Shown one piece after another: positions 1 to 41,030 of a stretch of DNA of 41,030 nucleotides. Position 1 is the stretch's first letter. Every line of letters begins with the position of its first letter. This DNA comes from Akkermansia muciniphila (GTDB lineage Bacteria > Verrucomicrobiota > Verrucomicrobiia > Verrucomicrobiales > Akkermansiaceae). The notes under the pieces are model-generated. The model did no database searches, was not told the DNA's origin, and worked only from the letters and a program-made list of their open reading frames with translations. Location of the stretch: assembly GCA_945862285.1 (NCBI GenBank), contig CAMAYN010000010.1:1-41030 (forward strand), read 5' to 3'. The position numbers were made by a program, and so were the translations under genes.

Positions 1-3000
1 AGTCCTTGACCGATCAAAACGATGTAAGGTCCACCGTTGGAAGCGAGTGGATTGGCTCGGACGACACTCAGGGTCTGCTGGACTGAGGTGGCGGCATTAT
101 AATTTGTATTTCCGCTCTGTGATGCGGTAATGGTAGTGCTACCAACTCCAACGATGGTAAGTATATTTCCGCTGATCGTGGCAACGGAAGAATTGGAACT
201 GGCATAGGAAACGGGTAGATTCGAACTTACGGTTGCCGTCAGTGCAAAAGGGGTTGCATTATCAAGCACGGGACTAAGTGACGCAAAATTGATGGTTTGC
301 GCGGCTTTGTTGATGGTAAGAGTGCCTGAAGTGCTGCCAGAGTAGTTTGGTGCGGTAATCGTGGCTACTATGGCATAAGTTCCTGCATTTGTAGGAGCAG
401 TTGTCGAACCCGCATAAGTAACTGTATGGGCTAATCCTGCTGGGGTAGTGGTGACAGTTACAGGTCTTGGTGTGTTGTTAAATGTTTGTGTTAGATTACT
501 GAGACTTAAAGTAGCAGGAACAGTATTTACTGTCAGCGATACGGCACGAGTCGTGTTGCCTGTGCCATTTGTTGTATTTGTGAAGGTAACAGTATCAGTG
601 AAATTGCCAATATTAAGTGAGCTAGCACCGCTGTTGATGGATGCTGTAACAGTGGTGCTAGCACCTGCAGCGAGGGTGCCGCTATTGGAGCTTAAAGTGA
701 GCCAACTTTGTGAATTGCTAGCTGTCCAGTTAATGGATGAATTGCCGGGATTGCTTAAAGTATATTGTTGAGCAGAGGGAGAAAATGGTCCGCTGAAATT
801 CCCTGAAGCCGAGAAATTTCCCGATGGTGTCACGGCAAGATTGCCCGCAGTCGTTTGCGGTGTGAATACCACTTGATCGATCCATGCAGCATCCGATCCT
901 GCCACAACGCTGTCATCTTTATAGTATGTCCAAGAGAGATTGTTTAGTCCAGAAGGTAAAGTGACCGTTTTTTGCACCCAATTCACTTCTCCTGAGATTT
1001 TTGCTAAGCTGCCCGTTTGTTCCGCACCGTTTAGGTTGAAGCGAAGGAAATCGTAACCGCTTTCTGAGGAGACTTTCCACCAAAAGGTGAGTGTGCCGGG
1101 ACCTGTGATGCTAGTTTCTAATAGCGAGGACCCACTGTGGTCAATGGCACCGCTGCGGAGTGCATCAATGCCGTCATTGGTGGTAGTCGTCTGAGCAAAC
1201 CATGGTTGTACGCCGGGGCTATTCCAAGGAATTCCTGTCGTATCGAGTGCTGTCTCCCATGGATTGTCCGCAATAGAAAAATTCGTGTTACTATTGTCTG
1301 TGAAAGTGGGATTGCTCACACTACTTATGCGAATGGAATAGTCACTGGCTACGGCTAGGGAACTAGGTACAGACCATGTAAAAGTCCCGTCATTGATTTC
1401 ATTTGTTGAAATGACGCTGTGGAATGCGCCGGCTTTTAGAAGATCGATCGATAGATTGCCTGAAATATTGGAAACCCAAGTGATGGGATATTGGGTATTT
1501 CGAAAGAATGTCTCACCACCATTCGGGGATGTGACTACTAAACTATTGGGCGACGCAGAAGAACCTGACAGGGTTAGACCGTATGCTTGGGCACTGTTGG
1601 TGAGTGTGCCGCTGAAGGAAACTACGGCTTGCCATGTTCCATTGATACCAGGAGATGCGATATCGACAGTCTCTACGTTGTCGGTATTGTTAATTCCTCT
1701 CGTGGCATTTTGGCTCATCGAAGCTACCGTCCAGGTGCCTACGAAGGGCATGACATAAGGAAAATATTCGGTGCCATTCGGGGCGATCAGTTTGAGATTG
1801 AGATTGTTTACAAGACGTGAGGTTCGTGAATCGTGAGCCGTTGTGGAAGCAGCTATGGGGTCTGTCCAACATATCGTAGCACGAATGGGAGAGCTGCCGT
1901 CCCATAAAAACGAATGGGTTTTACTGGTGATCGTCGAGGTGAGTTGATCTTCAATGATACGTGTTTTTACGGGATTTGCATGATGATCTCGAATGAGATC
2001 GACGGCCTTCTTTGTGTCGATGAGCCCCCATCCATGGAGGTAATCGGGACCAGGATTCCCTACATCAGTCGCTGTATGAATTAACAAGCTCTTCAGAGTG
2101 CTGGCCCGCATCGCACCATTAAACAGTCGATTGTATTGATCAAGTACCAGTGCCGCAGAGCCTGTGCCATTCGGTGATGACATACTCGTGCCGCTCATGG
2201 TGGTATAGTTCGTATCGCCGCTGCTAGATGAGGAAGTGAGGGAAGCACCATTGGCGATGAGGTCGGGCTTGATGCGTCCATCATCGGTGGGGCCCGTGGA
2301 AGAGAAGCTCGTTAGGGTTGATTTTGAGGGGTCGCGTAAGCCAGAGGTGACAGCATCATTTGCGGCACCCATGGTGATGAGGTTTTTTGCGACACCGTGG
2401 GAACTGATAGTTTCAAAGCCGTTGCGGTAGATGCCGTCACCAGGCGGATGAATGGAGGGGTTGTAGGCGACTGATAGACCATTAATGATTACAGTAGAAC
2501 CTGTACTTGGATTATTGCTTCGTTCATTTCCTGCTGCCCAAAATGCTACGTAGTACGGCGCGTTATACATGATACTATCCAAGTTTCTTGCCGTGCCATT
2601 GTACTGACCAAATGAAAAGTCAGCCGCGTTTTGATCCGTGCCATTACCGATCCATGTATTTCCATCCCAGCCATCGGCGAATCCATAGCTATGGTTGGAA
2701 ATGTAGATGTGGGTACCGAGTTGGTTTGGGCCAGTAGCAGCACGGCTTATCATTTCACTCTGATCGGAATTCCAATCGTAGGAATGAATCGTAACATTCG
2801 TTGCCATACCTTTGGCAGTTGCACTTGCTCCACGCGCACCGATCGTGCCACCAACGTGTGTGGCATGATTGCTAAAAGCCGCACCGTCCATGATGCTGAC
2901 ACGGTTACCGTTATTAAATTCTTGGTGTGTATTGCGCACGCTTCCACCGTCCCATACGCCAGCGATGATGCCCGTGCCATCAAGGTTGTAAGGGGAAACT

Positions 3001-3338
3001 TGAACAAGATTTGCTGACGTTGAAATGGCAGCATTCACATTGAGAGTCTTGAGATAAATGGGCTTATCTCCATCAAAATCCACAATTTCCTTGAGTCCAC
3101 CCGATTTATTTTCGATGCGCATTTGCAGGCCTAGTTGCTTTGCTTTTGCGCGTGTCTTTGCGGCACGTGCATCCTCGATAGCTTTAATTTTGGCAACTGC
3201 TTTAGCTCTTCCTTCCGCGCGTTTCATATTCACAGCAGGATCCTTAAATACCTCCGATATGTCATTCTGAGACCAAATCGGCATAGAACTGGCAAGCAAG
3301 CAGATGGTAGTAATGGAAGCAGTAAGTGGAATTTTCAT
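1..3338 (-). CDS. Secreted subtilisin-like (S8) serine protease with Ig-like repeats, 3' end outside the window
   Basis: Reading from ATG at 3338, the frame stays open to the window edge (over 1,110 codons). Residues 1-24 form a signal peptide (MKIPLTASITT... SMPIWSQ), followed by a Lys/Ala-rich helical stretch (about 38-70). The S8 catalytic domain is clear: Asp130 in GIIAGVWDGG, His161 in SNHATHVGGTIGARG, oxyanion Asn271 in FWAAGN and nucleophile Ser385 in TMSGTSMSSPNGTG. Downstream come a jelly-roll-like protease tail, a Kre9/KNH-like repeat (SPNGGETF...YPITW), a lectin-like segment (GTLTFWWKVSSESGYDFL), a BACON-like beta domain (NPGNSSINWTASNSQSWL), an MBG-type repeat and a BIG2-like repeat at the cut edge. 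Probable role: extracellular protein degradation. The MBG/BIG2 part resembles the protein at 28091-30217. Family is certain; substrate and anchoring are unknown because the C-terminus is missing. Confidence 0.93.
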   Translation of the reverse strand, partial: MKIPLTASITTICLLASSMPIWSQNDISEVFKDPAVNMKRAEGRAKAVAKIKAIEDARAAKTRAKAKQLGLQMRIENKSGGLKEIVDFDGDKPIYLKTLNVNAAISTSANLVQVSPYNLDGTGIIAGVWDGGSVRNTHQEFNNGNRVSIMDGAAFSNHATHVGGTIGARGASATAKGMATNVTIHSYDWNSDQSEMISRAATGPNQLGTHIYISNHSYGFADGWDGNTWIGNGTDQNAADFSFGQYNGTARNLDSIMYNAPYYVAFWAAGNERSNNPSTGSTVIINGLSVAYNPSIHPPGDGIYRNGFETISSHGVAKNLITMGAANDAVTSGLRDPSKSTLTSFSSTGPTDDGRIKPDLIANGASLTSSSSSGDTNYTTMSGTSMSSPNGTGSAALVLDQYNRLFNGAMRASTLKSLLIHTATDVGNPGPDYLHGWGLIDTKKAVDLIRDHHANPVKTRIIEDQLTSTITSKTHSFLWDGSSPIRATICWTDPIAASTTAHDSRTSRLVNNLNLKLIAPNGTEYFPYVMPFVGTWTVASMSQNATRGINNTDNVETVDIASPGINGTWQAVVSFSGTLTNSAQAYGLTLSGSSASPNSLVVTSPNGGETFFRNTQYPITWVSNISGNLSIDLLKAGAFHSVISTNEINDGTFTWSVPSSLAVASDYSIRISSVSNPTFTDNSNTNFSIADNPWETALDTTGIPWNSPGVQPWFAQTTTTNDGIDALRSGAIDHSGSSLLETSITGPGTLTFWWKVSSESGYDFLRFNLNGAEQTGSLAKISGEVNWVQKTVTLPSGLNNLSWTYYKDDSVVAGSDAAWIDQVVFTPQTTAGNLAVTPSGNFSASGNFSGPFSPSAQQYTLSNPGNSSINWTASNSQSWLTLSSNSGTLAAGASTTVTASINSGASSLNIGNFTDTVTFTNTTNGTGNTTRAVSLTVNTVPATLSLSNLTQTFNNTPRPVTVTTTPAGLAHTVTYAGSTTAPTNAGTYAIVATITAPNYSGSTSGTLTINKAAQTINFASLSPVLDNATPFALTATVSSNLPVSYASSNSSVATISGNILTIVGVGSTTITASQSGNTNYNAATSVQQTLSVVRANPLASNGGPYIVLIGQG

Positions 3339-3423
3339 GTTGGTTTATTTTAAGTGGATCATTGAATACATTCGTTCTCACGTTAGGCGAATTCAATATT
3401 TTGGGATTCTATACAAAAAAGAG

Positions 3424-3436
3424 ATGATGTCATCAT
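3424..3436. promoter_or_regulatory. Palindrome ATGATG-T-CATCAT, candidate operator
   Basis: A perfect 6-bp inverted repeat around one base lies in the 144-bp divergent region between the protease gene and the GntR-type regulator gene. The core TGATGACAT (read on the minus strand) recurs in the inverted repeat at 6159-6201 ahead of the lipoprotein gene. Autoregulation by the adjacent regulator is an inference from position. Confidence 0.35.
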
Positions 3437-3482
3437 TTATTTTTTGACAACTATCCTTAAAAAGAGACGGTGTGTTTGCAAC

Positions 3483-4547
3483 ATGAGCATATTCTTGCAC
3501 TCTCACTCGCAACAGTTGGCTGCCATCCTCAAAGATGGAATTCTTGGCGGAAGATGGACTGATCGATTGCCAGGCGTTCTTCGATTAGAAGAGGAATTAG
3601 AGGTTAATCGTAATACAATACAAGCGGCGTTACGCATTCTGGAAAAAGAAGGACTTCTTGAGTCGCAAGGATTGGGACGCCCGCGCCGCATTATTTTGCC
3701 GAATCATTTCAAGGCTCCTTCAAAGCGCATTGTGATTCTTCTCTACGAGGAGGCCGATCGCACAACGCATTACATGGTAGAATTACGCCATGCGATTCAG
3801 GAAGCAGGGCACATCGCAGAGTTTGCCAGTTCTACAATGCAAGATTTAGCGATGAATGTGAAAAAAGTGGCGAAATTTGTTGAGAAAACCAATGCTGATG
3901 CTTGGGTAATTAAGAGTGGCACGAGAGAAATTCTTGAATGGTTTTCTGGATATTCGCGGCCTGCATTTGCGTTTTTCGGGCGTAGAAAACAAGTTCCTCT
4001 TGCGAGTACCGGTCCCGATAAAACACTGGCGATAGAAGAAGCTCTGCGATGCCTGATTGAGCTGGGGCATCGTCGGATCGTTATGCTGGTGCGAGAGGGA
4101 AGACGGAAACCGAAGCCTGGCAGTATTGAACGGCATTTTCTGCAACTGCTCACACAGTATCAAATCTCATCAAGTTCCTATAACCTTCCTGATTGGGAAG
4201 AACATACCGATGGATTTCACCAATGCATCGAGGGGTTATTTAAATATACACCGCCGACGGCTCTTATTATTGATGAAGTGCCGATGTTTCTTGCAGCGCA
4301 GCAGCGCCTCGCGCAACTCGGTCAGATCGTACCGAAAGATGTCTCGATGATTTGCATTGATGGCGACCCTGGTTTTTCATGGTTTAAGCCTGCCATATCG
4401 CACATTCACTGGTCGCCTCATCCTATGGTGAAGCGTATTGTTGCCTGGGCGAACCATGTTGCTACGGGGGTGAACGATAAAAGCAAAGTGGAATACAAAG
4501 CCGATTTCGTCCGCGGCGGTACAATCGGACCAGCGCGACAACCATGA
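3483..4547 (+). CDS. GntR-type transcriptional regulator with LacI-like effector domain
   Basis: This is a DNA-binding repressor or activator of about 354 residues. The N-terminal ~70 residues form a GntR winged helix (LPGVLRLEEELEVNRNTIQ then ALRILEKEGLLESQGLG). The rest reads as a periplasmic-binding-protein-like sensor domain of the LacI/GalR kind (RIVILLYEE, ALRCLIELGHRRIVMLV, TALIIDEVPMF, DVSMICIDGD). Such fusions are common in Verrucomicrobia and usually sense sugars or related small molecules; the ligand cannot be read from sequence. I chose ATG 3483; an in-frame TTG at 3444 would add 13 residues (MTTILKKRRCVCN) that do not look like part of the fold. There is no clear Shine-Dalgarno. 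It is 16 bp upstream of the methyltransferase gene, so cotranscription is likely. Confidence 0.88.
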   Translation: MSIFLHSHSQQLAAILKDGILGGRWTDRLPGVLRLEEELEVNRNTIQAALRILEKEGLLESQGLGRPRRIILPNHFKAPSKRIVILLYEEADRTTHYMVELRHAIQEAGHIAEFASSTMQDLAMNVKKVAKFVEKTNADAWVIKSGTREILEWFSGYSRPAFAFFGRRKQVPLASTGPDKTLAIEEALRCLIELGHRRIVMLVREGRRKPKPGSIERHFLQLLTQYQISSSSYNLPDWEEHTDGFHQCIEGLFKYTPPTALIIDEVPMFLAAQQRLAQLGQIVPKDVSMICIDGDPGFSWFKPAISHIHWSPHPMVKRIVAWANHVATGVNDKSKVEYKADFVRGGTIGPARQP

Positions 4548-4563
4548 TCACAACTCACATTTT

Positions 4564-5436
4564 ATGATTCTACTTAATCGAAAACTTTTACTAGATGGAG
4601 CTACGGGTACAGAGCTTAACCGCCGCGGAGTGGATACGGGATTACCCCTTTGGTCGGCAAATGCGCTGGTTTCGGAACAAGGATGTGAAGTCTTACGTGA
4701 TGTTTATTTAGACTATCTCCGTGCGGGTGCCGATATCATCACCACGAATACCTTTCGGACGAATCGTCGCGTGCTTTTAGGAAAAGGATATTCGGCGCGT
4801 GAGTTAACGATCCGAGCTGTTTCGACGGCGAAAGAAGCGGTTGCTGCATCAGGTCAATCGGCATTGGTAGCAGGCTCTCTCTCGGCGCTAGAAGATTGTT
4901 ATCGTCCCGATTTAGTTCCGAGTGACGAAGAATGTTATTCGGAACATTCTGAACGAATTTCCCATCTCGTGGAAGGTGGTGTTGATTTATTATTGATCGA
5001 GACGATGAACTCTATCAGCGAGGCGCGAATTGCTGCAAAGATTGCGTTAGAAACAAATATACCAACGTTTGTGAGTTTTGTTTGTGATGAAAATGGTCTA
5101 ATTCTCTCTGGGGAATCGCTAAAAAATGCAGTCGAGATCTTACTGCCACTTGGAGTCAATGCAATCGGTGTGAACTGCATGCCTGCACCCAATCTAGCCA
5201 AGCCATTGAAGCAACTGAGGGATCTTTGCGGATCCGACTTTCCTCTTATGGCCTACGGAAACATCGGTTATGTGGATGATGAACAAGGCTGGGTAAACAC
5301 TGATTCGACAAATCCAGAAGGATATTTAGAATATGCAAAAACGTGGCCAGCTCAGATCATTGGTGGTTGTTGTGGATCTACGCCAGAGCACATACGCGTT
5401 CTCAAGCAATTTTGGAAAAATGCATCCCTGCTATGA
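4564..5436 (+). CDS. mmuM: Homocysteine S-methyltransferase family protein
   Basis: This 290-residue protein transfers a methyl group to homocysteine to give methionine, typically from S-methylmethionine or SAM in this family. It starts with the barrel signature LLLDGATGTELNRRG, followed by GADIITTNTFRTN, GVDLLLIETMNSISEARIA and NAIGVNCM (first zinc Cys), and ends with GGCCGSTPEHIRVL (the paired zinc cysteines). The length matches the free-standing MmuM/YagD-type domain; there is no B12 or folate module. Its stop codon overlaps the next start by 4 nt (ATGA). The MmuM assignment over a betaine- or selenocysteine-type enzyme is an inference; the family call is firm. Confidence 0.88.
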   Translation: MILLNRKLLLDGATGTELNRRGVDTGLPLWSANALVSEQGCEVLRDVYLDYLRAGADIITTNTFRTNRRVLLGKGYSARELTIRAVSTAKEAVAASGQSALVAGSLSALEDCYRPDLVPSDEECYSEHSERISHLVEGGVDLLLIETMNSISEARIAAKIALETNIPTFVSFVCDENGLILSGESLKNAVEILLPLGVNAIGVNCMPAPNLAKPLKQLRDLCGSDFPLMAYGNIGYVDDEQGWVNTDSTNPEGYLEYAKTWPAQIIGGCCGSTPEHIRVLKQFWKNASLL

Positions 5437-6161
5437 AAGCCTACATCTTGTTTTTTCTGTTAGTCAGTACCATCATTATGGCCTTTGGTCAGGAGAATTT
5501 CGCCAATGATCAGGCGAAAGTCCTTGCGGAAAAACGACAAGCCTATCCAAAATTGTTAGAATCCATTGATCAATCTCGTAAAAAATTTGCCGAGCGATGG
5601 GCTGTTGCTGATGCGAATCAACAGGCTGCGATTCTCATCGAAGCGCGGGTGTTTATTGAGAAATCGCTCATTGATGATTTATTCCCATGCTGGATGGGAA
5701 CATCATGGGACTTCAATGGAATCAGCCAAAAACCCGGCGACGGTGCCATCGCTTGCGGTTACTTCGTGAGCACTCTCTTGCGTGATGTGGGCTATAAAGT
5801 CGAACGTGCCAAATTGGCTCAGCAAGCATCGCAAATCATCATCAAGACAATGACAACTGATGATCAGATCAAGATTACTTCCCATTCATCGATGGAAAAC
5901 ATGGTGCAAGTTTTCAAAAATCGCGGCGATGGTATTTATATTGTTGGGCTCGATAGCCACACTGGGTTTGTTACAGTGAAAGGGGATGTGATGACTTTCG
6001 TCCACTCGAATTACTACTCACCTCCGCGAGCCGTTTGTGCTGAACCCATTCAGGGGAAAAATCCATTTGCCGACTCGCGCTATCGCGTAATTGGCAAGAT
6101 TGCCGCCGACGAATCTTTGAAACTTTGGATCAAAGGTGAGGCTATCAAGATTCGGAAATGA
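5433..6161 (+). CDS. Secreted protein of unknown function with conserved-looking Cys and His
   Basis: A 242-residue protein that starts at ATG 5433, overlapping the methyltransferase stop by ATGA, which argues for translational coupling. Residues 1-18 (MKAYILFFLLVSTIIMAFG) form a signal peptide. An alpha-helical segment follows, then GTSWDFNGIS, GDGAIACGYFVSTLLRDVGY and, about 75 residues on, GIYIVGLDSHTGFV. The order Cys at a helix start then His at a strand resembles papain-fold (NlpC/P60-like) hydrolases, but I cannot match it to a named family. An in-frame TTG at 5343 would extend it 30 residues into the previous gene and lose the signal peptide position, so I reject that start. Function is unknown. 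Confidence 0.75.
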   Translation: MKAYILFFLLVSTIIMAFGQENFANDQAKVLAEKRQAYPKLLESIDQSRKKFAERWAVADANQQAAILIEARVFIEKSLIDDLFPCWMGTSWDFNGISQKPGDGAIACGYFVSTLLRDVGYKVERAKLAQQASQIIIKTMTTDDQIKITSHSSMENMVQVFKNRGDGIYIVGLDSHTGFVTVKGDVMTFVHSNYYSPPRAVCAEPIQGKNPFADSRYRVIGKIAADESLKLWIKGEAIKIRK

Positions 6162-6201
6162 TGACATTCCTACTTTCAAACTAAGCTGTGTAATGTCATC
6201 A
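6159..6201 (+). promoter_or_regulatory. 10-bp inverted repeat TGATGACATT / AATGTCATCA
   Basis: Perfect arms at 6159-6168 and 6192-6201 with a 23-nt loop start at the stop codon of the preceding gene and lie upstream of the lipoprotein gene. There is no T-run, so a terminator is less likely than a pair of protein-binding half-sites. The sequence AAATGATGACAT is shared with the palindrome at 3424-3436. Confidence 0.4.
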
Positions 6202-6289
6202 GCATGAGTAAAATGATCAATTTTTCTTATTTTACTATTAATTCTATCGATTGGATTTATGCCGAAAAATGGAATATTGTTTTTTTGTC

Positions 6290-6985
6290 ATGAAACACAA
6301 CTCCATACACCATCGTCGTTTATCCTTTATTTTCAGTGGTATCTTAGCAGCAATGCTTTCCTCATGCGGGGACTATTCTAGCACCACACCCTACACGGCT
6401 GAGCAATCGACAACACGCATGAAGGGTTATCCTGCCATTAGCGGTAAGCCCGCCCTGCGCACACCAGCAGCCATAGGAATTTTTACCACAGGTAGAACTG
6501 ATTCGCTCGATTTCAGTAAACATCAGGACGATCTCATGAAAGGCGGAAACATTCGCTCCATGCAATCGATCCATGGATTTGTCTCCTCGGGCGATTATTA
6601 TCAAATGAGCGACATTTTGGCCCAGCGCGCTAAGTTGCTCAACGAAGTGAAATTTCTAGGCTTAGATGTCCTTTTGATCTGTGATCAAATGACAGATGCA
6701 GACAAGAGTCTTTCTTTATCGCAGATTGCTACTCTAGGAATAGTCGATCTCGGTTTGGAGAAGCAAAACACGCAGCTAACAGTGCTGTGTATGGATGCCC
6801 GGACCGGATATATTTATGGAACCATGGGACAGCAGGAAGACGGCAGAGCACCCAAGTTAGCACTCTTTGATTCGGCTGTTTTTGGCGATCCTAACCGGAG
6901 CTATCTTGTGAATACAACCCGCCGCGATGCCGTGAAAAAATTCCCTGAGTTTTGGCAACAAGTTGTGACGAAATACAGCAAATGA
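6290..6985 (+). CDS. Lipoprotein of unknown function
   Basis: A 231-residue protein with a type II signal peptide: basic start (MKHNSIHHRRLSF), hydrophobic core, then lipobox LSSC before GDYSS, so it should be lipid-anchored, probably in the outer membrane. The mature part has alternating helices and strands (AAIGIFTTGRTDSL, FLGLDVLLICDQ, TQLTVLCMDARTGYIYG) like an alpha/beta fold, reminiscent of outer-membrane assembly lipoproteins, but I cannot assign a family. ATG 6290 is preferred over an in-frame TTG at 6251 because it places the signal peptide at the N-terminus. It is monocistronic by spacing (128 bp upstream, about 220 bp downstream). Confidence 0.75.
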   Translation: MKHNSIHHRRLSFIFSGILAAMLSSCGDYSSTTPYTAEQSTTRMKGYPAISGKPALRTPAAIGIFTTGRTDSLDFSKHQDDLMKGGNIRSMQSIHGFVSSGDYYQMSDILAQRAKLLNEVKFLGLDVLLICDQMTDADKSLSLSQIATLGIVDLGLEKQNTQLTVLCMDARTGYIYGTMGQQEDGRAPKLALFDSAVFGDPNRSYLVNTTRRDAVKKFPEFWQQVVTKYSK

Positions 6986-7203
6986 GCAAGATCCTACGAG
7001 CATCCCGAAGTTCGTAGAAAATACACCATCATCATCGAGGGAACGTCAACTGCACCAACTCGATGTCACCATCATCTACGACAGCCTATGCTGAATCATT
7101 GCCGATTCTTTTCAAACGCCGCAAAGAGTAGGTATTCACCCCATCGTTTTACCGATGTTATGCGGATAGATTGAACCCAGCAATTCTGCTAACACATAAC
7201 AAA

Positions 7204-7356
7204 ATGATTCCAATGATAACAACCACTCGCCGACTTCTCCCATTTCTTCTCACCACCATTGCATTGGCCATGCTGGCGTCCAGTTGCAACACGATCCGCG
7301 GCGCCGGGCGGGATGTTGAGGCCACAGGAAATAACATTCAAGAAGCCACTCGCTGA
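7204..7356 (+). CDS. Entericidin EcnA/B-family small lipoprotein
   Basis: A 50-residue peptide with a lipoprotein signal (RRLLPFLLTTIALAMLASSC) and the short entericidin mature sequence CNTIRGAGRDVEATGNNIQE. Entericidins are small envelope lipoproteins, often stress-regulated; in enterobacteria they form a toxin/antidote pair, but lone copies are widespread. Starts at 7204 and 7213 are both possible; an upstream frame from 7171 only adds residues before the signal. The next gene, another tiny envelope protein, begins 9 bp downstream, suggesting a two-gene stress unit. Confidence 0.8.
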   Translation: MIPMITTTRRLLPFLLTTIALAMLASSCNTIRGAGRDVEATGNNIQEATR

Positions 7357-7365
7357 GGGTAATTT

Positions 7366-7515
7366 ATGCTGAATCTCATCGCGATAACTCTGGTCATTCT
7401 TTGGCTGCTCGGCCTAATCACGAACACGATTTTTGGAGGTTTTATCCATGTTTTATTCGTGATTGCTGTAGTGATGATTCTAGTCCGTTTGATTCAAGGG
7501 CGTAAACTTCTCTAA
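7366..7515 (+). CDS. lmo0937-family small membrane protein
   Basis: A 49-residue ORF starting at ATG 7366 (MLNLIAITLVILWLLGLI) and ending RLIQGRKLL. It has two hydrophobic helices around a GGFIHVLFVIAVV segment, the layout of the lmo0937/DUF5670 family (W-L-L-G ... G-G-x-I-H-x-L-x-V-I-A-V ... R-G-R). This family is frequent in Bacteroidota and Verrucomicrobiota and often sits beside entericidin or CsbD-like stress genes. Function is unknown. Confidence 0.78.
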   Translation: MLNLIAITLVILWLLGLITNTIFGGFIHVLFVIAVVMILVRLIQGRKLL

Positions 7516-7734
7516 AAAAATCCACTCTCCCCCCAGTTGCATCCACCGTCATTCTATTTTGTCAGGTAACAACTCCAAGCGGAACGACAACCCCAAGGTG
7601 GATGCAAGATGTCTCCAAAAACATCACGGATTTTTTTATCGAAATGGTTCCTTAGGCAGGTTTTAGATCACTGGTGGGCAAAAATGAACAAGCAGACTGC
7701 GCAGCAATGATGAGAGGTCGGATTAAGTCGTTAT

Positions 7735-7960
7735 TCTTCAAGGCCAAAGGCCTTACACATATCAGCCTAGGGCAACGCCCTGGGAACGCGTCCCCCCCTA
7801 TTTCAAAGCCCTGAAGGGGCGCAACAACACGACACGACTGGCCCCCATTTGTGTCGCCCCTACAGGGCTCTGGATTCATGAAACGACAATACCCAGGGCA
7901 ACGCCGACAACGCCTTGGGCTGGTATGCGACGCACCGTTGGTGCTGAAGAATCAGGGAAT
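7735..7960. repeat. REP-like palindromic repeat cluster
   Basis: This fills most of the gene-free stretch 7516-8055. It holds GGCCAAAGGCC, CCTAGGGCAACGCCCTGGG, a long-arm hairpin (15-nt arms 7807-7821 and 7855-7869 with one mismatch) and a second unit (7892-7955) with CACCGTTGGTG. The same modules flank the RAYT-type transposase gene at 9321-9773 and recur at 24311-24366, so they are likely mobilised by that enzyme or a relative. No gene is seen in 7516-7734 or 7961-8055. Confidence 0.75.
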
Positions 7961-8055
7961 TTTTAAAGGCATGGTACTTTAGTCCTTACGTGCGTGAGAG
8001 AACTTGTGGACTCAATTCTGCGCTCCGTTTGCCCACCCGTTTCAATTGCACCCGC

Positions 8056-8763
8056 TTAAACCTCAGGAGTTGGTTTCACGCCACCCTTTTTGTTTCGCTT
8101 GGGATCTTGCAGTAAAGATTGGTCAAAGTAATCTTTGGCGCGCTCCGGCTCATCGAGATGGTGGCTGGCAATGGCGAGGATGTTTTTCCCAAGTTGCATG
8201 ACCAGGACACGACGCGCACTCGCCAGATTCGCGCGGATCTGCGCGAGATCGCCTTTCGCTTCTACCTGTCTAGCGCGCGCTGTGGCAAAACGGAGTTTGA
8301 GCGCCTGAAACTCGGCAAGCAACTCAGAGCCGAGCGCGGACTGATACTTATCGGCCGCGGTGATGAAACGATCAAGCACCCCGGGAAGCTGACCGAGACG
8401 GGCGCGGTTGGTATCTTTGAGGCCATTGGGAAAGAACTCGGCGTATTCGGCACTGCCTTTGGGGAATTTGTCGCGTACGCGCCCCTCGCGCTGGCGGACG
8501 GTGGTGCGGAAGAGTTGCAGCACCTCGTCTTTGGTGATGGTACCACTCATTTGAGCAGCGAGGTACGTTGTGCGGTCGGCGAGTTTTTCATCGAAGTCCC
8601 CAAACGCCGTCTTCGTAGCAGCCAGCAATCCATTCAGGTTAGCGGGCAACACAGGCAAAGCCCGGAGCTTGCCAATATGATCTTCCGCAAACTGGCGAAG
8701 CTCTTCCGCGCTAATCCGAGGATTGGCCAAAGGGTTTTTAAAAAAACGTGAAATATCCAACAT
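8056..8763 (-). CDS. Uncharacterised alpha-helical protein, paralogue A, downstream of a 21-nt tandem array
   Basis: A 235-residue, soluble, charged, predicted nearly all-helical protein with no signal peptide and no catalytic motif that I recognise. Marked stretches are ISAEELRQFAEDHIGKLRAL (about 17-36), TITKDEVLQLFRTTVRQREG, KFPKGSAEYAEFFPNGLKD, ARLGQLPGVLDRFITAADKY and EAKGDLAQIRANLASARRV. The tail NKKGGVKPTPEV looks disordered. It is about four-fifths identical by eye to the protein at 13244-13951, and the similarity continues about 50 bp upstream of the ATG, so the pair is a gene duplication. The 21-nt array at 8822-9220 lies 58 bp upstream and is oriented toward it. The protein at 38447-39202 has a similar size, helical plan and array neighbour. 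Function is unknown. Confidence 0.82.
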   Translation of the reverse strand: MLDISRFFKNPLANPRISAEELRQFAEDHIGKLRALPVLPANLNGLLAATKTAFGDFDEKLADRTTYLAAQMSGTITKDEVLQLFRTTVRQREGRVRDKFPKGSAEYAEFFPNGLKDTNRARLGQLPGVLDRFITAADKYQSALGSELLAEFQALKLRFATARARQVEAKGDLAQIRANLASARRVLVMQLGKNILAIASHHLDEPERAKDYFDQSLLQDPKRNKKGGVKPTPEV

Positions 8764-8821
8764 CGTGCGCGTGTGCTACCAAAAATAGAGCAGACAAAAC
8801 AAGCAGAAATGGTAATGAGGT

Positions 8822-9220
8822 AATCTTTTCATCTGAGCGTATTGCAGGTTTAGGTACTACGTCATGTCATACGACAATACGCATTGTAAGTTTTGACATT
8901 AGGATTTGTCATTGGACAATGAAATTATCAAGTTTTGATAGTATAGATCGTCTATTGACATTACATAATAACAGTTTATGAGATACGCTTTGTCTTTTGA
9001 CAATATAACTTGTAAATTCTGACAATAGACATTGTCAACTTACAAAGTCTTATGCAAGTTTTTACATTTGGCTTTGTCAACTTACAAAAGGCAATTCAAA
9101 TTTTACAAACAGCATTTATTAAACAACGAAGGTCATTTAAAATTTTCCCAATAGCATTTGTCAATCAACGGAAGGCAATCCGAGTTTTCCGAATGGCATA
9201 ACATTTTTGCCATTGCAATG
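8822..9220 (-). repeat. Array 1: degenerate tandem repeat with exact 21-nt period
   Basis: Eighteen consecutive 21-nt units tile 8822-9199 without indels, with a nineteenth, weaker unit to 9220. Read on the minus strand (toward gene 8056-8763), units share a core near TTGTCAAAA and end in ACAA, and many carry a dyad of the form TTGTCNNNNGACAA (for example TTGTCAAAAGACAA and TTGTCCAATGACAA). Some neighbouring units alternate as A/B pairs, giving a weak 42-nt period. Composition is much more AT-rich than the flanks. The reading frames contain stops, so it is not coding. It is unlike CRISPR: no long identical repeat and no separate spacer block. Confidence 0.85.
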
Positions 9221-9228
9221 GATAATCG

Positions 9229-9320
9229 TAGGGCCAAAGGCCCATTCCATATCAGCCTAGGCCAACGGCCTAGGAACAGAGCCCAAAAGAAAACCAAGGG
9301 CTGAAAGCTCGCCTCATCGG
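9229..9320. repeat. REP-like element, left of the transposase gene
   Basis: Holds GGGCCAAAGGCCC, CCTAGGCCAACGGCCTAGG and AGGGCTGAAAGCTCG in that order. The copy at 9979-10064 has the same modules in the same orientation, so the transposase gene lies between direct repeats about 750 bp apart. Confidence 0.8.
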
Positions 9321-9773
9321 TCAATCCCACACATAACGTTCATCATATTCAATCCCGTATTTGGTGAGAAACGCGCGGTATTCCTCCTGAAATGTCCGCG
9401 TCCGGTGATGCTCTTCTTGGCCGTCGATGTAATGACGCAACGCATCCAAATCCGACGGCCCGACGGAAAATGCCCCGTATCCACGTTGCCATGCAAAGGT
9501 CGCCAATGCGGGCGATTGATTTTTTAGCCATTTCGAGGATGAGGTTTTGAGTTCCTCCACCAATTTTGCCGTGGTCACCGTGCGAGCCAGACGGATGGCA
9601 AGATGCACATGATCGGCGACGCCGCCGACACGGGAGCATTCGCAATCCGCATTTCTCGCGACCGTGGCGAGGTAGGCGTGGAGTGCGGGTCGAACGGAAG
9701 CATCAAGAACGGGAGCGCGGTCTTTCGTGCTGAAAACGACGTGGACGAGGAGGAATGAAAGCGATTGTGGCAT
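9321..9773 (-). mobile_element. IS200/IS605-like Y1 transposase (RAYT-type)
   Basis: A 150-residue single-strand DNA transposase of the HUH superfamily. The HUH pair is in VADHVHLAIRL (His55-Val-His57), and the nucleophilic Tyr115 with its Gln partner is in RHYIDGQEEH (YxxxQ). Other family landmarks are HVVFSTKDRAPVL at the start and LVEELKTSSSKWLK in the middle. There is no tnpB gene. REP-like palindromes on both sides, plus more distant copies, suggest a REP-associated (RAYT) enzyme rather than a classic IS200, though this distinction is inference. The gene appears intact and probably active. Confidence 0.9.
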
Positions 9774-9827
9774 GGTGACGATAATGGGTCGGGCATTCAG
9801 CCCTCATGGTTTTTTTGGGCGATGGTT

Positions 9828-9928
9828 CCTGGGACCTTGCCCCAGGCTGGGATGAGGCTGGGCCTTTGGCCCTGAAATCCAGCGGGCCGTTGGCCAAGAA
9901 CAAATCCAGCGGGCCGTTGGCCAAGAAC
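9828..9928. repeat. GC-rich palindromes and a 27-nt perfect tandem duplication
   Basis: Upstream of the transposase gene, a 27-nt unit with the palindromic core GGCCGTTGGCC is repeated exactly twice (9875-9901 and 9902-9928). Just before it is GGGCCTTTGGCCC (9860s). These are partial REP modules. Confidence 0.8.
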
Positions 9929-9978
9929 AAAACATTGGCGCGGAAATCTGGCGAGTCAATGACGCAATGCCATTCTCG

Positions 9979-10064
9979 CGGGCCAAAGGCCCATTCCATC
10001 CCAGCCTAGGCCAACGGCCTAGGTTTCGGGCCACAATAACTATCGAGGGCTGAAAGCCCGATTC
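9979..10064. repeat. REP-like element, right of the transposase gene
   Basis: GGGCCAAAGGCCC, CCTAGGCCAACGGCCTAGG and AGGGCTGAAAGCCCG appear in the same order and orientation as at 9229-9320, forming the right-hand direct repeat around the RAYT gene. Confidence 0.8.
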
Positions 10065-10143
10065 ATCAATGCGCGTGTTCATGGCGTTTCCGGTTCTCCC
10101 AGATGTGAGCGAGTGTGGCTTGGGTCATTTCTCGAAGGAGTGG

Positions 10144-10224
10144 TCAGTTCGTGGACGATCCGTAGTCTCCCAGCTCTTTCGGGATCCGGGCTTGGACGGT
10201 TTTGTGTTCGGTTGGCGAGGGCAT
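10144..10224 (-). pseudogene. hsdR: Remnant of type I restriction subunit hsdR (N-terminus only)
   Basis: Starting at ATG 10224, the frame reads MPSPTEHKTVQARI, the highly conserved start of many HsdR subunits, then switches to unrelated sequence and stops after 26 residues. A second short stretch (10070-10128, MTQATLAHIWENRKRHE) is also truncated. HsdR is normally about 1,000 residues, so almost the whole gene has been deleted up to the REP element. It follows the nuclease gene by 14 bp, so the RT-nuclease cassette sits between hsdS and hsdR relics. Confidence 0.6.
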
Positions 10225-10238
10225 TCTAAAGTATTTGT

Positions 10239-10985
10239 TTAAGAGGGCCGCTGAATCACCTCAAAATTCATAAGAAAATCCCCAATCTGGTGGAACAGTT
10301 CCGCAGAATTCTTCCCTGAAGCTTTACGAGCAAGTTCTTCGACGCCAAACCTAAAGGCAATGCCTCGACGGGGATTAACGATACATACGTCATCTATGAT
10401 GATCTCACGCGATTGGTAATTAAGCGCGCAATAGCTCAGAACCTGCCGTATATCGACACTTCGAAGATTTCTATCGACACACTTAACCTCATATAAAGTC
10501 GCGCTTTGAAATAAATCACCATAGCAAGAATCTAAAATGCCACATCCTTTGAATCTAGGTTGAATAGAGATATCTCCATCTTCCTCATTATCAAAAAAAT
10601 CTTCCAGCCGAAAGGCGATTTCAAACGCATCTTTCAAACTTTCAAGCGGCACCAACTTCTTCTTGGTGTCGCGCCCCCGAAGAACTCGGATTCTATCTAA
10701 TGCACTCTGACGAATTTTTTCGATCAAATCTGCGTCCTTGGCGATTGAAGTGACGGACTTCTTACTTTGACATGCCGCAGCGAAAATCCCAAATCCTGTG
10801 TCCGCCACTAAATCGTTGTTGGCGGTTTCCTCGGTTGCTTCAAGTGGTTTCACTACAAACCCGTTTGACGTGGGCATGGGAAATCCTCCGACGTTCATTT
10901 GAGCTACGAGTTGCGGAGTCAAGAACGGCAAACACTGATTCCAGAATCCTGAAAACTGCTCTGAAAATTCTTTTTCTGAAATCAT
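10239..10985 (-). CDS. PD-(D/E)XK-like nuclease, partner of the reverse transcriptase
   Basis: A 248-residue protein. The C-terminal half has a restriction-like nuclease pattern: Asp152/Asp157 in GILDSCYGDLFQ, then LYEVKCVD (Glu166-x-Lys168), followed by a helix with Gln181 in VDIRQVLSYCALNY. This is the usual D...ExK...Q order. The N-terminal ~110 residues are helical and unassigned. The start codon overlaps the RT stop by 4 nt (ATGA), implying coupled translation and linked function. The likely role is the DNA- or RNA-cutting effector of a defence cassette, inferred from context. I could not match it to a named family, so the nuclease call rests on the motif pattern. Confidence 0.65.
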   Translation of the reverse strand: MISEKEFSEQFSGFWNQCLPFLTPQLVAQMNVGGFPMPTSNGFVVKPLEATEETANNDLVADTGFGIFAAACQSKKSVTSIAKDADLIEKIRQSALDRIRVLRGRDTKKKLVPLESLKDAFEIAFRLEDFFDNEEDGDISIQPRFKGCGILDSCYGDLFQSATLYEVKCVDRNLRSVDIRQVLSYCALNYQSREIIIDDVCIVNPRRGIAFRFGVEELARKASGKNSAELFHQIGDFLMNFEVIQRPS

Positions 10986-12724
10986 AGTGGAACGTTTGGG
11001 TTAGTATTCTTTCGATTGCCGAACCAGTCGCGAACCAATCGTTCGAGAGGATCAAATGATTCCCTGTTGTGAGTTCTCCAGTGCTTCCCTTCGTCGGTGA
11101 GAATGTAGGATCCAACTATAAATGCCCTCCGCTCCCATTTAGAGAGCGCCGAGAAACTCTTTTTTAGGTCAGTCAATGAGTGATTATGCTGCCAACCTCC
11201 CCAAGCTATTATAATTTCCCGTCGGACAAGCGGACTAGTGCTCTTTCGAAAGATTTGGACAAAAAGTGTTTCGGTTTTTTGGGTGCACCGCTGCCGCAAC
11301 ACCTGAATTGCGTAAGCCAAATTTAGATCGACTTGGATAATGTGACTTTCTGCCTTCACAAGAGCAGTCAGTCCAGAATCAATCACACTTTGCGTCCCCT
11401 CGCCGAGTTCTGAATAGAGGCCTCGCAGCACTGTCATCAGACGCGGAAAGACAGGCGCTAATGTGTGCAGGTTCTCTATCTGAAGAAGTGATTCGATGAT
11501 GTCCTTTTGTGCTTCAGGCTCCAAAACACGGATTACTGAGATCGCCTGTTTCGTAACGATAGGATCGATCCGAGTTTTCTCCAACTCACGCCCGAGGATT
11601 CCCGCCACGTCCACTTTCGATACCTGCTCTTTTAAATTCTCATAGTCGTCAACACGAGTATCAGAATATGGATCAAAATGAACTGAAAGCTTAAGCAATT
11701 TGTCCTCCTCGGACAAATTCTCTTCGTCGATCTGCTCGGCTTTGACGAGCAATTTTGTTTCATCAAGGAATTCCTTCGATGTCAGGATTCGCGTTTTAGC
11801 CTTCTGAAGGGAGAGCCCCTCATTGAATAGTTTCTCCGAAAGAAAAATAAGACGTTGATAAGCCTCTTCCTTCGAAGAGCAGAAGATCCGGTAGTCATCG
11901 ACGAACCGACAAAAACGAATACCTTCGCCTCTCAAGAGCTTATCGACACTATTAAGGGAAAGCTCAGCAAGCAGTCTTGAGGCAGGGCCACCCACCGGCA
12001 AACCGTAGGACACAGTTCCAGAGAAGGTCTTCAACACATCCACAATCCGCTTGACGGTATCGTTTTTCGTATTGAGCCACTTCAATGCATTTTCAATCCG
12101 ATGATGATAGATTCTCGAATAGAAATCAGAAATATCGCATACAAGAACAAACGGGAAATCAGCCGCCGCCTCTTGAGATTTCTCCATAAATGCTCGCCAA
12201 TTCACGTTGGCGTCAAATATTCCACCGTCGCTCGTTGGTGTGATAAAGCGGTAAGAAAATACAGAATTTTCTGAGACTGGAATTCGGGCAGCCTCAATGG
12301 CCGGCCCCATGTCGATGACTAGGCTCAAATAATACGCATTCCACAGCGGATCAATTTGAGTGGCCCACCGGTATCCGGTATAGCCTACTGGAGCGAGAGT
12401 ATTGATATTCTCAGGAGCATTCGTTGCAAGCTGAGCGTCAAAATCTGCGTGAAGCCATTCAAGCACCCCATGAAGAAGTCCTGGCTGATCATGGAATATG
12501 TATCGTTCAAACGAATATGGAAAAATATCCGTGTCGCCGTAGGTTTCTATATTCTTGATCGCCGCTTTGATCGAAGGCGCGAGCTTCGATGGCGGAGCGC
12601 TTGGTGTCGCCCCCGCGTCTTTCTTCCCTGCACCTTTTTTAGCGGGTTGCTTCGCTGCGACCGCATGAGTTGCGGGCACTTTCTTTGCAGATTTTTTGGC
12701 GGTCTTTTTGGAAGTGTCACTCAT
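10982..12724 (-). CDS. Reverse transcriptase of the defence/abortive-infection (UG/Abi-like) type
   Basis: A 580-residue RNA-directed DNA polymerase. RT motifs: LVCDISDFYSRI (Asp197), SYGLPVGGPASRLLAEL (about 239-255) and CRFVDDYRIF (Asp276/Asp277, FVDD variant). The N-terminal core starts near residue 50 with NIETYGDTDIFPYSFE. No group II intron maturase (X/En) domain or retron-like VTG motif is seen. Residues ~330-580 form a long alpha-solenoid-like extension (QVDLNLAYAIQVLRQR, SPLVRREIIIAWGGW, LSKWERRAFIVGSYIL), typical of Abi/DRT-type RTs. Residues 1-46 are an unusual Lys/Ala-rich histone-H1-like tail (KKTAKKSAKK). The gene begins 22 bp after the hsdS relic and overlaps the nuclease gene. 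The RT call is certain; the antiphage role is inferred. Confidence 0.92.
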   Translation of the reverse strand: MSDTSKKTAKKSAKKVPATHAVAAKQPAKKGAGKKDAGATPSAPPSKLAPSIKAAIKNIETYGDTDIFPYSFERYIFHDQPGLLHGVLEWLHADFDAQLATNAPENINTLAPVGYTGYRWATQIDPLWNAYYLSLVIDMGPAIEAARIPVSENSVFSYRFITPTSDGGIFDANVNWRAFMEKSQEAAADFPFVLVCDISDFYSRIYHHRIENALKWLNTKNDTVKRIVDVLKTFSGTVSYGLPVGGPASRLLAELSLNSVDKLLRGEGIRFCRFVDDYRIFCSSKEEAYQRLIFLSEKLFNEGLSLQKAKTRILTSKEFLDETKLLVKAEQIDEENLSEEDKLLKLSVHFDPYSDTRVDDYENLKEQVSKVDVAGILGRELEKTRIDPIVTKQAISVIRVLEPEAQKDIIESLLQIENLHTLAPVFPRLMTVLRGLYSELGEGTQSVIDSGLTALVKAESHIIQVDLNLAYAIQVLRQRCTQKTETLFVQIFRKSTSPLVRREIIIAWGGWQHNHSLTDLKKSFSALSKWERRAFIVGSYILTDEGKHWRTHNRESFDPLERLVRDWFGNRKNTNPNVPL

Positions 12725-12746
12725 AGGAGATTTTGGGCTTTTGATT

Positions 12747-13130
12747 TTAGAAATTTGCTCGTGTCTTCGCGGTCATCAGATCATGGAGAAGGACGCGGAA
12801 GAGTTCTTGGAGTGCTGGGGCCTTACGCTCTGTGACAACAATTTTCTGATCAAGGGATTTGAAGCACGCTGCGATTTTATTCTGCTCTTGCTTGTCTTGG
12901 AGAACGATCTTGAGCTTTTTCATTGGCAGCTTTGCCAGTTTTGACTGAGAGAGATTCGGAATCGTTGTGACGTTGCCACGTCCAAAATAGTGCTTGGCGA
13001 TATCGAAGGCATACCAGAACCAGTTAAGGACAAAGTGGCGGGATGAGTCGCCAGCCATTTCGTAAGTATGGGAGTTCATGGCAAGAACGGTGGAGTGGCG
13101 AAGGATATGCATTTGCAGAAGAAAGGCAGA
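12747..13130 (-). pseudogene. hsdS: Remnant of type I specificity subunit hsdS (C-terminal part)
   Basis: The frame is open from just after a stop at 13131-13133; the first ATG is at 13112. It encodes the end of a target-recognition domain (HYFGRGNVTTIPNLSQSKLA, KLPMKKLKI) and the second coiled-coil spacer (QDKQEQNKIAACFKSLDQKI, LQELFRVLLHDLMTAKTR). Complete HsdS has about 400 residues with two recognition domains; only about 125 remain. No hsdM is present upstream: the paralogue B gene occupies that place. The relic probably still provides the transcription context for the RT gene 22 bp downstream. Confidence 0.82.
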
Positions 13131-13243
13131 CTACTCTGCGAGCTTGGGGAGTCAATACTATTGAGCACAGATTTTGCAGTCGGAAAGGAGTTGGGGGGAG
13201 GACAAGTGGTTACGTGACGGCGGATGAGGTGGCTTTTTTTGGT

Positions 13244-13951
13244 TTAACCCACGGGCGGCGGAGTTACGTCATCCTCATTGGTGCGGGTGGGGTCCTCGAG
13301 GAGGGCTTGGTTGAAGTAATCTTTGGCGCGTTCAGGCTGTCCGAGGTGGTGGATGGCGATGGTGAGGATGTTTTTGCCTAGCTGCATTTCTAGGACGTTG
13401 CGGGCGGCGGCGAGGGCGGCGCGGATTTGGGCGAGATCGCCTTTGGCTTCCACTTGGCCGTCGCGGGCGGTGGCAAAACTGGTTTTGAGGGCGTTGAACT
13501 CGGCAAGCAGTTCGGGACCGAGGGTGGCTTGATATTTCGCGGCGGCGGTGATGAAGCGGTCGAGCACGCCGGGAAGCTGGCCGAGGCGCGCTTGGTTGTA
13601 ATCTTTGAGGCCTTGGGGGTAGAACTCGGCGTATTCGGCACTGCCTTTGGGGAATTTGTCGCGCACGCGGCCTTCGCGTTGGCGGACGGTGGTGCGAAAG
13701 AGTTGCAGCACCTCGTCTTTGGTGATGGTACCGCCAATTTGTGCGGCGAGGTACGTTGTGCGCGCGGCGAGTTTTTCATCGAAGGCATCAAACGCAGTTT
13801 CCGTGGGGGCGAGAAGCGCGGTGAGGTCGGCAGGCAACGCAGGCAGCGCCTTGAGCTTGCCGATGTGATCTTCCGCGAATTGGCGGAGTTCTTCCGCACT
13901 GATTTGAGGGTTGGCCAAATGGTTTTCAAAGAAGCGTGTAATTGTGATCAT
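13244..13951 (-). CDS. Uncharacterised alpha-helical protein, paralogue B
   Basis: A 235-residue duplicate of the protein at 8056-8763, same strand and length. Shared landmarks are ISAEELRQFAEDHIGKL, TITKDEVLQLFRTTVRQREG, KFPKGSAEYAEF, ARLGQLPGVLDRFITAA and EAKGDLAQIRA. Differences cluster in the first 15 and last 15 residues. Unlike copy A, there is no 21-nt array upstream: the 140 bp up to the acetate kinase relic show no such period, although the first ~50 bp upstream still align with copy A. The antisense frame over 13427-14002 is open only because of GC-rich codon use. Function is unknown. Confidence 0.82.
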   Translation of the reverse strand: MITITRFFENHLANPQISAEELRQFAEDHIGKLKALPALPADLTALLAPTETAFDAFDEKLAARTTYLAAQIGGTITKDEVLQLFRTTVRQREGRVRDKFPKGSAEYAEFYPQGLKDYNQARLGQLPGVLDRFITAAAKYQATLGPELLAEFNALKTSFATARDGQVEAKGDLAQIRAALAAARNVLEMQLGKNILTIAIHHLGQPERAKDYFNQALLEDPTRTNEDDVTPPPVG

Positions 13952-14095
13952 GGTGAGCGTGTACTATCAGAAACGCGGGGGGCAGGACAAGCGGAAATCT
14001 GATCAAGCTGGTTTTTTTTCGGGTCAAATGATGGATGGCATATCGACTCGTGAAGAAACGGGCTTTCTTGTAGCAATCCGACCTGCAAAATGTAG

Positions 14096-14587
14096 GGCAA
14101 TACCCCATGGCATCGCGTCAGCAAGGCCGCTATGGTAGAAGGTATCGACAAACTGAATCCGGGATTGCTTTCCTTTCTGTCACGCCACGAGCAGATGACT
14201 CCGGCACAATTTGACCGAATGGTGAATCAGGAATCCGGTCTGCTAGGCATTTCCGAAACCAGCTCGGACATGCGCGATTTACTCGCTCGGGAAGCGGTTG
14301 AACTGTTTTGCTATCAGACGAAAAAATAGATCGATTCCTTCGCCGCCGCTCTTGGCGGATTGGACACCTTGGTTTTCACTGGAGGAATTGGCGAGGGTTC
14401 GCCGCAGATCCGCGAGCGAATTTGCCGAGGATTGGAATTCCTTGGAGTGTACAACGATCACGACCTGAACGCTGCGAATCAGCCTCTCATTTCTGCCAAC
14501 CTAGGTCGCGTTCGCGTTCGGGTTATCCCGACCGATGAAGAACTCATCATCGCACGTTCTGTCATGAGTTGTCTCACGATGGTTTGA
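14096..14587 (+). pseudogene. ackA: Acetate kinase relic with in-frame amber codon
   Basis: The C-terminal half of an acetate kinase. LNPGLLSFLSRHEQMTPAQF and NQESGLLGISETSSDMRDLL lead to ELFCYQTKK, then TAG at 14327-14329. The same frame continues directly with FAAALGGLDTLVFTGGIGEG, RICRGLEFLGVYND and VRVIPTDEELIIARSV to TGA 14587. The TAG replaces what is usually an aromatic or hydrophobic residue (KKW/F-I-G-x-F). About eight residues are also missing before ELFCYQ compared with the family. The N-terminal ~200 residues, including the phosphate-binding part, are absent; upstream sequence diverges near a stop at 14093. Clearly non-functional. Confidence 0.85.
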
Positions 14588-14661
14588 ATCCTACTAAATT
14601 GCAATCTGTGTTCGTGGACGCAGTTTATGTGGCGGAGTTCTGGTGCTTGAGATAGAGAGAT

Positions 14662-15405
14662 TTATTTCATCCAGCTTTGCCAAAGCACGAAGGTGCCGGT
14701 GACTATCACCATGACTGCAAATGCTTGGCGGAGCCGTGCGACAGGCAGCTGCTTGGCGAAGCCGGAGCCGACGATGACTCCTGCTGCGGCGATGCCTGCG
14801 AAAGAGAAGGCCATGGTCCATCGAGGGGGAGCTTCCCCGTAGTGACTAAGAAATCCTGCGGCGGAATTGAATGAGATGACGGCGAGCGAGGTGCCGGTCG
14901 CCACGCGCAATGGCAACTTCGCAAATTTCACCAGCGCGGGCATCAGCAGGAAACCACCGCCGACGCCGATAAAACCGGTGAGCACGCCGACACCGAGCCC
15001 AGCTAACAGGCAACGGGCCGGACGGCATTCCGCTTTGATAGAAGGCTCGATCTTCGAGTCCCTGAGCATGTTGATGGCGACGACTAACATGAGCACCGCG
15101 AAGATCATCATCAGCACCCGCCCGGAAACCAGCGGCGTAAGTTGGGTGCCGCCCGCTGCGCCGACCATGCCGGAAAGGGCAAACATCAGTCCGGCCTTGA
15201 TATGGATTTCACCCGCGCGAAGGCGTTGCATGGCACCGACCAGTGCCGCTGCTCCGACGACGAAGAGACTCAGTCCCACAGCATCTTTCGGCGGCAGGCC
15301 GGCCAGATAGACCAGCACTGGCAGTGTGATGATGCTGCCGCCCGCACCGGTTAGACCGAGGGAAAGACCGATGAGCGCGGCTCCTAGCAGGGCGAGGGTG
15401 TTCAT
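14662..15405 (-). CDS. TauE/SafE-family sulfite exporter
   Basis: A 247-residue integral membrane protein with about eight hydrophobic helices arranged as two repeats. Each repeat opens with the family's Gly-rich motif: LSLGLTGAGGSIITLPVLVY near the N-terminus and GVLTGFIGVGGGFLLMPALV in the middle. TauE/SafE proteins move sulfur-containing anions such as sulfite, sulfoacetate or thiosulfate. The gene is last in a three-gene minus-strand set, 17 bp after the MBL-rhodanese gene, so it probably exports the sulfite made by persulfide oxidation. Substrate is inferred from neighbours. Confidence 0.9.
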   Translation of the reverse strand: MNTLALLGAALIGLSLGLTGAGGSIITLPVLVYLAGLPPKDAVGLSLFVVGAAALVGAMQRLRAGEIHIKAGLMFALSGMVGAAGGTQLTPLVSGRVLMMIFAVLMLVVAINMLRDSKIEPSIKAECRPARCLLAGLGVGVLTGFIGVGGGFLLMPALVKFAKLPLRVATGTSLAVISFNSAAGFLSHYGEAPPRWTMAFSFAGIAAAGVIVGSGFAKQLPVARLRQAFAVMVIVTGTFVLWQSWMK

Positions 15406-15422
15406 GGGTGTGGCGCGAGGAT

Positions 15423-16868
15423 TTATGGCTCACCTCGGGATGGAATGATCGATTCCTTGATACTGGCAGGGATGGCATCGAAGGGCCCATCAACGTAGAT
15501 TACCTCACGACCCGCACCGACCAGATAGGGCACGGCGAAGCTGGCACGCAGGCCGCTGCCGCAATGCACATACAGCGGATGCGCGTCCGGCACCTCGTCG
15601 AGCCGTGCCGCCAAGCGGGTGTAGGCGATGTTTTTCGCCCCACGCACATGGCACTCGGAAAATTCGCCTGCACCTCTAACATCTAGCACCACGGCATTTG
15701 GATAATCCGCGAGCTCGGCGGTGGTGATCGATTTCTGGCTGAGAGTCACTCCCGGCACGGCGAGAGCCTCGCTGACGGGAATCCATGCTTCGATTTGATC
15801 GAGGCCGATGCGGACAAGTTCCCGCACCGCTTGATCGACTTCACTCGCATCGTTCACGAGCAGAATGATTGCCGCGTTTTCGTCCACGTAGGAACCTGCG
15901 ACGATCGGCAGCTTGCCACCAGTCAGCGGGGCGAACAACGAGTTTGTTAGATGCTGTTTCATGAACGCCTTGCGGTCGCCGCGCAGATCGAGGAAAATCT
16001 TGTTTCCTGCGGATACGAGCGCGGCGATTTCGTTCGAATGGAGTCGGCGGGGCAGGGGAAGCTTGCCATCGGGAAGCAGAGCGGGGCCGACCTTGTTGTC
16101 GCGCTTCATGCGGGCGAAGTAGCGCGGCGGTTCGGGCTGGCCGGATAAAATATCTTTCACGAAGTCGTCCTCGCTGCCTTCGAGAGCTTCGCGCAACGCG
16201 ACGTTGTTGAGACGTTCGTAGCCGAGCACGCTGGTGGGCACCGCGCCGAGATCCTTGCCGCAAGCGCTGCCCGCACCGTGGGCTGGTAGAATTTGCAAGT
16301 GGTCTGATAGGACAGAGGTCTTGCGCAGGCTTTCGTAAAGAGTGCGCGCGCTTGGCTCCATGATTCCCACCTGGCCGGCGGCGCTTTCCAACAAGTCGGG
16401 TCGTCCGACGTCGCCGACGAAGATGAAATCGCCGCTGAGCAGACCCATCGGTGCAGTCGCGCCGCCGCCGATGTCGGTCACGAGGAAACTGATATGTTCC
16501 GGTGTGTGTCCGGCGGTGAGCAGCGCCTTCAATTCGATATTGCCGATTTTAAATGTGTCGCCGTCGTGAAGAAAGCGGGCGTTTGCTTTTCCTTTCGCCC
16601 ACTCAAATTGCCAATCGAGCCCGCCTTCCGCAGATAGATAGGCGATGGCTCGGTGGTGCTCCATCAGCTCGCGGGCGCCACTCAGGTAGTCCGCGTGAAT
16701 ATGGGTGTCAGCGACCGCCGTTAGCCGAAAGCCGTTTTCGGACGCGATTTTCAGATAGCGATCCACGTCGCGCTCGGGGTCGATGACGATTGCCTCGCCG
16801 GTACGCTGGCAGCCGATCATGTAGGCATTCTGGGCGAGGGAACTGTCGGTGATTTGTCTGAGGAACAT
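15423..16868 (-). CDS. MBL-fold hydrolase with two rhodanese domains, persulfide dioxygenase-like
   Basis: A 481-residue cytoplasmic enzyme. Residues ~1-250 are a metallo-beta-lactamase domain related to ETHE1/persulfide dioxygenase and Blh: VADTHIHADYLSGARELMEH, TAGHTPEHISFLV and GDFIFVGDVGRPDLL. The usual HxHADH motif reads HIHADY, a variant known to me from other MBL-rhodanese proteins. Residues ~275-375 form a degenerate rhodanese with no active Cys (IFLDLRGDRKAF); residues ~385-475 form an active rhodanese (AVVLDVRGAGEFSECH and loop VHCGSGLRAS). It likely oxidises glutathione persulfide and moves sulfane sulfur. It is the middle gene of the operon; detoxification of sulfide is inferred. 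Confidence 0.88.
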   Translation of the reverse strand: MFLRQITDSSLAQNAYMIGCQRTGEAIVIDPERDVDRYLKIASENGFRLTAVADTHIHADYLSGARELMEHHRAIAYLSAEGGLDWQFEWAKGKANARFLHDGDTFKIGNIELKALLTAGHTPEHISFLVTDIGGGATAPMGLLSGDFIFVGDVGRPDLLESAAGQVGIMEPSARTLYESLRKTSVLSDHLQILPAHGAGSACGKDLGAVPTSVLGYERLNNVALREALEGSEDDFVKDILSGQPEPPRYFARMKRDNKVGPALLPDGKLPLPRRLHSNEIAALVSAGNKIFLDLRGDRKAFMKQHLTNSLFAPLTGGKLPIVAGSYVDENAAIILLVNDASEVDQAVRELVRIGLDQIEAWIPVSEALAVPGVTLSQKSITTAELADYPNAVVLDVRGAGEFSECHVRGAKNIAYTRLAARLDEVPDAHPLYVHCGSGLRASFAVPYLVGAGREVIYVDGPFDAIPASIKESIIPSRGEP

Positions 16869-16878
16869 GGCGTTGCTG

Positions 16879-17454
16879 TTAGTTGGAGGTTGAGCAGTTG
16901 CCGGAAGCGCAGCACGATTGGCCAGCCACGCGATTCCAAGGCATTTTCGACATCAGGATGGCGAGACCGCACCAGCCGGTGCTGCCGGCCATGGTCAGAC
17001 CCGCGCCGAAGAAGGCACAGAGGAAGACCCAGTTTGGATTCACCGTGAGGGACAGGATCGCGCCGGTCAGCACACCGAGGCCGATGGTGAGCTGCACCTG
17101 CTGCATGAGGGGGAGGACTTTTTTTCCGCTCGTGCCCACCGGAAGCCCCGCCGCTTTCCAGGCGAGGATTCCACCCTCCAGATTGCGACCGCTGGTGAAT
17201 CCAAGGGCTTGTAGTTTTTTCAGCGCCTCGCCACCACGTTTGCCGCTGCGACACATGAGAACTAGGGGCGAGTTCCGATCGATCTCGGCGACCCGTTTTT
17301 CAAGCTGCCCCAACGGAATGAGCTTCGCTCCTGTGATGTGTTCCTCGGCGTACTCGACCGGCTCGCGAACATCCACGAGACAACAGCCGGTGGAAAGCAA
17401 GGACTTGAGGTCAGTGGGGAGAATGGATTGACTGGTGGTTTGCATGGTGGTCAT
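16879..17454 (-). CDS. Rhodanese-membrane fusion (YgaP-like)
   Basis: A 191-residue protein. Residues ~15-110 are a rhodanese: CCLVDVREPVEYAEEHITGA, active-site loop LMCRSGKRGGEA, and NLEGGILAWKAAGLPV. A two-helix DUF2892 membrane hairpin follows (QLTIGLGVLTGAILS, FFGAGLTMAGSTGWCGLAIL), as in E. coli YgaP. The C-terminus QSCCASGNCSTSN is Cys-rich and could bind metal or carry sulfur. It is the first gene of the minus-strand operon, 10 bp before the MBL gene and divergent from the ArsR-family regulator. Probable role: sulfurtransferase at the inner membrane. Confidence 0.9.
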   Translation of the reverse strand: MTTMQTTSQSILPTDLKSLLSTGCCLVDVREPVEYAEEHITGAKLIPLGQLEKRVAEIDRNSPLVLMCRSGKRGGEALKKLQALGFTSGRNLEGGILAWKAAGLPVGTSGKKVLPLMQQVQLTIGLGVLTGAILSLTVNPNWVFLCAFFGAGLTMAGSTGWCGLAILMSKMPWNRVAGQSCCASGNCSTSN

Positions 17455-17491
17455 AAATTTTTAGTTTGATTTTACTTTGAACTGGTTCAGC

Positions 17492-17511
17492 ATATCGCCA
17501 CATAGCGATAT
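17492..17511. promoter_or_regulatory. Inverted repeat ATATCGC-6-GCGATAT, ArsR-family operator candidate
   Basis: Perfect 7-bp arms with spacer CACATA lie midway in the 81-bp region between the divergent sulfur operon and the ArsR-type gene. Size and AT-rich outer arms suit an ArsR/BigR dimer, so it probably controls both directions. Confidence 0.65.
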
Positions 17512-17535
17512 AGCAAAATAATTATTTGGAAAAAG

Positions 17536-17895
17536 ATGAAAAAAACTTCTAACGAACCCGACAAGTTGCTTTCTCCGATGGCGCTGGATCTGATTGCCAG
17601 CCGATTCCGGGCACTCTCTGAACCAGTGCGACTGCGCTTGCTCAACTTGCTGATGCAGGGCGAGCACACCGTCGGGCGATTGGTCGAAGCGTCGGGTTCT
17701 GGCCAGGCGAACGTTTCCAAGCACCTCGCCGTGTTGCGTGACGCAGGGATGATCGGGATGCGCAAGGAGGGCCTGACGACCGTCTGTTTCATCGCGGATC
17801 CCATCGTCGCGGAACTTTGCGACATAATGTGCTCGCGGTTGCGGGAGGAAATGGAGATCAAGGCCGCAGCACTGGCGTTCGATCCAAAAATCTAA
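17536..17895 (+). CDS. ArsR/SmtB-family repressor
   Basis: A 119-residue winged-helix regulator: FRALSEPVRLRLLNLLMQGE, then recognition helix GQANVSKHLAVLRDAGMIGM and beta wing RKEGLTTVCFIAD. Its position opposite persulfide/sulfite genes matches BigR/SqrR-type regulators, which sense sulfane sulfur through two cysteines (one in the second helix, one in the fifth). Here the second-helix region has none; the cysteines are Cys84, Cys95 and Cys99 (TVCFIA, ELCDIMC). So sensing, if by persulfide, must use a different pair, or the ligand is a metal. A weak GGAAAAAG lies just before the ATG. Confidence 0.88.
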   Translation: MKKTSNEPDKLLSPMALDLIASRFRALSEPVRLRLLNLLMQGEHTVGRLVEASGSGQANVSKHLAVLRDAGMIGMRKEGLTTVCFIADPIVAELCDIMCSRLREEMEIKAAALAFDPKI

Positions 17896-18012
17896 GCGGA
17901 ACGTGTGGGTCTCTCGAAATTTCATAGAAATGTTTCATTTCCTCCAAGCGCGGTATGAAGTGTTAGTCAACAATGCCGATCAGCTTGGCGGTCAGTGGTA
18001 TTCTCCACCGCA

Positions 18013-18174
18013 ATGAGTTCATTGGTATGGGGTATTTCCGGTAAGGAAATCCTGATCCCCATCAGCACAGTGACTTGGATCAGCTACGATGATTCCAATA
18101 TCCACATCTCACTGAGCAAGGAAGATATCGAAAAAACCGGCGAGCACCACATTGCTCACGCCCATTCTTATTGA
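18013..18174 (+). CDS. Short PRC-barrel-like ORF, possibly a fragment
   Basis: A 53-residue ORF: GISGKEILIPISTVTWISYD then NIHISLSKEDIEKTGEHH. The strand pattern (G-x-x-I/V-L-I-P ... V-x-W ... V/I-H-I-S-L-S-x-E-x-I) resembles the end of PRC-barrel/photosynthetic reaction-centre H domains, which are usually longer. A stop at 17956-17958 closes the frame upstream, so it may be a decayed gene. A terminator follows 13 bp after the stop, favouring transcription. In 17896-18012 I see nothing else. Confidence 0.4.
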   Translation: MSSLVWGISGKEILIPISTVTWISYDDSNIHISLSKEDIEKTGEHHIAHAHSY

Positions 18175-18187
18175 TTGAACCGACCTC

Positions 18188-18232
18188 GACCGTTCGAATC
18201 CTCCTACTGGGGGAATCGGGCGGTCTTTTTTT
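18188..18232 (+). terminator. Rho-independent terminator
   Basis: GACCGTTCGAATCC pairs with GGAATCGGGCGGTC (a few mismatches) and is followed by seven T residues (18226-18232). It ends the plus-strand unit of the ArsR gene and the short ORF. In 18233-18418 I see no gene. Confidence 0.7.
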
Positions 18233-18418
18233 GCTACATCAGTTGAGTTATACTAACTGTCAGGAGGACTTTAGATTTCGTCTTCGGAAAAGAGGGGTTT
18301 TTTGTGTAAAATCACTGCGGGAACGAAGAAAACAGGCGGGTAATCAGCTGATAAAGATAGACAAGATGTCGATCCTTTACAAAAGGTGATGACACGCTGA
18401 ACAAATCAAGCAGCCCGC

Positions 18419-19168
18419 TTACTCATCGCGATTTGTTCCGAGTAACTGCATCACGTAATAGAGCAGCATCGCGGCGGAACTCAATGCTCCGACAACGTAG
18501 GTCATTGCGGCCCAGTGAAGTGCGTTTTTCGCGCGGTCATGGTCAATAGAACTAGATATACCACTTCGTTCCATCCATGCCAAAGCGCGGCGACTTGCGT
18601 CAATCTCGACAGGTAGCGTGACCATCGCGAAAAATGTTGTAACCGCCATACAAGCAACAAATAGCAATAGCATGAAACCGCTCTGCATCATAGCCGCACC
18701 GAACATACTCATGATCATAAAATAGTTCAGCATCTGGCTGGCGATATTGACGGCGGGAACCATTTTTGAGCGGAAATTCAGCCATTTGTAGGCTTGTTGA
18801 TGTTGCACTGCATGTCCCACCTCGTGCGCGGCGACGGCAGCGGCAGCGACGTTATTTTCATGATAAACAGACTCGCTTAGATTTACTGTTTTGGAAACGG
18901 GATCGTAGTGATCGGTCAGGTGCCCGTTGACTTGGATGATTCGCACGTCGTTGATGCCGTGAGAGCGCAACATCATTTCTGCGACTTGTGCTCCGGTAAA
19001 ATGAATGATGGCTTGCGAATGTTCCGCGAATCTCCGTTTTAGTGTGGATGAAACCCATAGGCTCGCGATCATGGTTGCTCCCATGATGAGCCAATAGCTT
19101 ATAGGAATACCAAAAAATCCTAAAGTAAGGGGTGTAATAAATGGCATTGATAGTAGGTGTGTCATCAT
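18419..19168 (-). CDS. YugP-type membrane zinc metallopeptidase
   Basis: About 249 residues. An N-terminal membrane helix (FFGIPISYWLIMGATMIASL) precedes NGHLTDHYDPVSKTVNLSES and the zinc motif AAAAVAAHEVGHAVQHQQAY (HEVGH). Further hydrophobic helices (LNYFMIMSMFGAAMM, FMLLLFVACMAVTTFFAMV) follow, then TLPVEIDASRRALAWMERSG, a strong signature of the Zn_peptidase_2/YugP family. The active site faces the cytoplasm or membrane; the role is membrane protein quality control at best guess. The start is uncertain: TTG 19213, ATG 19168/19165 and ATG 19147 are all in frame without a clear ribosome site. Confidence 0.88.
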   Translation of the reverse strand: MMTHLLSMPFITPLTLGFFGIPISYWLIMGATMIASLWVSSTLKRRFAEHSQAIIHFTGAQVAEMMLRSHGINDVRIIQVNGHLTDHYDPVSKTVNLSESVYHENNVAAAAVAAHEVGHAVQHQQAYKWLNFRSKMVPAVNIASQMLNYFMIMSMFGAAMMQSGFMLLLFVACMAVTTFFAMVTLPVEIDASRRALAWMERSGISSSIDHDRAKNALHWAAMTYVVGALSSAAMLLYYVMQLLGTNRDE

Positions 19169-19264
19169 AACTTTATTGTTAAAAAAATCTACATCTAGAG
19201 CGACAATCATCAAGCGATGACACAGGGGAAAAATACAAAAAAATTGTAATCGGTTCGTCGAAAG

Positions 19265-20338
19265 TTACGGCTGCGGCAGGAGAGCGTCTGCGGTAAGCTC
19301 GGCAAATGAGCCTGGACTGCCGATGAATTGAATGGCGCCTTTTTGATCTAGCACGCATGCCATAGGATGGGCAGAAATGCGATAAGATTGCGAAAGCTTG
19401 CCGTCAGCATCAGTGAGATTCGTCCAGTTTACGATATTTTCGGCATGTAATGCGCGCAGGGATGCAGTTGCGCCATGAAATACTCCAAGGATTTCTACTT
19501 GCGTCGGTTTGTATTTTGATTTGAGAGCACGGGAAATTTCGATGAATTTTTCCGGATCATGCATGGTTTCCGCCCAGAACAAGAGAATGACGACTTTCCC
19601 TTTATAGGCACTCAGTTTGCGAGTGACTCCCGTTTGATCTACGCCAACGAGTTCGGGTGCTTGTCGTCCTTTACTGAGGTGCTGTATGACATAGAGTTGG
19701 TCTTCTGCGAGTTTAGCCATTGTGACACCATCGACGACTACGTCATGGCTTTGGATAATGGCTTTGCGCAATAATGTTAGGCGTTTTTGCATGATTTCGG
19801 GAGAGTCGGATAAATTCCCGAGCAAGTGAGAAATACAAACCGCCGCTACCCCTTGGACGCGGGAATTGGCATTTTTGGATTCGATTTCCTCCAGAAGCTT
19901 GAGCGATGGTTGATCGCCTACCGCAACTAGGCCAATGCAGATCGGGGCGAGTTTTGTGCTGCGAAAGTGTTTTTCATCGATCGATCGAATGATTTGATCT
20001 ATCATAGATCTGCGTAATTCCAGGAGATCTTGGCGTTTCGGGTCGATCGGCTGTGAGCAAACTAATTTCAGTAGCCATCCTGAGTAATCTAAAGTCCATT
20101 CTTGCGCGAGTTGCGGTTGGATTTTTTGCCACATTTTTGTAGCGCTTGCCATGGCGTCTGGGCGTTGTTGCCAAATCCTTTTCTGCGCATCGGGATGATT
20201 CGTTGCTTTGAGATTCAAGACCCATGCATCCATGCGTTTGGAGAAATCCTCTCGCAATGCTTTGCATAACTCGGGTGATGCAGATGAGGGAAAAAGGTGG
20301 AAGCTAGAAATAATGAGAATCAGAAGAAATGTGCGCAT
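19265..20338 (-). CDS. Secreted protein with thioredoxin-fold (TlpA/AhpC-like) domain lacking CXXC
   Basis: A 357-residue protein. ATG 20338 gives a signal peptide (MRTFLLILIISSFHLFPSSA). Residues ~20-210 are helical, possibly HEAT-like (AAVCISHLLGNLSDSPEIMQ). Residues ~230-355 form a thioredoxin-like domain: GRQAPELVGVDQTGVTRKLS, YKGKVVILLFWAETMHD, VEILGVFHG, and cis-Pro region SAHPMACVLDQKG. Where TlpA-type proteins have WCxPC, this has WAETMH, so disulfide chemistry is unlikely and a binding or structural role is more plausible. An in-frame start at 20437 overlaps the helicase stop region and would bury the signal peptide. Confidence 0.8.
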   Translation of the reverse strand: MRTFLLILIISSFHLFPSSASPELCKALREDFSKRMDAWVLNLKATNHPDAQKRIWQQRPDAMASATKMWQKIQPQLAQEWTLDYSGWLLKLVCSQPIDPKRQDLLELRRSMIDQIIRSIDEKHFRSTKLAPICIGLVAVGDQPSLKLLEEIESKNANSRVQGVAAVCISHLLGNLSDSPEIMQKRLTLLRKAIIQSHDVVVDGVTMAKLAEDQLYVIQHLSKGRQAPELVGVDQTGVTRKLSAYKGKVVILLFWAETMHDPEKFIEISRALKSKYKPTQVEILGVFHGATASLRALHAENIVNWTNLTDADGKLSQSYRISAHPMACVLDQKGAIQFIGSPGSFAELTADALLPQP

Positions 20339-20405
20339 AGGAACGTTGTTACATATTCTTAACAAATTGCAAGCGAGGATCACGTTTGGGGTGTATGACA
20401 AAGGT

Positions 20406-23400
20406 TTACGAATCTGCGAGGAGGAATTGGAAGTCACTTAGTGTGAGGGCTTTGGCGAAGTTCTCTTCGCCGAGAATGTCATTCGCAACAGCGGATTTTT
20501 GTTTTTGCAGATTGCGGATTTTTTCTTCAATCGTATCTTTGACGACGAGGCGATAGGCAATGACAGTTGATTTCTGACCGATGCGATGTGTGCGGTCGAT
20601 GGCTTGTGCCTCGACAGCGGGATTCCACCACGGATCAAAAAGGACGACGTAGCTAGCTGCAGTGAGGTTAAGACCAGCACCACCTGCTTTCAGGCTGATG
20701 AGAAAGACGGCAGCGCCTTCGCAGGTTTGGAAATCGTTGACGAGGGCACCGCGATCGTTGGTTTGTCCGGTGAGGATGTAATGTTTCCATGCGCGATTTT
20801 CTAATTCTTTTTGGATGATTTCCAACATAGAAACGAATTGAGAAAAAACGAGGACTTTTTGCCCTTGTTCGATGAGTGGTTCGAGCAGTTCGAGGAGTGC
20901 TTCTAGCTTGCCACTTTGCGATGAGTCGATTTTTTTCGTGGGGGAATCTTTCTTGTCTTTGGCGGCGGGCGAAGCAGGGAAATTCTCTGGCGTTTCCAGA
21001 CCAATGAGCGCTGGATGGCAGCAGATTTGCCGCAGGCGAAGTAAGCTTGAGAGAAGATGAAAGCGCAACGAATCGAGCTTGCCGGGAATGGCGGCTTTGA
21101 GCAGGTGGGCCCGGGCGCGTTTGAGTTCAGCTTGGTAGATCGTCTTTTGTGCGCCTTCGAGGTCGATGATTAAGTCTTCTTCAATGCGGTCGGGAAGGTC
21201 TTTGGCGACTTCGTTTTTCGTTCGACGGAGTAAAAAGGGACGGGTGCGGGCCGACAGGCGGCGGCGAGCGAAGGCATCGGTGGCTTTATCGTAATTTTTT
21301 GTAAAACTAGTGCGATTCCCCAAGACTCCTGGCATGGCGAAGGAAAAGATCGACCACAGATCCATGAGTCGATTCTCGATAGGCGTACCGGTCAGTGCAA
21401 GGCGCTCGTTCGCGTTGAGGGCGCGAATGCACTGGGTGCTTTGGGAAGTGGGGTTTTTGATGTTTTGTGCTTCATCGACAATGACGGCAAGCCAAGCAAT
21501 TGCGGTGAGATGCTCACTGCGGTTGCGGAGTTGCGCGTAATTGATGATGAGTAGGTCGAAGGATGAGGGGTCGATCTTATCATCGATGTCACCAGGCTTC
21601 CAAGTGCGGGTGCGAAGCTTAGGATAGAAACGGGCTGCTTCTGCGCTCCAGTTTTCTTGCACGGATTTCGGCGCGACGACGAGGCTGGGGAGAGATTTTT
21701 TCCCTGTTTCATGGAGCCACGCAAGCCATGTGAGTGCTTGCAGGGTTTTGCCGAGTCCCATGTCATCAGCGAGGATGCCGCCGAAATAATTTGTGGTGAG
21801 ATAGGCGAGGAAGTGGAAGCCTTCTTCTTGGTACGGACGAAGCGTTGCGGAGATCGCGGATGGGGTAGGGGGGGTGACACGCGTTTGTATATCCTGGATA
21901 CGGCGGTTAATTTGCTCGACGCTGTTTTGTTGAAGAAGAGTGGATTTCTTTTTCGCTAATGCACCGAGTTGGAGCGCGTGGAGTTTTTGTTTTTCGCCAT
22001 TAAAGTCATTGATACTTAGACCAATGTCGGCGAGTTCTTTAATGGTCTCTTCGCTGAATGCGTAATCGAGCTTACGCCAACCTTTGTCTTGGAGTTTGAT
22101 CCATTTACCTTTGGCTTTCAGGAGAAGGTCGATTTCTTCTTTTGTTAGGGTCGTATCTGTAAGAGCTAGATTGATATGGATGTCAAACCAGTCAATGCCA
22201 CTAGAGCTTTGTTCGATGTCCAAAGTGACGTTGCCAGAGATAACGCCGTTGACTAAATCGGATAACTCTTGATCTAACAAAACATTTACCCCATCCGGCT
22301 TTCGATCCATCCACGGCAGAAAGACTTCGGGGAAATTCTTGGTGATACGCAATGAATGCTTTGCCCCACGCTCGTAGATCATGGGTTTAAAGTTCAGTTG
22401 CGTGATCCACTTGGCGCATTGTGCAAGCGCCGCATCGTCATATTCTACAATTTCCACGCCTATGTCTTGGTTCTCAACGCTGCTGTGCCATTTATCGTCA
22501 TTCCAATACATTGCTGGATCTTTTTTCGATCGGAAGGCATGCGCTTGCATGATAAGTGACTCGCTGCCACCGTTGCGAGGTTTGTCAATATGGCATTTCA
22601 TTTCGACAGTCGTCTTGCGGGTTACGACTTTTTTTGCCAGATCATCGGGTAAGGCTATACCCATTTTTTTATAAAATGAAACGCCAGGAGAGCTATAGAG
22701 AGCTGCTTTGGGAATGATCAAGGGAAGTTGCTTGTTGGCAAAATTGGTCCACGAGGTAAGAGGATAAATGCCTGACTGCGTTAATAGGTGACATGTTTGT
22801 CCAGGGATAAAAAGCAGATAATTTGTGATGGGTTTATTGTTTTCATCAAACAATCCAAATTGAATCTTTGTTTCGTCATGCGGATAATCCGAAGCCTTCC
22901 AGCGAAGTGGGGAACTATGGAGGATTACGGGAGATTCATCATGATGGAACAAATACTGCACTATCGCATTGGGTTCACGAATCAAGATGTTCAGCAGTGT
23001 AATGAAGTCATTACTTGTAATCTCAAGTTCATTAAAATAATGTCCATAGTCATCAAGGAAAGAATAAAAAATCGTCCGCGAGGGTAAATCTTGCCACTTT
23101 ACTTTTCCACGATTGAGTTCGCGCATTTTCGTAGTGTTAAGCTTACGAAATGGTTCTCCATCGGCAAACGCTCCTTCCAGATTTCCGGTGCGGCCTTGTA
23201 ATCGGATGCGGATGCGAGGTGTCATTTCTTGCACCTGATGGTCGCCCGATTCTTGTGTCAGGAAGGTTTTCCAAGAGTCAATCTCCCATTGAACTCTCTG
23301 TTTCTCGTGCGATTCGAGTAAAGGCACCCGATTGAAGAAACTTTGAAAAGTGCTATCGAACTTTACCTGTATTTTTAGGAAAGCTAGTTTTAAACAAGAC

Positions 23401-23627
23401 AAGAATGCATGAGCGGTTTCTGGCTGCTCTTTTGCGGTAAATAAAACAAGATCTTGATAAAAACCATAGAAGCCAAAGAGATTTGCTTGATCAAACGATG
23501 AGAGGTATCGTTTGCCTGAGCTGTAGATATTGCCAATTGCCAAAAGGAATTTTCGGAGATCTTTATGCGGCGTTTCGCCAAGGATCTGCTCGGCAAAGGA
23601 GAGAATTTCTTCCGTCTTATGATTCAT
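20406..23627 (-). CDS. SNF2/SWI2-family DNA translocase
   Basis: A 1,073-residue ATPase. The C-terminal ~480 residues are a full SNF2 core: LRPYQEEGFHFL (Q-like motif), GGILADDMGLGKTLQALTWL (Walker A, about 618-637), VIVDEAQNIKNP (DEAQ, about 715), LALTGTPIENRLMDLWS, PFLLRRTKNEVAKDLPDR, KVLVFSQFVSMLEII, LISLKAGGAGLNLTAA and QAIDRTHRIGQKSTV. The N-terminal ~580 residues are a long extension typical of bacterial SNF2 proteins, with no zinc SWIM motif that I can see. It moves on double-stranded DNA, probably displacing proteins such as RNA polymerase. It stands alone, next to the tRNA gene. Confidence 0.93.
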   Translation of the reverse strand: MNHKTEEILSFAEQILGETPHKDLRKFLLAIGNIYSSGKRYLSSFDQANLFGFYGFYQDLVLFTAKEQPETAHAFLSCLKLAFLKIQVKFDSTFQSFFNRVPLLESHEKQRVQWEIDSWKTFLTQESGDHQVQEMTPRIRIRLQGRTGNLEGAFADGEPFRKLNTTKMRELNRGKVKWQDLPSRTIFYSFLDDYGHYFNELEITSNDFITLLNILIREPNAIVQYLFHHDESPVILHSSPLRWKASDYPHDETKIQFGLFDENNKPITNYLLFIPGQTCHLLTQSGIYPLTSWTNFANKQLPLIIPKAALYSSPGVSFYKKMGIALPDDLAKKVVTRKTTVEMKCHIDKPRNGGSESLIMQAHAFRSKKDPAMYWNDDKWHSSVENQDIGVEIVEYDDAALAQCAKWITQLNFKPMIYERGAKHSLRITKNFPEVFLPWMDRKPDGVNVLLDQELSDLVNGVISGNVTLDIEQSSSGIDWFDIHINLALTDTTLTKEEIDLLLKAKGKWIKLQDKGWRKLDYAFSEETIKELADIGLSINDFNGEKQKLHALQLGALAKKKSTLLQQNSVEQINRRIQDIQTRVTPPTPSAISATLRPYQEEGFHFLAYLTTNYFGGILADDMGLGKTLQALTWLAWLHETGKKSLPSLVVAPKSVQENWSAEAARFYPKLRTRTWKPGDIDDKIDPSSFDLLIINYAQLRNRSEHLTAIAWLAVIVDEAQNIKNPTSQSTQCIRALNANERLALTGTPIENRLMDLWSIFSFAMPGVLGNRTSFTKNYDKATDAFARRRLSARTRPFLLRRTKNEVAKDLPDRIEEDLIIDLEGAQKTIYQAELKRARAHLLKAAIPGKLDSLRFHLLSSLLRLRQICCHPALIGLETPENFPASPAAKDKKDSPTKKIDSSQSGKLEALLELLEPLIEQGQKVLVFSQFVSMLEIIQKELENRAWKHYILTGQTNDRGALVNDFQTCEGAAVFLISLKAGGAGLNLTAASYVVLFDPWWNPAVEAQAIDRTHRIGQKSTVIAYRLVVKDTIEEKIRNLQKQKSAVANDILGEENFAKALTLSDFQFLLADS

Positions 23628-23714
23628 GCTGTAATATTCGCGCGCTTAGGTATTCTACGCACGAAAATAATGCAACTAACTATACTGAAAATGTAGCAGA
23701 GCAAAAAAATCAAG

Positions 23715-23787
<73 letters not shown>

Positions 23788-23805
23788 TTTTATACTTCGC
23801 TAAGT

Positions 23806-24132
23806 TTAACTAGCTCGATGAACAATACGACCTTTCGTCAAGTCATACGGCGACATTTCCATGCGAACAACATCACCAACCACAAGGCGGATGAAGCGTT
23901 TGCGCATTTTTCCTGATATATGAGCGAGTACTTCGTGACCGTTGCTCATTTTAACTTTGAACATCGTCCCCGCTAATACAGCAGATACTGTCCCCTCAAC
24001 TTCGACCGCTTTTTCCTCGCCGCCTTTTGCACCTTTGCGTATTTTAGGCCCCGTGTCTGGACGAGGACCAGTCGGGCGTACACCGCGATTTTGATTAGGG
24101 CGATTGCCGCCGGGTCTAGAAAAATTGCTCAT
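23806..24132 (-). CDS. infA: Translation initiation factor IF-1 with N-terminal extension
   Basis: A 108-residue protein. Residues ~42-108 are the IF-1 OB-fold: [61 protein letters not shown]-1 binds the ribosomal A site during initiation and is normally about 72 residues. The extra ~36 N-terminal residues are Pro/Gly/Arg/Asn-rich and look disordered ([20 protein letters not shown]). There is no internal ATG near the usual start, so the extension is probably real. The tRNA gene follows 18 bp downstream, a tight translation-related cluster. Confidence 0.93.
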
Positions 24133-24310
24133 GAAATAGTGGGCGAGTAAAGTAATGCTATCTTCTCATTCCTAACTGTCGCGAGGAGTGTTTGACAAAG
24201 AAAGATCATTTTTGCAACAGGAAAAATGAAAAAAGGAAAATGAAAATCGCTAATTCGATGCAAATGCTCGAAAATTGCATCACTCTTCGATATTCTTTCG
24301 CTACCGGAAT

Positions 24311-24366
24311 CTAAAGCACCAACGGTGCGGCAACATGCCAAGCCAGATCAACGCGCTGGGTAACGA
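24311..24366. repeat. Degenerate REP-like element
   Basis: AGCACCAACGGTGCGGCAAC and then CAACGCGCTGGGTAACG match, in reverse orientation, the unit at 7892-7955, 16 kb away. It is the only structured element in the 332-bp gene-free interval 24133-24464; no gene is evident there. Confidence 0.6.
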
Positions 24367-24464
24367 AAATTTCCGACTACTTTCAGTTGAGCCCGTTCAT
24401 CAAACTCCGTGGCGTTTTTGTATCCAGCAGCCCGGATGTTTTTTCGATCAGTGTCGCAGAAATA

Positions 24465-27287
24465 TTAGCGCGATGCATAGGCCTCGACGCTGTCACAGGT
24501 GCAAACCAGATTGCGATCTCCGTGGACGTTATCGATCCTGCCGACACTGGGCCAGAATTTATGAATTTTCAAATAGGGCAGGGGATAGGCGGCGACTTCG
24601 CGGCTGTATGGATGATGCCACTCGCCACAAATGACCGCCGTAGCAGGGTGGGGGGCATTTTTTAGCGGATTGTCATTGCGGGGGAAAACGCCATGAATCA
24701 CTTGTTGGATTTCGCCATGAATGGAGACCATTGCATCGCAAAATCGATCCAGTTCCACCTTGGATTCGGATTCCGTGGGTTCGATCATCAATGTCCCGGC
24801 GACGGGCCATGACATGGTCGGCGAGTGATAGCCATAGTCCATCAGGCGTTTCGCTACGTCTTCGACAGTAATGCCGCTTTGCTCGCTAAGCGGACGGATG
24901 TCGATGATACATTCGTGGGCAACCAGTCCCTTATTTCCTGTGTAGAGGATGGGGAAATAGTTGGCCAGTCGGCGCGCCATGTAGTTGGCGTTTAGAATGG
25001 CGATTTCGGTCGCCGTGCGTAAGCCATCGGGTCCCATCATTTGAATGTACATCCAGGAAATGGTGTTGATGGAAGCGCTGCCAAATGGAGCGGCGCAAAC
25101 GGCTCCTTGTTTTTGATCGAGGGCGAAGTGTCCGGGTAAAAATGGCACGAGTTGTTTGGCAACCCCGATCGGCCCGACACCGGGACCACCGCCGCCATGA
25201 GGAATGCAGAAGGTTTTGTGGAGATTTAGGTGACAAACATCGGCACCGATAAAGCCTGGGCTGGTCAAGCCGACTTGGGCGTTCATGTTGGCACCGTCCA
25301 TATAGACTTGTCCGCCTGCTTGATGAATGACTTCACAAATTTCTTTCACAGATTCCTCAAAAACGCCGTGCGTGGAGGGGTAGGTGATCATCAAAGCGGC
25401 CAAATTTTCGTGATGTTCGGCTGTGCGGGCTTTCAGGTCTTCTAGATCGATGTTACCTGCATCATCGCATTTCACGCCGACAACCTTGAATCCGCACATC
25501 ACCGCGGATGCGGGGTTGGTGCCGTGAGCAGAAACGGGGATTAGACAAATGTTTCTATGTCCTTCGTTTCTGGATTGGTGATAGCCAAGGATAGCCAATA
25601 GTCCGGCGTATTCGCCCTGCGATCCGGCATTGGGTTGCAGAGAAACAGCGGCAAATCCGGTGATATCGGCGAGCCACTGCGATAGCTCTGCTAACATGGT
25701 CATGTAGCCTTCTGCTTGATTGGTAGGAACAAACGGATGTAAGGATGCTACTTCGGGCCAACTTAGCGGCATCATTTCCGAGGTGGCATTCAGCTTCATG
25801 GTACAGGAACCAAGGGCAATCATGGATTCATTGAGCGCCAAGTCTTTCGATTCGAGGCGTTTCATGTAGCGCAACATTTCATGTTCGGAATGGAAGCTGC
25901 GGAATACTTTTTGGAGTAAAATTTCAGAAGTTCTTGCGTGAATGCCAAGGTCGATTGGGGGAGCGGAATCGGCGATTTTTGCTCCAAATATGGCGGCGAG
26001 ATTGCATAGATCTTCATCCGTGACCGTTTCATCGAGGGAAATGCCGATTTCGCCTGTTTCATAGCGGCGGAAGTTGTATCCAGCGGCACAAGCAGCGGCA
26101 ATGATCTCCTCGGTTCGTTCTGCGGTGTGGATGGTGATCGTATCGAAAATCACACCCTCTTCGCAGTTGTATCCGGCATTTTTTAGGGAATCGCGCAGAG
26201 TTAAGGTTTTGTCATGAATGCTTTGGGCGATGTGGCGCAGGCCTTGTGGGCCGTGGTAAACGGCATACATGGAGGCCATGACGGCGAGCAAAACTTGGGC
26301 GGTGCAAATGTTGGACGTTGCCTTATCGCGACGAATGTGCTGCTCGCGTGTTTGCAGGGAGAGTCGGAAGCCGGATCTTCCGTAGGCATCGAGCGAGACG
26401 CCGATGAGTCGTCCGGGGATTTTTCTTTTCAGGGCATCTTTGCATGCCATGAAACCCGCGTGAGGGCCGCCAAATCCCATCGGCACGCCGAATCGTTGGG
26501 CACTGCCAACGCAAACATCGGCACCGATTTCCCCAGGGGCGCGCAGTAGAGTCAAGGCCAGTAAATCCGTGGCGGCGATGCTTATGATGCCAGCGGCGCG
26601 GCATTTGGCGAATAAGGAGGAAAAATCATCCACGCGGCCTCTTGTATCGGGATATTGGACCACAATGGCAAATAAGCCTTTTGTTTCCGTAAGATTGAGG
26701 AAGTGGGGATCGCCAACTTCGACAGCAACCCCGAGCGGTGTGGCCCGAGTGCGAATGACATCGATGGTTTGTGGATGACAGCGATCCGAAACAAAAATGA
26801 TTGTGCCATTGGGTTTATTGGCGAGTGCTAGGCTCATCGCCTCAGCCGCTGCGGTGCCTTCGTCGAGTAATGACGCATTGGCTACATCAAGTCCGCATAA
26901 ATCTGCCACCATGGTTTGAAAATTTAACAGAGCTTCCAATCGTCCTTGGGCAATTTCCGCCTGATACGGCGTGTAGGCGGTGTACCAGCCGGGATTTTCT
27001 AAAATATTACGTTGAATCACCGCCGGAACGTGAGTGCCGTAATATCCTTGGCCGATGAGGGATTTTTTTACAATATTGCGGCTCATGATCGCCTTCAATC
27101 GGCTGAGGGCGGCGGGCTCGCTCAAGGCATTTGGTAGATCCATTTGCCGTTGATCCCTGATCACTGCGGGAACGGCATCGGAAATCATGCCAGCAAGATC
27201 CTCATATCCGCAATCCGTGAGCATCGCTTGGCGATCTGTGTCGTTAACTCCTAAATGTCGGCTGCAAAAATCGTGGTAAATTTTCAT
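24465..27287 (-). CDS. gcvP: Glycine dehydrogenase (decarboxylating), glycine cleavage P protein
   Basis: A 940-residue pyridoxal-phosphate enzyme that decarboxylates glycine and passes the aminomethyl group to lipoyl H protein. Both halves of the single-chain form are present: [37 protein letters not shown] and [20 protein letters not shown] in the first; [59 protein letters not shown] and the cofactor lysine in [20 protein letters not shown] in the second. The length is normal, and the C-terminal [20 protein letters not shown] is intact. gcvT and gcvH are not adjacent. A stem-loop at 27291-27329 ends 4 nt before the ATG. Confidence 0.97.
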
Positions 27288-27290
27288 AAA

Positions 27291-27329
27291 AATGCGTAGT
27301 CATGCCGATTTCGGCATGAGGTGCGCATT
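27291..27329 (-). promoter_or_regulatory. Two-part stem-loop directly before gcvP
   Basis: An 8-bp perfect inner stem CATGCCGA/TCGGCATG (27301-27318) is enclosed by an outer AATGCG/CGCATT stem (27291-27296 with 27324-27329). On the minus strand it is followed by a short T-run and then the gcvP ATG at 27287. It can act as a terminator for the upstream membrane-protein gene and/or hide the gcvP ribosome site. It is too small for a glycine riboswitch. Confidence 0.55.
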
Positions 27330-27331
27330 CC

Positions 27332-27805
27332 TTAATCCCGATTTGATTGCTTCGCAACGCTGATTTGAAAAAATCGCGACTGGTCTTTGCCGAGTCTTAT
27401 CACCGCAAGGCTAGCGACGATCATGGCAGTTAATTCGAGTATTTTACGAGGGTAATAAACGGCTTCGATACTTATGCCGAAGCATCCGCAACGCAAGTCA
27501 ATGCCACGCCACCAAGCGGAGCCGACGGCGGCGAAAAAGACAATCGATAGCAAAAGCGACCAGTAGGCACTGCCGCCACGACAGAAATCAGCAACAAGGC
27601 AAATTCCAACGATCAATTCAAGCCACGGCAGGCCATAAGCGATGATTTCTGTCCAAGGTGCTTGGAGAAACGAAAATTTAAAATTGCGCAAATCCTGCAA
27701 AAATGAAGCAGATCCATCATAGAGCTTGTTGCCGCTGGCATAGACAAAAGTGGCTCCCAAGCAAATTTGTGCGAATACACGGATGATGTGCCTATATCGT
27801 GTCAT
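27332..27805 (-). CDS. MauE/DoxX-family membrane protein
   Basis: About 157 residues with four hydrophobic helices: IRVFAQICLGATFVYASGNK, WTEIIAYGLPWLELIVGICL, WSLLLSIVFFAAVGSAW and ILELTAMIVASLAVI. The loop GIDLRCGCFG carries the CxCFG motif of MauE-like proteins, which support disulfide formation or redox maturation of periplasmic proteins. ATG 27805 (MTRYRHIIRV) is preferred; an upstream in-frame start at 27841 adds 12 residues. It is 44 bp upstream of gcvP with a hairpin between. Confidence 0.78.
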   Translation of the reverse strand: MTRYRHIIRVFAQICLGATFVYASGNKLYDGSASFLQDLRNFKFSFLQAPWTEIIAYGLPWLELIVGICLVADFCRGGSAYWSLLLSIVFFAAVGSAWWRGIDLRCGCFGISIEAVYYPRKILELTAMIVASLAVIRLGKDQSRFFQISVAKQSNRD

Positions 27806-28090
27806 GAAAAATGATCTAATGCAGTTCCCCTGATTCGCCAAGCAACAAAGTAGAATCGTCCATGATATTCTAAATTTAAAATATGCAAATGCTTAGCTTT
27901 GCGAAATAGTTTATTTGATCGAAATAAGTTTCATCATTTTTTTCTTTGCGGTTAGAATTTGAATCGATAAGAGATCGTTGCAGAAGTATTCATGCTTAGC
28001 ACAGAATATGGTTATGTATCGAGAACTATGACAGCAAATCTGGTTAAAATCAATAGTGGGGAATCGAAATTTGGTAGAATTGTATTTTCA

Positions 28091-30217
28091 ATGCTGCATC
28101 ATTTATCATCTCGGCAAACGGTAGCTCTACTCATCATTTTATGTGCTTTAATCGGTAAGCTCTCAGCCCAAATTCCAGCAACGATTACTCTTAGCAACCT
28201 CGCACATCGATATGACGGTAATCCCAAAGCCGTAATCGCCACAACTTCCCCAGTTGGTCTTTCCATTTCGATAACCTATGCTGGGCAATCTTCGCCGCCT
28301 GTAAATGCGGGCTTATATAGTGTGGTCGCGAGAATCACCGATCCAGCGTACTCAGGGACTGCCACGGCAACTTTGAGAATTGCTAAAGCGAATCAAACTA
28401 TCAGCATCGACGCAGTTCCCGATCAAATTCTGGGAAGTCCTCAATATCAAGTTGTGGCAAAAGCGACGAGTGGATTACCTATTTCCCGATGGGATAGTTC
28501 GAATCCTTCCGTAGCTATAATCAACAATTCAGGTTTGGTAACAATAGTAGGAGCAGGACAAACATCGATAATCGCAAGACAAACGGGAGATCTCAATTTC
28601 AACGCAGCGAATATGGTCGGCATTCCACTTAATGTTTTCCCTTCAAATGCGAGCTTGCCCCCAACAAGCCAAGAATTTATTTTCAATGCAAGTCCTCGCT
28701 CCGTTGTGCGAACGAACTTACCTACCGGCGAGGCCTCCTTAGTGACATACCGAAATTTGGCAGATGATGCTCCATCGGCAGTTCCTGAAGTAGTTTTTCA
28801 GAATGGTCCGGATACGCTGGATTTATCATACGCAAGTACGCCATTTACTCCACAGAATGTAATTTGGGCTCTTGGCAAATCGATAAAATTAGGAGGTGGT
28901 TCACGCCGACTCCATTCATGTGATGTAATATTGGTGAATACTGCACGATTTGAAAATGGGCACGCAAACTCGGTGAATTCCGCATGGTTAAATGCGAATC
29001 CTACTCTTTATGTGCCGCCAAAGACTGGTGTGTCAGTACCAGGAGATAGTGGAGGTTATTTTCATCCGATCACTGTATCGTTTTATGATTATGAATATGA
29101 TGCGAATACGACTCGAGATAGTTATAAGCTTTTAATCACAAAAACGGTCACTGCATTTATTCCGTGGCGTCCTCAATTCTTAGCAGATGGTTCTAATTAC
29201 CCTTGGAATGGTCTTGCCTGCCGCGTTTCCTTTGAATTTCCCGATAGTATTTTATTACCAGAAACACTCTTTGTTTCTGTTAGTTACAACACAAGTAATA
29301 CAGGAAAAATCCCAATAGGGATTACAGGGCCATACGATTTGCTGAATGTGGCAAATATTCCAAGTGAAGAATTTCCTAAAGTAGGTGATGTTTACTATCT
29401 GCCATCCACGTTGTTATATCAAGATTGGGTTTGGTATGGTGGATTGGCGGAAACTATCGGCCCGATGTTCCGAATCCGTGCCACGGAAACTACAGAAACG
29501 CTCGCCCCCCCTGTGGATGCTGGAATCTATGAAGTAAAAATTCAGTCGCCTGATTTTCCCGTTCTAAATGTGACCTCAAAGTGGACGATTCACAAGGCTC
29601 CTGTGCAGATTAGCGTGAATAACACCGAGCAAATATTTAACAATTCTCAGAAGAATGTGACAGTTGCTACGATTCCAACGGGAATTCCTACAACTACTAC
29701 GTACACTGGACTTGCTACACCACCGAGTGCCGCTGGGCGCTTCCCTTTCATCGTCGCAGCGAATCACAAAAACTACACAGGACAGATAGAAGGTGTAATG
29801 ACCGTAAAGCATACCGTTTCTTCTTGGAAAGATACTGTATTTGCGGGTAAAAACTTATCTCCTGAGCAAATCGACGATGCTGCCGATCCGAATGGCGATG
29901 GAATCAGTAATCTCATGGCCTATGCAACTAATTCAGATCCACTCAGCGGCAGCAGTAGTCCTATCTCGACTCTTGTTCCCGAAGAAAATCTTCTGAGTTT
30001 TACCTATCGCTCGAATGCCTTAGCAAGCGATATGATTTACACGGTGGAAATGGCGCATGATCTTTCGAAACCCGATCCATGGGTAGCCGTTGTGCCTGTT
30101 GATACTTCCGTTTTGTCGAGTGATGGAAACACGAAAGTCAATCGTATCCGCGTGGAAAAACCAAAAGATCAAAATCGTTGTTTTCTTCGTCTTAAGGTTC
30201 GGCGAGCCACTCCCTAA
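28091..30217 (+). CDS. Secreted MBG/BIG2-domain protein of unknown function
   Basis: About 708 residues from ATG 28091, which begins a signal peptide (MLHHLSSRQTVALLIILCAL, ending KLSAQ); in-frame TTG/ATG starts from 27992 only add hydrophilic residues. Order: MBG-type repeat (TITLSNLAHRYDGNPKAVIA, YAGQSSPPVNAGLYSVVARI), a BIG2-like repeat (PSVAIINNSGLVTIVGAGQT), a unique ~330-residue beta-rich central region, a second MBG repeat (AGRFPFIVAANHKNYTGQIE), then a verrucomicrobial terminal module with the Ca-binding-like DDAADPNGDGISNLMAYATN and a strand-rich tail. The likely location is outside or on the cell surface. It shares the MBG/BIG2 pair with the protease at 1-3338. Confidence 0.82.
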   Translation: MLHHLSSRQTVALLIILCALIGKLSAQIPATITLSNLAHRYDGNPKAVIATTSPVGLSISITYAGQSSPPVNAGLYSVVARITDPAYSGTATATLRIAKANQTISIDAVPDQILGSPQYQVVAKATSGLPISRWDSSNPSVAIINNSGLVTIVGAGQTSIIARQTGDLNFNAANMVGIPLNVFPSNASLPPTSQEFIFNASPRSVVRTNLPTGEASLVTYRNLADDAPSAVPEVVFQNGPDTLDLSYASTPFTPQNVIWALGKSIKLGGGSRRLHSCDVILVNTARFENGHANSVNSAWLNANPTLYVPPKTGVSVPGDSGGYFHPITVSFYDYEYDANTTRDSYKLLITKTVTAFIPWRPQFLADGSNYPWNGLACRVSFEFPDSILLPETLFVSVSYNTSNTGKIPIGITGPYDLLNVANIPSEEFPKVGDVYYLPSTLLYQDWVWYGGLAETIGPMFRIRATETTETLAPPVDAGIYEVKIQSPDFPVLNVTSKWTIHKAPVQISVNNTEQIFNNSQKNVTVATIPTGIPTTTTYTGLATPPSAAGRFPFIVAANHKNYTGQIEGVMTVKHTVSSWKDTVFAGKNLSPEQIDDAADPNGDGISNLMAYATNSDPLSGSSSPISTLVPEENLLSFTYRSNALASDMIYTVEMAHDLSKPDPWVAVVPVDTSVLSSDGNTKVNRIRVEKPKDQNRCFLRLKVRRATP

Positions 30218-30249
30218 ACACGGTCACAGGTTCGCTCACCGCTTTATGC

Positions 30250-31971
30250 TTGCACTTGGGATCGATTGAATTATTTTCTCCGTCCGCGAATGTCGAAGAA
30301 TGCCACGCATGGATTCCTACATTGTGCCGGAATAACCAACTAACGACTTTGGGCTTTTGGGATAACATAAAACGCTGGAAACTCGCTCAACAGGGGCTTT
30401 CTTCTGGGAAAAAACGCCGCGTTTACGACGCTGACGAACGCATTTCTGCAAAGCTCGACGGCAGTATATGGTTAAGTTGGGTCATTTACATGATCTTTCT
30501 TTTCGGGATGCAGCTCATCACTCTGGCTGACTGGCCAAGTAATTCTGCTGGGTGGAAAAATTTCATCGCGATTACCATTTTTTCCATAACCGCCATTTTC
30601 GTAACCAAAGCGGGAAATCATGGGAAAAAAGCCTGTAATGCTAGCTCCATCTTGCTACTAGGAGGAATCCTATTGCAAATGCTATTCCTCCGCTTGATTT
30701 GCTTGCGAGTGGATGCCTCAGCTTGGCCGCAGATGTACAAACTGCTGCTGATGCCGTTTACCTTTGCGCCCATTGTTCATGCCGTGCTGCTGGGTCGTCG
30801 AGAAGCCACGTTTAGCTCTGTATTCGTGAGCATTTGTGGTTGTTTGTTAATGCCCACGGATTATGTCGTCACATTCATGGTCATCAGCTTGGTCAGTGGT
30901 ATGACGGCTACTGTATTAACTTATAAAATCCGCCGTCGGGCTGAGCTTTTGCGAGTCGGGCTGATTATTGGCGCACTTTCCATCGTGCTATCGCTGGCGT
31001 TTGGCATCTTGCTAGAATCACCTCTTCTTGGTGCTTCGTTTTGGCTACGCTGGGTTCCCGTCGTTTGTTGTTTTTCGATAGCCTATTTCACGGCGTTGTT
31101 TGTTAGCGGTTTCTTACCTTTACTGGAAAGTGCTTTTTCTACCACCACAAATATTAGCTGGCTGGAGCTCGGTGATCTGAATCATCCGTTGTTAAAACGC
31201 TTACAACTCAATGCCCCTGGCACGTTCCATCACAGCTTGGTGATGGCTTCGCTGGCTGAAGCTGCTGCCGAAGCGATCGGTGCGAACGCTGCGATGTGCC
31301 GTGCTTGTGCGTATTTTCATGATGTAGGGAAATTGAGCAAACCAGATTATTTCATCGAAAATTTATCAGATGATGCCGAAAACCCTCACAATGCGCTCAC
31401 ACCAAACATGAGTGCTCTCGTCATCATCGCTCACGTCAAAGACGGAGTTGATCTAGCATTGAAGCACAAATTAAACCACCGCATCATCGACGCGATTCTT
31501 GAACATCATGGTGATACTTTAGTCTATTATTTCTATCGAAAAGCTCAGGAGCAACGCCTCGCAGAAGAAGAGAAAGTAGGAAAAGGCTTAGGCAATACCG
31601 AAGATTTACCTTACGTGGATGAGAAGAATTTCCGCTACCCTGGGCCACGTCCACGATCAAAGGAGACAGGCATTCTCAGCTTGGCGGATGCGATTGAAAG
31701 TGCCTCTCGAACAATCAAGAAACCCACACCCGTTAAGATCAAAAATTTAGTGGACGAAATCGTCAAAGCCCGCTGGTCCGATGGACAACTCGACGATTGT
31801 CCGCTGACGATGAGCGATCTCAATAAAATCAAAGATAGCTTTGCCTATACCCTACGCAGTATGTTGCATAACAGAATAAGTTACAAAACTGAGGATCAAT
31901 CTGAGAAAAAATCGAAATCGGATTCCTCTCTCGGACGCGAGATTCCTGCCACTGATCGTATCAAACCATGA
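30250..31971 (+). CDS. 7TM-HD phosphohydrolase (PgpH/YqfF-like) without the extracellular domain
   Basis: About 573 residues. Several membrane helices occupy ~75-310 (WLSWVIYMIFLFGMQLITL, FMVISLVSGMTATVLTY, GLIIGALSIVLSLAFGILL). A cytoplasmic HD domain follows: LLKRLQLNAPGTFHHSLVMA, ACAYFHDVGKLSKPDYF (HD pair) and IIDAILEHHGDTLVYYFYRK. In PgpH the HD domain hydrolyses cyclic di-AMP, and a large 7TMR-HDED sensor lies outside the membrane at the N-terminus; here only ~70 residues precede the first helix, so that sensor is missing. No ATG start fits; TTG 30250 or TTG 30349 (LGFWDNIKRWKLA) are likely. It overlaps ybeY by 4 nt, the usual pgpH-ybeY order. Confidence 0.88.
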   Translation: MHLGSIELFSPSANVEECHAWIPTLCRNNQLTTLGFWDNIKRWKLAQQGLSSGKKRRVYDADERISAKLDGSIWLSWVIYMIFLFGMQLITLADWPSNSAGWKNFIAITIFSITAIFVTKAGNHGKKACNASSILLLGGILLQMLFLRLICLRVDASAWPQMYKLLLMPFTFAPIVHAVLLGRREATFSSVFVSICGCLLMPTDYVVTFMVISLVSGMTATVLTYKIRRRAELLRVGLIIGALSIVLSLAFGILLESPLLGASFWLRWVPVVCCFSIAYFTALFVSGFLPLLESAFSTTTNISWLELGDLNHPLLKRLQLNAPGTFHHSLVMASLAEAAAEAIGANAAMCRACAYFHDVGKLSKPDYFIENLSDDAENPHNALTPNMSALVIIAHVKDGVDLALKHKLNHRIIDAILEHHGDTLVYYFYRKAQEQRLAEEEKVGKGLGNTEDLPYVDEKNFRYPGPRPRSKETGILSLADAIESASRTIKKPTPVKIKNLVDEIVKARWSDGQLDDCPLTMSDLNKIKDSFAYTLRSMLHNRISYKTEDQSEKKSKSDSSLGREIPATDRIKP

Positions 31972-32423
31972 TTACTGTAGATTTTCAAAACCATCAAGAT
32001 GAAGTGGTCATCGATGCGCCACTGTGTGACTGGATTTGGGAAACGTTGCCACAAGTCATCCGCGAAGTCCGTGCCGTCTCTCTGCCGTCTTCTGTATTTC
32101 TCGAACTTGTAGAAATCGACATCGCCTTCATCAATCAAATCGCCAGCGATCAAGCACACCGGCAGTTTATGAACATTCCCGGTGCCACGGATGTCATCAC
32201 TTTCAATCACGGCGAACTCCTCATTTGTCCAATGGTGGCAGAACGCCAATCTGCTGAATATGACGAACCGCTATGGCGGGAATTGATGCGTTACATCGTC
32301 CACGGTTGCCTACACCTCGCTGGCTATGATGATCAAGATGAAGAATCCTCAAACATCATGCATGATCAGCAAGAAAAAATCGTTTTCGCGCTTCCTCCGC
32401 ACGATCTAGCAAACCATCAGTAA
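31968..32423 (+). CDS. ybeY: Endoribonuclease YbeY (rRNA maturation factor)
   Basis: A 151-residue UPF0054 protein acting in 16S rRNA 3' processing and ribosome quality control. Landmarks: VEIDIAFINQIASDQAHRQF, PGATDVITFNHGELLICP and metal motif HGCLHLAGYDDQDEES. The canonical zinc motif is H-x3-H-x5-H; here the third position is Asp (GYDD), so metal would be held by two His and one Asp if functional. The start ATG overlaps the HD gene stop (ATGA). It ends about 120 bp before uppS. Confidence 0.92.
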   Translation: MITVDFQNHQDEVVIDAPLCDWIWETLPQVIREVRAVSLPSSVFLELVEIDIAFINQIASDQAHRQFMNIPGATDVITFNHGELLICPMVAERQSAEYDEPLWRELMRYIVHGCLHLAGYDDQDEESSNIMHDQQEKIVFALPPHDLANHQ

Positions 32424-32540
32424 AATGATTTGACCCCCGCTTGATTCATCGGCAATTTCTTTTCCGCAGTGATCTGCCACACATCCATCGAAATCTGAAA
32501 TTGATAAAAATTTCACACAATTTCCATCAGGAGTTCATCG

Positions 32541-33284
<744 letters not shown>

Positions 33285-33293
33285 CGAAGTCGC

Positions 33294-36200
33294 ATGCCCC
33301 GCATCTTGTCAGAAGCCGATTGGCATTACCCACCGGAACTTCCCGTCGTTGGATGTCGCCAGCAAATCCTCAACGCCCTACGCCAGCATGATGTCGTCGT
33401 CGTCGTCAGCGAGACCGGCTCCGGAAAAACCACCCAACTCCCGAAAATGGTCGCCGAGGTTCTTCAGGAAATCTACGCCGACAAAATGCGCCTCATCGCC
33501 GTCACCCAGCCGCGCCGCATCGCCGCCGTCAGCGTAGCGCGTCGCGTCGCCGAGGAAATCAAACTCCCCCTCGGCGACTACGTCGGCTACCAAGTCCGCT
33601 TCGATGACAAACGCTCCGCCGCCACCCGCATCAAGTTCATGACCGATGGCATTCTCCTTGCCGAAACCCAAGGCGATCCCAATCTCTCCCATTACGACGC
33701 CATCCTCCTCGACGAAGCCCACGAGCGCTCGCTCAACATCGATTTCCTCCTCGGCTATCTTCGCCAACTCCGGAAATCCCGACCGAATCTAAAAATCGTC
33801 ATCTCCTCCGCCACCCTCGACGCCGGTGCCTTCGCCGAGTTTTTCCGCGACGGCGAAAAGGAAGTGCCCGTCATCGTTTCCGAAGGCCGTACCTTCCCCG
33901 TCGATGAAATTTTCCTCCCGCCCGACGAGGACGAAGACCCGAATCAACACATCGCCCGCGCCGTTGACAGCCTCACCCGCCGCGACCCCGCTGGCGACAT
34001 CCTCATCTTCCTCCCCGGCGAAAAAGAAATCCGCGACTGCGCGGATGCCCTCGAAGGCCGCAACTACCCTCGCACCGAGGTGCTGCCACTCTTCGCCCGC
34101 CTCGGCATGGCCGACCAACAACGCATCTTCTCCCCAGGGCCATTGCGCCGCATCATCCTCGCCACCAACGTCGCAGAGACCTCGCTCACCATCCCGCGCA
34201 TCACCAGCGTCGTCGATACCGGCCTCGCCCGCATCAGCCGCTGGAGTCCCACCCGTGGCGTGCAACGCCTACAAATCGAACCCGTCAGCAAAGCCAGCGC
34301 CCGCCAACGCAAAGGCCGCTGCGGTCGCGTCAAGGCCGGCACCTGCGTCCGCCTCTTCAGCGAGGACGATTTCGCCGAACGCCCCGAATTCACCGATCCA
34401 GAAATCCGCCGCAGTTCCCTCGCCGGCGTCATCCTGCGCATGATTTCCCTCGGCCTGCCCGACATCGACGAATTCCCCCTCATCGATCCCCCCACCCCCA
34501 AAGCCATCAGCGAAGGCTACCGCACCCTGCGCGAAGTCGGTGCCATCACCAAAGAGCGCAAATTGACCGATGACGGCAGCCAAATGGCACGCATGCCCGT
34601 CGATCCCCGCCTCGCCCGCATGCTCCTCGCCGCCCGCGAGGAAAATGTCCTCAACGAGATGCTGCCCGTCATCGCCGCCCTCGAAAGCCAAGACCCACGC
34701 GAGCGCCCCGCCGAAAAAGCCAAAGAAGCCGATGCCGCCCACGCCCGCTGGAAACACCCCTCCTCCGACTTCCTCACCCTCCTGCGCATCTGGCTCGACC
34801 TCGCCCGCTTCCGCGAAAATGAAGGGAAAAATCGCAACCTCAACTGGCGGCGCAATGCCCTGCGGAAATTCACCTCCCAAACCTTCCTCAGCTTCCGCCG
34901 CGTCCTCGAATGGGCCAACGTCCACGACGAACTCCGCGAACTTCTCGAACGCGAACTCCGCTGGCAAATCCCCCCCCCACGCACCACGGGCGATGCGAAC
35001 GCCGCCGACTTCCAAGCCCTCCACGATCCCTTCCACCGCGCCCTCCTCGCTGGCGCCCCACGCCAATTCGCCCTCTGGGACATTCAGGAAAATATCTACC
35101 GCATCGGCAGCGGCGGCACCTGCTCGCTCTTCCCTGGTTCTGCTCTCTTCGGCGGCAAACGCTTCGACTGGCTGCTCGTCATGGAAGTCGTGGAAACATC
35201 CCGCCTTTTCGCCCGCCGCGCCGCCCGCCTTGACCCCGCATGGATCGAGCAAGTCGCCCCGCACCTTTGCAGCTACCGTTACAGCCACGGCGCATGGGAC
35301 ATCGCCCAAGGCGCCGTCTATGCCAAAGAAACCGTGCTCTGCGGCGGCATGGTCATCGCCAAAGACCGCCGCGTCCACCTTGGCCGCATTGATCTCCCAG
35401 CCGCCCGCGAAATCTTCATCCGCGAGGCCCTCATCCAGCATGCCATCACCTCCCCATGCCCCAGCCTCACCGCGCTGAAAAAACTCAAAGAACAAGTCAC
35501 CGCCCTCGAAGTCAAACTCCGCCGCCCCGACCATTTCTGGAGCGAAGATAATCTTTTCGCCTTCTTTAACCAACACATCCCCGCCGGCATGTGTACCGCC
35601 AAGGCCTTTCACGATTGGCGCGCCACTAACGAAAAAATCATCACTCCCACCCTCGCCGACGTCGTCTGGGACATCGAAGCCCTCGGCCAAGCCGATGATT
35701 TCCCCGATACCCTCCACCACGCCGATCAAGAATACAGCATCTACTACGCCATGGCGCCCGGTGCCGCCGACGATGGCGTGACCATCGGCATCCACATCGA
35801 TCAACTCGCCGATTTCCCCGACATCCTCTGCGAATGGGGCGTGCCAGGCCACCTCCCCGAACGCGTCGAATTCCTCGTCCGCCGCCTTCCCAAAGATCTC
35901 CGCAAAGCCTGCCAACCCATCGCCACCTTCGTTGACGATTTCTGCGACCTTTGGGCCCGCGCCCCCAAAACCATTAGCCTCCGCACCGCCCTCGCCGATG
36001 CCGTCCGCGCCCGCGTCCGCTACCACGTCCCCGAGTCCGACATCGAACTCGATTCCCTCCCCGCAGAATGGATCGTCAAATGCTGGATCTGCGACGACGA
36101 CGGCAACGAACTCGCCATCGGCAAAAATCCCGCCCACCTCCGCGAAAAACTCCAATCCTACCTCCGCGACCGACTCATCGAACACGCCAACGCCGACTGG

Positions 36201-37022
36201 CACAGCCAAGGCCACACCACCTGGCCCATCGACCTCCCCCGCGAAGTCCCCAGCACCGGCGGCACCGCCTACCCCGGCCTGCTCGATGAAGGAAAATCCA
36301 TCGCCGTCACCGCCAGCCACTGCCCGCACACCGCCACCTACCAGCACCGCATCGGCTGCTCACGCCTCCTCATGCTCACCCAGCCTGACCAAGTCGCCTA
36401 CCTGACGAAAAACTACCCCATCGGCCTCGCTGCCCGCGTCGAGCTACCCCGCATCGGCACCGGCGGCACCCCCATGGATCACCTCCTGCTCCTCGCCGCC
36501 GAAGGCGCATTAGGAGCCACCATGCCGCGCAGCGAAAAAGAATTTCTCCCCCTCGTCCAAAAAGCCCGCGGCGACTGGCACCACGCCGCCAAGCCCATCG
36601 GTCAAGCCCTCGATGCCATCGTCGCCATCGTCCCGCCCCTGCGCGACTGGTGCCAAGCCCAAAAAAACCACCCCCACCTCGCCGAAATCGCCGACGACGA
36701 AGAACAACACCTCGCCTGGTTACTACGACACTCCTTCGCCCTCCGCGCCAGCTACCCCCGCCTCATCGACTACCCAAGATTCCTGCGCGGCATCCAAGTC
36801 CGCCTTGATCGCCTCAAAAGTCTCCCCATCGTCAAGGACCTCGAAAAAATGGATCGCGTCCGCGCCCTCTGGGTTCCCTGGCATGAAAAATGGCAACGCG
36901 ACCCAGAAAACCCCACCCACTGGGAAGCCGGTTGGCACCTCGAAGAATACCGGCTCTCCCTGCTTTCCCCCGGCATCCCCACAAAAGGCAACGTCTCCGA
37001 GAAAAAACTCAGAGAACTCTAA
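33294..37022 (+). CDS. hrpA: ATP-dependent RNA helicase HrpA
   Basis: A 1,242-residue DEAH-box helicase. Motifs: SETGSGKTTQLPKMVAEV (Walker A, 42-46), TQPRRIAAVSVARRVAEE (Ia), LLDEAHERSLNIDFLLGYLR (DEAH, 140-143), VISSATLDAGAF (III), LIFLPGEKEIRD (IV), ATNVAETSLTIPRITSVVDT (V) and ASARQRKGRCGRVKAGTC (VI). Helicase-associated and OB domains and the long C-terminal HrpA-specific region (RLIDYPRFLRGIQVRLDRL) follow. Length fits the HrpA family (about 1,300). HrpA resolves stalled or collided ribosomes in E. coli. The coding strand is extremely C-rich at third positions, which creates long meaningless antisense frames. Confidence 0.96.
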   Translation: MPRILSEADWHYPPELPVVGCRQQILNALRQHDVVVVVSETGSGKTTQLPKMVAEVLQEIYADKMRLIAVTQPRRIAAVSVARRVAEEIKLPLGDYVGYQVRFDDKRSAATRIKFMTDGILLAETQGDPNLSHYDAILLDEAHERSLNIDFLLGYLRQLRKSRPNLKIVISSATLDAGAFAEFFRDGEKEVPVIVSEGRTFPVDEIFLPPDEDEDPNQHIARAVDSLTRRDPAGDILIFLPGEKEIRDCADALEGRNYPRTEVLPLFARLGMADQQRIFSPGPLRRIILATNVAETSLTIPRITSVVDTGLARISRWSPTRGVQRLQIEPVSKASARQRKGRCGRVKAGTCVRLFSEDDFAERPEFTDPEIRRSSLAGVILRMISLGLPDIDEFPLIDPPTPKAISEGYRTLREVGAITKERKLTDDGSQMARMPVDPRLARMLLAAREENVLNEMLPVIAALESQDPRERPAEKAKEADAAHARWKHPSSDFLTLLRIWLDLARFRENEGKNRNLNWRRNALRKFTSQTFLSFRRVLEWANVHDELRELLERELRWQIPPPRTTGDANAADFQALHDPFHRALLAGAPRQFALWDIQENIYRIGSGGTCSLFPGSALFGGKRFDWLLVMEVVETSRLFARRAARLDPAWIEQVAPHLCSYRYSHGAWDIAQGAVYAKETVLCGGMVIAKDRRVHLGRIDLPAAREIFIREALIQHAITSPCPSLTALKKLKEQVTALEVKLRRPDHFWSEDNLFAFFNQHIPAGMCTAKAFHDWRATNEKIITPTLADVVWDIEALGQADDFPDTLHHADQEYSIYYAMAPGAADDGVTIGIHIDQLADFPDILCEWGVPGHLPERVEFLVRRLPKDLRKACQPIATFVDDFCDLWARAPKTISLRTALADAVRARVRYHVPESDIELDSLPAEWIVKCWICDDDGNELAIGKNPAHLREKLQSYLRDRLIEHANADWHSQGHTTWPIDLPREVPSTGGTAYPGLLDEGKSIAVTASHCPHTATYQHRIGCSRLLMLTQPDQVAYLTKNYPIGLAARVELPRIGTGGTPMDHLLLLAAEGALGATMPRSEKEFLPLVQKARGDWHHAAKPIGQALDAIVAIVPPLRDWCQAQKNHPHLAEIADDEEQHLAWLLRHSFALRASYPRLIDYPRFLRGIQVRLDRLKSLPIVKDLEKMDRVRALWVPWHEKWQRDPENPTHWEAGWHLEEYRLSLLSPGIPTKGNVSEKKLREL

Positions 37023-37045
37023 GCGCAGCATAGACCTTATTCACT

Positions 37046-37076
37046 TGTCAATAAGGTCAACAATGTCAATACTGTC
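37046..37076. repeat. Left copy of a 31-nt direct repeat with 9-nt internal period
   Basis: Reads as TGTCAATAA, GGTCAACAA, TGTCAATAC, TGTC, i.e. a KGTCAANAN unit every 9 nt. It lies 10 bp before the four-helix-bundle gene. A copy with 26/31 identities is at 37904-37934 beyond the gene. Confidence 0.75.
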
Positions 37077-37085
37077 CCCCAAGCC

Positions 37086-37841
37086 ATGCCTGAGCTTTTT
37101 GACAAACATGGAGGCTTTCGCAGGTTGCATTCCTTCACGCTGGCTACCATTGTACAGCTAGAAACCCTGCGCTTCTGCCGTCGTTTTTTGACTCACGACC
37201 ACCGTGAGTCCGACACCAAATTCTACGACCCTAAAGGCCGCCAATACGACCAGATGACCCAAGCCGCCCGCAGTGGTCGGCAAAACATCATCGAAGGCTC
37301 AGAGCGTTCCTCTACCTCCAAAGATACGGAAATGAAACTCACGGATGTGGGACGTGCCAGCCTCAGCGAATTGCGCGGCGACTACGAGATTTTCATCCTC
37401 GACCGCGGCGAGATCCCATGGTCGGCGCAATCTGCGGAAGCCCGTGCCGTGAACGCCATTTCTCTCGACGAAGCACCATTTTCCGATGACCTGGTTCACG
37501 AGTCCGCCAAACACGCGCTGATCCAACGCAAAAAATACGCCCGCTGGCTAGACACAAACGACCCCGTTATTTTTGCCAATGCCATGCTGATCATCATTGG
37601 CAGAGCGCTGAACATGCTAAAAAGCCAGATCGCCGCCCAAGGAAAAGCCTTCACCGAAGCAGGTGGTTTCAGCGAGCGTCTCCATACCCACCGCCTCGAA
37701 GCCCGCGAAGGCCAGCGCGCCATGGAACCCGCCCCGGTATGCCCTCAATGCGGCCAACCCATGCGCCGCAGAAAATCCGCCAAAGGCGAGTTCTGGGGCT
37801 GCACCACCTACCCCGACTGCAAAGGAACAAAACCGCTATGA
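37086..37841 (+). CDS. Four-helix-bundle suffix protein with C-terminal zinc finger
   Basis: A 251-residue protein. Residues ~1-185 are a helical bundle related to the 23S rRNA-intervening-sequence (S23/IVP) type: LHSFTLATIVQLETLRFCRR, QYDQMTQAARSGRQNIIEGS, LTDVGRASLSELRGDYEIFI and FANAMLIIIGRALNMLKSQI. The C-terminus has a topoisomerase-type C4 zinc finger, CPQCGQPMRRRKSAKGEFWG then CTTYPDCKGTKPL, suggesting nucleic acid binding. Function in this family is not established. It is flanked by matching 31-nt direct repeats and has no operon partner; the close spacing after hrpA (63 bp) is filled by the repeat. Confidence 0.85.
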   Translation: MPELFDKHGGFRRLHSFTLATIVQLETLRFCRRFLTHDHRESDTKFYDPKGRQYDQMTQAARSGRQNIIEGSERSSTSKDTEMKLTDVGRASLSELRGDYEIFILDRGEIPWSAQSAEARAVNAISLDEAPFSDDLVHESAKHALIQRKKYARWLDTNDPVIFANAMLIIIGRALNMLKSQIAAQGKAFTEAGGFSERLHTHRLEAREGQRAMEPAPVCPQCGQPMRRRKSAKGEFWGCTTYPDCKGTKPL

Positions 37842-37903
37842 GGGTAGCGAGGGAGGCCAGTGTTTTTTGTCGCCGCTGCCCACACTGAAGCCACTGGCCG
37901 AAT

Positions 37904-37934
37904 TGTCAACACGGTCAACAACGTCAATGATGTC
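37904..37934. repeat. Right copy of the 31-nt direct repeat
   Basis: TGTCAACAC, GGTCAACAA, CGTCAATGA, TGTC: the same 9-nt period and orientation as 37046-37076, 62 bp after the four-helix gene stop. Confidence 0.75.
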
Positions 37935-37985
37935 ACCCCTCTGGTCAAAACATTCTCCTCCTACGGTAAAACCTCGGCTTTTTTT

Positions 37986-38321
37986 TTATGAGTTGGGGCA
38001 ATCACCCCCATCATCACCCCCAAAATTTTCATCGCCAGAGCAATCACCCCCATCGCACGACAGAAAATTTTCATCGTAAGAGCGATTTTTTTCATCGTAA
38101 AGACCACCACTTTCATCGCAAAAAGCACAATACTCATCACATACCCCAAAAAATTCATTGTTTTTGCCATCTACCCCATTGCACACACCATCAACTTCAT
38201 TGCAGAACCCAAAACTTTCATTGCAAAATACTCCGCCTTCATTGCAGATCGCAAAAATTTCATTGTTTTTAACCTAACTTTCATCGTCGAGGCCTTAACT
38301 TTCATTGCAAACCGCAATTTT
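37986..38321 (+). repeat. Array 2: degenerate tandem repeat with exact 21-nt period
   Basis: Sixteen consecutive 21-nt units tile this interval with no indel (37986, 38007, 38028 ... 38301). Most start with TTCATYG (variants CCCATYG and CTCATCA); the next ~14 nt vary strongly in sequence but not length. Positions 1-7 are thus repeat-like and 8-21 spacer-like. Some units pair into a 42-nt pattern (38007-38048 resembles 38049-38069 and the unit before it). Frames are partly open in both strands because 21 is a multiple of three, giving 7-residue periodic peptides, but no start/ribosome site supports coding. It fills most of the gene-free stretch 37842-38446. Confidence 0.88.
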
Positions 38322-38414
38322 CACCAAAAATCGCCACAAATCCCCGTGCTTCACGAAAATCATGTTACACTTTCGTCACACAACGAAAATGTGCTTGCCT
38401 CCCACTCCCAACTT

Positions 38415-38430
38415 CATTATCGAAATAATG
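38415..38430. promoter_or_regulatory. Inverted repeat CATTAT-CGAA-ATAATG
   Basis: Perfect 6-bp arms lie 16 bp before the ATG of the gene at 38447, between it and array 2. It could be an operator or a leader hairpin with a stable tetraloop; no direct support for either. Confidence 0.4.
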
Positions 38431-38446
38431 TCAATTATCTAACAAT

Positions 38447-39202
38447 ATGAACGACAACACCACTCCCGCCGTCCCCGCCACTGATGCCGTAGCTCCCGCC
38501 ACCACTGCGACAGAATCCACCGCCGCCCGTGGCTACTTCAACAAAGAACAGATCGAAGACATCGCCCTCGCTGAGTCCGTTCTTACCGCCGCTCAGGCCA
38601 ATACCGCCCCGCTGGCCGACCGCGACATCAATGCGGCCTTCCTCACCCGCTACAGCGAACTTGCCGCCGAGACCCGCCGCGCCACCGCCGTCACTACCGA
38701 GGCCGACGAATCCGAAGATGCAACGCAAGTACTTAGTGCCTCAGGCCGCGCACTCTACATCGCCCTCCAAGGCATCCAGAGTGCTGCCAAACAAAAACAC
38801 TGCCTGCTCGCCATCGATGGTGACCCCACTACGAACTTCCCCACCGACGGCTACCTGATGAACACCCGCATCAATCAAAACCGCGCCCTGCTCCTCCAAA
38901 GTGCCGAAACCCTGATCGCCCGCGCCACCGCCGACGATCTCCCCGGCTACAAAACCCCCGCTGCCCTCAAAGCCGTCTCCGATCTCCTAACAGCCTACCG
39001 CGAAGACAAATCCGCCCAACAACAAAGCAACGTCATTAAAGAACTCGCTCGCATCAACCGCGACGACCTCATTGACTTACTCAACAACCACCGCAGCGTC
39101 ATCCAGCACGCCGCCGATGCGATTTGGCATTGGTCAAACGCCACCACCCGCCCCATCCGCAAAACCTTCGCCCTCCCGCTCAATAGGCCGCTGAATTTGT
39201 GA
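38447..39202 (+). CDS. Uncharacterised alpha-helical protein downstream of 21-nt array 2
   Basis: A 251-residue protein with a Thr/Ala/Pro-rich, probably disordered first ~28 residues, then a mostly helical body: YFNKEQIEDIALAESVLTAA, INAAFLTRYSELAAETRRA, SGRALYIALQGIQSAAKQKH, QNRALLLQSAETLIARATA, LKAVSDLLTAYREDKSAQQQ and NRDDLIDLLNNHRSVIQHAA. It ends in IRKTFALPLNRPLNL. No enzyme motif, signal peptide or membrane helix. Size, helical plan and an upstream 21-nt array parallel the gene at 8056-8763, although sequence identity is too low to claim homology by eye. It begins 125 bp after the array. Function is unknown. Confidence 0.8.
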   Translation: MNDNTTPAVPATDAVAPATTATESTAARGYFNKEQIEDIALAESVLTAAQANTAPLADRDINAAFLTRYSELAAETRRATAVTTEADESEDATQVLSASGRALYIALQGIQSAAKQKHCLLAIDGDPTTNFPTDGYLMNTRINQNRALLLQSAETLIARATADDLPGYKTPAALKAVSDLLTAYREDKSAQQQSNVIKELARINRDDLIDLLNNHRSVIQHAADAIWHWSNATTRPIRKTFALPLNRPLNL

Positions 39203-39232
39203 AAACTCCTCTATTTGAAAAAACAAATTGAG

Positions 39233-39376
39233 ATGAAACGAGTAATCGCGAATCTATCGGTTTATTTCCATGCAGCAATCTCAAGATTATCCCTTACACT
39301 GCGCTTCTCAATCATTGCATTATCTGCTTCGACGGTGTTGGCAGTCGCGTATTTTGATTGCATTTCTAGCAGTTAA
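39233..39376 (+). CDS. Possible small membrane peptide
   Basis: A 47-residue ORF from ATG 39233 (MKRVIANLSVYFHAAISRLS) with a hydrophobic end (FSIIALSASTVLAVAYFDCI). It could be a short membrane peptide or chance; no family is recognised. It ends 15 bp before the next gene's start. Confidence 0.25.
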   Translation: MKRVIANLSVYFHAAISRLSLTLRFSIIALSASTVLAVAYFDCISSS

Positions 39377-39391
39377 ACTAAACCCTAATTT

Positions 39392-41030
39392 ATGACTACA
39401 ATTACTCGCCACAGCGTATTGATTTTTGTTTGTTTCTTAAATCTTGGAGTATTATTCGCACAAACAACTTTTACGATGTTCGATGCTAGCAGTCACATGT
39501 TCTCCGGCATTCAAGTGACTGGGCAATTGTCCGCAGATCAAACCAGCGTGCGTATTTTACGCAACACATCAAATGATCGAGCCTCTGCCACTACGATTTC
39601 GCCTGTGCTGCCGCTTACAGCCCCCGATACGCGTTTTTTCCGCTGGCAGGATCCCTCCGCATCAGCCAATCTCGAATACCATTACTGGGTTCAGGCGCTC
39701 GGTAGCACTGGTGCGGTAGCAGCAGAAGCCGGTCCCGTAGTGGGCAAGCGGCCACTCGATATCGTAGATCTCAGCAAGTGGGAGCAGGTTGTTCCTACGA
39801 TCAGCGCGGATTTCGGCAATTTCCGACTTCGCCTACTGAATCACGCGGGATACATCTATCTTTTCGGTGGTGATAATTCTGTGAGGCGTTCTTCGGACGG
39901 AGGGACGACTTGGCAGAACTTTACCACGGGCGCATCAGCGTTTCACCTGCTTGTTGGCGGCGATAATGGAGTGCTACATGCGCTTACCTCTGCCAACAAC
40001 AGCTATAGAGTTTGGCGTAGTAACGATTCTGGGGCAACATGGGCACAGACTCCCACTTCGAACTTTCCAGGAGCAACGTCAGGCATCAGGGAACTGGTTT
40101 TTGGCGGAGGGCGCTGGCTGGCCTCGGGAAGTGGTGTTGTTTATACGAGCGTTAATGGCGGCGTTTCGTGGACAAATCATGGGGTGAAAATTGATTCCTC
40201 ACAGCCATTTCATAACATCATTTACGCACAGAACCGTTTTGTCGCCTGCTCCTATCTGGATGACGGCGTCATACATCACTCTACCGATGGGAATACATGG
40301 ACGACGATCGATCCCGACCCAAGTTACAAACAATATTTGGAGTGGGTCATCTACACCGGCACAGAATACATCGCCGCGCCTGCTGGTATTACTCCTGGTG
40401 GCATAAGCGGAGGAAATAAAATCTATCGCAGCAGTAATCTTACGACATGGACAGCAACAGCCATCACAGCCGATCAAGCGAGAGTTTTCAGTGATACTCG
40501 TCCACTGCTGTTCAGCGGGCGTTTTTACGGTACCCGATATGGAAAGCAACTGGTGCGCACGGCCAATACCTCGAACTTATCCAACTGGGAAATCGTAGAT
40601 GACAATTCTTACACGAGTATCGTAAATACTGGCACACGCCTACTTGCAGCAGGGCAGGGGGGATTTCTTGCCGAGAGTGTCAACGGGCATAGTTGGATAG
40701 GGATCACTGCGCCCACCAACCAGAACCTCAAACAAGTGATACGTGGGCCTGGAGGCTGGGTTGCGTTGCCGGAAACAGGCGCGCCGTTGTTTAGCTCGAA
40801 TGGTCGAAATTGGCAGAGGGGTGCCACCACACCCGCGACGCGACACATTGATTGGCATGCCGCAGTGGCGAGCGATGGAAGATATGTATTGCATGGCAGC
40901 TACACCTACGTGCCGATTTATTATCCGACAAACGCTCAGGGCAGTACAGTATTTACATCTCCCATCCGTCAGCATGTGACGGAAACATTTTTCGTCTCGC
41001 AAAATGGCACGACATGGACAGAGAAAACCA
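39392..41030 (+). CDS. Secreted BNR/sialidase-like beta-propeller protein, 3' end outside the window
   Basis: Open from ATG 39392 to the edge (546 codons). Signal peptide MTTITRHSVLIFVCFLNLGV with cleavage near LFAQ. A fibronectin-III-like segment (~25-115) has the Verrucomicrobia pattern TGQLSADQTSVRILRNTS and EYHYWVQALGS. Then come repeated blades with the BNR-like S-x-D-G-x-T-W theme: RRSSDGGTTWQNFTTG, RSNDSGATWAQTP, TSVNGGVSWTNHG, HSTDGNTWTTID, ESVNGHSWIGI, SSNGRNWQRG and SQNGTTWTEK. It is probably an exported carbohydrate- or surface-binding propeller; catalytic residues of true sialidases are not evident. Downstream domains are unknown. Confidence 0.85.
   Translation, partial: MTTITRHSVLIFVCFLNLGVLFAQTTFTMFDASSHMFSGIQVTGQLSADQTSVRILRNTSNDRASATTISPVLPLTAPDTRFFRWQDPSASANLEYHYWVQALGSTGAVAAEAGPVVGKRPLDIVDLSKWEQVVPTISADFGNFRLRLLNHAGYIYLFGGDNSVRRSSDGGTTWQNFTTGASAFHLLVGGDNGVLHALTSANNSYRVWRSNDSGATWAQTPTSNFPGATSGIRELVFGGGRWLASGSGVVYTSVNGGVSWTNHGVKIDSSQPFHNIIYAQNRFVACSYLDDGVIHHSTDGNTWTTIDPDPSYKQYLEWVIYTGTEYIAAPAGITPGGISGGNKIYRSSNLTTWTATAITADQARVFSDTRPLLFSGRFYGTRYGKQLVRTANTSNLSNWEIVDDNSYTSIVNTGTRLLAAGQGGFLAESVNGHSWIGITAPTNQNLKQVIRGPGGWVALPETGAPLFSSNGRNWQRGATTPATRHIDWHAAVASDGRYVLHGSYTYVPIYYPTNAQGSTVFTSPIRQHVTETFFVSQNGTTWTEKT

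Follow-up and report, generated by a model that had tools for sequence, protein, structure and literature searches.

Genes and arrays in the window

The window, a stretch of 41,030 nt that constitutes contig C10 of a 3.65-Mb draft genome (hereafter the source genome), carries two loci at which a tandem array precedes a small protein gene. The first comprises the family A gene P0001 (235 aa, positions 8056–8763, minus strand), defined by its open reading frame, its relatives and an AF2 model that is all-helical, together with array 1 at 8830–9214 on the same strand. The second comprises the family B gene P0004 (251 aa, 38447–39202, plus strand), which was defined by its open reading frame, a Pfam/NCBIfam scan and its relatives and has no known domain, together with array 2 at 37985–38330, also on the plus strand. 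Both arrays were characterised by lag identity and consensus alignment. Array 1 consists of about nine units of 42 nt, each made of two 21-nt halves, with dyad axes half a unit apart; identity was 0.56 at lag 42 and 0.54 at lag 84, compared with a mean of 0.29 over lags 5–109 (z=14.1 against Markov surrogates). Array 2 repeats a 21-nt unit around TTTCATTGCA about 16 times, without a dyad signal, and showed identities of 0.52 at lag 21 and 0.54 at lag 42, compared with a mean of 0.28 (z=11.7 against Markov surrogates). These two arrays took the top two places in a scan of the whole window at periods of 15–31.

An initial annotation of this DNA had given both loci an exact 21-nt period, which is correct for array 2, while array 1 is a 42-nt array of two 21-nt halves and not a pure 21-nt repeat. 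Its array-to-ATG gaps of 58 and 125 bp correspond to about 66 and 116 bp with our re-drawn boundaries, and its view of one plan present at two loci is borne out in that both arrays are real, with the qualification that the plan is shared by two unrelated protein families. When aligned to their own consensus, array 1 had 125 substitutions and 2 indel bases, and array 2 had 119 substitutions and 2 indel bases (consensus identity 0.63). Both arrays look old, as nearly half of the unit positions vary and yet each contains only 2 indel bases.

The window holds a second family A gene, P0002 (13244–13951, minus strand), recognised from its open reading frame and its 78–79% identity to P0001. This third related gene had been described as lacking an array, and we found none upstream of it (z 0.7); L010 in genome G008, which is 94% identical to P0002 and likely its orthologue, is likewise without one. 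On contig C414 of G008 only 1.9 kb separates L010 and L021, the counterparts of the window family A genes. Between the two window genes, at 10239–12724 (minus strand), lies a DRT8-type defence pair, formed by a reverse transcriptase matching PADLOC Drt8 (7e-168) and then a protein matching RTasPDDEXK (1e-60). An IS200/Y1-type (RAYT-like) transposase at 9321–9773 (minus strand) adjoins array 1, REP-like palindromes were seen by eye at about 7740–7790 and 9230–9280, and similar transposases adjoin L004, L010 and L021. At the other locus, array 2 is directly preceded by the gene of a four-helix-bundle-suffix protein (TIGR04258), which also has a topoisomerase zinc ribbon and is encoded at 37086–37841 (plus strand), downstream of a gene for an HrpA helicase.

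Arrays accompany most genes of families A and B

A search of 192 relatives gave 29 family A matches, from 11 genomes, and 11 family B matches, from 4 genomes; the 24 relatives taken from named records were MAGs labelled Verrucomicrobiaceae, Verrucomicrobiales, Verrucomicrobia, Akkermansia or Prosthecobacter. A broader profile detected family A in 26 of 288 genomes of the order and 4 of 387 of the phylum. The source genome itself encodes three more distant family A paralogues (23–32% identity), all three with 42-nt arrays directly upstream, and two further family B matches (one of them a 51-aa piece), both with 21-nt arrays.

In the discovery set, 16 of the 22 N-complete family A genes had a clear array of period 41 or 42 (15 detected by TRF, array 1 by autocorrelation), two had a weak one (L012 and L014) and in four none was accepted (L009, L010, L018 and L017, the last with z 4.6); among fragments and partial matches an array was found in three of seven (L027, L030 and L036). 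The new family A loci from the broader search served as a held-out set, in which a TRF array of period 41 or 42 lay at most 400 bp upstream of 15 of the 20 N-complete genes, three showed 41 or 42 only as the top spectral period (L055, L058 and L079) and two had neither (L057 and L085). None of the eight N-truncated pieces had a TRF array of this period, with 41 or 42 being the top spectral period at L068 and L087. For family B, a TRF array of period 21 was found for 8 of the 11 matches, one was weak (L040) and two had none, namely L047 and the borderline match L041 (z 5.2, no clear period). The initial annotation had proposed scanning upstream of all homologues for period-21 repeats, and had named rarity of the arrays beside homologues as what would refute the unit; these counts pass the former and do not meet the latter.

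Within 900 bp upstream of family A and B genes, the TRF arrays that reached 100 bp had only periods of 41/42 or 21, their halves (20/21) or small multiples, and shorter repeats of other periods do occur there (for example of 7 nt at L017 and of 17 nt at L016). In the 900 bp downstream, the discovery set mostly showed nothing; z exceeded 5 at L025, L031 and L017, where TRF reported repeats of 3 nt, 39 nt and 21/27 nt, respectively, the last inside the L017 open frame. L021 (G008:C414) has, besides the array of its family A gene, a second and different 42-nt array of 3.6 copies at 786–936, about 565 bp upstream of that gene, and two Rfam Acido-Lenti-1 matches lie downstream of the family A gene at L004 (2425–2470 and 2604–2649). 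L064 was left out of the held-out set, being the same place as L027, and G226:C26 and G223:C78 (incomplete upstream DNA) and several N-truncated matches including L086 were left out of the array counts. These counts are lower bounds, since TRF misses degenerate arrays; all arrays come from assemblies, where tandem repeats may be collapsed, and the order genomes are related, so that the loci are not all independent.

Protein properties and gene neighbours

Neither P0001 nor P0004 gave a match above the Pfam or NCBIfam cut-offs. This agrees with the earlier description of both as helical proteins without known domains, of which the helical part was confirmed for P0001 only: its AF2 model is an extended all-helical bundle (pLDDT 77, pTM 0.53), with no Foldseek match at E <= 0.001 in the PDB or a viral library. 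A PDB sequence search gave a best E of 0.076 for family A and nothing for family B, and no relative was found on viral contigs. Homology between the two families was rejected (hhalign probability 3%). Most proteins of both families are acidic (pI about 5), with a few at 9–10; neither charge nor structure directly supports DNA binding. Across the 14 sequences of an order-level family A subfamily, the C-terminal FPRQPEKLxLYMQQHLLE hardly varies and the helix around RKARKQAKDNFR is basic; L125, which has an internal stop, was left out of alignment A6.

The neighbours recurring in at least 4 of 48 loci (BLASTP, shadow frames aside) were MnmG (GidA) at eight, small groups at four to five of those loci and RAYT at four, and no recurring ATPase partner was recognised among the 48, where single-locus neighbours were not all annotated. 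At L109–L113 and L118, MnmG is encoded upstream of the family A unit, an arrangement belonging to the 8 of 48 loci. The mnmG gene is found near the replication origin in many bacteria.

Rigid spacing and dyad symmetry of the arrays

In 36 arrays, 32 of them beside family A genes or pieces and 4 solitary, we counted 1017 mismatches and 17 indel bases (8 inserted, 9 deleted) over 8909 bases. Most boundaries came from TRF, which is biased towards few-indel arrays; the two degenerate window arrays show the same rigidity. Unit sequences were mostly unrelated between loci, and the choice between 41 and 42 tracked protein subfamily as judged by eye, without a tree. Reading frame is not the reason for the rigid length, because 41 is not a multiple of three. 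The possibility of coding arrays was ruled out, since a period of 41 does not keep the frame and arrays of 42 nt leave several frames open; a single 21-nt array that truly is coding (L107 8238–8379) was set aside, and 10 of 26 other arrays of 21–23 or 41–43 nt lie inside open frames of 131–197 aa that we judged to be made by the array. Phased A-tract curvature as a general cause was judged unlikely by eye, as the GC-rich arrays L013, L016 and L034 have no such tracts. Since spacings of 21 and 41–42 bp are integral numbers of helical turns, and recur in families without detectable homology, they point to DNA.

The best dyad axis of family A units exceeded that of column-shuffled units (Fisher p 5e-14, 36 arrays), and the second axis tended to lie half a unit away (20.5–21 bp), with 12 of the 36 falling in the top tenth (KS p 2e-4). 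Both p values are too small because some arrays are related (e.g. L020, L021 and L036), and single arrays failed the test (e.g. L033, L048 and L054, p 0.47–0.64). No dyad was detected in family B units. In the related arrays L028 and L089 the linkers were kept and both arms of both palindromes were exchanged, which, judging from these two arrays alone, is how a dimeric site would change its specificity.

Inverted repeats could also form RNA hairpins, and the array could be transcribed, its RNA repeats binding, guiding or neutralising the protein as in type III toxin-antitoxin systems (ToxIN) or TIGR-Tas. The repeat units of ToxI have lengths near those of the arrays described here. A tandem array close upstream of a small gene and on its sense side would suit this explanation, as would unit lengths near those of TIGR repeats, as given in the accessible part of the source (PMC12045711). 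At 189 paired columns of 17 arrays, for which second axes were partly hand-picked, we counted 40 departures to G-U, 54 to A-C and 79 other mismatches, with 13 double changes against 7.3 expected, a count of sequence changes that is no test of expression. Because G-U and A-C departures are similar, without an excess of the former, RNA hairpins are unsupported. The proteins showed no Nop domain and no defence-family match, no Rfam family was found on the arrays of the eight sources searched, and homogeneous arrays conserve whole units (consensus identity 0.83–0.96 in many), without variable spacers, a point on which degenerate arrays, array 2 (0.63) among them, are uninformative. Arrays that lie downstream of genes or stand alone, described below, also speak against an RNA role, which we consider unlikely. 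The initial annotation had left open whether the protein binds the array as DNA or as RNA; binding is still an inference, and the G-U and A-C counts favour DNA.

DUF6261 genes are linked to arrays of the same period

The gene P0005, beside L175 in the source genome, encodes a DUF6261 protein (PF19775; 131 bits against a Pfam cut-off of 27), with its array 80 bp downstream. DUF6261 proteins are of the same length class as those of families A and B and have the same 41/42-bp arrays, with a Pro-rich tail in the case of P0005, but show no profile similarity to them; homology was rejected (hhalign 0.7% with family A and 0.2% with family B), and PF19775 was not among the Pfam matches of either family. 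At L243 and L245 the DUF6261 proteins have the N-terminus FDIRDFSEDHLFAFG, which is reminiscent of FDDPNISMAELVAFT in family A and might link the families, although profile comparison gave no confirmation.

DUF6261 occurred in 5 of 189 order genomes, with 18 of its 24 matches in a single genome. An array of period 41/42 (in one case only as 84) adjoined the gene at 12 of 20 loci and was absent at the other 8. Five of these arrays lay downstream (gaps of 22–90 bp) and seven upstream (329–414 bp before the Pfam match), and extra arrays of other periods were present beside the DUF6261 genes at L234 and L239 (73–76 and 39).

An array might be an ordinary autoregulatory operator or a curved-DNA promoter element. 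The arrays of families A and B usually end some 70–400 bp before the gene start, as would be expected of such an element, and five promoter-like matches, compared with 1.5 expected, were found in 8000–9320, all at 8883–9226, inside array 1 or at its edge, though only one is on the strand of the gene at 8056–8763. Many arrays, however, run to 5 to 16 units over 200–400 bp, beyond what an operator needs, and solitary arrays stand by unrelated genes. Because the arrays can be downstream, as at the five DUF6261 loci, they are not only promoters or leaders, which weakens the option of autoregulation raised at the outset. We regard an operator or promoter element as quite improbable.

A tblastn search of plasmid records revealed two DUF6261 genes in Parabacteroides distasonis (Bacteroidota), in two records of one strain that are labelled as plasmids, one of which carries era and der. 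L254 has a plain 42-nt array upstream (identity 0.53 at lag 42), and L253 has a degenerate one missed by TRF, in which identity is highest at lags 42 and 41 (0.45 and 0.43). Five dyad axes with at least 7 of 9 pairs were present at L253, compared with 0.95 in shuffles, whose maximum was also five, and a dyad-pitch periodogram of the same stretch gave no signal (p 0.69). For array 1 this periodogram gave p 0.15; the method also signalled in a downstream control at L254, and so was not relied upon. The evidence from Bacteroidota thus amounts to two genes of one strain, one with a clear array and one with a weak array.

Two further array-linked candidates were found. P0006 (L186 6729–7556) has an array of period 43 and no Pfam match, and a 358-aa protein at L230 16341–17417 has an array of period 41 and only a weak DivIVA match; the L230 frame contains VARFGQAFFGDGSRFS, resembling the MARWNFAFFDSGVRFD extension of order-level family A proteins. 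PADLOC gave no match for P0001, P0004, P0005, P0006 or the L230 protein.

Solitary arrays in the scanned part of the source genome

We scanned 1,586,228 bases of the source genome with TRF (80 stretches plus the window, about 43%). This yielded 31 arrays of at least 100 bp with periods of 10–130, of which 27 had periods of 21–23 or 41–43 and only four had others (24, 30, 57 and 69). Five of the 27 were at family genes, namely L102 (family B), L141 (family A), L175 (DUF6261) and two at L186. With the coding array at L107 excluded, the next open reading frame was no recognised family gene for 21 of 26, so that in the scanned part solitary arrays outnumber gene-linked ones. The annotation had tied such arrays to a protein gene, which is supported beside most homologues, although in this genome such arrays also occur alone. 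One flank of L108 and L174 was not visible, as they lie at a stretch end, and the window arrays are too degenerate for the TRF list. Intergenic arrays of period 22 and 23, without an adjoining family gene, lie at L108 19624–19902 and L091 17615–17809, respectively. Compared with the 27 arrays in 1.59 Mb of the source genome (26 without the coding one), none was found in 400 kb of G005, a genome of the same genus without a family A or B match (DUF6261 was not checked there), and G201, a genome with family A genes, gave two in 400 kb.

Several solitary arrays resembled gene-linked arrays of the same genome: L136 and L034 were 95.6% identical over 137 bp, L160 and L032 74.6% over 205 bp, and L089 and L028 75.6% over 315 bp, with flanks unshared except for 41 bp beside L136. 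Solitary arrays also matched each other (L161/L180 and L184/L187). As far as such matches can tell, they would fit sites in trans of one protein, or copies spread in another way.

The latter would be expected if the arrays were primarily mobile or self-expanding elements and the proteins maintained, copied or spread them, or hitch-hiked on them, without a host function. The patchy distribution and multi-copy genomes, the recurrence of unit types among solitary arrays that lie in unrelated surroundings, and the RAYT-like transposase at 4 of 48 loci are compatible with such elements. Many substitutions with few indels nevertheless argue for selection on spacing after divergence, no catalytic domain was found in the proteins, and 8 of 48 loci occupy a fixed place near mnmG. 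This possibility also seems to us rather unlikely.

A phased DNA lattice as the proposed explanation

We propose that the small protein gene and its cis-linked array form one unit, in which the array would offer that protein a lattice of sites to bind. These would be spaced by whole helical turns (two for 21 bp, about four for 41–42 bp), so that bound dimers or oligomers could align on one face of the DNA and assemble into a filament, a cluster or a bridged complex. Of the families, A and C (DUF6261) are predicted to read 41/42-bp units, which in family A would contain dyad-symmetric sites about 20.5–21 bp apart, and family B to read 21-bp direct repeats. Locus-specific site sequences could let several such proteins work on one chromosome without cross-talk, solitary arrays may be further sites in trans, and the likely output would be local DNA condensation or maintenance of a chromosome or element, comparable to that of SopB on sopC.

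The linkage, the rigid period, the dyads, the array-specific sequences and the solitary relatives are direct observations. Binding, oligomerisation and output are all inferred, and we give a helically phased DNA lattice bound by its linked protein about an even chance of being correct. Counted against it are the acidity of most family A and B proteins, the lack of a fold match for the one model, the absence of dyads in family B, the absence of arrays at P0002, its orthologue and others, the solitary majority, the 8 of 20 DUF6261 loci without a 41/42 array, the other periods at L234 and L239, the missing ATPase, the arrays failing the dyad test, the null periodograms and the preference of TRF for few-indel arrays. 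A wider reading is tentative and in our estimate doubtful: a class of chromosomal lattice proteins spanning Verrucomicrobiota and Bacteroidota and comprising several sequence families, DUF6261 among them, each with a private phased cis array and dispersed trans arrays, which would form many mutually exclusive centromere-like clusters per chromosome with fast-changing specificity.

Comparison with known systems

The F-plasmid sopC array adjoins the gene of its binding protein. In the part of the source available, this centromere (parS-F) is described as twelve repeats of 43 bp, with ten inverted repeats of 16 bp inside them to which ParB-F (SopB) binds (PMC6238139). By analogy, sopC/SopB would be the nearest analogue of the family A arrays, as both have tandem units of about four turns, with inverted-repeat sites at whole-turn spacing beside the gene. 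It differs in that family B arrays have no dyads, that no ParB or other Pfam domain was found over the cut-off (DUF6261 apart) and the P0001 model has no fold match, and that many paralogues with different arrays, mostly of 41/42 and 21 bp, occur per genome here. Because there is no ParB domain and no recurring ParA, the units are not members of ParABS. Plasmid iterons are direct repeats of about 19–22 bp, or two helical turns, beside the gene of their binding protein, and in this resemble the family B arrays, but no Rep initiator domain was found in the Pfam scan.

TIGR-Tas systems use 36-nt guide RNAs. Their arrays, as far as the accessible part of their description goes, have two alternating repeats and 9-nt variable spacers (PMC12045711); to that extent the likeness is an array with alternating repeats by a small protein, with locus-specific repeat sequences. 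In contrast, the units here are rigid at 41/42 and homogeneous arrays have no variable spacers, and Nop was missing both from the matches of P0001 and P0004 at E<=1 and from the families that were listed for 21 family A members at E<=0.1. Type III toxin-antitoxin systems (ToxIN/CptIN), within the sources as available, share tandem repeats adjoining a small gene, and differ in that no known endoribonuclease toxin family was matched (Pfam, NCBIfam and PADLOC), the departures from pairing give no sign of RNA structure and some arrays here are downstream or alone. On the features tested, the units are neither TIGR-Tas nor type III toxin-antitoxin systems. In a literature search, with subscription journals mostly outside its scope, we found no earlier description of such gene-array units among the papers listed; for Methylacidiphilum, 54 short tandem repeats were counted, with no period or gene link given in the part of that source available (PMC4210602).

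Taken together, several proteins without detectable kinship, each accompanied by phased arrays, suggest a so far undescribed unit of protein and DNA lattice. If this is true, DUF6261 of Pfam and at least two unnamed families would gain a partner and a functional lead, and a kind of protein-DNA lattice with evolvable specificity would stand beside ParB, iterons and CRISPR-like arrays. The rule itself, a period of 21, 41 or 42 with free sequence, would offer a simple search for more such families in any genome, and would predict for each protein the sequence to be recognised.
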